DNA of 52,019 nt from Chitinophaga pinensis (GTDB taxonomy: Bacteria > Bacteroidota > Bacteroidia > UBA4408): positions 1-52,019 of the forward strand of contig CAMBZU010000015.1 of the NCBI GenBank assembly GCA_945872355.1, given 5' to 3'. Positions 1 through 52,019 of the stretch are shown here, piece after piece. A program made the translations under genes and the position numbers. A model generated the notes under the pieces. That model was not told the origin of the DNA, searched no databases, and worked only from the letters and a program-made list of their open reading frames with translations. How positions within the stretch are numbered: position 1 is the first letter of the stretch; every line of letters starts with the position of its first letter.

Positions 1-312
1 TTGGGTTAATCCCGATTTAGAAAATGTTATCAGATTTGTAAAAATCTGATTTACAATTTCTTTATCGTTTACGCATTTCTAATGCGTAAACTGGGTTAAA
101 TACTAATCATTAGTATAGTGTTTTTTTTGTAATTGTCTTGGCTCGGAAAATGCGCCAATAATATTTTTATTCGTTCAGTTTTGATTTGAAATTTGCGATT
201 AAGCAAATCAATAAAACGCTAAGGTATTTCATTTTATAGCTATCTTTTTATTTTATGAAATATTTTTGTGAACTTAAATCACTTATTATTGTGACTTTAA
301 AACTGAAACATA
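1..312. other. Non-coding stretch upstream of apt with three perfect dyads
   Basis: I see no convincing ORF. The first 120 bases hold three perfect inverted repeats in a row: 29-50 (9-bp arms, 4-nt loop), 67-91 (10-bp arms GTTTACGCAT/ATGCGTAAAC, 5-nt loop) and 100-116 (8-bp arms around one base). A run of eight T follows at 121-128. They could be terminators of a gene left of the window or protein-binding sites. The rest, up to the apt start, is AT-rich with no clear TAnnTTTG box. Confidence 0.6.
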
Positions 313-840
313 ATGTTAGAACAAGAAATCAAAAATGTAATTCGCGATGTGCCTAATTTTCCGAAGGAAGGCATTATCTTTAAAGACATAACCCCCATAT
401 TATTGCAGCCAGCTTTGTGTGATAAAATAACCATTGCAATTGCCGAAAATGCGCAACTTTATAAGTTAGATGCAGTTCTTGGTATTGAAAGCAGAGGTTT
501 TTTATTTGGAATGACCGTAGCGCGTTTGTTAAATGTACCTTTTATTCCTATTCGTAAAGCAGGAAAGTTGCCTTACCATACTATTAGAGAGGAGTACGAT
601 CTAGAATACGGTTCTGCGGCTATTGAAATGCACAGCGATGCATTAAAAAAAGGTGCTAGGGTAATGATTCATGATGATTTGTTAGCTACAGGAGGAACTG
701 CTGTGGCGGCTTGTAAATTAGTTGAGAAGGCGGGTGGTAAGGTGGCTTGTTTTTCATTCCTTGTGTCGTTAGATTTCTTGAATGGAAAAGACAAACTTAA
801 ACCTTACAGCGAGGAGATATTTTCAGTAGTTAACTATTAG
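313..840 (+). CDS. apt: Adenine phosphoribosyltransferase
   Basis: Cytoplasmic purine-salvage enzyme that converts adenine and PRPP to AMP and pyrophosphate. The 175-residue protein has the normal family length. The N-terminal FPKEGIIFKDITPIL stretch (about residues 16-30), the IESRGF segment (about 58-63) and the PRPP-binding loop (about 117-130, HDDLLATGGTA) are all family hallmarks. The ATG at 313 is the natural start because these motifs sit where expected. The gene appears monocistronic: 56 bp separate it from the next gene, which has its own promoter box. Nothing is unusual about it. Confidence 0.97.
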   Translation: MLEQEIKNVIRDVPNFPKEGIIFKDITPILLQPALCDKITIAIAENAQLYKLDAVLGIESRGFLFGMTVARLLNVPFIPIRKAGKLPYHTIREEYDLEYGSAAIEMHSDALKKGARVMIHDDLLATGGTAVAACKLVEKAGGKVACFSFLVSLDFLNGKDKLKPYSEEIFSVVNY

Positions 841-867
841 GCAAGCTATACATTTAGAATTTTTTTA

Positions 868-875
868 TACTTTTG
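868..875 (+). promoter_or_regulatory. -7 promoter element of the acyl-CoA dehydrogenase gene
   Basis: TACTTTTG matches the Bacteroidota -7 consensus TAnnTTTG exactly and lies 21 bp before the ATG at 897. No clear -33 TTG was found at the expected spacing. Confidence 0.6.
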
Positions 876-896
876 CACACCTAAAAAATAATCAAA

Positions 897-2036
897 ATGG
901 ATTTTAGTTTAAACGAAAATCAGCACATGATTGCTGACATGATTAAGAAGTTTGGCGATGAGCATATTCGCCCCAAAATGATGGAATGGGATGAAGCACA
1001 AACTTTCCCCATTGAAGTTTTTAAAAAATTAGGAGAACTTGGTTTAATGGGTGTTTTGGTGCCAACCGAGTATGGTGGTTCTGGCTTTGGCTATGCCGAA
1101 TACGTTACTGCAATTAGTGAATTAGGAAAAATATGTGGTTCAATAGCTTTATCAATGGCAGCGCATAACTCTTTGTGCACCGGTCATATCATGGCTTTTG
1201 GTAATGAAGAACAAAAGAAAAAGTATTTGCCAAAATTAGCTACAGCTGAATTTATTGGGGCTTGGGGTTTAACAGAGCCTAACACTGGTTCAGATGCTAT
1301 GCGCATGAAATGTGTGGCAAAAGAAGATGGTGATTATTGGGTGTTAAATGGCACAAAATGTTGGATTACACATGGTATTACTGGAGATGTTGCTGTTGTA
1401 ATTGCACGTACCGGAGATTTATTAGATTCACACGGTATGACTACTTTTGTTGTTGAGCGTGGCACTCCAGGCTTTAATGCAGGTAAAAAAGAAAATAAAT
1501 TAGGTATGCGTGCTTCTGAAACTGCAGAAATGATTTTTGATAATTGCCGCGTTCACAAAAGTCAAGTTTTAGGAAATGTTGGTGATGGCTTTATACAAGC
1601 TATGAAAATATTGGATGGTGGCAGAATTTCTATTGCAGCGCTTTCAATAGGTATTGCCAAAGGCGCTTATGATGCATCTGTAAAATACGCTAAAGAACGC
1701 GAGCAATTTGGACAACCAATTGGCAATTTCCAAGCTATTGGCTTTAAATTAGCAGATATGGCTACAGAAATTGAAGCTGCAGAATTGCTTACATTTCAGG
1801 CAGCTTTCCTAAAAAACAATCATAAAAAAGTAACCAAAGAAAGTGCTTTTGCAAAATATTATGCTTCAGAAGTGGCGGTAAGATGTTCGGTTGAGGCAGT
1901 TCAAATATTTGGAGGTTATGGATACACCAAAGACTTTCCAGTTGAAAAGTTTTATCGCGACAGTAAATTGTGTACCATAGGTGAAGGAACTTCCGAAATA
2001 CAAAAATTAGTAATTGCCAGAGAGATTTTAAAATAA
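897..2036 (+). CDS. Acyl-CoA dehydrogenase
   Basis: FAD enzyme that introduces the alpha-beta double bond into acyl-CoA thioesters during fatty-acid or branched-chain amino-acid oxidation, passing electrons to ETF. The 379-residue length is typical of short/medium-chain family members. WGLTEPNTGSD and CWITHG are FAD/substrate-binding signatures in the middle domain. REQFGQPIG, FGGYGYTKD and the C-terminal IGEGTSEIQ follow, and the Glu of EGTSE (residue 363) is the likely catalytic base. The protein is complete and ordinary. The exact chain-length specificity cannot be read from the sequence. Confidence 0.93.
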   Translation: MDFSLNENQHMIADMIKKFGDEHIRPKMMEWDEAQTFPIEVFKKLGELGLMGVLVPTEYGGSGFGYAEYVTAISELGKICGSIALSMAAHNSLCTGHIMAFGNEEQKKKYLPKLATAEFIGAWGLTEPNTGSDAMRMKCVAKEDGDYWVLNGTKCWITHGITGDVAVVIARTGDLLDSHGMTTFVVERGTPGFNAGKKENKLGMRASETAEMIFDNCRVHKSQVLGNVGDGFIQAMKILDGGRISIAALSIGIAKGAYDASVKYAKEREQFGQPIGNFQAIGFKLADMATEIEAAELLTFQAAFLKNNHKKVTKESAFAKYYASEVAVRCSVEAVQIFGGYGYTKDFPVEKFYRDSKLCTIGEGTSEIQKLVIAREILK

Positions 2037-2037
2037 T

Positions 2038-2068
2038 TTTGTTCATTATTTATTATTTTATATATTTG
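2038..2068 (+). promoter_or_regulatory. Promoter of rpsU
   Basis: TTTG at 2038-2041, 19 bp of spacer, then TATATTTG at 2061-2068. Both boxes match the Bacteroidota -33/-7 pattern, and the spacing equals that of the promoter at 40739-40769. The predicted leader is about 30 nt. The -33 box begins 1 bp after the stop codon of the upstream gene. Confidence 0.75.
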
Positions 2069-2102
2069 CGCCCTCAAAAAAATTTTTAACAAAAACACAA
2101 AA

Positions 2103-2294
2103 ATGATTATAGTTCCAGTAAAAGAAAGCGAGCCAATCGACAAAGTATTGAAGAAATTCAAAAAGAAAGTAGAGAAAACAGGGATGTTACGTGAATTACG
2201 CGACAGACAAAAGTTTACTAAACCTTCTGTTTTGAGAAGAGAGGAGATTAAGAAGGCTGCTTACAAGCAAACGCTAAACCAAGAAGAAAGATAA
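2103..2294 (+). CDS. rpsU: Small ribosomal subunit protein bS21
   Basis: Ribosomal protein of the 30S platform near the anti-Shine-Dalgarno region of 16S rRNA. The 63-residue basic protein shows the S21 pattern: an N-terminal strand (MIIVPVKESEPIDKVLKKFK), a central KTGMLRELRDRQ segment and a basic helix ending in KPSVLRREEIKKAAYK. It has its own strong promoter and a strong terminator, so it is probably a short, highly expressed transcript. In many Bacteroidota it is followed by the Xer recombinase gene, as here. Confidence 0.97.
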   Translation: MIIVPVKESEPIDKVLKKFKKKVEKTGMLRELRDRQKFTKPSVLRREEIKKAAYKQTLNQEER

Positions 2295-2318
2295 TAATTA
2301 ATTATCGTATATTTTTAA

Positions 2319-2358
2319 ATACCTTTGATTGAATAGCTCAATCAAGGGTATTTTTTTT
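2319..2358 (+). terminator. Rho-independent terminator after rpsU
   Basis: A 14-bp stem (ATACCTTTGATTGA pairing with TCAATCAAGGGTAT, one G-T pair) around a 5-nt loop, running directly into eight T. It starts 25 bp after the rpsU stop codon. Confidence 0.9.
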
Positions 2359-2386
2359 GTGCTTGTCTAAAACAAACAGCTCTGTC

Positions 2387-2523
2387 TTTAATACCGATTA
2401 CACTTTCAATTTAGACCAATTGCGGCCAAGCCTTATTGTAATAGTTTCAAGTTGTATCGGCATTAACCATTGTAAATTTATTAAATAGCTTTGGGCTTTT
2501 TAATAAATACAATTGGTATTAAA
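2387..2523. repeat. MITE-like element with 13-bp terminal inverted repeats
   Basis: The left end TTTAATACCGATT (2387-2399) and right end AATTGGTATTAAA (2511-2523) are inverted copies matching at 12 of 13 positions. A third, inverted copy of the end motif lies inside (ATCGGCATTAA, 2456-2466). The right third, about 2468-2514, folds into a long imperfect hairpin. There is no ORF inside. No target-site duplication is visible, so mobility is an inference. It fills most of the gap between the rpsU terminator and the recombinase gene. Confidence 0.5.
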
Positions 2524-2636
2524 CATGCGAGCTAAATTATTTTTTGTTCAAAGAATTGGTGTTTGATTATGGGAGTCGGTTTAAGCTGATTTATTAATTT
2601 AAAAATTTCATAACTTTAGCCAATATTAATCATTTC

Positions 2637-3512
2637 ATGTACCTCCAAGAATTTATTGATTATTTGAGTTATCAGAAACGCTTTTCAGTGCATTCTATTA
2701 CCGCCTATCAAAACGACTTGGATACTTTTTGGGCCTATGCCAATCAAGAAGGATATACCACACTAAATGAGCTAAATCATCTCGTAATTAGAAGTTGGTT
2801 GGTAAGTTTAATGGAAAGCGGCATGGAAGCACGAAGTGTAAATCGTAAAATTTCTACTTTAAAATCATACTATAAATTTTTAATCAGGGAAGAAAAAGTC
2901 GAGCTCAATCCCATGGCTAAAATTATAAGTCCTAAAACAGCTAAAAAACTACCCGTGTTTGTTGACATCACGCACATGGAAAATCTTTTCGATTTTGATG
3001 TGTTTGAACCCGGATTTGAAGGGCATCGCAACAGAATGATCTTATTGTTGTTTTATCAAACTGGCATGCGTTTATCGGAGTTAACTGGCTTAAAAAAAGG
3101 GGATATTGATTTTAGCAATGGCCAATTAAAAGTGTTGGGCAAGCGCAACAAAGAAAGGATAATTCCCTTTACGCTTCATTTTAAAAAAGAGTTGGAAGAT
3201 TATATACAAGTCATACCTTCTGAATATGCAGCAGGCGCGTATTTATTTGCCCAAAAAAACGGCAAGAAATTATATCCTAAACAAGTGTATAATTTGGTGA
3301 ATGCTGCACTTTCTCATGTTACAACCATTCATAAAAAAAGTCCGCATGTATTGCGCCATACCTTTGCCACGCACATGCTTAACAATGGCGCCGATTTAAA
3401 TGCCATTAAAGAAATTTTAGGTCATGCTAATTTATCGGCTACGCAGGTGTATACCCATAATAGTATTGAAAAGTTGAAGAATGTGCATAAGCAAGCGCAC
3501 CCAAAGGCGTGA
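2637..3512 (+). CDS. Tyrosine recombinase, XerC/XerD type
   Basis: Site-specific recombinase of the Xer type, expected to resolve chromosome dimers at dif. The 291-residue length matches the family. It has an N-terminal SAM-like core-binding domain (about 1-90) and a C-terminal catalytic domain. All six catalytic positions are present: R145 (TGMRLSEL), K169 (GKRNKE), H237 and R240 (HVLRHTFATH), H263 (LGHANL) and nucleophile Y272 (VYTH). Location after rpsU suggests the conserved chromosomal Xer protein rather than a mobile integrase. Whether it is the XerC or XerD paralogue is not decidable here. Confidence 0.9.
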   Translation: MYLQEFIDYLSYQKRFSVHSITAYQNDLDTFWAYANQEGYTTLNELNHLVIRSWLVSLMESGMEARSVNRKISTLKSYYKFLIREEKVELNPMAKIISPKTAKKLPVFVDITHMENLFDFDVFEPGFEGHRNRMILLLFYQTGMRLSELTGLKKGDIDFSNGQLKVLGKRNKERIIPFTLHFKKELEDYIQVIPSEYAAGAYLFAQKNGKKLYPKQVYNLVNAALSHVTTIHKKSPHVLRHTFATHMLNNGADLNAIKEILGHANLSATQVYTHNSIEKLKNVHKQAHPKA

Positions 3513-3609
3513 TGGTGGTTTAGAAAATGTTGTTAAAAACACCAACATAGCTTAACTTCGCAAAGCGAATATTATTTGAATACAAAAATTCATTTAAAAA
3601 TACTGGTCT

Positions 3610-3957
3610 ATGAAAAATGTAATTTTTTTGATTTGCTTCATCCTCACATTTGCAGAAGCATTCGCCCAAAACAATACCTGCATCAATAATTTAGATACCA
3701 ATAAAGTAATACGCATTGCTAAACGCCACAACAGCTATTGGACTAAGGCTTGGCAATATAAACCTGGTTTGTTATTTAAAGAGGAAAGTTGTGAATGGAT
3801 GGTAGTTTCTCACAAAATTAAAATTACAAATAAAGGCGATTGTAAAAACAGTAATGGTTGCACCGTAACTACTGCTGTTACCTTATTAATTGATGCTACT
3901 TCAGGCAAGGTAATAGATAGGATTGAATTGAAGCATGTAACCAAAAATTATGAATAA
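3610..3957 (+). CDS. Small secreted protein of unknown function
   Basis: 115 residues with a clear signal peptide (about 1-19, ending AEAFA before QNN), so it is probably periplasmic or secreted. The mature part has four cysteines (in NTCIN, ESCEW, DCKNSNGC), enough for two disulfides. The C-terminal half contains the pattern LLIDATSGKVIDRIELK, which resembles a PepSY-like strand but is too weak for a family call. It is separated by 97 bp from the recombinase gene and convergent with glyS. I do not recognise it. Confidence 0.7.
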   Translation: MKNVIFLICFILTFAEAFAQNNTCINNLDTNKVIRIAKRHNSYWTKAWQYKPGLLFKEESCEWMVVSHKIKITNKGDCKNSNGCTVTTAVTLLIDATSGKVIDRIELKHVTKNYE

Positions 3958-4052
3958 TTAGAATGCAATTACTTTGATGAATTTGAATGTGAAAAAACAA
4001 GCTTGAATGTCAGCGGCTCATGGCCACTATAACACATCTAACTTTTAAAATC

Positions 4053-5609
4053 CTAACTCAACAACTTCTTCAAACTTACCTCATTCGCTATCAAATCTCT
4101 TAAAGCAGCAATAGCAATGCGTTCTTGTGTCATCGTATCTCTGTATCTAATGGTCACAGTATTGTCTTCTAAAGATTGATGGTCAACAGTAATGCAATAA
4201 GGTGTACCAATCGCATCTTGTCTTCTGTAGCGCTTGCCAATAGCGTCTTTTTCATCATATTGGCAATTGAATTCGAACTTTAAATTGTTTAAAATTTCTC
4301 TTGCTTTTTCAGGTAAGCCATCTTTTTTGGTTAAAGGCATTATAGCAGCTTTAATTGGCGCTAAAATAGGAGGGAAGCATAATACTACTCTGCTTGAACC
4401 ATCTTCTAATTGCTCTTCTTTGTAAGCACTGCTCATCACAGCCAAAAACATACGATCTAAGCCAACAGAAGTTTCTACCACATAAGGCACATAACTTTGG
4501 TTGAGTTCGGGATCAAAATACTGCAATTTTTTTCCTGAATGCTGCTCATGTGCTTTTAAATCAAAATCTGTTCTGCTATGTATTCCTTCTAATTCTTTAA
4601 ATCCAAAAGGAAATTCAAACTCTATGTCACAAGCGGCATTGGCATAATGTGCCAATTTAAGATGGTCATGAAAGCGATATTTTGTTTTGCCCAAGCCTAA
4701 GGATAAATGCCATTTCATGCGCGCTTCTTTCCAATGGTTATACCAAGTTATTTCCTCACCTGGGCGCACAAAAAATTGCATTTCCATCTGTTCAAACTCA
4801 CGCATCCTAAATATAAACTGACGTGCTACAATCTCATTCCTAAAGGCTTTTCCTGTTTGAGCAATCCCAAAAGGAATTTTCATTCTTCCTGTTTTTTGAA
4901 CATTTAAAAAGTTCACAAAAATACCTTGCGCTGTTTCTGGTCGTAAATAAATAGTACTCGCGCCTTCAGCTGTGCTGCCCATTTCGGTGCTAAACATTAA
5001 GTTGAATTGACGTACATCGGTCCAATTTTTTGAACCACTTACAGGGCAAACTATTTCTAAATCTTCAATAATTTGCTTTACTGCAGCAAGGTCGTTTTCT
5101 TCTAAAGCATTTTTAAAACGCGCATTGATTTCCTCAGCTTTATCAAGGTATTCCTTTACTCTTGCATTGGTTGCTTTGTATTGATTTTCATCAAAAGCTT
5201 CACCAAATCTTTCACGGGCTTTAGCAATTTCTTTGTCTGCCTTTGCTAATATTTTACTCACATGGTCTTCAATCAATACATCGGCACGGTAACGTTTTTT
5301 ACTGTCCTTATTGTCAATTAATGGATCATTAAAAGCATCAACATGGCCGCTTGCTTTCCATGTTGTTGGATGCATAAAAATTGATGCATCAATACCTACT
5401 ATGTTTTCGTGCATTTGCACCATCGATTTCCACCAGTATTCACGTATGTTTTTCTTTAGCTCTGCGCCATATTGACCATAATCATATACTGCACTTAAAC
5501 CATCATAAATTTCACTTGATGGAAAAATATAGCCATACTCTTTGGCATGACTAATCACATTCTTAAATAAATCTTCTCCTGTAAGGTTTTTTGTTATTGT
5601 TGTGCTCAT
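4053..5609 (-). CDS. glyS: Glycyl-tRNA synthetase (class II, alpha2 type)
   Basis: Charges tRNA-Gly with glycine in the cytoplasm. The 518-residue homodimeric-type enzyme shows class II motifs: RPETAQGIFVNF, motif 2 in the FRNEI...FRMREFEQMEMQFF region, and motif 3 in ETSVGLDRM. The C-terminal anticodon-binding domain is present (about 420-518). The ATG at 5609 has TAGCTTTG only 4 nt upstream, suggesting a leaderless or nearly leaderless mRNA. It is transcribed alone and faces the small secreted protein gene tail to tail. Confidence 0.96.
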   Translation of the reverse strand: MSTTITKNLTGEDLFKNVISHAKEYGYIFPSSEIYDGLSAVYDYGQYGAELKKNIREYWWKSMVQMHENIVGIDASIFMHPTTWKASGHVDAFNDPLIDNKDSKKRYRADVLIEDHVSKILAKADKEIAKARERFGEAFDENQYKATNARVKEYLDKAEEINARFKNALEENDLAAVKQIIEDLEIVCPVSGSKNWTDVRQFNLMFSTEMGSTAEGASTIYLRPETAQGIFVNFLNVQKTGRMKIPFGIAQTGKAFRNEIVARQFIFRMREFEQMEMQFFVRPGEEITWYNHWKEARMKWHLSLGLGKTKYRFHDHLKLAHYANAACDIEFEFPFGFKELEGIHSRTDFDLKAHEQHSGKKLQYFDPELNQSYVPYVVETSVGLDRMFLAVMSSAYKEEQLEDGSSRVVLCFPPILAPIKAAIMPLTKKDGLPEKAREILNNLKFEFNCQYDEKDAIGKRYRRQDAIGTPYCITVDHQSLEDNTVTIRYRDTMTQERIAIAALRDLIANEVSLKKLLS

Positions 5610-5613
5610 GCTG

Positions 5614-5621
5614 CAAAGCTA
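5614..5621 (-). promoter_or_regulatory. -7 element of glyS, very close to the start codon
   Basis: On the minus strand TAGCTTTG, an exact TAnnTTTG match, is followed by only CAGC before the ATG. In Bacteroidota transcription starts a few bases after this box, so the mRNA would begin at or next to the ATG. The same geometry is seen at 14620-14627. Confidence 0.55.
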
Positions 5622-5736
5622 AAACTAAATTGTAAAAGATTGAATATGCTTTATAAAAATCAACTAAAAAATAATAAAATACTGACGCTAAATCACTTTT
5701 GTTGATTGCTACAAGTCACATTAATATTCACTTTCG

Positions 5737-6717
5737 TTAATTTTTAGGTGCTGAAATTGTTTTGTTAATTTCATCTATCCAAAGCTGTTGCCCAAAGGAA
5801 TTCCAATGCGAATCGCTATAATGAAATACATTGTCTTTTGGTGCTGAAAGCAATTGATAGGCATTGATACAGGTCATTTTTAGGTTTGGATGTTGTTGAA
5901 TGCGTTCAATTAAATGGTTGTATTTTTTACCATTATAATTATAAATACTTGCTGCATTAGGTATGATTGAGAGATAAACCTCTTCAAACCCAAGTTTTAA
6001 AACATCTTGCTGTACCATGTTTAAATTGTTAACTATTTCGCTAATTTCTTCTTCGCTGATGCTGCTGTAGCTTGATGATGTTATACTTTCCTCAATTGTT
6101 TCATTCAAATAGAGGCGTTCAGTACCATTAGGTTTTGCAATTCTACTATCGTACCTGTTAAATAATTTTAAGTAAATCAGCGACTTTATTTCTTTCAAAT
6201 TCAATAAGAAATCGAAGTTAGTTAAAAGGAATTGTATATTATCTTCTGCGTTCAATTTTATTTCGTGATTAATTGGCGGGATGTATTTTTCTCCAATACC
6301 AACTAAATTTCTTATTTTCAATCGCCAACGCGCATACCTTTCTGTTGTTTCAATAACAAGTATATTTTTTTTACCTGATTGAAAAGATGGAATCGTATCT
6401 GGAACATAATCCCAATCGATATGATCAAAGTTTTTAGCTATTAAATTATCCTTGCTAATACCATTTAAATAACTGTCTCCAATGATTGTTAATCTTATAT
6501 TCGACTGTGATTTTACCTTGTTTATTTTAGCTTGATTGCTGGTGTTAATTCTGAATTTGGGATGGTTGCTAAAAAAATATAAATCGCCATAACGATAAGG
6601 AGATGGAACAATAGCAATAACATTATTAAACCATTTTGAATAACTAACAGCTGCCATCACAACAATAATGCTGATACCTGAAATTAGCGCGAATATTTGA
6701 ATCGTTCTTTTTATCAA
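5737..6717 (-). CDS. SGNH/AlgJ-AlgX-like partner of an MBOAT acyltransferase
   Basis: The 326-residue protein has one N-terminal membrane anchor (about 7-27) and an extracytoplasmic SGNH-like domain. The nucleophile block is GDS at 80-82 (IIGDSYLNG). The C-terminal D302-x-H304-W block (DSHWNSFG) is the pattern seen in AlgJ/AlgX-type proteins. Such proteins act with an MBOAT protein to O-acylate an exported polysaccharide. Its start is a TTG that overlaps the stop of the MBOAT gene (TTGA, 4 bp), indicating translational coupling. The substrate is unknown. Confidence 0.8.
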   Translation of the reverse strand: MIKRTIQIFALISGISIIVVMAAVSYSKWFNNVIAIVPSPYRYGDLYFFSNHPKFRINTSNQAKINKVKSQSNIRLTIIGDSYLNGISKDNLIAKNFDHIDWDYVPDTIPSFQSGKKNILVIETTERYARWRLKIRNLVGIGEKYIPPINHEIKLNAEDNIQFLLTNFDFLLNLKEIKSLIYLKLFNRYDSRIAKPNGTERLYLNETIEESITSSSYSSISEEEISEIVNNLNMVQQDVLKLGFEEVYLSIIPNAASIYNYNGKKYNHLIERIQQHPNLKMTCINAYQLLSAPKDNVFHYSDSHWNSFGQQLWIDEINKTISAPKN

Positions 6718-8096
6718 AATTGAAAGTAGATAAATTGTTTCAAATTAAATTCACCAAATAAATAAGCAAGCGCAAACAACATTGTTGCTATTAGCATTTG
6801 AAATATCGGTTTTACAATATGTTTTGACCATTCCTTTTTTTCTGAACGAATCAATAAAGCAATCAATAAAAAACAGAAAGAAAATTCAATTTCATTAAAC
6901 ACTTTTGGCAAGCTATTTTCAAATGATATACTACCTAAATGTTTTATAGCTAAAGCCGCATCTTCTAGCGTATTTGCTCTGAAAAATATCCATGCAAATG
7001 TGGTTGCACAAAAAACAAAAAGTATTTTAAATGAAGGGGAAATGCTTAAAGAAAAATGTTTTTTAAATACATTTTCTAATAGGAGTAAAATGCCGTGCAA
7101 AGCGCCCCAAATCATGAAATTCCATTTTGCGCCATGCCAAAAACCACTTAGTATAAATACAATAAAAATATTTCTATAGCGCATTAATTCACCCTTTCTA
7201 TTGCCACCAAGTGGTTTGTATAAATATTCTTTAAACCAACTCGATAATGAAATATGCCATCTCGACCAAAACATAGAAAATGAGGATGATAAATAAGGGC
7301 TGTTGAAATTTTGCATTAAATCAATGCCCATTATTTTTGAAACACCAATGGCAATAGCTGAATAGCCCGAAAAATCACAATAAATTTCAAAAGCAAAAAA
7401 TACACTTGCAATAAGTACCGATAGGCCATTAGCATGTGGCAAGTCATTAAAAACGGGATCAACAAACAACGCAAGCCTATCGGCAATCACCACTTTTTTA
7501 AATAAACCAATGCTCATTAATAACAAACCTTGTGCAGCAAAATTACCGTTAAAGGAAATGTTGTTTTTAATTTGAGGAAGTAAATTTTGTGGTCTTTCAA
7601 TGGGACCAGCCACTAATTGTGGGAAATACAAAACGTAAATACTATAATCCAATAAATGATGTTCAGCTTTTTGCTTGCCGCGATATACTTCAAACGTATA
7701 GCTCATGGCTTGAAAGGTATGAAAGGATAAGCCAATCGGTAATATAATTTCGAGCAAAGGCAATTGCGCACTGCTATGGAAAGTAGCAAAAAGTGCGTTT
7801 ATATTTTCACTAATAAAGTTGAAATATTTAAAGAAAAACAGGATGCCTAAATTAGCAGAAATGCTTACAATCAGCCACTTTTTTTTGTGCAAAATACTTT
7901 GCTCAATCTTTTTTCCTGCAATAAAATCAATACCAATAATTGCAAAAAGTATAAGTAAATAAACAGGCTTAAATACCATGTAAAAATAGCAACTTGCAAT
8001 AAACACCCATGTTTTTCTCCATGGTTTAGGCATGCTAAAAAGCAGTAAAAAAAATGCACAAAAAAACAATATAAACTGCAAAGAGTTAAATAGCAT
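6714..8096 (-). CDS. MBOAT family O-acyltransferase (AlgI/DltB-like)
   Basis: Polytopic inner-membrane protein of 460 residues that would move an acyl group across the membrane for O-acylation of a surface polymer. Family blocks: YFPQLVAGPIERP (about 157-169), CDFSGYSAIAIG (about 240-251), RWHISLSSWFKEYLY (about 279-293) and SGFWHGAKWNFMIWG (about 317-331). H321 corresponds to the essential His of AlgI. It forms a two-gene unit with the SGNH protein downstream (4-bp overlap). A second MBOAT/SGNH pair lies at 22557-24918, but the two differ in sequence and in partner motif. Confidence 0.93.
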   Translation of the reverse strand: MLFNSLQFILFFCAFFLLLFSMPKPWRKTWVFIASCYFYMVFKPVYLLILFAIIGIDFIAGKKIEQSILHKKKWLIVSISANLGILFFFKYFNFISENINALFATFHSSAQLPLLEIILPIGLSFHTFQAMSYTFEVYRGKQKAEHHLLDYSIYVLYFPQLVAGPIERPQNLLPQIKNNISFNGNFAAQGLLLMSIGLFKKVVIADRLALFVDPVFNDLPHANGLSVLIASVFFAFEIYCDFSGYSAIAIGVSKIMGIDLMQNFNSPYLSSSFSMFWSRWHISLSSWFKEYLYKPLGGNRKGELMRYRNIFIVFILSGFWHGAKWNFMIWGALHGILLLLENVFKKHFSLSISPSFKILFVFCATTFAWIFFRANTLEDAALAIKHLGSISFENSLPKVFNEIEFSFCFLLIALLIRSEKKEWSKHIVKPIFQMLIATMLFALAYLFGEFNLKQFIYFQF

Positions 8097-8142
8097 GAGG
8101 CGAAAATATCAATTCTATTTCAATAGAAAAAATTAATAGAAT

Positions 8143-8162
8143 GCGCCATAGTTATTATGCGC
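8143..8162 (-). terminator. Possible weak terminator after the efflux operon
   Basis: On the minus strand GCGCATA pairs with TATGGCGC (one bulge) and is followed by a T-rich but interrupted tract. It lies 25 bp after the adaptor gene stop. A 7-bp dyad (TTCTATT tc AATAGAA, 8113-8128) follows, just before the MBOAT gene. Confidence 0.3.
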
Positions 8163-8187
8163 TAAGTTTTTTAGTGATAGTGAGGCG

Positions 8188-9318
8188 CTATTCTTCCTCT
8201 TTATTTTTTAGCTGCATCAATAAGTTGTAAGCACCTTTTAAAACAAAGTTTTTGTTGAGTAAAGCATTGTCCATGATTACTTCTGTATGACCATTTTCAG
8301 TATTGCCCAATTTAACTTCAACCATTTGAAATGTATTTTTGCTTAAGGCAATAAATGCGTAATTTACGTTTTCGAATCTTACAAGCGCTTCATCGGGAAG
8401 CACACTTGCCATGTTACTATTGATTTCAAGATCGGCATTCATAAACATACCCGGGATAAGCGTTTTATCATATTTTTCAAAATGACAATGTACTTCTACA
8501 CTGCGCTCTGCAGAAAGATCTTTACCTATTAAAATGATTTCACATGGGAATTTTATTTCTGGTTTGTGGTTGGTGTAGGCCATCAATTTTTGACCAATAA
8601 AAATTTTATCTAAATCTTTTTCATAAATAGTTAAACCCAAATGTATATCTGTTGGATTTACAAGCTCAAATAGCACATCACTTGGGTTAACATATTTGCC
8701 AATATTTACATTTACATGAGATACATAACCATCAATAGGTGAATGTATATCAATACTGCGCGATATATTATTTTCGTTTAAGTTTTCAGGATTTATTCCA
8801 ATGAGTTTCAATTTTTCATGTAAAGATTTTAAAATTATTTTTTGATTTTGATAATCGGCCTCTGCTTGTTGAAATAATTTATCGCTGCTTGCTTTGCTTA
8901 AATTAAGTTCTTTTTGTCGTTTAAAATCGGCCTCCAAAAACTTTAAATTAGAGGCTGTAATTAAATATTCTTGCTGTAGCTGAATGTATTGCTGATCCTC
9001 CATGCTGGCTATAATTTCTCCTTTGGCAATATGCATACCGGGTAACAATTTAGTTGATTTTAAAAAGCCACCTAATGGTACACTTATTGAAACCATATTT
9101 TGAGGTGGAACATCAATAATTCCATTTACTTTTAACACTGAAGAAATAGGTTGTGAGCTAATTTTACCTGTGCTAATGGTCATGTTTTTTAATTGCGCAT
9201 CCGTAAGTTCAACTGTAGTTTTAACAGCAGCATTTACTTCTTTTTGTTCTGTTTTATTTTCTGTACCACAAGCCATTAATACAACCGCGCTTAATAAAGA
9301 AATAATATATTTAGTCAT
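8188..9318 (-). CDS. Periplasmic adaptor lipoprotein of an RND metal efflux pump (CusB/CzcB-like)
   Basis: Membrane-fusion protein linking the inner-membrane RND pump to the outer-membrane channel. The 376-residue protein has a lipobox (VLMAC, Cys17), so it is probably anchored in the inner membrane's outer face. It then has a lipoyl/barrel-sandwich hybrid part (about 60-110 and 190-215), an alpha-helical hairpin between them (about 110-180) and a beta-barrel and membrane-proximal domain to the C-terminus. It follows the pump gene by 10 bp and is the last gene of the operon. No metal-binding N- or C-terminal extension is visible. Confidence 0.9.
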   Translation of the reverse strand: MTKYIISLLSAVVLMACGTENKTEQKEVNAAVKTTVELTDAQLKNMTISTGKISSQPISSVLKVNGIIDVPPQNMVSISVPLGGFLKSTKLLPGMHIAKGEIIASMEDQQYIQLQQEYLITASNLKFLEADFKRQKELNLSKASSDKLFQQAEADYQNQKIILKSLHEKLKLIGINPENLNENNISRSIDIHSPIDGYVSHVNVNIGKYVNPSDVLFELVNPTDIHLGLTIYEKDLDKIFIGQKLMAYTNHKPEIKFPCEIILIGKDLSAERSVEVHCHFEKYDKTLIPGMFMNADLEINSNMASVLPDEALVRFENVNYAFIALSKNTFQMVEVKLGNTENGHTEVIMDNALLNKNFVLKGAYNLLMQLKNKEEE

Positions 9319-9328
9319 AATTAGTATT

Positions 9329-12300
9329 TTATTTATTGGTTAAATAATTTAATTCAATAATGCTATTATTTAGTTTTGAAATAGCATTTATATACTCTAC
9401 TTTAATATTTACGGCTTGGTTGGTGAGTACTACCCAATCTAAATAATTGATATTTCCGCTCTGGTATTGCGCTGTGGCTGCATTTATTGTTTCTTCAGCA
9501 TTTTTTAAGCCTTTAACTTCGTAGTAATTTACCACACTTGCGTTAGTAATATAGTCTTGATAAGCCTTTTTATAATTCAATTGAAATAATGCAGTGCTGC
9601 TATTCAAATTATTTTCTGCTATTTGTTGATGAATTTTAAGAACATTTATTTTAGTCTTTTGAGCTCCAAAAAATAAAGGTATTCCAAAGCCTGCCTGAAA
9701 TGATTGAAATCTTTTTGAAGGAGCGTAATAATTATTATATGGTCCATTTCCTATAATACTTGAATTGCTATAGCCAACCAATAAATCGGGCAATAAAAAT
9801 GATTTTTCTAAGTTTAATTTTGATTTACTTAATTCCTGTTGCTGCGCTAATTGTAATATAAATGGATGTTGCTTAACCATCAAATCATCATTAATTAAAG
9901 GCGTATCCATTACTGTTTTTTTTGTATCCGGAATTAATGCTGTTTTTGCATTCAATAGTAAGTTAAATGTAGCAAGTGCATTTTTATATTCTTGTTCTAT
10001 TTTTTCCAACTGTAATTTAATTTGTGCTGTTTGCATTGCTGCAGTGTTTTTTTCAAGGATATTACTTTCTCCTTTTTCATATTTGAGTTCAGCATTTTTT
10101 AAAAATACAGTATACATACTGTCCATGCTTTGCAAAACAAGTGTTAATTGCGAAATTTGAACCAAGCTATAATAAACAACACTCAATTCTTTTTTTAATT
10201 CAGCTTTTCTTATTTCAAGCGCTAAGCCTGCATTCTTCCATTCATTTGTTAGTATTTTTTTTTGATTTGTATAAACCGTTGGGAATTTTAAACTTTGAGC
10301 TATACCAAATTTAGTATCCATATAAGCGCTGTTAAATTGCCCATATTCGCCTGTAATTGATGTTTGTGGCAAGTCCCACGCACTGTGTTTAAGTTTTGTG
10401 TAAGCTTCAACATTTAATTTATCTGATTTTAGCGATAAATTATTTGTAATGGCAGTATCAATTGCAGCCTTCAATTCAATGGTATTTTGTGCATCTACAT
10501 TGCTTGGTAATAATGATATTGACACAAATAGGATAAGCGCAGATACAATAGGTTTTGTTTTAAATCCTTTCTCGAAAAAAATATATAAAATGGGTAAAAC
10601 AAAAAGGGTTAAGAAAGTTGCTATTAACAGGCCCCCAATAACTACTGTTGCTATAGGTCGCTGAACTTCAGCACCTGCACCATTGCTTATAGCCATTGGC
10701 AAGAATCCTAAGGATGCAACAAATGCAGTCATTAAAACAGGACGTAATCTAATTTTTGTGCCCATTAAAACAATTTTCCGCGTATCTGTCCAACCTTCTT
10801 TTTTAAGCCGATTAAATTCGGCAATCAACACAATTCCATTAAGCACAGCAACACCAAACAAAGCTATAAAGCCAACTCCAGCAGAAATGCTAAAAGGCAT
10901 ACCGCGCCATGCTAAAGCAAAAATACCACCCACAGCCGAAAGTGGAATGGCTGAGTATATTAATAAACCTTGTTTAATAGAATTGAATGAAAAATAAAGC
11001 AATATGAAAATTAATAATAATGAAATCGGCACAGTAATGCCTAATCTCGCTTTTGCTGCATTTAAATTTTCAAACGCGCCACCATAGGTTACATAATAAC
11101 CTGCTGGGAATTTTATCTTCTTTTCAATTTTTTGTTGTAGCTCTGTTACTATTGTTTGTACATCACGCCCAGCAACGTTAAATCCAATAATGATTCTTCG
11201 TTTAGCATCTTCACGTTGTATTTGATTAGGTCCTTCTTTTAATTCAACAGCTGCTAATTGATACAAAGGTATTTGAGCGCCATTGGGTGTTGCAATTAAT
11301 AAATTCTTGATGTCATCTATATTTTTGCGTTGTGCTCCATTTAATCGAACTACCATATCAAAACGTTTTTCTCCTTCATACACAGCGCCTGTAGATTGCC
11401 CTGCTAGCCCAGTGTTTACAATTTTATTAATATCACTTATGTTTAGGCCGTATTGTGCAATAGCTGGTCTATTATAACTAATAATAATTTGAGGCATACC
11501 TGCAACAGGCTCAACATATATGTTTTTTGTTCCTTCTACACTGGCAGAAATATCACCTAATAATTTGGCGTAATGAGCCAATGTATCCATATTTTCACCA
11601 AATATTTTACAAACTACATCTTGCTTAGCACCTGTCATTAATTCATTAAAACGCATTTGCACTGGATACTGAAAACTAGTTGTAATACCAGGTATATCAG
11701 AAACAGCTTTGCTCATTTTTTCTGATAACTCAGGGAATGTTTTTGCTGAGGTCCATTCTTTTTTATCTTTTAAAATAATCATCATATCGGCCGCTTCCAT
11801 AGGCATTGGATCAGTTGGAATTTCGCCGCTACCTATTTTCGTAACTACCTGCTCTACTTCTGGAAAATTTTCTTTTAAAATTTTGGCCGCACGTTGTGTA
11901 CTTTCAATGGTTGTATTTAAATTGCTGCCCATCAAAACACGCGTTTCTACTGCAAAATCGCCTTCCTCCAGGGCCGGTATAAATTCACCTCCCATGTTTG
12001 ATAGCACATAAATAGAAATTGCAAATAAGGTAAATGCGGTAGTTATTACTGTTTTTGGAAAATTTAAAACCTTGTTCAATGCTTTTTGAAAATGCCGTTC
12101 AAAAAAGGCCATCATTTTATCAGAAATAGTTTTTTTATGACTGATTTTTTTACTCATGATTAATGCACTCATCATAGGCACATATGTTAAAGAAAGAATA
12201 AATGCACCCAACAAGGCGAAGGCAACAGTTTGCGCCATAGGTATAAACATTTTGCCTTCAATGCCCTGCAATGCAAAAGTGGGTAGGTAAACAATCAATA

Positions 12301-13675
12301 TTATTATTTGTCCGAATACCACACTGCGCGCCATTTTTGTAGAAGCGCCACTCACTTCATCATCCATTTGTTGTTGTGATAGTTGATTAACAGAAGCAAA
12401 ATGTTTACTGTGGGTGAGTTGATGCAACACTGCTTCAACTATAAATACAGCGCCATCTACAATAAGTCCAAAATCCAGTGCCCCTAAACTCATTAAATTT
12501 CCAATCACACCAAAAATATTCATTAAAATAACAGCAAATAACATGGCTAGTGGGATCACAGAAGCCACTATAAACCCTGCTCTTAAATTTCCTAAAAACA
12601 ATATCAGTACAAAAAGTACAATTAATGCACCTTCCATTAAATTGGTTTCCACAGTGCCAATGGCATTGTTTACCATTTTAGTGCGGTCTAAAAATGGTTC
12701 TAAGATTACTCCTTCAGGCAGTGTTTTTTGAATTAGAGCTACCCTGTCTTTTACGTCTTTAATTACTTCACTGCTGTTTTCTCCTTTCAACATCATCACC
12801 ACTGCTCCGGCTACTTCTCCTTGGTCATTATAACACATAGCGCCATATCTTGTGGCACTGCCATAGCGAACTTCAGCAACATCACGAATTAATAAGGGAG
12901 TTCCATTGGAAGTGTTTTTTACAAATATTGCTTTTATATCTTGTATACTTCCTACCAATCCTTCACTTCTGATGTATAAAACTGTGGGCCCCTTTTCGAT
13001 ATAGGCACCGCCAGTATTTTGATTATTGTTTTCGAGTGCCTTAAATACATCATTGATGGTAATATTAAAAGCTTTTAATTTGGCTGGCTCAACAGCGATT
13101 TCGTATTGTTTTAATTTACCGCCAAAACTACTAACATCTGCCACGCCTTTTACACCAAGCAATTGTCTACGAACCATCCAATCTTGTATGGTACGTAGTT
13201 CCATCGCATCGTATTTTTTTTCATATCCTGCTTTTGGTCTAACTGTGTACTGGTAAATTTCACCAAGGCCTGTTGTTACTGGTCCCATAGCTATTGAACC
13301 AACTCCTTGTGGCATGTCAGCTTGCACAATTTGTAATCGTTCTGCAACTTGCTGGCGAGCCCAATAAACATCAACTCCATCTTCAAAAACGATAGTTACT
13401 AATGATAAGCCAAACCTCGAAAAACTTCTAATTTCGTGCAAGCCAGAAATATTACTATTGGCTAATTCTATTGGAAACGTCACCAAACGCTCAATATCAG
13501 TTGCCCCTAATGATGGAGCAACTGTTATAACTTGTACCTGATTATTTGTAATATCAGGCACGGCATCTATAGGTAATTTAGTAAATTGATAACTGCCATA
13601 ACCGATTAGGGCAATGATAAACAAGCCTATAATGAGTTTATTATTAATTGAAAATGCAATAATTTTATTCAACAT
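9329..13675 (-). CDS. CzcA/CusA-type heavy-metal RND pump fused to a TolC-like outer-membrane factor
   Basis: 1448 residues. About 1-1040 is a complete RND proton antiporter with two sets of transmembrane helices. TM4 carries DFGLIVDGAVFIVE with D401, D407 and E414, close to the D402/D408/E415 set of CzcA, which favours divalent cations (Zn, Co, Ni) over Cu/Ag. After TM12 a second signal-peptide-like segment (about 1043-1063, ending NVDAQ) leads into about 385 residues of outer-membrane factor. That part has long helical repeats (QTAQIKLQLEKIEQEY, QSGNINYLDWV). This fusion is known in Bacteroidota. It is flanked by the DUF2231-like gene (3 bp upstream) and the adaptor. Confidence 0.93.
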   Translation of the reverse strand: MLNKIIAFSINNKLIIGLFIIALIGYGSYQFTKLPIDAVPDITNNQVQVITVAPSLGATDIERLVTFPIELANSNISGLHEIRSFSRFGLSLVTIVFEDGVDVYWARQQVAERLQIVQADMPQGVGSIAMGPVTTGLGEIYQYTVRPKAGYEKKYDAMELRTIQDWMVRRQLLGVKGVADVSSFGGKLKQYEIAVEPAKLKAFNITINDVFKALENNNQNTGGAYIEKGPTVLYIRSEGLVGSIQDIKAIFVKNTSNGTPLLIRDVAEVRYGSATRYGAMCYNDQGEVAGAVVMMLKGENSSEVIKDVKDRVALIQKTLPEGVILEPFLDRTKMVNNAIGTVETNLMEGALIVLFVLILFLGNLRAGFIVASVIPLAMLFAVILMNIFGVIGNLMSLGALDFGLIVDGAVFIVEAVLHQLTHSKHFASVNQLSQQQMDDEVSGASTKMARSVVFGQIIILIVYLPTFALQGIEGKMFIPMAQTVAFALLGAFILSLTYVPMMSALIMSKKISHKKTISDKMMAFFERHFQKALNKVLNFPKTVITTAFTLFAISIYVLSNMGGEFIPALEEGDFAVETRVLMGSNLNTTIESTQRAAKILKENFPEVEQVVTKIGSGEIPTDPMPMEAADMMIILKDKKEWTSAKTFPELSEKMSKAVSDIPGITTSFQYPVQMRFNELMTGAKQDVVCKIFGENMDTLAHYAKLLGDISASVEGTKNIYVEPVAGMPQIIISYNRPAIAQYGLNISDINKIVNTGLAGQSTGAVYEGEKRFDMVVRLNGAQRKNIDDIKNLLIATPNGAQIPLYQLAAVELKEGPNQIQREDAKRRIIIGFNVAGRDVQTIVTELQQKIEKKIKFPAGYYVTYGGAFENLNAAKARLGITVPISLLLIFILLYFSFNSIKQGLLIYSAIPLSAVGGIFALAWRGMPFSISAGVGFIALFGVAVLNGIVLIAEFNRLKKEGWTDTRKIVLMGTKIRLRPVLMTAFVASLGFLPMAISNGAGAEVQRPIATVVIGGLLIATFLTLFVLPILYIFFEKGFKTKPIVSALILFVSISLLPSNVDAQNTIELKAAIDTAITNNLSLKSDKLNVEAYTKLKHSAWDLPQTSITGEYGQFNSAYMDTKFGIAQSLKFPTVYTNQKKILTNEWKNAGLALEIRKAELKKELSVVYYSLVQISQLTLVLQSMDSMYTVFLKNAELKYEKGESNILEKNTAAMQTAQIKLQLEKIEQEYKNALATFNLLLNAKTALIPDTKKTVMDTPLINDDLMVKQHPFILQLAQQQELSKSKLNLEKSFLLPDLLVGYSNSSIIGNGPYNNYYAPSKRFQSFQAGFGIPLFFGAQKTKINVLKIHQQIAENNLNSSTALFQLNYKKAYQDYITNASVVNYYEVKGLKNAEETINAATAQYQSGNINYLDWVVLTNQAVNIKVEYINAISKLNNSIIELNYLTNK

Positions 13676-13678
13676 ATA

Positions 13679-14173
13679 TTAATCCTCCTCTTCTATCCCT
13701 TCAATACCAATGGAAGGCGCTTGTGGTGAAACATTCCCATTTATTTCTGTGTGCCTAATTTTACCTCCTAAATAGCCCACTCTGGCCATAGCAGCAAAAG
13801 AGCATAAACTAAAAACAAGTAAAACAAAAAAAGTTTTGTGTGTAAGAGCAGATTTTTGCTTACTAACTATTATGCTAATTATAGCTACTATTCCTGTAAT
13901 CGACATTAAAATAAAAGCAAATTCAGCGGCTTCTTCATGAAGTTCAATGCTGTTTTCTGAAATACCTTTTATATGTTCTATACTTTCTTCTGCAGGCTCC
14001 CCTGTTAAGTATACAGGAACAGCAATTAAAGACATGGCAGCGATTATATAAGCCGAAAGTATTTTAATTTTTAATTCATTGGCAATAAAGCCATAGATAA
14101 TTATTATTGTGCCTATCAACGTCCCAATGATGGGGAAATGATTAAGCAACAAATGAAAATGTGTTGCATTCAT
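13679..14173 (-). CDS. DUF2231-like four-helix membrane protein
   Basis: 164 residues with four predicted membrane helices and an N-terminal HFHLLLNHFPIIGT, the histidine-rich HPLLVHFP-type opening of DUF2231-like proteins. An acidic loop (EPAEESIEH, ELHEEAAEF) lies between helices 2 and 3. It is 3 bp from the RND pump gene and 58 bp after the His-rich secreted protein, so it belongs to the efflux operon. Its role is unknown. The conserved His residues could bind metal or haem, but that is inference. Confidence 0.75.
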   Translation of the reverse strand: MNATHFHLLLNHFPIIGTLIGTIIIIYGFIANELKIKILSAYIIAAMSLIAVPVYLTGEPAEESIEHIKGISENSIELHEEAAEFAFILMSITGIVAIISIIVSKQKSALTHKTFFVLLVFSLCSFAAMARVGYLGGKIRHTEINGNVSPQAPSIGIEGIEEED

Positions 14174-14231
14174 AGTATAAAAGTGTAAAAAATGATATTT
14201 TGAAAGACACGCTTTGTGCCTAATTTAGCTA

Positions 14232-14615
14232 TTAGCAAATAGTTTTCGGAGGTTGAAAAATGCTATCTAAATTATGGTTTGGAATGAACTCTACTGAAAA
14301 AATAATATGCTCAATTTCTATCACAATTTGCGCAAAAGCGCTTAAAGATTCAGGAATAGTAAATGTTGGACTTAAATGAACATGGCCAATATCACTTGAG
14401 TGATTTAAAGGTAAGGACTTATGCGCAGCATCAGCATTATTTATATCATTGAAATAGTGCAACGCTATAAAATCAAAAAAGGAAATGTTTGGTGTTTCTT
14501 GCTCAGTATGATGGCGGTAATGTTCAATCAACAAGGGTATTCTTACCACATCTTCAAAAAAAGCAAAATTGGTAACAATTTGTAAGGAAAGAAAAAGCGA
14601 TAACAACAATTTCAT
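14232..14615 (-). CDS. Small His-rich secreted protein heading the metal efflux operon
   Basis: 127 residues. An N-terminal hydrophobic segment (about 1-19) is a signal peptide or anchor. The rest holds many histidines (EHYRHHTEQE, LHYF, HVHLS, EIEHIIF), suggesting metal binding in the periplasm. Similar proteins of this size precede Cus/Czc-type operons in Bacteroidota as far as I recall, but I cannot name a family. The stretch SFFDFIALHYF is a likely family signature. Its ATG is 18 bp from the BtuG-like gene, with its own -7 box 4 nt away. Confidence 0.65.
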   Translation of the reverse strand: MKLLLSLFLSLQIVTNFAFFEDVVRIPLLIEHYRHHTEQETPNISFFDFIALHYFNDINNADAAHKSLPLNHSSDIGHVHLSPTFTIPESLSAFAQIVIEIEHIIFSVEFIPNHNLDSIFQPPKTIC

Positions 14616-14619
14616 ATTT

Positions 14620-14627
14620 CAAAGGTA
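14620..14627 (-). promoter_or_regulatory. -7 element directly before the His-rich gene
   Basis: On the minus strand TACCTTTG (exact TAnnTTTG) is followed by AAAT and the ATG. A perfect 7-bp dyad, TTTATTT g AAATAAA, lies just upstream at 14634-14648 and overlaps the stop of the BtuG-like gene. Together they could form a regulated, leaderless promoter that uncouples the efflux genes from the B12 riboswitch. Confidence 0.45.
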
Positions 14628-14633
14628 TTCATT

Positions 14634-15695
14634 TTATTTGAAATAAATTTTAGAAGGTATTAATCCTACCTTAAACTCATTGATTAGCGCAGCTTTGGAG
14701 TTGTAATTATATATTTTTCCTTTTTGAATATAGTCAATGGCATCAGCTGCAAAAATATGCCCTGTTTTAGGCGCAATACTTAAGCCATAAAAATTTTTGT
14801 TACTTCCATCAATCAAAGCTGCATTGGGTAAACTATTGGCATCAACCGAAACTTGATAGATATGTTTATTGATATAATACAATGTATCATGAGTGTCGTT
14901 AATGCTAAGTCGCATAGGTGATTCATCTAATACAAAATCCATTCTTTTTTCAATACTTTTATTTAAAGGATTTATACAGAACAAGGCACCTGATTTATTT
15001 ATTGATGCATCGCCGTTACACAACACCCATAATTTGCCATTTTTATCTTCAACCAAACTTCCTGGGCATTGCGCTAAAACTAAGCTGTCTTCAAGCTGGT
15101 CGTTAGCAGCATTTACAATGTATAGCTTGTCATTTTTCATATTTGTAATGTATACTTTTCCATAAAGCATATACATTTCTTCTGTCCATCCATGAATAAT
15201 AATCTCTCCTTGCTTGCTGTTATTATTTAAATTGATAATACTAACTCGATTGCTTTTATAATCGCTCACATATGCTTTTGAACTGCTTACAGGTATGATA
15301 TATCGTGGTGAAGTTAATCCTGTAATGCTTGTTCTGCGCTCAAAATTTTCAGGATTCAATACTTCTATTTTTTGAGAATTATTAACCACAACATAATACC
15401 AACCGTTTATGTACGACATGCTTTGGCAAACATCACCTAAATTCTGATTGTTTACTTGCTTATAAATATCTTCTACAACACTTTTATCATCTAAATTATA
15501 ATAACTTATTGATGCATTCCCAAATTGAAAATTACCTTCATTGATAATGTAAATCCCATGCTCACTTTTTAAATCAATCACTGGTTTTATTTCATCTTCG
15601 GGCTTGTCTGATTTGCAGGAGGAAATGATTGATGAAATAAATATCAAAACAAAAAACAAGGCTAAAAAGGGTAGGGTATGTTTCACTGTTTTCAT
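14634..15695 (-). CDS. BtuG-like surface lipoprotein with beta-propeller
   Basis: 353 residues. Signal peptide with lipobox (IISSC, Cys27), then repeated YncE/DUF5074-like blades (INEGNFQFGNASISYYN, TSPRYIIPVSSSKAYVSDY, GKVYITNMKNDKLYIVN). In Bacteroides, BtuG is a cell-surface propeller lipoprotein that captures cobalamin and docks onto BtuB, encoded in riboswitch-controlled btuB operons. The same context here, third gene after a B12 riboswitch and a BtuB-like receptor, supports that role. Its start overlaps the MTH1187-family gene by 4 bp (ATGA). Sequence similarity to characterised BtuG was not tested. Confidence 0.75.
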   Translation of the reverse strand: MKTVKHTLPFLALFFVLIFISSIISSCKSDKPEDEIKPVIDLKSEHGIYIINEGNFQFGNASISYYNLDDKSVVEDIYKQVNNQNLGDVCQSMSYINGWYYVVVNNSQKIEVLNPENFERRTSITGLTSPRYIIPVSSSKAYVSDYKSNRVSIINLNNNSKQGEIIIHGWTEEMYMLYGKVYITNMKNDKLYIVNAANDQLEDSLVLAQCPGSLVEDKNGKLWVLCNGDASINKSGALFCINPLNKSIEKRMDFVLDESPMRLSINDTHDTLYYINKHIYQVSVDANSLPNAALIDGSNKNFYGLSIAPKTGHIFAADAIDYIQKGKIYNYNSKAALINEFKVGLIPSKIYFK

Positions 15696-15991
15696 GATTT
15701 ATAATTCCCAATTTTATCATCAATAAATAAATTTTTTGAACTATGACAGTGTAATTTAAGATTCAGAATGAGTTCTTCATTGTGTCCTTGCAAGGCTGTA
15801 TTTTTTATTTTTTTAATCAATTGCATCACTTCTTCAAAACTACCTTCTACAACGGTTTCGAAAGGACAAACCACATAATTTAATCCAGATGTAGCTATTA
15901 ACGCAATGGCCTCATCAATAATTTTATACTTATCAATATTATTGCTCAATGGCAACAATTGTATTGCTGCATTTATTTTATGATTTTCCAT
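15692..15991 (-). CDS. MTH1187/YkoF-type thiamine-binding-family protein
   Basis: Using the ATG at 15991 gives 99 residues, the normal length for this cytoplasmic ferredoxin-like-fold family. A GTG at 16021 would add ten residues lying inside the receptor gene. Family pattern: INAAIQLLPL, IDEAIALIATSGLNYVVCPFETVVEGSFEEVMQLI. The family binds thiamine or its pyrimidine, but placement between btuB and the BtuG-like gene under a B12 riboswitch suggests a corrinoid- or metal-related role. It overlaps the receptor gene by 14 bp and the next gene by 4 bp. Confidence 0.75.
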   Translation of the reverse strand: MENHKINAAIQLLPLSNNIDKYKIIDEAIALIATSGLNYVVCPFETVVEGSFEEVMQLIKKIKNTALQGHNEELILNLKLHCHSSKNLFIDDKIGNYKS

Positions 15992-17906
15992 AATTTGATT
16001 TAAAGTTAAAAACGATTCCACCTTTGTAATTGATCCCAGGCATGGGGCGAGCTGCTAATACCTGATACTTGTTATTCAGTAAATTATTAATTTGAAATTG
16101 AAATTCGATATTCACTTTTTTGAAATCTATTTTGTATCCAACATTTATATTGTGCAAAAAATAGGGCAATAAATATTGGCTGTGATCACTACTGGTATAG
16201 CGATAGCCTGTATAAGTATGATTTAACATGATAGTGGCACTTTTGTATGTGATACCATAATTAAATTGACCTGTATAAAGTGGTACATAAATCAATTGTT
16301 TATTTATAGATGCATCGCTGTTAAGCGCAGAGGCTGTGTTTTCTGACAATACATAACTTGTTTTAAAATTACTAAACAACTTCAATCGCTTTCCATTGTA
16401 TTGATAACTTGTATTTGTTTCGGCACCTCTGCTCCAAACATGCATTAAATTTTGTGGGCTCCAAAACGCTCCATTGGGCAACCAAATAATCCAGTTTTCA
16501 ATTTGCCTGCTAAACGCTGTAAGCTCCAATGTGAGTGTATATTTCTTTTTATTTTTTGGAATCATCAACATCAAACCACCTTCATAGGCATAACCATTTT
16601 CGGGTAATAAATTTTGATTGCCACCTTCTTTCCAAAATAAATCATTAATGGTTGGTATTCTGTAAACCCTAGCCGCATTGGCTTTCATTTTTAACCACCT
16701 AGTAATATAATAATCGACTCCTAATGACCAAGTTAAAGGCACTGGTGTTGTGTTTACCCATTCCTTACGGACAGAAGCAACAGCAATTAAATTCGATTTT
16801 TTATTTAAATATTGAAAGGATGAAAATAAAGCCAATTTATTTTGCACCGGAATAAGTTTGCTAAATTCAATACTTTGTGATTGCGCATATGTATTATTTG
16901 CTCCAAGTATCCAAATATTGCGTCCAATGCTTCTGTTCATCAATATTTCATTGATATACGTTTGTGATTTATTTTCAGCAACTTTACTAAACTCTGAATC
17001 TCTATATTTTAATGCTTCATTGAAGTAGGCACTTCTAAGATTTAAATTCCATAATTTAAAATAACGATGATAGCTTGCTGTAAATCGCATGGCATAGTCT
17101 TCTTGAAATGCATCACTACTTTGTTGAAAAAGGGTAGGAGGTATTTCTCGTTTATTTTCTTGTAACCAAATATGCGTTTCAAGCAATTGATTTTCTTTAA
17201 TTTTAAAATAATTTTCTTGCATCAAAGTGTTTTGATTGGCTTTTGCATTAGGAAGTTTACGCGTTTCTTGAACTTCATTAGCTAAGGAAGTATAATCATA
17301 ATTATGCAATGCATCTGAATGATAAAATTTAGTGCTATTACTGAATTTTATATTGCTGTAATCAGCCGACACAAGCATACTTTTTTCACCAAAACTACCA
17401 GCCCCTGTGAAGAATTTTATGGAACTACCTTCATTGAATTTAGATTTACTTTGCAAGTGAATAGCACCGCCAATAGCACCACTTCCCCATGTAGCGCTCT
17501 TGCCACCGTATTGCAAACTCATGCTATTAAACAAGCCTGAAGGTATTAATGATAAATCCATCATGCCTGTTACAGGACTTTGTAAATTAAAACCATTCCA
17601 TAAAATAGCAGTATGATTAGCACTACCTCCTCTAAAAGAACTACTCGCTAAACCACCTCCACCATAACTTTTGATATAAACTGCACTCATTCTGTTGAGC
17701 ACTTCAGCGGCACTTAAATTGAGGCTATTTGCTAAAATAGTTGAATCTAGTGTTTCATATTTTAGACCTTGATGTAAATGAATCACACGCACTTCGGCTT
17801 GAATTAAAACTTGATCAATAAGATGCACACTATCTTGCTGTGCTTGGCTTTGTGTAGCTAAGGACAAATAAAATAAAACATAAAAGATAAGCCGTTTTAA
17901 TTGCAT
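15978..17906 (-). CDS. btuB: TonB-dependent receptor, BtuB-like
   Basis: 642-residue outer-membrane receptor for cobalamin or other corrinoids. Signal peptide about 1-22 (ending QSQAQ), then directly a plug domain (SLNLSAAEVLNRMSAVYIKS, FRGGSANHTAILWNG, GGAIHLQS) without the carboxypeptidase-like N-terminal extension of SusC-type receptors, then a 22-strand barrel ending in an aromatic-rich strand (GGIVFNFKSN). Substrate assignment rests on the cobalamin riboswitch 95 bp upstream and the BtuG-like gene in the same operon. Confidence 0.88.
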   Translation of the reverse strand: MQLKRLIFYVLFYLSLATQSQAQQDSVHLIDQVLIQAEVRVIHLHQGLKYETLDSTILANSLNLSAAEVLNRMSAVYIKSYGGGGLASSSFRGGSANHTAILWNGFNLQSPVTGMMDLSLIPSGLFNSMSLQYGGKSATWGSGAIGGAIHLQSKSKFNEGSSIKFFTGAGSFGEKSMLVSADYSNIKFSNSTKFYHSDALHNYDYTSLANEVQETRKLPNAKANQNTLMQENYFKIKENQLLETHIWLQENKREIPPTLFQQSSDAFQEDYAMRFTASYHRYFKLWNLNLRSAYFNEALKYRDSEFSKVAENKSQTYINEILMNRSIGRNIWILGANNTYAQSQSIEFSKLIPVQNKLALFSSFQYLNKKSNLIAVASVRKEWVNTTPVPLTWSLGVDYYITRWLKMKANAARVYRIPTINDLFWKEGGNQNLLPENGYAYEGGLMLMIPKNKKKYTLTLELTAFSRQIENWIIWLPNGAFWSPQNLMHVWSRGAETNTSYQYNGKRLKLFSNFKTSYVLSENTASALNSDASINKQLIYVPLYTGQFNYGITYKSATIMLNHTYTGYRYTSSDHSQYLLPYFLHNINVGYKIDFKKVNIEFQFQINNLLNNKYQVLAARPMPGINYKGGIVFNFKSNYGKS

Positions 17907-18000
17907 TTATTTTTAAATTATGGCCAACTGAATGCAAGAGAAAATCCCTTTGTAAGGAAAATTAACTCATTGCTTTTTCACCGAAAGCCTTGATTTATGG

Positions 18001-18170
18001 CATGAGGCAGGTCTTCTGACTTGTTTAGAGCTATGCAGCCTTCCCGTTTTAAAACAGTGGCACTAGTGCAAAACTTGTGATTGTTATCACTAAAAACTTA
18101 CAGCAGCGGGAACTGTTCCTGATTTTCACAGGATTCCCTTTTAATCCGCAAGAGCGAAACCAAATGCAGA
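18001..18170 (-). promoter_or_regulatory. Cobalamin (AdoCbl) riboswitch
   Basis: Read on the minus strand, the region contains the conserved core in order: AAAAGGGAATCCTGTGAAAA, CAGGAACAGTTCCCGCTGCT (the B12 box), GCCACTG, GGGAAGGCTGCAT, and AGTCAGAAGACCTGCC at the 3' end. It precedes the BtuB-like gene by 95 bp and should repress it when cobalamin is plentiful. A TACCTTCG box at 18172-18179 (minus strand) may be its promoter. No strong terminator follows it, so control may be at translation. Boundaries are approximate. Confidence 0.95.
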
Positions 18171-18403
18171 GCGAAGGTAAGAAAAAATGTGAATAGATTT
18201 CTAATGCGGAATTTTGCTTTAAGGATGTGCGCAATTGATGCGTTTTTCCCGCTTCCGGAGGCTGCATGGTAAGCTCAGAATTTTGTTTTTTATTTTGCTA
18301 TTGCTTGCATCTTACATGCTAAAATCGCTGAACACCAGCAATTGCAGAATGACTATGAAGTAATAAAACTCAATTGGTTGATATCAATTTAATGGAGTTA
18401 ATT

Positions 18404-20122
18404 TTATCTGATGAATAGTTTAACTTCATTATTAATTTTTACCAGATAAGTACCTTTTGCAAGCCAACTCACGTTTACTGTCTCATTTATGTTTAAAACT
18501 GTTTGAGTGTGGAGCACTTTCCCCTGCAAATCAATTATTTCAATCTTACTTTCTTTGATTAAAGAATTGAACTTAATATTTAATATTTCGACAACAGGAT
18601 TGGGCATTAACTCAAATTTAGTAGTGTTTGCCAATTTTAATTCATTATTATTTTTTAATCCTAAAATTCTATTTACCCCTCCAGGCCAAGTATAAATATT
18701 GGTGCCATAATAACTATTTGCTGCCACTCCCGAAATAGATGCAATAATTTTATGCTGCAAACCTTGTGTGGAATCAATTCTTATATACAAACAACTCTGG
18801 ATGTCTAAAATATTGCCAATTCCTTCTTTATAAATATATCCAATTGTATTGAGATTGCCATTTTCTGTATATCTGAAGTTGTAAAGAATTTCAATTAAGG
18901 AGTCATCATCAAAATAAGTTGTTCCTATTTTAAAAACCTCTACATGTGGGTTTGTTGTGTTGACGAGCATAGGAAGGTTCAAAGTTCTAAAAATTGAGTA
19001 ATCGATATTGTAAAAGTTAACTACTCCTGTTTGGTAATTTAAATCATAAAATTTAGTTCCAAAACCCTCTAAAACTATTGGAGAAACAGTGTGTGAATAG
19101 GATTGAACGTTTTGAAAACTAGGCAATTCAAGTCTATCCACCGTTATCGGGTTAGGAGCCCCTGGGAATCCAATAAAATTTGAAGTATAGCAAAGTAAAT
19201 TGTAGTCATTGCCATTTTTTATAAGGCAGCCAGAGCCGCTTGAACCTAAATAGATTGGTGGATTTAATAAAATTCCATTATCGTCGTAAATCATCAATAA
19301 ATTATTGCAAGGTATAATTTGGGTATCAGAATAATCAAGGCTTAAACTAATTTCGATAGAAGGATTAGTATTTATTTTATTTTCTGAAATATCAACAATG
19401 TGCAATGCATGCCAAACATTTTGGTAGTTTGTAGGCACATTATCTTCAATATTAATGAGGCTACTTTTGTAAAGCGTATGGTTAGTGTTATAAAGGTTAA
19501 AATTATAATCACGTGATATCGCATCATAGGTAACTTCAGCATACTTTGTACCACCTGTTTCCAATTGCACCAGTCCTAAGCCTTTGTATATATGCTCCAA
19601 TTGTAATTGTGGTAAAGAATATACATGAAAACCTTCATTTGGTGATGAATAAACATTGGCAATCATTTTTATTTCATTACCTACTTTAACAAAGGATAAT
19701 CGTTCTAATTGATTTTGATGATATGAATAGCCAGACATAATTTCATCAATCGTAAATAACACTGTACCAACCTCAGATTTAATTTCAGCCTTAAAAGGTG
19801 AATAGGTATTGAACCTATAACTGTATGTAACTTCAATTAAACTGTCAGAATTCAACAAGGCTTGGGATACATTGTGTATTTCAAATTCAGAATTTTGAGG
19901 GATATCGAAATTGAATTCCTTCCACAATACATGATTGATATTATAAATTTTTATTTTTTGAGAATCTGGTAAATAAGTGACATACTTTTCTCCATCATAC
20001 TCTAAATTTACCCTAAAGACAGCTTCGTTGTTAAAAATATTTTCAAGCATTAATTGGGCTTGGGCATTAGTAAATACCAAGCAAAACGAAAGAATACTGA
20101 GAATATTTATAACATTTTTCAT
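18404..20122 (-). CDS. Secreted protein with T9SS C-terminal sorting domain, function unknown
   Basis: 572 residues. Signal peptide about 1-22 (NAQAQ), a long beta-rich body with repeated clauses (for example YNINHVLWKEFNF, YNTNHTLYKSSL, YNIDYSIFRTLNL) that look like weak propeller-type repeats, and a C-terminal T9SS type A domain (from about 500: LMPNPVVEILNIKF, IEIIDLQGKVL, LAKGTYLVKIN). It is exported through the type IX system and either released or attached to the surface. No enzymatic motif is visible. Transcribed alone from a TTG-N19-TACTTTTA promoter. Confidence 0.8.
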   Translation of the reverse strand: MKNVINILSILSFCLVFTNAQAQLMLENIFNNEAVFRVNLEYDGEKYVTYLPDSQKIKIYNINHVLWKEFNFDIPQNSEFEIHNVSQALLNSDSLIEVTYSYRFNTYSPFKAEIKSEVGTVLFTIDEIMSGYSYHQNQLERLSFVKVGNEIKMIANVYSSPNEGFHVYSLPQLQLEHIYKGLGLVQLETGGTKYAEVTYDAISRDYNFNLYNTNHTLYKSSLINIEDNVPTNYQNVWHALHIVDISENKINTNPSIEISLSLDYSDTQIIPCNNLLMIYDDNGILLNPPIYLGSSGSGCLIKNGNDYNLLCYTSNFIGFPGAPNPITVDRLELPSFQNVQSYSHTVSPIVLEGFGTKFYDLNYQTGVVNFYNIDYSIFRTLNLPMLVNTTNPHVEVFKIGTTYFDDDSLIEILYNFRYTENGNLNTIGYIYKEGIGNILDIQSCLYIRIDSTQGLQHKIIASISGVAANSYYGTNIYTWPGGVNRILGLKNNNELKLANTTKFELMPNPVVEILNIKFNSLIKESKIEIIDLQGKVLHTQTVLNINETVNVSWLAKGTYLVKINNEVKLFIR

Positions 20123-20137
20123 CGTATTTTTTATTTG

Positions 20138-20167
20138 TAAAAGTAATTATTATTGCATTTAAAACAA
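20138..20167 (-). promoter_or_regulatory. Promoter of the T9SS protein gene
   Basis: On the minus strand TTG (20165-20167), 19-bp spacer, TACTTTTA (20138-20145; one mismatch to TAnnTTTG), 15 bp before the ATG at 20122. The -33 box lies at the edge of the short repeats at 20166-20205. Confidence 0.5.
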
Positions 20168-20205
20168 TTCACAATTCATTAATTCACAATTCAAAATTCA
20201 CAATC
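20166..20205. repeat. Three copies of AATTCACAATTC
   Basis: AATTCACAATTC at 20166-20177 and 20181-20192 and AATTCACAATC at 20195-20205, phased 14-15 bp apart. They lie between mqnC and the T9SS gene, and the last copy supplies part of the mqnC stop codon. Low-complexity AT repeats like this are frequent between Bacteroidota genes. Confidence 0.6.
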
Positions 20206-21331
20206 AATAATTAATCACCTGCTCTTCCATCTCACTCGGAATCTCAATAAAATCATATTGTTGATTTCTTAATTGTGGAATAAAACCAGCTTCTTTAATG
20301 GCGTTTTGTATGCCTTGTGCAGTAAAACGATGTGGCGCACCAGCAGCCGAAACTACATTTTCTTCAATCATAATAGAACCAAAATCATTGGCGCCTGCAT
20401 GCAAACAAAGTTGCGCTACTTCCTTGCCTACTGTAAGCCATGATGCTTGTATGTTCACCACATTTGGTAACATCATTCTGCTCAATGCCAACATCCGAAT
20501 GTATTCAGAACCACTTACATTATTTTTTATTCCTTTTATTCTTCTCAATAAAGTGCCATCATCCTGAAAAGGCCATGGAATAAAGGCCAAGAAACCTTTA
20601 GCGTTTAATGGTTTTTCACTTTGTACTTCACGCAACCAAACTAAATGTTCAAAACGTTCTTCAATAGTTTCAATATGCCCAAACATCATGGTAGCCGATG
20701 TGGTTATATTCAATTGATGAGCAGCACGCATTACATCTAACCATTCTTTACCGGTACATTTTCCTTTTGAAATTAACCTGCGTACGCGGTCGTTTAAAAT
20801 TTCGGCACCAGCACCTGGTAAACTATCTAAACCAGCTGCTATGAGTGCTTTCAATACTTCGGTATGCGTGCTTTTTTCGAGTTTAGTAATATGTGCAATT
20901 TCTGGTGGACCTAGGGCATGCAATTTTAAATCGGGATACAATTCCTTGAGTTTGCTAAATAAATCAACATAATAATTCAAACCTAAATCTGGATGATGAC
21001 CGCCTTGTAGTAATAACTGACGACCACCATAACGAAAAGTTTCTTCAATTTTTACTTTGTATTGTTCAATAGTAGTGATATATGATTCATTATGACCAGG
21101 CACCCTAAAGAAATTACAAAACTTGCAGTTGGCTGTACAAACATTGGTTGTATTGGCATTGCGGTCAATAATCCAACTTACATGCGGGTCGTTTTTCTTA
21201 TGTATTTTGCGCATTTCATTGGCAGTATATACCAAATCTGCTAAAGGTGCGTTGTGATATAAATGCACGCCTTCTTCTAAACTTAAAAATTCAAAATTTA
21301 AGGCTTTACTTAATAAGGTATCAGTATTCAT
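20204..21331 (-). CDS. mqnC: Cyclic dehypoxanthine futalosine synthase
   Basis: Radical SAM enzyme of the futalosine route to menaquinone that converts dehypoxanthine futalosine to its cyclic form. The 375-residue protein carries the radical SAM cluster motif CTANCKFC (C65, C69, C72), then LLQGGHHPDLGL, LPGAGAEILNDRVRR and MMFGHIETIEER, which fit MqnC better than the sister enzyme MqnE. It shows that this organism makes menaquinone by the futalosine pathway. No other mqn genes are in the window. It is divergent from pdxA. Confidence 0.9.
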   Translation of the reverse strand: MNTDTLLSKALNFEFLSLEEGVHLYHNAPLADLVYTANEMRKIHKKNDPHVSWIIDRNANTTNVCTANCKFCNFFRVPGHNESYITTIEQYKVKIEETFRYGGRQLLLQGGHHPDLGLNYYVDLFSKLKELYPDLKLHALGPPEIAHITKLEKSTHTEVLKALIAAGLDSLPGAGAEILNDRVRRLISKGKCTGKEWLDVMRAAHQLNITTSATMMFGHIETIEERFEHLVWLREVQSEKPLNAKGFLAFIPWPFQDDGTLLRRIKGIKNNVSGSEYIRMLALSRMMLPNVVNIQASWLTVGKEVAQLCLHAGANDFGSIMIEENVVSAAGAPHRFTAQGIQNAIKEAGFIPQLRNQQYDFIEIPSEMEEQVINY

Positions 21332-21402
21332 GGGATTTTGCTAATTTTTTTGTTCAATCTAAGCAGGTTATTTTAAGTAACAATCTCAGCTTGTAAAAGT
21401 TC

Positions 21403-21434
21403 TTGATAAACTTGGGCTTATTTCATTAATTTTG
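21403..21434 (+). promoter_or_regulatory. Promoter of pdxA
   Basis: TTG (21403-21405), 21-bp spacer, TAATTTTG (21427-21434, exact TAnnTTTG), leader of about 30 nt to the ATG at 21469. Confidence 0.6.
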
Positions 21435-21468
21435 TCGTCAATAATTCGTAAAAGTACATATTTAAGGC

Positions 21469-22545
21469 ATGAACAAATCAATAGAACAAGATTTTTTACC
21501 AAAAATTGGAATTACCTGCGGTGATATTAATGGCATTGGGTTGGAAGTTATTATAAAAACTTTTGCCGATAATAGAATGTTACAATGCTGTATTCCCATT
21601 ATATACTGCAATGCCAAGGCTGCAATTCAATATCGTAAGAGTGTAAATTTAACCGATTTTGGATTTCATCAAATTAAAAATGCAAGCGAGGCTACAAACA
21701 AAAATGTGAATTTGCTGAATGTATATGATCAAGAAGTAAAATTAGAACCAGGCGTTTCATCTTCACAAGCTGGCGAATTATCACTTGCCTCAATTAATGC
21801 TGCAATTAATGACATTAAAGCAGGTTCAATAGATGCTATTGTAACTGCACCTATCAATAAAGATAATATTCAGTCTCCAGATTTTAAATTTGCTGGCCAT
21901 ACTGAATATTTTGCTCAACAATTTGAAGCTAAGGAGCATTTAATGTTTCTAATTTCAGATAATTTAAAGATTGGAACTGTTACTGGTCATATTCCAATTA
22001 GTCAAGTGGCGGCTCAATTGAGTATCGAAAAAATTATAAGTAAAGCAAAACTAATGGCTTTTTCTCTGCAGCATGATTTTGGTGTAAGAAAACCAAGAAT
22101 TGCTATATTAGGTCTAAATCCTCATGCTGGCGACAATGGTGTTATAGGCGATGAAGAAAAGAATATAATTATCCCGGCCATTGAAAAGCTTAAAGAACAA
22201 GGCATCTTGGCTTTTGGTCCTTTTGGTGCTGATGGTTTTTTTGGTAGCGGTATTTTTACCAAGTACGATGCAGCTTTGAGTATGTATCACGATCAAGGTT
22301 TAATACCTTTTAAAACGATGGCTTTTGAAAATGGAGTAAATTATACCGCTGGTTTATCTATTGTAAGAACTTCGCCAGACCATGGCACTGCGTATGATTT
22401 AATGGGAAAGAATATCGCTTCAGAATCATCATTTAGACATGCTGTTTATGCAGCAATAGATATATTGTATCAACGACAATTACAGGCTGAGATAGCTACA
22501 AATCCGCTAAAAATAAGTGTGCAAAAAAGAGAAAGAGATAGGTAG
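21469..22545 (+). CDS. pdxA: 4-hydroxythreonine-4-phosphate dehydrogenase
   Basis: Cytoplasmic NAD- and metal-dependent enzyme of the DXP-dependent pyridoxal phosphate route. 358 residues, normal length. Metal ligands and family blocks are in place: AGHTEYFA, GLNPHAGDNGVIGDEE and MYHDQGLIPFK, plus the C-terminal TSPDHGTAYDLMGK. It is convergent with the SGNH gene of the surface-acylation cluster (11 bp between stops). Confidence 0.95.
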   Translation: MNKSIEQDFLPKIGITCGDINGIGLEVIIKTFADNRMLQCCIPIIYCNAKAAIQYRKSVNLTDFGFHQIKNASEATNKNVNLLNVYDQEVKLEPGVSSSQAGELSLASINAAINDIKAGSIDAIVTAPINKDNIQSPDFKFAGHTEYFAQQFEAKEHLMFLISDNLKIGTVTGHIPISQVAAQLSIEKIISKAKLMAFSLQHDFGVRKPRIAILGLNPHAGDNGVIGDEEKNIIIPAIEKLKEQGILAFGPFGADGFFGSGIFTKYDAALSMYHDQGLIPFKTMAFENGVNYTAGLSIVRTSPDHGTAYDLMGKNIASESSFRHAVYAAIDILYQRQLQAEIATNPLKISVQKRERDR

Positions 22546-22556
22546 TTTGGATTTTA

Positions 22557-23477
22557 CTAATACAATAATCTCTCACTTTTTATGTAATTAAAAAGATCAT
22601 TGGTGTATAATTTCGCTCCTTCAAAATTGAGATGCACTGCATCATTGAAATATTCTTTTTGTTTGTATGTTATTGAGTTTTCTGAATAACCATAATAAAT
22701 GATGTTAGGTCCAGCTAAATTTTTAATTCTTTGTTCAAAGTAAAAATTTCTACTGTGAAAACGAGGCATAAATACTATCATTAACTTAATGTGTTCTCGT
22801 GCACAAGTTTCAATAAACGATTTAAACTTTTTTCTTTTGGAGGGTAATTCTTTGGTGATATCATATTGCCTATTTCCATTGTAATATCCACCAGGGAAGT
22901 TATTTGTTCTCAAACTATTTATCATAGAACCACATGGCATTATTCTATCATTTGCCGCAAATTGACGTGTTCGAAAATCAAGATTGCTTTTTCCCAATTG
23001 ATGTAAAATAAAAAGAGAACTTAAATACTTATTTTTCTCGCCCCTTGCAATTAATTCATCTTTAATTTGTTGATACTTCACTAATGGATAAAGTCTGTCT
23101 AAACGAAAATTCACTACTTTATCGAAATATAATTCTCCAGGTTCATCTACCGAAAGTACAAGAAGCTTTGGCTTTTTATTTTTATTTAAAATTAATTGCC
23201 TTAGCACGAATTCTTGATACTCAATATCAGATCCAGGTGAAGATAAATTATAAGCTTTGCATTTTAAGGAATCGCCTAATTGTTTTGCATAAATACCAAA
23301 GGAGGAAATAGAAGAACCAAATATTAATATATCATGATTAAATTTTCCTTGTAATACATCCTCCAATTTTTTATCTACTTCTAAAGAAGGGGCATTGTTA
23401 ACTATTGGAATAAATAGCTTATCGAATGCCCAAAAGCATATTACAAATAATAATAATTTTAGTAAGAACTTTTTCAT
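22557..23477 (-). CDS. SGNH-like protein, partner of the second MBOAT
   Basis: 306 residues. One N-terminal membrane segment (about 4-26) anchors an extracytoplasmic SGNH-like domain: nucleophile block FGSS at 53-56 and the C-terminal D279-x-x-H282 pair (NDAVHLNFEGA). This DxxH type differs from the DxHW type of the protein at 5737-6717. It is the last gene of the FkbH/ACP/MaoC/SDR/MBOAT/SGNH cluster and follows the MBOAT gene by 1 bp. A role in transferring or removing an acyl group on a surface glycan is inferred. Confidence 0.75.
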   Translation of the reverse strand: MKKFLLKLLLFVICFWAFDKLFIPIVNNAPSLEVDKKLEDVLQGKFNHDILIFGSSISSFGIYAKQLGDSLKCKAYNLSSPGSDIEYQEFVLRQLILNKNKKPKLLVLSVDEPGELYFDKVVNFRLDRLYPLVKYQQIKDELIARGEKNKYLSSLFILHQLGKSNLDFRTRQFAANDRIMPCGSMINSLRTNNFPGGYYNGNRQYDITKELPSKRKKFKSFIETCAREHIKLMIVFMPRFHSRNFYFEQRIKNLAGPNIIYYGYSENSITYKQKEYFNDAVHLNFEGAKLYTNDLFNYIKSERLLY

Positions 23478-23478
23478 G

Positions 23479-24918
23479 CTAAAATTGAAAATAAATAAAT
23501 TGTTGTTCCTTATTATTGTAAATGAAAATCAAAGCAACCAAAATAAAATAAAATAGCCATCTTACTACTTGTGGCCATTTAATACCAAAATTTTGCAAAC
23601 CATGTGATGCGTTTTTTTGTGACCATTCAATACTTAATAAAATAATAACTGCTGGAAACTGACTTTTGTAAAGTGTTGGTATTTGAAAGGTTTCAAGACT
23701 AACTAAGCGCATTAAATAAGTCACTGCTTGTTGAATTGATTGAGCTTTAAAAAATACATTGGTTAACATGATCAAAAGAAATAAGCCCAACATATTTTTA
23801 TAATCACTTAACTTTTGAATCAAAGTTTGCTCCTTGTTTTTTTTCTTTTTCGATAGCATAGTGCCCATGATAATTGAAGGCACGTAATATAAACCATGCA
23901 AAGCACCCCAAACCACAAAAGTCCAATTAGCACCATGCCATAAACCTGAAATAAGAAAGGTTGTTATGATTCCAACAAACAAACTTAGTTTAGGATAATC
24001 TCTTAAATGAATTGAAATTGGTGTAAATATATAATCGGTGAGCCACGATGTGAGTGAAATATGCCATTTGCGCCAAAATTCTGAAACACTTTGAGAAAAA
24101 TAAGGGAAATCAAAATTCTTAGTAATATTAAAACCTAACAATTTGGCAATGCCTATGGCCATATCCGAATATCCCGAAAAATCAGCATAAAGTTGAATAC
24201 TAAAATAAAATGCACCTAACAACAAAATATTTGGTTGCATGGTTAAATAACCGTCAAATATGGGTAAAGTGGCAGCAGCTAAATTATCGGCCACCACAAT
24301 TTTTTTGAACAAGCCCCATAAAATTTGTCTTAACCCATCCGTAGTTTGTGAATAATCAAATTTAATCTCTTTCTCTAATTGTGGAATCAGCGTTTTTGCT
24401 CTATCAATAGGACCAGAAATTAAACTAGGAAAAAAAGCAATATGATTGGCAAATAGTAATAAGTCTATACGAGCTTTTGCTTTTCCATTTTTTACATCAA
24501 GTATATAACTTATTGCTCTAAATAAATAAAAGCTTATTCCCAAGGGGAGTATGATTTGTAAAACTGATAAGTTTGTTTTAAAACCAAAAGAATCAAGTAG
24601 ATTTATAAAACTTGAAATAAAAAAGTTGGTATACTTAAAATAGACTAAAATCCCAATGGAAACTATTATGTTTAAGGCAAATACAATGCTTTTACTTTTT
24701 TCATTAATTGTTTTTGAAATATAATTAGCAGAAATATAAGTGACTAATGTTACTCCTATCAATAAAAACAAGAATTGCCAATCCCACCAGGCATAAAAAA
24801 AATAGGAACCTATTAATAATATTATGTTTCTAATTTTAGTACTTCTTGCTGCTGCTAACCAATATAAAAAGTAGAAAAAAACAAAAAATATTGCAAATGG
24901 AATTGAATTAAAAATCAT
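23479..24918 (-). CDS. MBOAT family O-acyltransferase in the ACP cluster
   Basis: 479-residue polytopic membrane protein. Family blocks: FFPSLISGPIDRAKTL (about 162-177), YADFSGYSDMAIGIAK (about 244-259), KWHISLTSWLTDYIFTP (about 284-300) and SGLWHGANWTFVVWGALHG (about 324-342) with H328 at the expected essential position. It sits 3 bp after an SDR gene and 1 bp before the SGNH gene, so it is translated with the enzymes that would make its donor. I infer that it takes an acyl group from the cluster's own carrier protein and delivers it to the periplasmic side. Confidence 0.93.
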   Translation of the reverse strand: MIFNSIPFAIFFVFFYFLYWLAAARSTKIRNIILLIGSYFFYAWWDWQFLFLLIGVTLVTYISANYISKTINEKSKSIVFALNIIVSIGILVYFKYTNFFISSFINLLDSFGFKTNLSVLQIILPLGISFYLFRAISYILDVKNGKAKARIDLLLFANHIAFFPSLISGPIDRAKTLIPQLEKEIKFDYSQTTDGLRQILWGLFKKIVVADNLAAATLPIFDGYLTMQPNILLLGAFYFSIQLYADFSGYSDMAIGIAKLLGFNITKNFDFPYFSQSVSEFWRKWHISLTSWLTDYIFTPISIHLRDYPKLSLFVGIITTFLISGLWHGANWTFVVWGALHGLYYVPSIIMGTMLSKKKKNKEQTLIQKLSDYKNMLGLFLLIMLTNVFFKAQSIQQAVTYLMRLVSLETFQIPTLYKSQFPAVIILLSIEWSQKNASHGLQNFGIKWPQVVRWLFYFILVALIFIYNNKEQQFIYFQF

Positions 24919-24921
24919 TTG

Positions 24922-25644
24922 CTATTTGAGATTAGCTCCTGCATTTATTACCAAATCCAAGCCATTAATTTGATTAGAACTATTTACTAAAAATACCACA
25001 GCATCAGCAGTTTCTTTTGCAGTTAGTATGTTTTTTAAGGGGTGTTCTGCAATCATTTGTTCAATTATTCTTTCATCAGTGTCATTAGTAAAACTTGTTT
25101 GCATAAAACTTGGTGAAACTGTATTAGCGCTAATATTAAATTTAATGTTTTCTGTTGCCCAAACTTTACTTAGTTGTTGTAAATAAGCTTTATTGCAAAT
25201 ATAGCTAGCTGTGCCTAATGGAGGTGTGTTGACCAAAAAGGAAGTTAAAACCGTAATAATTTTACCTGATTTTTTCTTTCTAAAAACATTGATAGCAGCC
25301 TGTGCGATAGCAATAACAGGCAAGATATTGTTTTCAAAATCTGTTTTAAATTCAATAGGAGAAATCTTATGAAAGTATGTTTTTACTGGGTCGCCTTGAT
25401 ATGCATTGTTTATAAGCACATCAACCACTAAATCATTCATTTTATCGCACAATAATTTTACTTCCGAGTCGCTTGTAAAATCGCACTTAATAGCTTTTGT
25501 ATTTTTAAGTTCATTTTCTATTGAACTTGCCTTTTCTAGAGAATGTGCATAGGTAAAGTAAATGAAATTATTTTTTTCGGAAGCAAGATTTCTAACTATT
25601 GCTTCGCCTAAGCCTGAGGTGCCTCCGGTGATTAATATTTTCAT
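24922..25644 (-). CDS. Short-chain dehydrogenase/reductase (FabG/PhaB-like)
   Basis: 240-residue NAD(P)-dependent oxidoreductase. Cofactor motif TGGTSGLG (6-13), NNA motif (79-81), and active-site S135, Y148 and K152 (YICNK) are all present, so it is probably active. In this cluster it would reduce a 3-ketoacyl group, or oxidise a hydroxyacyl group, carried on the ACP encoded two genes upstream. The start overlaps the MaoC-type gene by 4 bp (ATGA). Substrate is inferred from context only. Confidence 0.88.
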   Translation of the reverse strand: MKILITGGTSGLGEAIVRNLASEKNNFIYFTYAHSLEKASSIENELKNTKAIKCDFTSDSEVKLLCDKMNDLVVDVLINNAYQGDPVKTYFHKISPIEFKTDFENNILPVIAIAQAAINVFRKKKSGKIITVLTSFLVNTPPLGTASYICNKAYLQQLSKVWATENIKFNISANTVSPSFMQTSFTNDTDERIIEQMIAEHPLKNILTAKETADAVVFLVNSSNQINGLDLVINAGANLK

Positions 25645-26045
25645 GGTAAAAATCCTATTTGAACTTTTCCTTTTGCAACAGTTTTTTGCAGTGCATTTTT
25701 AAACACAAACTTAAATTCTATTGCATTCACAGAAGAGTATATTTCAAAAACTTTAGCATCAAAAGTAAGTTTATCATTCAAATATACAGGATTATTAAAT
25801 TGAATTTGTTGAGAATGAATAATAATATTTTTAGTAGCTAAACACTCACCCACAAAATACGAAACAAAACCATTTAAAATATTGCCATGCATAACTTTAT
25901 TTTCAAAGCCTTTCTCTTTCGCAAATTCATTATTAGTATGCAATGGGTTAAAGTCTTTGAATGCTGTTAAAAACGAATGGTAAACCTCTTCAGTAACCTG
26001 AAAGTTTAATGCATACTTTTGACCTGCTTCAAACAATGAAATCAT
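25641..26045 (-). CDS. MaoC/PhaJ-like (R)-specific hydratase
   Basis: 134-residue single hot-dog protein. The hydratase signature KDFNPLHTNNEFA puts the catalytic Asp at 31 and His at 36, the same numbers as in characterised PhaJ, and GFENKVMHGNILNGF follows. It would interconvert enoyl- and (R)-3-hydroxyacyl thioesters. The start overlaps the ACP stop (4 bp) and the end overlaps the SDR start (4 bp), so all three are translationally coupled. Whether it acts on CoA or ACP thioesters is open. Coupling to the ACP gene favours ACP. Confidence 0.87.
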   Translation of the reverse strand: MISLFEAGQKYALNFQVTEEVYHSFLTAFKDFNPLHTNNEFAKEKGFENKVMHGNILNGFVSYFVGECLATKNIIIHSQQIQFNNPVYLNDKLTFDAKVFEIYSSVNAIEFKFVFKNALQKTVAKGKVQIGFLP

Positions 26046-26281
26046 TTACTTAAAATACATGTTATCATTTCACCTACATTGGCCCAACTTTGGATTTCTT
26101 TAGAAGTAAACCTTACCTTAAATTTCTTTTCAACAGCTACAACTAATTGAATGTGATTTAATGAATCCCAATCCTCTACATCACTTGCTGTAGTTGATTC
26201 AGATAAGGTAATGCTTTGGTCATCTAAAACATCTTTAAATACTTCTATAATTTGCGTTAAACCCTCTTCTCGTGTTGTCAT
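26042..26281 (-). CDS. Dedicated acyl carrier protein
   Basis: 79-residue acidic four-helix protein with the phosphopantetheine site DSLNHI at Ser40 (VEDWDSLNHIQLVVAVEKKF region). It is more divergent than housekeeping AcpP, which normally carries DSLDTVE, and is embedded in a biosynthetic cluster, so it is a specialised carrier. It lies 2 bp after the FkbH-like gene and overlaps the MaoC-type gene by 4 bp. FkbH proteins classically load a C3 acid onto such a carrier. Confidence 0.9.
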   Translation of the reverse strand: MTTREEGLTQIIEVFKDVLDDQSITLSESTTASDVEDWDSLNHIQLVVAVEKKFKVRFTSKEIQSWANVGEMITCILSK

Positions 26282-26283
26282 AG

Positions 26284-28005
26284 TTATTTATTTTGTATAA
26301 ATGTTTTTTTTGGTTCGAATGTAGTTAAATTTAAAAACCAATAATTTTCTTGTTCTTCGAAACCTAAATTTTTATAGTGATCTTTCACCATATCGTTTTT
26401 TGGGGTAGGTAAATATTCACCCTTTAAAAAGCTTGATCCATTATTTTTTGCAAATGAGACTATAGTATTTAAAACAAAATTTTCCATGCCTCTTTTAAGC
26501 ACTCTGCAGCTCATAAACCATGAGTCAATAAAAAATATTTCTTTACTTATTTTTTCTAATATGATGGCACAAATAAGTCCATTGTCTCCAAACTTATCTT
26601 CTAAGTTGAACGAAAAACTAGCGTAATTTTCATCAAGGCCTATTTGCGCGATAGCTGCTTCATTATATCTAACCGTTCGTAAGTTAAATTGATTGGATCT
26701 TTGCGAAAGCTGTGCTACGCGTGGCGTGTTAAATTTAGTAAATGGCTCAATCTTCGAAACCATATTTAAACTTACTAAAAAGTCATCCTCATTGACAAAG
26801 CTTTGTTGCAATTGCGTGCGTTGTGCTTCAACTTGATATTGCGTGGTTCTTTCAGCATCTAATGCAGAAAAAGAAACTGTTTCAAATAAATTTAGGGTAT
26901 ATAAATACTCTAAATATTCTGCAGGATCTTCAGGCAACTCAGGCACTGTTATCTCAGGAATATGCTCCCTTACCATGTTTCTTTCAAATGGATTATCATC
27001 TAAAAAAACCATCGAATCAAAGCCTATATTGAGTATGCTTTGAATATGTTTGATGTTGGCTGCTTTATTTTCCCAGTTGGCCACAAAAACCGCTATATCC
27101 TCTAGTCTTAACACCATATCAGGGTGCTTCTCAAATGGCTCTTTGGCTATTGACTCTGTGTTTTTGCTGCAAACGGCTAAAATGATTCCTCTATTTTTCA
27201 GCTCTTTGGCCCAATATTGTAATTCACTAAAAGCCTTACCAATTCCTAATCCTCCAATTTGAATATTTTCAATACCATCATCTCCAATGATACCACCCCA
27301 AGTGGTGTTGTCTAAATCTAAGATCAAACATTTTTTTATTTTACCATCATTTGCATTAATAATGGATAAAGTACGAGCTGCTACCTCAGGCAATGCTTCT
27401 ATATTGAGTACCATCTCTGAATTAACATAAACAGACGGTCTAAACATATTGCTTTTGCCAATTTGATTTTGCAAACTTACTAAATCACAAATAAATAAAT
27501 TACCAATACTCGCACTTAAAGCGGATAATTCTATGTTTAATTTACGTTGCTGATAAAGCCATGATGAGATAATTTTATTAGCATAATTTCCAAATATTTG
27601 GTCATCTATTTCAGGGAAATTATAAAGGATAATTTTAGTGGTAAGATGCTGATTAATTGTATTGCAAATTTCTCGTAATTGATTTATCTTATTGTTTGCA
27701 AAGGCAGTCCTGGCTTCTACATTTGTTTTATAAAACTTGTTCAGCAATTTATGAGAAGCATAAAATATAATTACATAGTCTGCTTTAAATTGATATACTT
27801 CTGAATCGGTGTTTAATAATTGTAGTTCGATTTGATTAAAATCCGCCTCAAAAATATCAATATTTAAATGATAATCGTAAGCAAGTCCTCTTAAAGCTAC
27901 ATTTAAAAATTGAGTTGAAGTATCACCCAAAAGGGCTATTTTTATTGTTTTGAACGAGGAGAAATCTTTCTTAATATTTCTTTTTATTTCATTAAAATGT
28001 TTCAT
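26284..28005 (-). CDS. FkbH-like HAD-IIIC protein
   Basis: 573 residues in three parts: an SGNH-like N-terminal domain (about 1-220, LLGDTSTQF), a HAD phosphatase core (LDLDNTTWGG with D230 and D232, AVCSKN, FLDDNPFERN) and a GNAT-like C-terminal domain (about 400-573). FkbH proteins take a phosphorylated C3 acid such as 1,3-bisphosphoglycerate, dephosphorylate it and load the acyl group onto an ACP. Related proteins load D-lactyl units. The adjacent ACP gene fits this. The actual acyl unit here is not known. First gene of the tightly coupled cluster, 49 bp after the PhaC-like gene. Confidence 0.9.
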   Translation of the reverse strand: MKHFNEIKRNIKKDFSSFKTIKIALLGDTSTQFLNVALRGLAYDYHLNIDIFEADFNQIELQLLNTDSEVYQFKADYVIIFYASHKLLNKFYKTNVEARTAFANNKINQLREICNTINQHLTTKIILYNFPEIDDQIFGNYANKIISSWLYQQRKLNIELSALSASIGNLFICDLVSLQNQIGKSNMFRPSVYVNSEMVLNIEALPEVAARTLSIINANDGKIKKCLILDLDNTTWGGIIGDDGIENIQIGGLGIGKAFSELQYWAKELKNRGIILAVCSKNTESIAKEPFEKHPDMVLRLEDIAVFVANWENKAANIKHIQSILNIGFDSMVFLDDNPFERNMVREHIPEITVPELPEDPAEYLEYLYTLNLFETVSFSALDAERTTQYQVEAQRTQLQQSFVNEDDFLVSLNMVSKIEPFTKFNTPRVAQLSQRSNQFNLRTVRYNEAAIAQIGLDENYASFSFNLEDKFGDNGLICAIILEKISKEIFFIDSWFMSCRVLKRGMENFVLNTIVSFAKNNGSSFLKGEYLPTPKNDMVKDHYKNLGFEEQENYWFLNLTTFEPKKTFIQNK

Positions 28006-28054
28006 AAAATCACGTAAAATATTAATACAAATTCGATTTTAAATTACTTTGTTT

Positions 28055-28699
28055 TTATCCAAAATTATAAGAAAAATATCTTTTCTTATTTATTTTATTC
28101 ATTGGTTTCAAAATTTCATAGTCAACATATCTAAACTCAATAGGTATAAAAGTATAACTTTCATCAAAAATATTGTCATAAGCTTTATCATTGCTTAAAC
28201 GGAAAAGCAAATCTTCATTTACACTAAAATCACTTGATGAAATTGTGGTAATTGTGTTTTTTACTTTATGTGCATAAATGCTGCTTGATGATTTGCATTC
28301 ACGATCACTCACTATGCTGATGCATTGTATTTTATCATCTATATAAATGCTATTCAAGCAATTATTGATGTAGCAATTCATATAATCAGTTGTGCTTAAA
28401 AAAACATAGGCTTTGGATGGATATTCCCAATCAATTTTATTAATACCGAACTCTAATTCCAATAAATTTTTAATTTCAATGTTGTTGCTCTGCAAATCCA
28501 AAATGTTATAACGACTCACTAATTTATAAACAATAAGCACAGGAGGTTTATGTTGGGGCATTGTTTCAGGATCGTAACGAAATAATTTTAATTTATCCTG
28601 TCTATAAAATAGTTTCTTTTGCCTTGAAACTACTTCAACTTCCTCTGTCTTCGATAAAGTATGGTGTATTTTCATTAATTTGGCTGTTGTGTCAGTCAT
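28055..28699 (-). CDS. Truncated, catalytically incomplete PHA-synthase (PhaC)-like protein
   Basis: 214 residues that by eye follow class III PHA synthase: KPPVLIVYKLVSRYNILDLQ (51-70), IDWEYP (89-94), KVKNTITTISSSDFS (145-159) and LLFR (164-167). The lipase box, normally GxCxGG with the catalytic Cys, should lie near 128-137 but reads SDRECKSSSS, so the nucleophile context is lost. The protein then stops about 140 residues early, without the catalytic Asp and His. It is either a decaying gene or a small pseudoenzyme. It has an intact frame, an AGGA ribosome site and a -7 box. Confidence 0.65.
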   Translation of the reverse strand: MTDTTAKLMKIHHTLSKTEEVEVVSRQKKLFYRQDKLKLFRYDPETMPQHKPPVLIVYKLVSRYNILDLQSNNIEIKNLLELEFGINKIDWEYPSKAYVFLSTTDYMNCYINNCLNSIYIDDKIQCISIVSDRECKSSSSIYAHKVKNTITTISSSDFSVNEDLLFRLSNDKAYDNIFDESYTFIPIEFRYVDYEILKPMNKINKKRYFSYNFG

Positions 28700-29364
28700 T
28701 TCCTGAATTTTTTTTCACTTGCATTTATGTTTATAATAAGGATTCTTTAGTGTGCAAATTTATAATAAAAAATTCTATAGTGAAAGCTATGAAGCATTAA
28801 ATTTATCTTCTACTAATTATTTCTTACCATCAGCTGCTTTTATAGTTTTTGCAACTTTTTATTCTTCTAACTCAACCTTAATTGGTTTTGAAGCTGACAA
28901 TTTTAGGTCTAGAGATTATACTTAGTTCTTTAAATAATGAATAGTTTTATGAAATTTATTCATTTTAGAATTAAGGAGAAGTTAAAAAAACAATCTATTA
29001 AAGCTAGATATTATAGTTTTATTTTTTTGTAACCACTTGTATATGCTTATCAAAGTTTTTTGACAAGCATTATAAATTAAATATTTTATTTGAACCTTTT
29101 ATCTATAGTATAAAGCTTAGTTATAACTTAGTGTATTGGTTCTATTATTTGATGTCAAATGAAATAGTGCTTTATTTATAAAAAAAATATTTGTGATTGT
29201 TAGATAATCATTTGTTGCGAATAATTACTAAGCATTTATGTGAAGTTGATCAAACGGCTTTCATTTTTTTGTTGGATTTGTATAATTTACACTAAGAAGT
29301 GATTCATCTTTTATCAATATCAATTACAATTTATTTTATTTTTAATATATGTAAACAACAAGCC
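28700..29364. other. Long AT-rich gap with a possible decayed coding remnant
   Basis: No intact gene. On the minus strand 28817-28915 translates to a coding-like helix-forming stretch (SASKPIKVELEE, stop, KVAKTIKAADGKK, stop) interrupted by one in-frame TAA at 28859-28861, with further stops upstream. This may be the C-terminal remnant of a lost gene. A 12-bp hairpin with one mismatch lies at 29043-29070 (ATGCTTATCAAA/TTTGACAAGCAT) without a T tract. The rest shows nothing I recognise. Confidence 0.4.
28755..28762 (-). promoter_or_regulatory. -7 element upstream of the PhaC-like gene
   Basis: TAAATTTG on the minus strand, an exact TAnnTTTG, 55 bp before the ATG at 28699. It could drive the whole minus-strand run to 22557. 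No clear -33 box. Confidence 0.45.
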
Positions 29365-29372
29365 TACTTTTG
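29365..29372 (+). promoter_or_regulatory. -7 element of the carotenoid desaturase gene
   Basis: TACTTTTG, exact TAnnTTTG, 28 bp before the TTG codon at 29401. Its position excludes the longer reading frame that would begin at 29299. Confidence 0.55.
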
Positions 29373-29400
29373 TGTAATATATATTTTAAGAAACAAACTA

Positions 29401-30867
29401 TTGAAAGCAGTAATAATTGGAAGTGGTATTGCAGGTTTGGCAAGTGCCATAAGATTGGCAAAGCTTGGCTATGAAACCGAAGTGTTTGAAGCAAACGCTT
29501 TTGTTGGTGGTAAATTATCTCAGTTTAATATTGATGGTTTTAGATTCGATAGAGGGCCTTCATTATTTACAATGCCACAGTTAATTAATGATTTATTCGA
29601 GTTGTGTGGCAAAGACGCTCACAAAGAATTTCAATACATTCAACTGGAAGAATCATGTCGTTATTTTTATGATGATGCTAAAGTTTTTCATGCTTATCAT
29701 GATCAAACAAAACTGGCAAAAGAAGTAAATGATGTGTTTAATTTGGATGCAAATACCTTTATAAAGCATTTGCAACGCAGCAAAACCATGCATCAATATT
29801 TAAGTAAATTATTTATGGAGCGCTCTCTTCATAAGGCAAAGAACTATTTCAATAAAGAAACCTTTGCTGCGATAAAGCATATTCCTCAACTTGGTTTGTT
29901 TGATAATTTAAATAATTATCATCATAAACATATTCAGCATCCACAATTGGTGCAGTATTTCAATCGCTTTGCAACATATAATGGAAGCAATCCATATTTA
30001 GCGCCTGCAACGCTGCACATTATTCCACATTTAGAACATGGCATTGGTGCTTTTTTTCCTGTCAATGGCATGTATCAAATTACTGATAGTTTATATAAAT
30101 TAGCTTTAAAGGTAGGTGTGAAATTTCAATTGAATACCAGGGTTAATGCTATAGTTGTGAATGATAAAAAAGCAGCTGGTATTATTACAAATAAAGCTGA
30201 AATAAAAGCTGATGTTGTTGTTTCAAATATGGATGTATATCATACCTACAAAAAGTTATTACCACATGAAAAGCATCCTGAACAAATTCTAAATCAAGAG
30301 AAATCGAGCTCAGCGCTTATCTTTTATTGGGGAATAAATACCTCTTTTGAGCAACTTCATTTGCACAATATCTTTTTTAGCAATGATTATCAAAGAGAAT
30401 TCGAAGGCATTGCAGGAACAAAAGAAATTTATCATGATCCAACAGTGTATGTAAATATCACTGCTAAATTATGTAAAACCGATGCTCCTGATGGTATGGA
30501 AAATTGGTTTGTGATGGTAAACGTACCGCATAACAATGGTCAAGATTGGGAACAAATTGTGGACAGGTGTAGAGAAAATATAATTAAAAAATTAACTAAG
30601 ATTTTAAAAGTTGATATTGCAAAGCACATTATTGCCGAGCAAAATTGGACACCGCCTGGCATCGAACAATTAACGTCATCATTTAAAGGAGCACTATACG
30701 GAAATGCAAGTAACAACAAAATGGCCGCTTTTTTAAGACATCGCAACCAAAGTAAAGACATCAAAAACTTATATTTTTGTGGTGGAAGTGTGCATCCAGG
30801 CGGCGGCATTCCTTTGTGCTTGCTATCAGCAAAAATTGTAGCTGATTTGGTAAAAGAAAGTAGCTAA
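29401..30867 (+). CDS. crtD: Carotenoid desaturase, CrtD/CrtI family
   Basis: 488-residue FAD amine-oxidase-fold enzyme of carotenoid synthesis. Dinucleotide motif at the very N-terminus (VIIGSGIAGLASAIRLAKLG), FDRGPSLFTMP block, and the C-terminal family signature SVHPGGGIPLCLLSAK. The block ATYNGSNPYLAPATL resembles 1-hydroxycarotenoid 3,4-desaturases (CrtD) more than phytoene desaturase, and no crtB lies nearby. I place the start at TTG 29401 because the FAD motif begins there and the -7 box is at 29365-29372. The in-frame extension to 29299 would be a non-homologous hydrophobic tail over the promoter. Confidence 0.82.
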   Translation: MKAVIIGSGIAGLASAIRLAKLGYETEVFEANAFVGGKLSQFNIDGFRFDRGPSLFTMPQLINDLFELCGKDAHKEFQYIQLEESCRYFYDDAKVFHAYHDQTKLAKEVNDVFNLDANTFIKHLQRSKTMHQYLSKLFMERSLHKAKNYFNKETFAAIKHIPQLGLFDNLNNYHHKHIQHPQLVQYFNRFATYNGSNPYLAPATLHIIPHLEHGIGAFFPVNGMYQITDSLYKLALKVGVKFQLNTRVNAIVVNDKKAAGIITNKAEIKADVVVSNMDVYHTYKKLLPHEKHPEQILNQEKSSSALIFYWGINTSFEQLHLHNIFFSNDYQREFEGIAGTKEIYHDPTVYVNITAKLCKTDAPDGMENWFVMVNVPHNNGQDWEQIVDRCRENIIKKLTKILKVDIAKHIIAEQNWTPPGIEQLTSSFKGALYGNASNNKMAAFLRHRNQSKDIKNLYFCGGSVHPGGGIPLCLLSAKIVADLVKESS

Positions 30868-30871
30868 TTGG

Positions 30872-31096
30872 TTGATTAGCTAATTAGCTGATGGATGCAT
30901 GATTTTCTTTAAAGTTATATTTTGCAACGCTTCAATAATTAGGCAATCGCCTATAAAAAGCATAGTGCTGTATGTTGCCATATCACTACAACAGTAAGCC
31001 TTTTCATTTCAATTGTTATTTCTGCAACTGTCTCGTCATAACGTTTAAGAATAAGCCTGTTCGGACTATCAGCTAATCAGCTAATTCGCTAATCAA
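30872..31096. repeat. Pair of 21-bp inverted repeats flanking a 183-bp AT-rich spacer
   Basis: Left arm 30872-30892 (TTGATTAGCTAATTAGCTGAT) and right arm 31076-31096 match at 20 of 21 positions as inverted copies. Extra AGCTAAT units flank both arms. There is no ORF between them. The right arm covers the last 8 bases of the Sir2-family gene and supplies its stop codon. It could be a MITE-like element or a pair of dispersed GCTAAT repeats. Confidence 0.6.
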
Positions 31097-31778
31097 ATTG
31101 CTCCAAATGTTTCAAAAGTACTTTCACTCCCTTAACCGCAGTAGCTTGTATAGATGTCATGTTTTCAACATAGCTTACATTTGGAACTACCGGATCAATA
31201 ATAAATTTGGGAATGGCAATAGGCGCATATTCCAATAAACTTGCCGCAGGATATACCACTAATGAAGAGCCAATCACCACAAATATATCTGCTTTAGATG
31301 CAATGCGGCATGCAACATCCATCATTGGCACTGCTTCTCCAAACCAAACAATATGCGGCCTTAACTGACTTCCTTTTTCGCATTGATCATTTAATTTTAA
31401 ATCAGCTCCATCAATGTCATAAACTAAACTTTCATCAATCGTACTGCGGCTTTTCATGAGTTCTCCATGTAAATGCATCACATTTTTACTGCCCGCACGT
31501 TCATGTAAATTGTCAATGTTTTGTGTAATGATACTAACTTTAAATTGCTGCTCAAGTGCAGCTAAGGCAAGGTGTGCGGCATTTGGTTTAGCTTGTAAAC
31601 ATTGTGCCCTGCGTTGATTGTAAAAATCCAAAACCAATGCCCTATCCTTTTGCCAAGCTTGTGGTGTGGCAACATCTTCAATACGGTAATTTTCCCATAA
31701 ACCATCGCTGTCTCTAAAGGTCTTAATCCCACTCTCTGCGCTCATGCCAGCGCCTGTAAATACCACTATGTGTTTCAT
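31089..31778 (-). CDS. Sir2-family NAD-dependent protein deacylase, zinc-cysteine-free
   Basis: 229 residues. NAD-binding GAGMSAESGI (9-18), TQNIDNLH (85-92) and catalytic H104 (HLHGE) are present. Y53 and R56 (FYNQRR) match the Y-x-x-R motif that in SIRT5 and CobB favours negatively charged acyl groups such as succinyl. The small domain, which usually carries two CxxC zinc pairs, has a single Cys (133) here. I believe this zinc-less form is common in Bacteroidota. It is probably a metabolic lysine deacylase. Its tail end overlaps the inverted repeat. Confidence 0.9.
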   Translation of the reverse strand: MKHIVVFTGAGMSAESGIKTFRDSDGLWENYRIEDVATPQAWQKDRALVLDFYNQRRAQCLQAKPNAAHLALAALEQQFKVSIITQNIDNLHERAGSKNVMHLHGELMKSRSTIDESLVYDIDGADLKLNDQCEKGSQLRPHIVWFGEAVPMMDVACRIASKADIFVVIGSSLVVYPAASLLEYAPIAIPKFIIDPVVPNVSYVENMTSIQATAVKGVKVLLKHLEQFD

Positions 31779-31928
31779 CTTCTTTTTTATTGCAAGTTAA
31801 TCAATAATAGGCTGCCAAACAAATAATATTTATTGTTGTTTATATATGTTGTATTGTCGATAAACGAATAAATCTTGCATTTTATTTCAATCAATAACTT
31901 AATGTAAAATTAACTTTTGTTACCATCG

Positions 31929-31956
31929 GGAAACTATTTAATTAAAAATAGTTTCC
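31929..31956. promoter_or_regulatory. Perfect 11-bp-arm palindrome, operator candidate for the TonB receptor gene
   Basis: GGAAACTATTT (31929-31939), 6-bp centre AATTAA, AAATAGTTTCC (31946-31956), with no mismatch. It ends 1 bp before the -7 box TAGTTTTG and covers the -33 position, a classical place for a repressor dimer. No regulator gene lies next to it. Confidence 0.65.
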
Positions 31957-31957
31957 A

Positions 31958-31965
31958 TAGTTTTG
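31958..31965 (+). promoter_or_regulatory. -7 element of the TonB receptor/DUF4249 operon
   Basis: TAGTTTTG, exact TAnnTTTG, 19 bp before the ATG at 31985. No TTG at the -33 position, which is instead occupied by the palindrome. Confidence 0.6.
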
Positions 31966-31984
31966 CACCTTGAATTTTTAATTT

Positions 31985-34342
31985 ATGAATAAGTTTCTTT
32001 TACCCCTTTTTTTCTATTTAATAATCAGCATACCGGCATTTTCTCAACAAAAGTTTACCATTAGCGGCCATATTAAAGATGCCCTTTCTGGCGAAGATAT
32101 TATTGGTGCCAGTGTATTTGCGCAAGAAACTAAGTTAAGTGTGGCTGCCAATATTTATGGCTTTTATTCCTTAACACTTCCTGCCGGCAAACATACCATC
32201 ACAATCAGCAACCTTGGTTTTAATTCAATAAGTAAAGTAATTGATTTAGATAAGAATGTAATTTTTGATGCAAACTTGGTAACAAAAAGTGAACAACTAA
32301 AAGAAGTTGAAATTACTTCCGAAAAATCTGATGCAAATGTCAGAGACATTCAAATGAGTGTAGCCAAATTAGATATAAAAACCATTCAAAAAGTGCCTGC
32401 TTTTTTAGGTGAAGTAGATTTGGTAAAAGTTATTCAATTGCTGCCTGGTGTTAGCACAGTTGGCGAGGGCGCTTCTGGTTTTAATGTGAGAGGTGGTAGT
32501 ATTGATCAAAATTTGGTTTTGCTCGATGATGCACCTGTGTACAATTCTTCTCATTTATTCGGCTTTTTTTCAGTGTTCAATCCCGATGCAGTTAAAGATG
32601 TTAAACTGTATAAAGGCGGTATTCCTGCGCAATATGGTGGTCGACTTTCTTCTTTGTTAGATGTTCGCCTAAAAGATGGAAACAATAAAACTTTTCATGT
32701 TGATGGTGGTTTAGGTTTGCTTTTCAGCAGATTAAGTTTCGAAGGACCTTTGGTAAAAGATAAATCCTCATTTATAATTGCAGCACGCAGAAGTTATTTT
32801 GATGTTTTTTTTCCCTTCTCTAAAAACAAAGACATCAAAAAAGCAAAAGCCTATTTTTATGATTTAACTGTAAAATTAAATTATATCCTAAACAGTAAAA
32901 ATAGAATTTATTTATCAGGTTATTTTGGCCGCGATGCTTTTGGAATCGGTGAACCAGCCTTCGGATTTAATTGGGGAAACTCAACAGGAAGTTTCCGCTG
33001 GAATCATGTATACAACAGCAAAATATTTAGCAACATATCCTTAATCTATAGTAACTATGATTACCTAATAAGCGTAGGCGATGATTACGATGGTTTTAAC
33101 TGGAAATCAAAAATTATAAATTATAGCATCAAACCTGAGTTTACCTATTACTTGAATCCTAAAAATACAATCACTTTTGGAGGTACATCAACCTATTATA
33201 ATTTTGATCCGGGGCGATTGGTGTTTTATAGTAAGGGAGAAAAAAGAGAACTAGGGTCTGATCCTAAATACACGCTCGAAAACGCACTTTACGCAGGTAA
33301 TGAGCAAATTATTAATGCAAGAATTTCTATGCAATATGGAATAAGATTTTCAAACTTTAATTATGTTGGAAAAGGAACAGCTTATTACTTTAATGATACC
33401 ATCCCAAATGTTAAGAAAGACACAATTGGCGCCAGATCTTATTCAAATTTAGAAGTAATTAAGTCATACAATAATTGGGAGCCGCGCTTTAGTTTAAAGT
33501 TTGAAATTACCGACCAATCTTCACTAAAAGCAAGTTATAATAGAACTACACAAAATTTGCATTTAATTTCGAACACTGCAGCAAGTACACCATTAGATGT
33601 TTGGGTACCTAGCACAAATAATATTAAACCACAAATAGCCGATCAAGTGGCTTTGGGCTATTTTAAAAACTTTAAAGAAGATAATACCTACGAAACTTCT
33701 CTTGAGGTGTATTATAAAGAAATGAGAAACCAAGTTGATTATATTGACGGGGCCGATCTTTTATTAAATAAATTACTTGAAGGTGATTTAATGAGTGGCA
33801 AAGGTCGTGCATATGGTGTTGAGGTTTATTTAAAAAAGGCAAAGGGTGATTTTACGGGTTGGGTAAGTTACACATTGGCACGCTCCGAAAGAAAAGTAAT
33901 AGGCATTAATAACGATAGCTGGTATCCAAATAGATTCGACAAAGCGCATAACTTGAATCTAGTGGGCATGTACACTGTCAATAAAAAAATTGAAGTAAGT
34001 AGTACTTTTGTTTTTGGCACAGGAACACCCACAACTTTTCCTACCAATCGTATCGAATATGGTGGCTTTGTTATTCCTCATAATGTTTATGGAACGCGCA
34101 ACAATGCAAGAATTCCAAACTATCACAGGCTCGATTTATCTTTAACATGGCATATGAAAGATAAAAAATCGGGCAAGTACAAACACAATTGGGTATTTTC
34201 AGTGTATAATGCCTATGCACGCAAAAACCCTTTCAGTATCTATTTTAGAGGTAATCCTGAAAATCCATCGCAAACACAAGCAATACAGTTTTCTGTTGTG
34301 GGTAATGTTATTCCTTCAGTGGCCTATAATTTTAAATTTTAA
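31985..34342 (+). CDS. TonB-dependent receptor with carboxypeptidase-like N-terminal domain
   Basis: 785-residue outer-membrane active transporter. Signal peptide about 1-20, CarboxypepD_reg-like beta-sandwich (about 22-110, ISGHIKDALSGEDIIGASV), plug domain (LPGVSTVGEGASGFNVRGG, GGIPAQYGGRLSSLLDVRLKDG) and a barrel to the C-terminus. It shares a transcript with the DUF4249 lipoprotein (stop and start overlap, TAATG). Such pairs are common in Bacteroidota and their substrates are mostly unknown. The perfect palindrome at its promoter points to repressor control. Confidence 0.92.
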   Translation: MNKFLLPLFFYLIISIPAFSQQKFTISGHIKDALSGEDIIGASVFAQETKLSVAANIYGFYSLTLPAGKHTITISNLGFNSISKVIDLDKNVIFDANLVTKSEQLKEVEITSEKSDANVRDIQMSVAKLDIKTIQKVPAFLGEVDLVKVIQLLPGVSTVGEGASGFNVRGGSIDQNLVLLDDAPVYNSSHLFGFFSVFNPDAVKDVKLYKGGIPAQYGGRLSSLLDVRLKDGNNKTFHVDGGLGLLFSRLSFEGPLVKDKSSFIIAARRSYFDVFFPFSKNKDIKKAKAYFYDLTVKLNYILNSKNRIYLSGYFGRDAFGIGEPAFGFNWGNSTGSFRWNHVYNSKIFSNISLIYSNYDYLISVGDDYDGFNWKSKIINYSIKPEFTYYLNPKNTITFGGTSTYYNFDPGRLVFYSKGEKRELGSDPKYTLENALYAGNEQIINARISMQYGIRFSNFNYVGKGTAYYFNDTIPNVKKDTIGARSYSNLEVIKSYNNWEPRFSLKFEITDQSSLKASYNRTTQNLHLISNTAASTPLDVWVPSTNNIKPQIADQVALGYFKNFKEDNTYETSLEVYYKEMRNQVDYIDGADLLLNKLLEGDLMSGKGRAYGVEVYLKKAKGDFTGWVSYTLARSERKVIGINNDSWYPNRFDKAHNLNLVGMYTVNKKIEVSSTFVFGTGTPTTFPTNRIEYGGFVIPHNVYGTRNNARIPNYHRLDLSLTWHMKDKKSGKYKHNWVFSVYNAYARKNPFSIYFRGNPENPSQTQAIQFSVVGNVIPSVAYNFKF

Positions 34343-35301
34343 TGCTTATGAAAAAACTAAACTATTTTCTCGTAATTTTATTCCTCTTTTTAGCTTTTAG
34401 TTTCTCCTCCTGCGAAAAGGTAATTAATGTGGATCTTCCAGAAGGTGAGTCGCAACTTGTAGTAGATGGATTTATCACTTGCTACTTTGATAGTGCTGCG
34501 CTAAAATCAGGTATCGAAAATCAAGTTATTAAATTGAGAAAAACAAGTGCTTATTTTAATAATGAGCAAGCGCCTCCTGCAATTGGCGCAACTGTTAAAG
34601 TTACCGATGCTTTAAAACGTACCTTTGATTTTAAAGATGATAACAATGATGGTGATTACGAATATTCAGCACCATTTACATTCCCTTTTACCAACCCGCC
34701 GATGGGTTTCCCTGGAAATTTTTATCAGTTAGATATTTCCTATAATGGCGAAGAATTTACTGCTCAAGCATATATGGATCTGGTACCTATCATTGATAGT
34801 TTGAAGTTTGCGTTTCAGGAACAAGTAATACAGGGTCCTGATACACTTAAAGCGGGTTATGCCATAGATCAAATACTTACTAAATATGATGGTACTTTAC
34901 AACCCACAAAAGATGTAATGGGTGAAGGCACTTGTTATTGGTTTAAAACTTTTAAAAACGATAAATTTTATAATAAACCAGGTCAAATGAATTTAGCTTA
35001 TGATGCTGCCTTTGGACCAGGAAGTAATGGTGTTGCTTTTATTCCTCCTATCGTTTTTAGCTTGTCGCCAGAGCGTTGCAATATTGATGATAAAATAAGG
35101 ATTGAATGCTGGTCAGTTGGGCTGCCAGCCTTTTACTTTTTGAATTTAGCAAGAGCACAAATGACCAATGAAGGATTGTTTGCCACACCGCCTACCAATG
35201 TGCCTACCAATATTGTCAATAAAAATAAAGATTCAAAAGTTAAAGCTGTGGGCTGGTTTGGTGCTGCCTCAGTTTCAAGAATTACACAAATTGTAAAGTA
35301 A
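34342..35301 (+). CDS. DUF4249 lipoprotein, partner of the TonB receptor
   Basis: 319 residues. Signal peptide with lipobox (FSSC followed by EKVINVDLPEG), then the DUF4249 pattern: LVVDGFIT, PAIGATVKVTDA, YQLDISYNGEEFTAQAYM. Probably outer-membrane-anchored, either on the surface or facing the periplasm, and helping its receptor bind substrate. The ATG at 34342 overlaps the receptor stop. A second ATG two codons later (34348) is equally plausible. It is convergent with kdsB, with only 5 bp between stops and no visible terminator. Confidence 0.85.
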   Translation: MLMKKLNYFLVILFLFLAFSFSSCEKVINVDLPEGESQLVVDGFITCYFDSAALKSGIENQVIKLRKTSAYFNNEQAPPAIGATVKVTDALKRTFDFKDDNNDGDYEYSAPFTFPFTNPPMGFPGNFYQLDISYNGEEFTAQAYMDLVPIIDSLKFAFQEQVIQGPDTLKAGYAIDQILTKYDGTLQPTKDVMGEGTCYWFKTFKNDKFYNKPGQMNLAYDAAFGPGSNGVAFIPPIVFSLSPERCNIDDKIRIECWSVGLPAFYFLNLARAQMTNEGLFATPPTNVPTNIVNKNKDSKVKAVGWFGAASVSRITQIVK

Positions 35302-35306
35302 TAATA

Positions 35307-36059
35307 TTAGCTCAAATTGCTAAGATAAGCCAAGGCTTTTTCTAAATCTTGCGGCGTATCAATCGCAATGGTTTCATGCTGCGAAAGCGCTGTTTTAATG
35401 CTGTACCCATTTTCTATCCATCTCAATTGCTCTAAAGATTCTGTGAGTTCTAATTGGCTTGGCGCTAATGATGCAATAACTTTTAAAACCTTAACCCGGT
35501 AAGCATAAATACCAATATGTTTAAAATAAATGTTACTTTTTAAAAGCGCTTCAACAGTATTTTTTGCAGGAAAAGGAATCACACTTCTGCTAAAATAAAT
35601 GGCCTCATTTTTTTTATTGATCACCACTTTAGGAATACTATTACTTTCTAATTCTTCTTTATTATTAATTTGCTTAACCAAGGTTGCTATTGCTGTGCCT
35701 TCTTTGTCAAAACATGAACACAGTAGTGTTATTTGCGCCGGTTGTATAAAGGGTTCATCGCCCTGAATATTAATTAATATGTCATTGTCTGCTAATTTTA
35801 GCAGTGCTGCACATTCATTGCAACGGTCGGTACCACTTTCATGCGCAGCTGATGTCATTATACATTGTCCACCAAAAGCAATAACGTGTTCATAAATTTG
35901 CATATTATCGGTAGCTACATAAACTGCGTTTAAACCTGCTTTTGATGCTTGTTCATAAACACGCTGTATCATCGATTTTCCTTGTATTTCAGCTAATGGC
36001 TTTCCTGGAAATCTTGATGACGCAAAGCGCGCTGGGATAATACCTATAAAGTTTGACAT
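35307..36059 (-). CDS. kdsB: 3-deoxy-manno-octulosonate cytidylyltransferase (CMP-Kdo synthetase)
   Basis: 250-residue cytoplasmic enzyme that activates Kdo with CTP for lipopolysaccharide inner-core synthesis. Family start IPARFASSRFPGKPLAEI, then VATDN, SGTDRCNE and NIQGDEPFI are all in place. It shows that this organism makes Kdo-containing LPS. A TACTTTTG -7 box lies at 36091-36098. It is divergent from recF. Confidence 0.96.
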   Translation of the reverse strand: MSNFIGIIPARFASSRFPGKPLAEIQGKSMIQRVYEQASKAGLNAVYVATDNMQIYEHVIAFGGQCIMTSAAHESGTDRCNECAALLKLADNDILINIQGDEPFIQPAQITLLCSCFDKEGTAIATLVKQINNKEELESNSIPKVVINKKNEAIYFSRSVIPFPAKNTVEALLKSNIYFKHIGIYAYRVKVLKVIASLAPSQLELTESLEQLRWIENGYSIKTALSQHETIAIDTPQDLEKALAYLSNLS

Positions 36060-36090
36060 GGCTTATTAAATGAATTATTCAATATTATTG

Positions 36091-36098
36091 CAAAAGTA
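36091..36098 (-). promoter_or_regulatory. -7 element of kdsB
   Basis: TACTTTTG on the minus strand, exact TAnnTTTG, about 31 bp before the ATG at 36059. Confidence 0.55.
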
Positions 36099-36166
36099 TA
36101 TTAAAAGTAGGAGAACCTTGCTTTTATTAGCTGTATTTAAAGATTTTTCTTAGTAACATTGCATTA

Positions 36167-37270
36167 ATGTTTTTAGAAAAAATTATTTTACTCGGTTTCA
36201 AAAATTATGAGCAGGCAGAAGCTGAATTTTCTCATAAATTCAACTGCTTTACAGGAAATAATGGCATGGGCAAAACCAATATGTTAGATGCCATTTATTA
36301 TCTTTCGTTTTGCAAAAGTTATTACAATCCTGCCGATAATCAAAATATTAAAAAAGAGGCTCCTTTCTTTCTTATACAAGGTAATTATAAACTACAAAAT
36401 GAACCTATTGAAGTTTATTGCGGCCTAAAACGAAACGAAAAAAAACAATTTAAACTCAATAAAAAAGAATATCCAAGGCTGAGCGAACATATTGGTTTAT
36501 TGCCATTGGTGATGATAGCGCCAGAGGATGCTGAATTGATTCACGGCGGGAGCGAAGTAAGGAGGAAGTTTATTGATGGTGTAATTTCGCAATACAATAA
36601 ACAGTACCTTGAACAATTGCTTAAGTACAACCGAATATTATTGCAAAGAAACGCAATGTTAAAAGCTTTCTACGAAAAAAGTTTTTTTGATATAGCAGCA
36701 CTTGAAATTTACGATGAACAGCTGAGTTTGGCGGGTAACTTTATCTACAAAGAAAGAGCCTTGTTTTTTGAAAAGTTTAATGCTATTTTTAATACCACAC
36801 ATCATGAATTGACAAAGGCGCAAGAACAAGTAAAAATGGTTTTGCAAAGTGGCTTAAATGATGATTCTATGGAAAATTTATTAATTAAATCTTTAGATAA
36901 AGATAGGGCATCGCAATACACAAATACAGGTATACATAAAGATGATTTGGTTTTTGAAATAGATGGCGCAGCTGTAAAAAAGTTTGCCTCGCAAGGCCAA
37001 CAGAAAACATTTTTAGTTGCTTTAAAATTGGCGCAATATGCCTTTATAACTGAGATAAAACAAAAGAAACCTATTTTGTTATTAGATGATGTGTATGATA
37101 AGTTGGATGAAGCTCGTTTGAATAGTATTATGCATCATATAAGTGGCGATAGTTTTGGTCAAATTTTTATTACCGATACGCATCGAAATAGGATGGCAGA
37201 AGCCATTGGCGCCACAAAAAAAGAAGCCGCATTTTTTGAAATCGAAAAGGGAAACTTAAAAGCCGGTTAG
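36167..37270 (+). CDS. recF: DNA replication and repair protein RecF
   Basis: 367-residue SMC-like ATPase that helps load RecA at gaps. Walker A GNNGMGKT (30-37), the ABC-type signature FASQGQQKTFLVALKLA and Walker B ILLLDDVYDKLDEARL are present, followed by the C-terminal D-loop-type FITDT. It is not beside dnaA/dnaN here, which is usual in Bacteroidota. Its stop is 1 bp from the stop of convergent cdaA. A TAACATTG box ends 5 nt before the ATG. Confidence 0.95.
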   Translation: MFLEKIILLGFKNYEQAEAEFSHKFNCFTGNNGMGKTNMLDAIYYLSFCKSYYNPADNQNIKKEAPFFLIQGNYKLQNEPIEVYCGLKRNEKKQFKLNKKEYPRLSEHIGLLPLVMIAPEDAELIHGGSEVRRKFIDGVISQYNKQYLEQLLKYNRILLQRNAMLKAFYEKSFFDIAALEIYDEQLSLAGNFIYKERALFFEKFNAIFNTTHHELTKAQEQVKMVLQSGLNDDSMENLLIKSLDKDRASQYTNTGIHKDDLVFEIDGAAVKKFASQGQQKTFLVALKLAQYAFITEIKQKKPILLLDDVYDKLDEARLNSIMHHISGDSFGQIFITDTHRNRMAEAIGATKKEAAFFEIEKGNLKAG

Positions 37271-37271
37271 C

Positions 37272-38057
37272 TTAAATCTTCCAAATTTTTTCGAGCTCTT
37301 CTCTTAGCATTTCAGTGTTGAGGTGTAACTTCAAATCATTTTCTCTAGCTAATGCTATTTCACCTGTTTGCTCCGATACAGCAATAGCTATGGCATCAGT
37401 ACTTTCGGTAATTCCTAATGCCGCGCGATGTCGCATTCCTAAGTTGGTAGGAAAATTATTGTTTTCAGAAATAGGTAGTACGCATCTTGCAGCAATAATT
37501 TCATTGTTTTCGATAATGATTGCACCATCATGTAACGGACTGTTTTTATAAAAAACACTCTCAATTAAACGCTGAGAAACTTTAGCATGAATACTTTCGC
37601 CAGTATTATAATAAAAACTTAAATTGCTTTGGCGAGAAAGTACAATTATAGCTCCTGTTTTGCTTTGTGACATCATTTTACAAGCTTTCACGATAGAAAC
37701 AATGTCCAAGTCGTTTTTCTGGCGAACATCGCTTAATTTGAATAATCCATCGCTCGTAAAAATCTTTGGAAAAAAGCCTGTATTTCCAACCAACAGTAAA
37801 AACTTTCTTAATTCTTGTTGAAATACAATTATCAAAGCAATAACACCAACACCAATAAATTGGCCCAAAATAGTGCCTAACAATTGCATTTGTAGCGCTT
37901 TTACAATTAGCCATAACAAATAAATACTTAGCATTCCTGTAAAAATGCTAATAGCTACAGTGCCTTTTACTAATTTATATAATTGATAAAGTAATACTGA
38001 TACCAATAGAATATCAATAACATCTAACCACCTAAAGGAAATAAATTCGGGCCACAT
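37272..38057 (-). CDS. cdaA: Diadenylate cyclase (c-di-AMP synthase), CdaA type
   Basis: 261 residues. Three N-terminal membrane helices (about 12-85), then the DAC domain with DGA at 177-179 (LHDGAIII) and RHR at 209-211 (MRHRAALG), the two signature motifs that bind ATP. It makes c-di-AMP, a second messenger for osmolyte and cell-envelope control. No cdaR or glmM gene lies beside it. Promoter candidate TTTG-N16-TATATTTG at 38101-38128. Confidence 0.94.
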   Translation of the reverse strand: MWPEFISFRWLDVIDILLVSVLLYQLYKLVKGTVAISIFTGMLSIYLLWLIVKALQMQLLGTILGQFIGVGVIALIIVFQQELRKFLLLVGNTGFFPKIFTSDGLFKLSDVRQKNDLDIVSIVKACKMMSQSKTGAIIVLSRQSNLSFYYNTGESIHAKVSQRLIESVFYKNSPLHDGAIIIENNEIIAARCVLPISENNNFPTNLGMRHRAALGITESTDAIAIAVSEQTGEIALARENDLKLHLNTEMLREELEKIWKI

Positions 38058-38100
38058 TAATCTTACAAATTAGTTCGTGTTAAATGCAACACAACAAACG

Positions 38101-38128
38101 CAAATATAATATTTTATAAGCACTCAAA
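38101..38128 (-). promoter_or_regulatory. Promoter of cdaA
   Basis: On the minus strand TTTG (38125-38128), 16-bp spacer, TATATTTG (38101-38108), leader of about 40 nt to the ATG at 38057. Confidence 0.5.
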
Positions 38129-38164
38129 AACAGAGTGAGTGAATTGCTAAAATAAGCATTGGGA

Positions 38165-38557
38165 CTATAGCTTACGATACTTTTTAGCGTTGGGGTTATT
38201 TACAACTGTATTTGATTGTGATGTAGTTTCTTCCATGATCCACAAATATTCGCCCTCAAATTGATAGTCGTAGCGATATTCTTCATGTTTTCTAAAGGAT
38301 AATTTGTAGCTAATCCAAACCTGCCCGTCATGCGCGTTTACTTCAGATTTTTGGTTAAGTTGTTTGCCAATAGATTCACCGCAAATAACCATTACGCCAT
38401 AATCAAATATTATATCACAATTAGAAGGTAGTGCCCTCAAATTGTTAGTAGTAACTTCTTGCCATTTTCCATTTAACGCAGCATCCCAATCAGTATCCTT
38501 TTTACAGGAAACAAATGCAAGGGCAATAAGCGCAAATATGAATATCGAATTTTTCAA
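38165..38557 (-). CDS. Small lipoprotein, lipocalin-like, function unknown
   Basis: 130 residues. N-terminal signal with lipobox (FVSC followed by KKDTDWD), then a short beta-rich body starting ALNGKWQEVTT, a pattern seen in lipocalin-like small lipoproteins of Bacteroidota. Two further cysteines (SNCDI, VICGE) could pair. The only start that keeps the signal peptide is a TTG at 38557. Gene context (cdaA, ftcD) gives no clue to its function. Confidence 0.65.
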   Translation of the reverse strand: MKNSIFIFALIALAFVSCKKDTDWDAALNGKWQEVTTNNLRALPSNCDIIFDYGVMVICGESIGKQLNQKSEVNAHDGQVWISYKLSFRKHEEYRYDYQFEGEYLWIMEETTSQSNTVVNNPNAKKYRKL

Positions 38558-38680
38558 TGACGTAATATTATTTTACGAATGTAAACATATTTTAGGATAA
38601 ATACCAATAATTTTTATTGAACAAAAAATGTGTGGCGCTATCATTCATAATTAAATGTTAACCTTGTCAATCGCCCAAAC

Positions 38681-40375
38681 TTAATTGTCTTGATTTATTT
38701 TTTTATTGGTGATGTCAATAATTTCTTGTTCTAACAACATTGCATTGGTTTGTATTGCTGTGCCATCAGCTATTATTTTATCAATAAAAGCTTTATCGTT
38801 CAGTCCTGAAGCATTAATACGTACGTTCATAAAAGCACCAATTACAGCAGTTCTGGCACAAAGGGCACCAACAGCCGCGTCTGTAACAGAATTTGGATTT
38901 CCTCTTTCTACCATTTCTTTCATCAAATTCATGCTTTTAAAAGCAACTTCCATTACTTTAAAAGGAGTTAAAATGGCATATTTTGTTGCATTTTGAATAG
39001 CATCGGTTCTTAATTTCTTTTCATCATCAGTACCTTTTGGTAATCCAAAGGCGAGCATTATTTTATTGAAAGCCAAAGTATCTTCATCAACCAAATGCAG
39101 CATTTCTTTTTTTAGTTCTTGCCCTTGCAAAGCCCATTCACTAAAATAGTTCCATTGTGCATCCCAACCTTTTTTATGCGATGATAAATTGGCCACCATC
39201 GTACCTAAAGAAACGCCTAATGCACCTACATAAGCAGAAATTGATCCGCCACCCGGTGCTGGGCTCTCTGAAGCTGTTTCATCGGCAAAATCAGAAAGTG
39301 TCATGCCTATAAGTTTGTTGGCCGAAGGTGCTTGTAAAATGTATTCAATTATTCTTTCTTGTGGATTGAAAGGTGATAATTCATCTAATCCCATCGATTT
39401 AATAGCAATTTTTATTAATTCCTTTTCTGAAACACCTATTGATCGTTGTTGTTTTTCAAGAAAGTATTTACCTGCATCAAGCATTGCTTTTAAAGGTATA
39501 AGTCCAACTAATTCTGAACCTGTAACTCTTATTCCTCTCTCATTAGCTTTGTTGCAAACTTCATCAAAGGCAATGTGCACAGGGGTAATGTTAATGTTGG
39601 TTAGGTTCATAGATATTTGTGCAATACCATATTCCTCAATATACCAACCTATGGCTTTAACAGCTTTTAAAGTGCCAGGAATGTTTAACGGATTTCCAGC
39701 AGCATCTGTCACAATTTTTCCTGTTATCGAATCGCCTTCTCTTTTAACACGTCCTGCTTCTCTTACATCAAAAGCAATAGAATTTGCTCTTCGGGTAGAA
39801 GTGGTATTTAAATTTACGTTATAAGCAACTAAGAAATCTCTTGCTCCTATAACTGTAGCTCCTCTTTTAGCATCAAATTCATTCGGTCCAAAATCGGGTT
39901 GCCATTCGGCCAATTTTATTTTTTTGAAAAATCCTTCGTATTCACCTGCTCTTATCACACTAAGGTTGTGTCTTTCCTTGTTGGGTTGCGCTTCTTCGTA
40001 AAGGTAAACTGGTAAATTAAGTGCTGTCCCCACTTTTTTTGCCAGCATTTGTGCATATTTTGCTGTTTCTTCCATACTAATATTGCTGATTGGAATAAAC
40101 GGACAAACATCTGTGGCTCCCATGCGTGGATGTTCGCCTTTGTGCTTACTCATATCGATGAGCTCACCGGCTTTTTTTATTGCTTTAAATGCAGCTTCAA
40201 CTACTGCTAGCGGATGGCCAACAAATGTTACCACAGTTCTGTTGGTGGCTTTGCCGGGGTCTACATTAAGCAGTTTTACACCATCTGTATTTTCTATTTC
40301 AGCTGTAATTTGATTGATAATTTGTAAATCGGTACCTTCACTAAAGTTGGGTACACATTCAATTAGTTGAGACAT
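38681..40375 (-). CDS. ftcD: Fused glutamate formimidoyltransferase / formimidotetrahydrofolate cyclodeaminase
   Basis: 564-residue bifunctional enzyme at the end of histidine degradation. The N-terminal transferase (about 1-340: IECVPNFSEG, MGATDVCPFIP, HIAFDEVCNKA, TGSELVGLIPLKAM) moves the formimino group from formiminoglutamate to tetrahydrofolate. The C-terminal cyclodeaminase (about 355-564: DETASESPAPGGGSISAY) releases ammonia and gives methenyl-THF. The fused form is like the animal enzyme and common in Bacteroidota. No other hut genes lie in the window. Confidence 0.95.
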   Translation of the reverse strand: MSQLIECVPNFSEGTDLQIINQITAEIENTDGVKLLNVDPGKATNRTVVTFVGHPLAVVEAAFKAIKKAGELIDMSKHKGEHPRMGATDVCPFIPISNISMEETAKYAQMLAKKVGTALNLPVYLYEEAQPNKERHNLSVIRAGEYEGFFKKIKLAEWQPDFGPNEFDAKRGATVIGARDFLVAYNVNLNTTSTRRANSIAFDVREAGRVKREGDSITGKIVTDAAGNPLNIPGTLKAVKAIGWYIEEYGIAQISMNLTNINITPVHIAFDEVCNKANERGIRVTGSELVGLIPLKAMLDAGKYFLEKQQRSIGVSEKELIKIAIKSMGLDELSPFNPQERIIEYILQAPSANKLIGMTLSDFADETASESPAPGGGSISAYVGALGVSLGTMVANLSSHKKGWDAQWNYFSEWALQGQELKKEMLHLVDEDTLAFNKIMLAFGLPKGTDDEKKLRTDAIQNATKYAILTPFKVMEVAFKSMNLMKEMVERGNPNSVTDAAVGALCARTAVIGAFMNVRINASGLNDKAFIDKIIADGTAIQTNAMLLEQEIIDITNKKINQDN

Positions 40376-40464
40376 ATGATTTATTTATAGGAGGGCACAA
40401 AGGGTAAATAGTAAAAGCGCGTCACTGAGATTTGGAAATAGTTATATTAGATATATGTATACGC

Positions 40465-40496
40465 TAAAAAACCTCCTTTCTTTTGGAAAGGAGGTT
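40465..40496 (-). terminator. Strong terminator after the PID-CTERM-like gene
   Basis: A perfect 11-bp stem (AACCTCCTTTC / GAAAGGAGGTT) with a 5-nt loop, followed on the minus strand by six T. It lies 20 bp after the stop codon. Confidence 0.9.
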
Positions 40497-40516
40497 AAGA
40501 CTGAATATACCAGCAA

Positions 40517-40696
40517 TTAGTTCTTCTTACGAGAGTCTTTTATCTTCTTAGCACCATAAATTGCGCAAGAACCTAAAACCAAAGATAAACCACCATCAAT
40601 TGGTGTTGCACTTGGAGGTAATGCGAATAATGCTGTTGCTGATAAAATCATCATTCCTGTTAAAAGGGCTACTGAGAAAAAGTTGCTTTTGTTCAT
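40517..40696 (-). CDS. 59-residue PID-CTERM-like membrane mini-protein
   Basis: Starting at the ATG 40696 the protein is a signal-like helix (about 5-26), then PPSATPIDGG, a second hydrophobic stretch (LSLVLGSCAIYGA) and a basic tail (KKIKDSRKKN). The PID motif, transmembrane segment and basic end form the tripartite pattern of the PID-CTERM family of Bacteroidota, which I recall as a predicted protein-sorting signal. Here almost nothing else is encoded. A longer frame from a TTG at 40741 would run over the promoter and is rejected. Strong promoter and terminator suggest high expression as a single gene. Confidence 0.7.
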   Translation of the reverse strand: MNKSNFFSVALLTGMMILSATALFALPPSATPIDGGLSLVLGSCAIYGAKKIKDSRKKN

Positions 40697-40738
40697 GATA
40701 TATTGAATTAAATTGTTATTTCTTTTTTGAATAGGATG

Positions 40739-40769
40739 CAAATATATTAAACATTATATAATTAACAAA
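40739..40769 (-). promoter_or_regulatory. Promoter of the PID-CTERM-like gene
   Basis: On the minus strand TTTG (40766-40769), 19-bp spacer, TATATTTG (40739-40746), the same boxes and spacing as the rpsU promoter. Leader of about 37 nt. Confidence 0.75.
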
Positions 40770-40846
40770 TATTTTTTAAAGTTATTTTGTTAACATTTTT
40801 ATAAAAAATGTTCATTTCGCATCAAAAGCTTTGATATGCTTGGTTT

Positions 40847-41953
40847 TTAATATTTGTATTGATGCCCAAATGCCATGAATTTTTTTTCAAAATGATTGTA
40901 AATGAACCGAGCCACAAAATAGGTAAGTATTGCACAAATTACAACCATGCCTAAATCATTCAAAGTGTTTATTTGCGGCAGTTTTTTTGGTATCGTAAGA
41001 AAAAATAGTCCTAAAATAATTTCATGAAATAAATAAATACTAAAGGAGTAAAGTCCTAAATGAATAAAAAATGGGATTCGAGCTAGTTTAGAAAAAAGAT
41101 TCTTCGGATCGTAAAGTACCAATAAAAGCACCAATCCATAAATTAAACTAAACCAAGAGTTCACTGTAAATAGTGCCATGTGCCACTTTCCAATAGAAAT
41201 CATGAAAGTGATACCAAGCAATAATAGGGTAAACAGGTAAAATTTGTTGAGGTGTTTTTTAAAGAACATTTGAAAGCTAGGGTCTTGGTGTAAAAGCGCA
41301 ATTAAAATCCCTCCAAAAAGTGCATCAAATCTGCAATAAGTAAAAGTCGACAGGGCATAAACAGTTGGAGCGTTGTATCTAAAAATAGGTGCGCATACAA
41401 TGCCAATAAGTAATATAAAAATTAGCACTCTTTTAGGACTTAAATAAATCAGAAAGGAAATTATAAGATAAAATTGTTCTTCAACTCCTAAAGACCATGT
41501 TGGGCTCAACCAAGTATTGCCCATAATATCTTTTAATCCCATCATTATATTTTGAAGAAATGTAAAATAAATCCAAAATGGAATATCATTACTAAACCAC
41601 CAAGAAGTGCCTTTGCCAATATTTAATTTACATATGATAAACACAACAAGCAACAACAAAAAATAAAGAGGAACAATCCGGCAAATACGCCTCATGTAAA
41701 ATGTTTTAAAGAAATTCTTTGAACTTTTGTTCTTTAGTAATATGCCCCCTAATAGAAATCCTGAGAGCATAAAAAACATATCAATACTGGTGTAAAAAAA
41801 ATGCGTTATCGATTTTAATATGAGATTAAATTGTGAGGCATCGGCATTTATTAAATTATTGGCATAATGATATAACACCGCAGCTAAAATAGCCATCCCT
41901 CTTAATCCATCTAATTCATTAACACGTGTATTTTTTTCTTCTAATTCAGTCAT
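40847..41953 (-). CDS. Acyltransferase 3 family membrane protein (OafA-like)
   Basis: 368 residues from the ATG 41953, which is preceded by an AAAGGA ribosome site. A TTG seven codons upstream is less likely. About ten membrane helices. The N-terminal LDGLRGMAILAAVLYHY holds the family Arg and His, and WSLGVEEQFYL is the second family block. Such proteins O-acetylate or O-acylate O-antigen and other surface glycans. It is unrelated to the two MBOAT proteins in mechanism. No glycan cluster adjoins it, so its target is unknown. Confidence 0.88.
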   Translation of the reverse strand: MTELEEKNTRVNELDGLRGMAILAAVLYHYANNLINADASQFNLILKSITHFFYTSIDMFFMLSGFLLGGILLKNKSSKNFFKTFYMRRICRIVPLYFLLLLVVFIICKLNIGKGTSWWFSNDIPFWIYFTFLQNIMMGLKDIMGNTWLSPTWSLGVEEQFYLIISFLIYLSPKRVLIFILLIGIVCAPIFRYNAPTVYALSTFTYCRFDALFGGILIALLHQDPSFQMFFKKHLNKFYLFTLLLLGITFMISIGKWHMALFTVNSWFSLIYGLVLLLVLYDPKNLFSKLARIPFFIHLGLYSFSIYLFHEIILGLFFLTIPKKLPQINTLNDLGMVVICAILTYFVARFIYNHFEKKFMAFGHQYKY

Positions 41954-42022
41954 TCCTTTATACTTATAAGCCAATGTTATACTCTTACAAATTAAGCAAT
42001 TACTTACAAGTTAAACAATAAA

Positions 42023-42055
42023 AAAAAGGGTGCCGAATAAATCGACACCCTTTTT
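42023..42055 (-). terminator. Terminator after the giant T9SS protein gene
   Basis: A 14-bp stem (AAAAAGGGTGCCGA pairing with TCGACACCCTTTTT, one mismatch) with a 5-nt loop, and A/T runs on both sides. On the minus strand it follows the stop at 42075 by 19 bp. It may work in both directions. Confidence 0.85.
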
Positions 42056-42074
42056 GAAAATTTAATAATTGAAT

Positions 42075-45000
42075 TTACTTCTTTATTGAAAGCTTTTTAA
42101 CAGTTACATTTTCGTTAACCATTATTTTTGCTAAGTATATTCCTTCTGCAAATTTTGCTGTTGGAATTGCATGCTGCGCTTGTCCTTTGTTAATTGAACT
42201 GCTGTAAATTACTTTTCCAGCAAGATCATATAATTCTATAACAGCATTCTTGTTTAATAATTCAGTAAACTTTACAGTTATTTGATTATTAGCAACAATC
42301 CATTGCATGGTTTGATTATTTACATTTTCAACTCCTGTTGAAGCATCAACTGATACTGGAATTTCAATTGTTTTATTGCATTCGCCATTTGTTGTAGTTG
42401 CAGTTACCATGAATGTTCCATTGGTATTATAGATATGATTTACATCATTTCCAATACTTGTAATACCATCACCAAAATTCCAAACTGTACTACCAGTTGA
42501 ACTTATTGCAGTAAAGCTTACGTTATCGCCTACTGAAACTTGGTTTGAAGAAGCACTAGCTTGCAAGCTAACTGGTGTAAGTCCACTAACAGTGAAGTAC
42601 TCAACACTTGTATAGCCATTAGTATGTGTGTAATTAATTTCATAATTACCAACTTCTAAATTATTGATAGTTTGTTGACCATTGAAATTATTTAACGTTG
42701 CAACTATTAATCCTGCTTGATTTTTTACGGTCACTTCTAAAATAGCACTAGAGTTATAAGTTAAGCTTACTTTACCGTCGGCACCTGCACATGTAACATT
42801 TTGAGTTGTTAATTGAACAGCTGGTGTAAATTGAATAAAGAATCTTCCTTCGTTTGTTCCAGCAGTTAAGTTAAAAGTATAAGATGGATTGCTTCTTAAA
42901 TTTTGAACAGTACCTGTTGCTGCATCATACAAATAGATCATTGCGCTTGGTGCAAAGTTGCTCAAATCTGTGGCAACTATTTGGTGTAAACCAGCCCCAA
43001 ATGCATTAATTCCGAGTGGAATTACTTTGTCATTAGAAAATTCACCTAGTCCATTCATCGATAATTTATCATTTCCTGCAATACTATATATAAAAGAATG
43101 ATCAGTGTTGAAAGGGAATATTTTTTTGGCATCTGTAAGTGCATCAAAATTATCAGTTGAAATAGATGGCGCAAAGAAAATAACGATTTCATCTTGAGCT
43201 CCATCTTTTGCTAATTCTAATCTTAACACATCATTTACAATAGCTGGTTGTGTAAAGTAAGTTGGATTTAAATCAGTAGTTCTATCGGTATTCAAAGCTT
43301 GTATAGCACCTGCAGTAGATGCAGTAACTAAGAATGCTTGAGAAGATGCAATTATATTTCCAACTCCATTGGTACCTATACTTGTAAAGCTATTATACTC
43401 ACCATAAGCTCCGGCATAACCACCTGTGGTAATAAATGATTTGTAGGTAGTTTCAAGGTTAGTATTATGTGAACGGAATGTAGCCCAATTAATAGGTGAC
43501 GGGTATGGGTTTCCAATAATATTTATACCATCACTCGCTTTTGTAACACTATAATTTACAGCACCATTATTTACAGCACCAAATGCATCCACAGTAGTAT
43601 TTGCCGGAATTACACAAGCAAAACCTTTTAATGGAGTAAGCGCATCTGCTGTTCCTGTTGCTCCAACAAAGCCATAAGCTGAATTAGGATTTAAATTTGT
43701 TTCATCATATTCAAAAACAGTTGGAAGCACTGAATATATATTTCCAGGAAGGAATTGTAAACCATCAACTGAAGAAAGAATAGTAAAATCATCTCTCCAA
43801 CCGCTCACTGTGTTATTTACAAAAGCACCTTGTACCGGACTAGATAAAAAGTGATATCCAGAAATTGCTCCAATTTTTCTCTCAACAAGCACATCACCAG
43901 TTACATTTCCTGCGCCACTTCCATCAATTAAAGCAGTTTGTGTAGCAGTTGATTTTAGCACCAATCCTCCATTTGAATTTAAGTTACCTGAAGTTACTTT
44001 TAATTTTCCGGTTAAATTCATTTTACCACCAGCATTGATAGTAAATGAAAATGCACCCAAAGTACCACCTGTTCCATCAACATTTGCATCAATATTAGCC
44101 ACATTAACACGACCTGTTGCACCTATTGTAAGGTTACATGATTTTGCTGGGGTGTTATTTGATAATGCAAATAATTTATCTGTTATTGTTAAAGTACCGT
44201 TAACTGTGATGTTCCCATTACGGTCACCAGCGCCTGTACCATCAATTCCATCCATTGAGAAATCACCAGCAGGGTCAGTAAGCGTTAAATTTCTAGCAGT
44301 ATTTACTACTAAATTTAATGTACCACCGGCAATATTATTGTAGAAAGCTGTGTTTGGTGATCTCAAATTAACATTACTATTTAAAGTAAGTGTTGAACTA
44401 ATATTGGTAATTAAATCTTTTCTAATTACACCAAGGTTATATGAGCCTGCTCCGCTTAATGTAGAGTTGATTCCTTCTATTGACAAACCAATAGCATCGT
44501 AAGTAACTCCGTTTCCAATTGCACCGCTATTTATAATATTACCAAAAAGTCTGATGTATTTTTCACTACCAACAGTAACATTATCAGTAAAGATTTTACC
44601 ACCTGCATTGATAGTAATATTATTTACACTTGGAGGGGTAGTAGTGTAATTAAGAACCACACTATGTGTATTGCGAACAACATAATTTGTTGTTGATTTA
44701 AATGGTGCACAAAGACCAATGGTACCAGTTGGAGTATCTGACCAAATTGCAGTTGTGGAATTAAATACATCAGGATTTAAATTACCTGAGTTGATAGAAT
44801 AATACGTTGCTGCATTACAATTGAAGTTCTGGTTATTAGGACTTCCGTTGATGTTACAAGCGCCCCAACTAGCAGCAAGTGCATTGTCAGAGTTAGGATC
44901 ATTTAAACTTAATGAAGGGCCTTGGCCATTTGCAGCAGCACCAAAAGCAGGACCGTAAGTAACATTGTCAATGATAGCAGCATCATCACGCAAGATTAAA

Positions 45001-48000
45001 GGTGCACCTGTATTAGTTAACTGATTTGCAGTTGCATTGATTGAAACAGTTGCAGCAAAAAACGGAGCACCATTAGAACCTAGTTGCACAGTGATGTATT
45101 GACCTGGAGCTAAGTTGATTGAAGTTAGTGCAGGGAAATTTCTTGTCCAAGCTACACCAGAAGAAGGAGTTCCTTGAATTGACCAAGTTTCATCAATTAC
45201 AACATTGGTAATATCATTATTGTAAAGTTCTACCCATTCCTCATCATTCCCTAAATTATCATACATAATTTCAGTAATCACTATTTTTGGAACATCATTA
45301 TCAGTGATGTCTAAATCAATTGCAGATGTAAAGCCAAGTTCAATACCTGCAGATGGATTCGACATTGTAATGGTTGCGGTTTCTAAACCCTCATAAAGTA
45401 TATCGTTTAATACAGTGAACGTTACTGTTCCGGTTGGATTGACACCTGCAGGAATATTAACGGTTGCTCCACTAATGGTATAATCTCCGCCAGTTACATC
45501 AAGTCCAGAAACATTTAGATCAACTGTTTGAGGCGATGCAATTGTACCAGTAATACTTACTGTTAAAGTAATGGTAGTTCCTGTTGCTTCTGCACCTGTT
45601 GTAACATTTGCAGAAATATTAGCATAAGGCAATAAAAAGCATTGCATAGTTGCATCAGTATTAGCAATAACTAGAGCAGTTGTTCCGCCTGTTGGATTTA
45701 CGGTATTAATATTTCCAGTTGGCCATACTCCATCATCATCTGTAAAAACACAAAGTTGATTTCCTGTAATTCTACTATATGATGTAAAATTTCTGATACC
45801 AGTTGCAAGTGTGTTTGGTATAATAGTGCCCCAAGCTTTTGCCACACCTTCAACAGAAGATTGGTAAAATGAAGGATAAGCTGCACCACCTGAAGTTCCA
45901 TCACTTTCGAAATAAGTCCCTGAAATTGGACGACCTGTTCCAAGTTCATTATCATACAAGAATATAAAATCTTTAACAGCACCATTTGAAACGCTTCTAA
46001 TACCCGTACCATTGTTTGCACCTGCGGCTGCAACTAAATTTATAGCTTTAACAGAATTAGTTGTAGTAACACGGTTGGCAACTGCAGTTCCACCGGCACC
46101 ATCATTTAACATGATACGCATGAAAATATTATTACCTGGCGTAAAACGAGCGTTTCCTGAAGGTTCTAAAACAAACCATCCAGTATAATTACCACTCGCA
46201 TCTGAATCGAATTCACCATATTGACCAACTGTAGCAAATCCCACACTTGTAGTTCTAACCCATGTTGGTGCATTAGTAAATATAGGAACACCAGCACCAT
46301 TAGATGTTGCATTGTCTGTAGCAACTACGATAGCTGTATTAAAGTATCTATAAGTTGAATTTGGCGTTAAGTTGGTGATTGTTACTTTAAAAGGACACGG
46401 TAACCTGTTATTATTTGTGCCATTAAGACCTTGCATGTATTGAGGAACGATCACATCAGTAATTAAAGGCACTATAACTGCACTACCAATAACTGAAATT
46501 GTACTTGGAGAATTTGTTGCACCAGTACTTTCAATATTTACAGTTCCATTAAAAGTACCACCAGCTGCTCCAGTTAATCTAATAGAAATAGTTTTATTTA
46601 CTGTAACTGTACTATAGGTTAAACTTGTTGTCCATGAAAAACCACCATTGTCAGAATATTCATAACCTGCAATAGCGTCTATGGTTAAGTCATTGGTTAA
46701 AAATACCCCATTAACTGTAAAAGTGCTAATGGCAGATGGTGTTGGAACACTTGTAGAAAAGGTATTTGTTGGAGTAATGGCACCAATTGTAAGCGCAGGT
46801 ATTTGAGGTGAAACATCTCCAGAGGCCGTTAAACTGTTATTGGTTGCACCAGCAGTGGCATTAATTACTTGTAGATTATAAGCACCAACTGCCTGAGAAG
46901 CAGCTAGTCTAATATAAACTGTTGTTGACGCTAAACTACCAGAGGTATATGGCAAAGAAACAGAAGAAAAGAAATTTATGTTATCTGTTGAAACTTCGTA
47001 GGCGGTTACACCTGCATCAACAATAACGTTTGAGCTTGAAGGTACAAGATTGCTACCATTAACAGTAAATGACTGAGACGCTGAAGGCCCAAATCCAAAA
47101 ATATAATTAAAACCCGTCATTGCTGGCGTTGATAAGTTTAACACTGGCGTTAGTGGCACAACATCACCGGAGGCTGTTTTGCTAGATGATGCTCCACCAC
47201 CAGCAATTGAGATTGATTGACTATTGTATGCACCAACTGCTAATCCAGCTTTTAAACGAACATGAACAGTTTGTGCGGCTAAAGTAGCTGCAGCATAGCT
47301 GTATGTTACTGAAGGTGAAAAAGTAATATTATCTGTTGAAACTTCGTATCCACTGGTTCCAGAAGCATCAACGGTGATTAATCCTGGGGCACCTGTTAAG
47401 TTAGCACCAGTAAAGGTAAAAGAAGTAGAAGTTGATGGGCCGCTACCAAAAGTATAGTTTAATCCAGTTATGGCTGTTGCAGAGGGGGTAAGGATAGGAA
47501 GAGGTGTTCCAGTCAACTTAACATCATCAATACGAATGGAGGCTGTGCCAGACTTTAAAAATCTAATTTTTAATCCTGAAATTTGCGCTGCCGAAGGTAA
47601 GGTTAATGATTTTGACAAATACCAGCCAACAACTGCTGTAGCAGTCTCATTAAATAAATTTGCAGAAGTGTTAGCAACATTTACCCAAGCACTTCCATTC
47701 CAATATTCAACAGCAAAAGTAGCAAAAAGAGTTGCACTTTCCTTTCTATATCCGTATTGGAGTTGTAAACTTGAAAAATTAGATGCATCAATTCCTTCAA
47801 TAGCGAAACCGTATTGATTATTTGTGGTTGTAAAAAAAACATTAGCTGCACCAGAGGCACCTGTGTAACCTGATGAAACTGTAGTAGCTCTTAAATCTGC
47901 AGACACAATAGCTCCTCCATTAGTCATTGTATAGACATCATTGTCAAATCCATTGGCTGTTTCATGGGCGGCAATTGTTGTTGTTCCACCAACTGTTCCC

Positions 48001-48125
48001 ATACTTTCTGTAAAGATGGTTGTTTGAGCCTTTAACGAGTTTGTAAATGCAAAACTCATTAGAAGTAACATCAATGACCATTTTAGGTGTTGATGCCATT
48101 TTTTTGTTGTTTGTTTGTTTTTCAT
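42075..48125 (-). CDS. 2016-residue secreted multi-domain T9SS protein with lamin-tail domain
   Basis: Signal peptide about 1-33 (SLKAQ). Then about 175 residues of jelly-roll-like sequence (to 208), three related modules of about 115 residues (209-324, 325-440, 441-553; each with a YEVSTDNI/YEYSDNGG clause), a region to about 830, a Calx-beta-like domain (about 835-945), a lamin-tail domain (about 947-1090, ITEIMYDNLGNDEEWVELYN), a beta-helix-like stretch rich in GTLTLN-type repeats, a PKD domain (about 1865-1930, WNFGDG) and a C-terminal T9SS sorting domain (about 1937-2016). Surface or secreted; adhesion is the likeliest role. No catalytic motif was found. Confidence 0.9.
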   Translation of the reverse strand: MKNKQTTKKWHQHLKWSLMLLLMSFAFTNSLKAQTTIFTESMGTVGGTTTIAAHETANGFDNDVYTMTNGGAIVSADLRATTVSSGYTGASGAANVFFTTTNNQYGFAIEGIDASNFSSLQLQYGYRKESATLFATFAVEYWNGSAWVNVANTSANLFNETATAVVGWYLSKSLTLPSAAQISGLKIRFLKSGTASIRIDDVKLTGTPLPILTPSATAITGLNYTFGSGPSTSTSFTFTGANLTGAPGLITVDASGTSGYEVSTDNITFSPSVTYSYAAATLAAQTVHVRLKAGLAVGAYNSQSISIAGGGASSSKTASGDVVPLTPVLNLSTPAMTGFNYIFGFGPSASQSFTVNGSNLVPSSSNVIVDAGVTAYEVSTDNINFFSSVSLPYTSGSLASTTVYIRLAASQAVGAYNLQVINATAGATNNSLTASGDVSPQIPALTIGAITPTNTFSTSVPTPSAISTFTVNGVFLTNDLTIDAIAGYEYSDNGGFSWTTSLTYSTVTVNKTISIRLTGAAGGTFNGTVNIESTGATNSPSTISVIGSAVIVPLITDVIVPQYMQGLNGTNNNRLPCPFKVTITNLTPNSTYRYFNTAIVVATDNATSNGAGVPIFTNAPTWVRTTSVGFATVGQYGEFDSDASGNYTGWFVLEPSGNARFTPGNNIFMRIMLNDGAGGTAVANRVTTTNSVKAINLVAAAGANNGTGIRSVSNGAVKDFIFLYDNELGTGRPISGTYFESDGTSGGAAYPSFYQSSVEGVAKAWGTIIPNTLATGIRNFTSYSRITGNQLCVFTDDDGVWPTGNINTVNPTGGTTALVIANTDATMQCFLLPYANISANVTTGAEATGTTITLTVSITGTIASPQTVDLNVSGLDVTGGDYTISGATVNIPAGVNPTGTVTFTVLNDILYEGLETATITMSNPSAGIELGFTSAIDLDITDNDVPKIVITEIMYDNLGNDEEWVELYNNDITNVVIDETWSIQGTPSSGVAWTRNFPALTSINLAPGQYITVQLGSNGAPFFAATVSINATANQLTNTGAPLILRDDAAIIDNVTYGPAFGAAANGQGPSLSLNDPNSDNALAASWGACNINGSPNNQNFNCNAATYYSINSGNLNPDVFNSTTAIWSDTPTGTIGLCAPFKSTTNYVVRNTHSVVLNYTTTPPSVNNITINAGGKIFTDNVTVGSEKYIRLFGNIINSGAIGNGVTYDAIGLSIEGINSTLSGAGSYNLGVIRKDLITNISSTLTLNSNVNLRSPNTAFYNNIAGGTLNLVVNTARNLTLTDPAGDFSMDGIDGTGAGDRNGNITVNGTLTITDKLFALSNNTPAKSCNLTIGATGRVNVANIDANVDGTGGTLGAFSFTINAGGKMNLTGKLKVTSGNLNSNGGLVLKSTATQTALIDGSGAGNVTGDVLVERKIGAISGYHFLSSPVQGAFVNNTVSGWRDDFTILSSVDGLQFLPGNIYSVLPTVFEYDETNLNPNSAYGFVGATGTADALTPLKGFACVIPANTTVDAFGAVNNGAVNYSVTKASDGINIIGNPYPSPINWATFRSHNTNLETTYKSFITTGGYAGAYGEYNSFTSIGTNGVGNIIASSQAFLVTASTAGAIQALNTDRTTDLNPTYFTQPAIVNDVLRLELAKDGAQDEIVIFFAPSISTDNFDALTDAKKIFPFNTDHSFIYSIAGNDKLSMNGLGEFSNDKVIPLGINAFGAGLHQIVATDLSNFAPSAMIYLYDAATGTVQNLRSNPSYTFNLTAGTNEGRFFIQFTPAVQLTTQNVTCAGADGKVSLTYNSSAILEVTVKNQAGLIVATLNNFNGQQTINNLEVGNYEINYTHTNGYTSVEYFTVSGLTPVSLQASASSNQVSVGDNVSFTAISSTGSTVWNFGDGITSIGNDVNHIYNTNGTFMVTATTTNGECNKTIEIPVSVDASTGVENVNNQTMQWIVANNQITVKFTELLNKNAVIELYDLAGKVIYSSSINKGQAQHAIPTAKFAEGIYLAKIMVNENVTVKKLSIKK

Positions 48126-48233
48126 TTTATGATTTTAGGATAAATATTTACTGTGGATAATTATGATTGCAAAGGAATTGAATTGATATAATTTAAAGGT
48201 GTTGATATCATTAATTAATAGTTAATTAATAAT

Positions 48234-50462
48234 TTAATTGCGAATTAACTTTTTAGTGAATTGAGTATTGTTATTTTTAAAAGTAACAAAATAAACCCCT
48301 GCTGCTAAATTGCTAATATCTAAATTAACAATGTTGATGCCTTTTTGTGTATTGATGGCTTGTTGAGATTTTAATTGCCCAATACTATTGTATATCGAAA
48401 TCAAAGTATTATTATCAATTGCATTTTCATTGGTAAAAGAGAGCATCAGTTGATTAGTGTTGTTAGGATTTGGATAAATTGCGCCTTCTAGCGAAATGTA
48501 TTCTTTATTGTTTGTAACAATGTTTCCGCCATAAGCAATAAAACGTGCATAAAACTCTTGATAGAATTGATTGGCCACATTTTGATCATGAATTACTACC
48601 GTATTTTCATCATTCCTGTTATTTGCATTGTTACTCCAGTTATGAGAGCCCGTCCATACTTGTGGGTCACTAGCATTGTTTTCTTGGTCAATAATTAAAT
48701 ATTTATGATGCATAATAGTATTGGCGCTATCTATGTTTGCCAACATATGCCCAGGTTGCATTCCAGTTACAAGGTCGTTCCAAGTAAGTGAACCAACAGC
48801 AGAATGCGTTATTCCGTAGGCATTTACACCAAGTGCAACTTTATCAGTAATTGCTTGCGAAAGATCAAATCTTGTAATAATCATTGAAGCAAAATACAAT
48901 GAATTATCTGCTGAATTGATGGTGTTGATTAGTTTGTTGTTTACATTGTCTGAAGGGCTGAAATAACATTCTACCCTTTTTCCACCAATGTTAAACTCAT
49001 GCGGTGTGTTATCTGTTTTTGTTGGACCAAATCTAGAATTAGCTAAACTAGGAGTTGGACCATTGCTTCCCCACATTTCGTCAAATTCAAGCGTATAAGC
49101 TTTTGCCAAAGTTTGATCTTGAAAAATAACAACATTATTTGGATCGTGATTTATTTGCCCATCCTGCCAGTTTGTGGCGCCTGTCCAAACGATAGCTTTA
49201 TTAGGATTGGTATGTTTGGCATCGATAATTACGAATTTATTATGCATGATACCATAGTTTCCACCAGTTGGACTTGGTATTTTAATAATACTACTGCTGA
49301 TAGCAGCAATACCTGTATTTGTGGCAGCCAAACTTCCATCAGAAATAACACGCACTTCAACACCTCTGTTGTAGGCATTGTTAATTGCATCCGAAATATT
49401 TGAAATGTTAGTAAGATTAAAATCATAAATAGTAATGTCGAGTGTTTGACTGGCCCTGTCTATATAAGCAATTAGTGTATCATCAATAGCTTCAAACAAC
49501 TGCGTGGCGTTTTGATTAATGGCTACTGAATTATCAACACTGGCATTAAAGTATGTTATAATATTTCCGGTTGAAAGAGATTTTGTTGCATAAATTCCCG
49601 TAGTACTAAAAGCAGTATCGGTGCCTTGTACCGAAAAACATTTGGCATAAACAATGGCTGCCGGATTTAAACCTGTGAGTGTTACTTCGTGTGTTGAAGT
49701 GTTGCCAATCCCGTTTGCATAACCAAGTTCAAGATTGGGTGTTATACCATAGCGCACTTCAGAAGAACCTAAAGAATCGGTCAGCCACGATAGTTTAAAG
49801 CCATCGGTAACAATATTTGATACTGAAATAGGTGAAATAATTTGGATGGTTGGAGGAATAATAAAATCATTATAATCTCTTGGTATAATTTGATAATCAG
49901 TAATATATTGAGAAGAAATGCCAAGTAAATCAATGGTGCCATTCGGTATCACTTGCCCTATCATTGGCGAACCTGATCTGATATAAAGAATAAAACTAGC
50001 TACACCAGCAGTTAAGGTATAAGAAGTGTTTCCTGTAAAGGCTTGGCCTGCATTTTGAAAAGTTACATTATTAATTCTAACAAGCTCACTTTCATTAGTT
50101 TCGCCCATTTGAGTTGGAACAATTAGTTGAGGTTGCGGAATTGAATTGCCACTGCTGTGAACCACAAAAGCCGACACAGGCTGAATTTCAAGCAATCCAT
50201 TGTAATCAAATAAAACGCCGGTGATTGTAACACTATCGCCTCTGTCTAGCGCGGCAAGTTGAGTATCATAAGCTGCTAAACCAGCTGTATTGTCTTGAAA
50301 GTATCTAATAACACCAAGCTCACCGCCATTGGTAACAATACCTGTTACTGTTACCGTAGCCCCTGCACCAAGAAGGCGAGCTGCAGCAATATCAGCTTGA
50401 GCTGAAGCAAAATACGGAATAAAAATTCCAATAAAATACAAGAAGTAAAAACGTTTTGACAT
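48234..50462 (-). CDS. Secreted phospholipase-D-like protein with T9SS domain
   Basis: 742 residues. Signal peptide about 1-22, OB-fold-like domain (about 23-200, TVTGIVTNGGELGVIRYFQ), fibronectin III domain (about 205-285), then a PLD domain with two complete HKD motifs: H407-K409-D414 (MHNKFVIID) and H585-K587-D592 (MHHKYLIID), each followed by VWTG. The C-terminal T9SS domain is at about 660-742. PLD-fold members are phospholipases or DNA/RNA nucleases. The OB-fold may hint at nucleic acid, but the substrate is not decidable. Exported, possibly as a scavenging nuclease or toxin-like enzyme. Confidence 0.88.
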   Translation of the reverse strand: MSKRFYFLYFIGIFIPYFASAQADIAAARLLGAGATVTVTGIVTNGGELGVIRYFQDNTAGLAAYDTQLAALDRGDSVTITGVLFDYNGLLEIQPVSAFVVHSSGNSIPQPQLIVPTQMGETNESELVRINNVTFQNAGQAFTGNTSYTLTAGVASFILYIRSGSPMIGQVIPNGTIDLLGISSQYITDYQIIPRDYNDFIIPPTIQIISPISVSNIVTDGFKLSWLTDSLGSSEVRYGITPNLELGYANGIGNTSTHEVTLTGLNPAAIVYAKCFSVQGTDTAFSTTGIYATKSLSTGNIITYFNASVDNSVAINQNATQLFEAIDDTLIAYIDRASQTLDITIYDFNLTNISNISDAINNAYNRGVEVRVISDGSLAATNTGIAAISSSIIKIPSPTGGNYGIMHNKFVIIDAKHTNPNKAIVWTGATNWQDGQINHDPNNVVIFQDQTLAKAYTLEFDEMWGSNGPTPSLANSRFGPTKTDNTPHEFNIGGKRVECYFSPSDNVNNKLINTINSADNSLYFASMIITRFDLSQAITDKVALGVNAYGITHSAVGSLTWNDLVTGMQPGHMLANIDSANTIMHHKYLIIDQENNASDPQVWTGSHNWSNNANNRNDENTVVIHDQNVANQFYQEFYARFIAYGGNIVTNNKEYISLEGAIYPNPNNTNQLMLSFTNENAIDNNTLISIYNSIGQLKSQQAINTQKGINIVNLDISNLAAGVYFVTFKNNNTQFTKKLIRN

Positions 50463-50483
50463 AGCGTGTAATATTTAAGATTG

Positions 50484-50511
50484 CAAATTTGCACTTAAAA
50501 AAGCCTTCCAA
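50484..50511 (-). promoter_or_regulatory. Promoter of the PLD-like gene within a palindrome
   Basis: On the minus strand TTG (50509-50511), 17-bp spacer, CAAATTTG (50484-50491, one mismatch to TAnnTTTG). The -7 box lies inside the 12-bp palindrome TGCAAATTTGCA (50482-50493). The same palindrome recurs at the fumC promoter. Confidence 0.45.
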
Positions 50512-50818
50512 TTTGTCTAATTTGTAAACATAATGTTAAGCAATTGTTAACCTACTTGCTTTAATCTTTAATTGGCAAGGAATTATGTTGATAATTTATG
50601 ATAAAATAAATAAAATAACTAGCACTTTTAAGGTTGCTGAAAAATTAAAAGGAAGCGAATAGTGAATTAAAAATGGCTGGCAATATCAATTAAAATAAAA
50701 AAATATTCATAGGGAACATTAAATACGTTAAAAAAATTTGGAAAGGGACGCTTTGATTATTGAAATTAAAGCATCTAAAAGTAAATTTCAAAACAACGAT
50801 ACGCTATAAAATTACGTC
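50512..50818. other. AT-rich spacer between divergent PLD-like and fumC promoters
   Basis: About 300 bp with no credible ORF (the longest is about 25 codons from 50586), no hairpin with T tract and no repeat that I can see. Confidence 0.6.
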
Positions 50819-50849
50819 TTGCTTATCAATAATATAAACTGCAAATTTG
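50819..50849 (+). promoter_or_regulatory. Promoter of fumC within a palindrome
   Basis: TTG (50819-50821), 20-bp spacer, CAAATTTG (50842-50849), inside the palindrome TGCAAATTTGCA at 50840-50851. Leader of about 30 nt to the ATG at 50887. Confidence 0.45.
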
Positions 50850-50886
50850 CAACCTTTAAAAATTACTTCTAATAAATACTACCATT

Positions 50887-52019
50887 ATGGAATTTAGAAT
50901 TGAAAAAGACACCATGGGCGAGGTTAAAGTGCCTGCTCATAAATATTGGGGCGCACAAACTGAGCGCAGCAGAAACAATTTTAAAATTGGGCCCGAAGCC
51001 AGCATGCCAAAGGAAATTGTTTATGCCTTTGCTTATCTTAAAAAAGCAGCAGCACATGCTAATCATGATTTAGGCATACTCAATGCTGAGAAAAGAGACT
51101 TAATTTCTAAAGCATGTGATGAAATATTGACCAAAATGCATGATGATGAGTTCCCACTTGTTATTTGGCAAACAGGCAGTGGTACACAGAGTAATATGAA
51201 TGTAAATGAAGTGATTGCCAACCGCGCACATGTGATCAATGGCGGTAATCTTATGGATGAAAAAAAGGTTTTACATCCTAACGATGACGTTAATAAATCT
51301 CAAAGCAGCAATGATACTTATCCAACGGCTATGCATATTGCTGCTTACAAGCAAGCGGTGGAAACTACTATACCCGGCTTAGAGAAATTAAGAGATACAT
51401 TGGTTTCGAAATCAGAACAATTTAAAACAATTGTTAAGGTGGGAAGAACCCATTTTATGGATGCTACGCCACTTACATTGGGTCAAGAGTTTGGAGGTTA
51501 TGCGCAACAAATTACCAACAGTATTAGAGCCATTAAAAATGCTTTAGAGATGGTTAAGGAATTGGCATTAGGCGGCACTGCTGTTGGAACAGGATTAAAT
51601 ACACCAAAAGGTTATGATGTGTTGGTTGCAAAAAAAATTGCCGATTTTACAGCTTTACCATTTGTAACCGCGCCAAACAAATTTGAAGCATTGGCTGCCC
51701 ATGATGCCATGGTAGAGTTAAGTGGTGCATACAAAAGAACTGCAGTGGCTTTAATGAAGGTGGCCAATGATGTTCGCATGTTGTCTTCTGGGCCACGCAG
51801 TGGTATTGGCGAAATTGTAATTCCTGATAACGAACCAGGTTCTTCAATTATGCCCGGCAAAGTAAATCCAACACAACCAGAAGCATTGACAATGGTTTGT
51901 GCGCAAGTAATGGGAAATGATGTGGCAGTGGGTATTGGAGGTGCAACTGGTCATTTTGAATTGAATGTATTTAAACCATTAATTGCAGCCAATGTGTTAC
52001 AAAGTGGAAGATTAATAGG
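50887..52019 (+). CDS. fumC: Class II fumarate hydratase (partial, runs off the window)
   Basis: The first 377 codons of an expected 460-465 are present and the frame is open to the window end. Fumarase of the TCA cycle, interconverting fumarate and malate, cytoplasmic homotetramer without an iron-sulphur cluster. Family start [20 protein letters not shown], substrate-site [41 protein letters not shown] and the signature [13 protein letters not shown] with the active-site serine loop. ATG 50887 fits the family N-terminus. Confidence 0.96.

Follow-up and report, generated by a model that had tools for sequence, protein, structure and literature searches.

Results

The window analysed here is a stretch of 52,019 nucleotides, and six open reading frames occupy positions 22557-28005 on its minus strand. 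In order, they encode an FkbH-family loader, a dedicated carrier protein (ACP), a MaoC-type hydratase/dehydratase, a short-chain dehydrogenase/reductase (SDR), an MBOAT acyltransferase and an extracytoplasmic SGNH-like protein. The FkbH and ACP genes are 2 bp apart, the ACP-MaoC and MaoC-SDR pairs each overlap by 4 bp, and gaps of 3 bp and 1 bp separate SDR from MBOAT and MBOAT from SGNH. An earlier note on this DNA had described six tightly joined minus-strand genes here, and all of them were recovered. The junctions are too tight to accommodate a further gene, such as one resembling DltX. Within the operon we found no ketosynthase, oxidase, polyketide synthase or peptide synthase, and no acyltransferase besides the MBOAT/SGNH pair. 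No polysaccharide genes were seen adjoining it.

The loader (573 aa; 26284..28005, minus strand) matches TIGR01686 with 287 bits (cut-off 147) and PF21211 with 244 bits. It is built of an N-terminal FkbH_N domain, a HAD-IIIC domain bearing D230 and D232, and a C-terminal part with C500; D230, D232, C226, C279 and C500 are invariant among 85 homologues. With its FkbH domain above the curated cut-off and the HAD aspartates kept, the protein fits the FkbH glyceryl-ACP synthases by sequence. The ACP (79 aa; 26042..26281, minus strand) matches PF00550 with 26 bits (cut-off 20.8). Its phosphopantetheine site, Ser40 (26162-26164, minus strand), was checked at the residue level, and WDS is invariant in 74 cassette ACPs. 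The genome encodes a phosphopantetheinyl transferase and a second ACP at G000:C48, which is AcpP (59 bits) beside a FabF-like gene. This stronger housekeeping match rules out the window ACP as the sole AcpP of the genome and agrees with the earlier view of it as the operon's own carrier.

The MaoC-type protein (134 aa; 25641..26045, minus strand; PF01575, 49 bits) has the dyad D31/H36, and D31, N33, H36, H53 and G54 are invariant in 31 homologues. Its closest solved structures are 3IR3 and 1IQ6, relatives whose substrates are 3-hydroxyacyl thioesters. The SDR (240 aa; 24922..25644, minus strand; PF13561, 104 bits, and TIGR01830) combines TGxxxGxG (T6-G13) with the S135/Y148/K152 triad, as is typical of classical SDRs. 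Y148 and K152 are invariant, and position 135 is Ser in 27 of 32 homologues and Ala in the other five.

The MBOAT (479 aa; 23479..24918, minus strand) matches PF03062 with 76 bits and has its catalytic histidine at His328. All of the residues previously named for the ACP (S40), MaoC (D31/H36), SDR (S135/Y148/K152) and MBOAT (H328) are present. DltB was the sole match in a profile search against the PDB, and the score of 167 bits against the DltB model TIGR04091 lies under the equivalog cut-off of 375. At its C-terminus, the MBOAT carries FIYFQF (23482..23499, minus strand), an acyl-shuttle motif with Tyr476 that matches the FXYXXF motif defined in PMC12148441; a tyrosine acyl shuttle is established for PatA and DltX. 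The tyrosine was found in 80 of 81 aligned MBOATs, the remaining one having a gap. His328 and the C-terminal FXYXXF tyrosine together place the protein with the PatAB type.

Residues 292-313 of the MBOAT (WLTDYIFTPISIHLRDYPKLSL; 23980..24045, minus strand) align with the carrier-docking DltB helix HC and lack the LGG of acetyl-type MBOATs. LGG occurs in 83 of the 84 MBOATs of 80 background loci, none of which has an ACP neighbour, so that such a neighbour is ruled out as a general trait of Bacteroidota MBOATs. The window MBOAT falls within a clade of 54 FkbH-ACP-linked MBOATs (SH-aLRT 99), 51 of them directly ACP-linked, and paralogues from the same loci and genome lie outside it. Clade-specific residues at 276-320 stand in place of basic residues, in a region overlapping the DltB segment F299-N311 at which DltC docks (contacts from PMC11035591). 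Four DltB contact residues were mapped, and only Ile306 has a clearly hydrophobic equivalent (I303) in the window MBOAT. The association between HC segment and ACP linkage reflects few evolutionary events; a phylogenetically corrected test had only four independent pairs and no power.

The last protein (306 aa; 22557..23477, minus strand) has an N-terminal membrane helix and the residues S56/D279/H282; it has no Pfam match. Its AlphaFold model shows an SGNH fold (pLDDT 81.5), for which the best Foldseek match in the PDB is DltD 6PFX (E 2.9e-5, with a TM-score of only 0.34-0.40). G54, S56 and H282 are invariant in an alignment of 23 sequences.

We compared 85 related loci. The exact order of the first five genes is kept in 24 of them, spread over Bacteroidota families plus one Methylobacter, and is permuted or extended in three more. 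Because the order repeats in this way, beyond close relatives, the clustering of the six genes is far beyond chance, and chance clustering was ruled out. The MBOAT lies inside the same tight operon in 56 of the 85 loci. Close relatives differ in what lies between FkbH and MBOAT: these genes are swapped at one chromosomal site with homologous flanks, and the site may be empty or hold MaoC and SDR, or a methyltransferase and/or an epimerase-like VOC protein. MaoC and SDR co-occur without exception (33/33) and never together with VOC (0/18), whose best match is methylmalonyl-CoA epimerase, an enzyme acting on the alpha carbon. Where tailoring genes are missing, the MBOAT directly follows the ACP. 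Several FkbH-ACP-MaoC-SDR loci have no operon MBOAT, and locus L060 has KASIII in its place, so the acyl-ACP can have other uses. KASIII also adjoins FkbH-ACP in Maribacter-type loci. The ACP of locus L018 carries a fused hexapeptide acyltransferase domain, and the MBOAT there shows the LGG segment of the acetyl type. At least 38 of the 85 loci have glycosyltransferase or nucleotide-sugar genes no more than 8 kb away. Gene distance matrices within full cassettes all correlate (r 0.60-0.91), which may be mere species relatedness.

Discussion

The operon resembles Dlt (DltA, DltC, DltB, DltX, DltD), which D-alanylates teichoic acids, in having a dedicated carrier, a loader encoded in the operon, an MBOAT with a catalytic histidine, a DltD-like SGNH partner and a tyrosine shuttle motif. 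The Dlt loader is the ATP-dependent ligase DltA, whereas the window operon has FkbH and no ligase; the shuttle tyrosine of Dlt resides on the microprotein DltX, whereas here the motif is fused to the C-terminus of the MBOAT. Unlike Dlt, the window operon also has tailoring enzymes acting on the carrier, and its host is a Gram-negative member of the Bacteroidota. The earlier note had regarded such a module as undescribed, a view that holds only in part: the Gram-positive Dlt system has the same logic of loader, carrier, MBOAT and SGNH. PatA/PatB and AlgI-type O-acetylation systems also combine an MBOAT whose C-terminus bears FXYXXF with an SGNH protein that is a separate polypeptide, but they use acetyl-CoA without a carrier protein (PMC12148441), in contrast to the dedicated ACP, loader and different HC segment of the window. 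The units that load glyceryl in tetronate, methoxymalonyl and suomilide pathways likewise pair FkbH with a dedicated carrier, and O-methylation of carrier-bound glycerate in suomilide-type modules parallels the methyltransferase variant of the sister loci. Those FkbH pathways differ from the window operon, which has no polyketide or peptide synthase and in which the acyl group would be handed to the MBOAT/SGNH pair. A literature search for FkbH together with MBOAT returned cyanobacterial peptide clusters only.

On balance we favour a carrier-protein-dependent MBOAT/SGNH acylation operon that places lactyl groups on an exported glycan, akin to a Gram-negative counterpart of Dlt. Its loader and transfer roles are well supported by inference, and the idea of a self-contained FkbH-ACP donor module joined to a transfer pair, put forward in the earlier note, is borne out. 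As a member of its family, FkbH would take a C3 unit from 1,3-bisphosphoglycerate and place D-glyceryl on the phosphopantetheine of the ACP, in line with the glyceryl loading known from the literature on FkbH pathways. MaoC would then remove water from glyceryl-ACP to give the enol of pyruvyl-ACP, which the SDR would reduce to lactyl-ACP; these two steps are the least certain. The glyceryl-to-lactyl route follows chemical logic and would parallel the bryostatin loading module, where lactyl loading resembles tailoring by MaoC and SDR. A literature search on lactyl loading by bryostatin and FkbH systems yielded no usable precedent. By analogy with PatA and DltB, and from the sequence evidence, lactyl-ACP would dock at the cytoplasmic HC segment and His328 would pass the acyl group to Tyr476 of the shuttle, from which it would reach Ser56 of the SGNH protein and be esterified to the exported glycan. 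The acceptor is probably O-antigen, capsule or exopolysaccharide, judging from neighbours in related loci; the T9SS-linked glycan once suggested found no support.

Glyceryl, lactyl and 3-hydroxyacyl groups had all been proposed. The group built by the window operon would most likely be lactate, and the obligate MaoC/SDR pair, with its exclusion of VOC, agrees with the alpha stereocentre being lost and then set anew. Glyceryl fits the sister loci without tailoring genes, and O-methylglyceryl or epimerised glyceryl those with methyltransferase or VOC; since the tailoring genes are swapped, the same loader and transferase would therefore give any of these three. General 3-hydroxyacyl synthesis is judged unlikely because the operon has no ketosynthase. 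It is rather doubtful, though the most serious of the competing views, that transfer is carrier-dependent in the same way with a group other than lactyl, MaoC and SDR treating the C3 unit differently to give some other hydroxyacyl ester, for instance with the SDR oxidising C3 or another C3-C4 acid being loaded. The specificities of FkbH, MaoC and SDR are not readable from sequence, and methoxymalonyl pathways oxidise glyceryl-ACP rather than dehydrate it; yet the operon holds neither ketosynthase nor oxidase, MaoC and SDR are inseparable and exclude VOC, and 3-hydroxyacyl thioesters are the substrates of the closest MaoC relatives with solved structures.

The sequence signs point to the ACP rather than acetyl-CoA as donor of the window MBOAT. 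Its position in the ACP-linked clade with an altered HC segment, the lack of a further acyltransferase in the operon and the placement of MBOAT straight after ACP where tailoring genes are absent make it improbable that the MBOAT/SGNH pair is an ordinary acetyl-CoA O-acetyltransferase merely sharing an operon with an acyl-ACP bound for a separate cytoplasmic acyltransferase, even though the L018 fusion with its LGG-bearing MBOAT and the FkbH-ACP-MaoC-SDR loci devoid of MBOAT speak for such an arrangement. More improbable still is that the operon's product is a lipid ester or small secondary metabolite and that surface polymers are left unmodified. Such a product would suit the KASIII of Maribacter-type loci and the pathways from which FkbH is chiefly known, those for polyketides and peptides. 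Against it, synthases of either type are absent from the operon, the partner encoded downstream resembles DltD and is extracytoplasmic with a membrane anchor, and many related loci sit amid glycosyltransferases.

For the Bacteroidota at large, we consider it an even proposition that surface acylation of this kind is widespread and modular, an FkbH-ACP loader and an ACP-specific MBOAT/SGNH exporter, both constant, flanking an exchangeable tailoring module (none, MaoC-SDR, methyltransferase or VOC epimerase). The esters borne by surface glycans would thus differ in a serotype-like manner: glyceryl, lactyl, O-methylglyceryl or epimerised. According to a 2025 paper, MBOAT/SGNH pathways other than Dlt are without a carrier protein (PMC12148441). 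The loci described here would add to Dlt a second MBOAT route that depends on a carrier, one in Gram-negative bacteria that is supplied directly by a glycolytic intermediate and is recognisable by the carrier-docking segment of the MBOAT. The segment dividing carrier-linked from other MBOATs serves, within a large family, as a working criterion of donor type. Exchange of tailoring genes at the same site amounts to a natural experiment tying gene content to acyl structure, and the prediction is testable. The modular variants, the FIYFQF motif at the C-terminus of the MBOAT and the parallel with Dlt are additions to the earlier note.

Operon structure and carrier protein

The six tightly packed minus-strand genes described in the earlier note are real. 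They encode FkbH (26284-28005), an acyl carrier protein (ACP; 26042-26281), MaoC (25641-26045), an SDR (24922-25644), an MBOAT (23479-24918) and an SGNH protein (22557-23477), and are joined by 4-bp overlaps or gaps of 1-3 bp. FkbH, MaoC, SDR and MBOAT are assigned firmly to their families and the ACP adequately; the SGNH assignment is based on fold. Housekeeping genes (mqnC, pdxA, crtD) surround the operon, with pdxA convergent and 11 bp from its end. At 28055-28699 (minus strand), 49 bp upstream of FkbH, lies what looks like a remnant, a 214-aa truncated class III PHA synthase-like protein that covers positions 13-220 of 350 in TIGR01836 and is the sole PhaC match in this genome. Farther away, 8188-13675 (minus strand) encodes a 1448-aa fusion of an AcrB/CusA-type pump with an outer-membrane efflux (OEP) domain, adjoined by an HlyD-type gene.

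The earlier note had considered that the ACP might be the only AcpP of the genome. A distinct AcpP is encoded on contig C48 of the same genome, beside a FabF-like gene, and one phosphopantetheinyl transferase is present; the second carrier can therefore be converted to its holo form and need not take part in making fatty acids.

Relation to Dlt and acyl transfer

By its architecture the operon resembles, and may work like, the Dlt system, but the defining ligase and DltX are missing and the curated score is not reached. It thus falls outside Dlt and is best seen as a new form of envelope acylation by an MBOAT/SGNH pair. PMC12148441 states that, Dlt apart, MBOAT/SGNH pathways have no carrier protein. 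In PatA, the tyrosine of a C-terminal FXYXXF motif is acylated and the group is then passed to the SGNH partner; Dlt uses the same handover, with the motif located on DltX (PMC12148441). The window MBOAT ends in FIYFQF, and its Tyr476 is kept in 80/81 aligned homologues. Among solved structures its profile matched DltB alone, DltB was the best match of its structure model, and the SGNH model matched DltD best, at a low TM-score. The genome encodes four further MBOATs, including one of the LGG type in the same window (5737-8096, minus strand) with its own 326-aa downstream gene.

Probable carrier specificity of the MBOAT clade

In a tree of 90 MBOATs, that of the window belongs to a supported 54-member clade. 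For 51 members the operon has an ACP upstream of the MBOAT, and the remaining three sit in the same FkbH loci; paralogues from these loci and from the window's own genome are placed outside. Clade-specific residues are concentrated at 276-320, where Q, T, F and L replace the basic residues 276, 294, 305 and 313 of other MBOATs, and FTPLSIAFRDYG stands in place of the YIPLGG segment. Net charge over residues 270-322 is about +3.8 in other MBOATs versus +0.3 in the clade. The altered segment aligns with DltB F299-N311, which contains the DltC contacts Met302, Val305, Ile306 and Met309 (PMC11035591).

Control loci, 80 in all, came from an MBOAT search across 119 genomes of the class; no ACP-like ORF (E <0.05) was found at these loci, a few of which are cut by contig ends, and LGG is kept in 83/84 of their MBOATs. 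The sole exception (L177:5731-7197, plus strand; YFFIWLAGLNKK) has no nearby ACP. Overall, MBOATs without LGG number 64 ACP-linked versus 5 unlinked (one duplicate entry removed), and those with LGG 4 versus 101, an association reflecting few independent events on the tree, too few for a phylogenetically corrected test. Outside FkbH loci, a single operon with both an ACP and an AMP-ligase-like protein was found (L026), and its MBOAT likewise has no LGG. L026 (2196-5518, plus strand) encodes a DltC-like ACP, the non-LGG MBOAT and a 494-aa protein recognised only by eye as AMP-ligase-like; it may be a Dlt-type operon of a Bacteroidota member. In L018, an ACP-linked locus with LGG, the ACP is fused to a hexapeptide acyltransferase, which offers the acyl-ACP another use. 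This single protein (6075-6956, minus strand), an ACP with a left-handed beta-helix domain, lies in an FkbH-MaoC-SDR cassette within a polysaccharide locus.

Distribution and exchange of tailoring genes

FkbH of the window type is accessory: matches >500 bits occur in 5 of the 60 nearest genomes (a count that includes the window's own) and in none of three genomes of the same genus. Scanning an FkbH alignment against genome contigs gave 370 relatives, and the best 80 of these, the window and four further loci made up 85 neighbourhoods for comparison. The order FkbH-ACP-MaoC-SDR-MBOAT is exact in 24/85, from Flavobacterium, Chryseobacterium, Mucilaginibacter, Pedobacter, Paludibacter, Chitinophagaceae and one Methylobacter genome (L069), so that conservation of the first five genes beyond close relatives, a check proposed earlier, is borne out. 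An SGNH-like protein follows MBOAT in every one of the 24 where callable, the next gene being sometimes missed or lost at a contig end. In three further MaoC-SDR loci (L018, L038, L062) the order is permuted or an extra gene is present.

Variation is concentrated mid-cassette. Sister loci either lack tailoring genes there or carry a class I SAM methyltransferase, a VOC protein (best curated match, methylmalonyl-CoA epimerase), or methyltransferase plus VOC. The three tailoring states require 34 changes on the FkbH tree versus 40 with shuffled labels, and thus switch very often. Two Flavobacterium loci, L031 and L054, are 73-86% identical across flanks, FkbH, ACP and MBOAT-SGNH and differ in the middle, one having MaoC-SDR and the other methyltransferase plus VOC. 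The same pattern is seen in Chryseobacterium (L083, L093, L096) and in L062/L071, while MaoC-SDR is present in one and absent from the other of L047 and L037. These direct comparisons show that tailoring genes are exchanged at one site.

Proposed acyl group and acceptor

FkbH enzymes take glyceryl from 1,3-bisphosphoglycerate and load it. On the ACP, MaoC would dehydrate glyceryl to enol-pyruvyl, whose reduction would yield lactyl; the bryostatin loading module is a precedent for this putative route. MaoC occurs with SDR in 33/33 cases and with VOC in 0/18 (Fisher p 5.6e-5, rows among the 85 loci not being independent), as expected if the alpha stereocentre is removed and then set anew by MaoC and SDR, which would make an epimerase redundant. 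In suomilide-type modules glycerate is methylated while carrier-bound, which supports, by analogy, O-methylglyceryl as the likely product of the methyltransferase variant.

At least 38/85 loci, among them 16/33 MaoC-SDR loci, have glycosyltransferase or nucleotide-sugar genes no farther than 8 kb away. None was found within 8 kb of the window operon, whose acceptor genes must lie elsewhere. LPS, capsule and exopolysaccharide are all possible acceptors. The earlier reading of the operon was largely right in direction, and its suggestion of a T9SS-linked glycan finds no support here.

Three other loci, from Flagellimonas, Ulvibacterium and Maribacter (L033, L052 and L060), have no MBOAT; in them a KASIII-like protein comes after FkbH-ACP, or after FkbH-ACP plus MaoC-SDR in L060.
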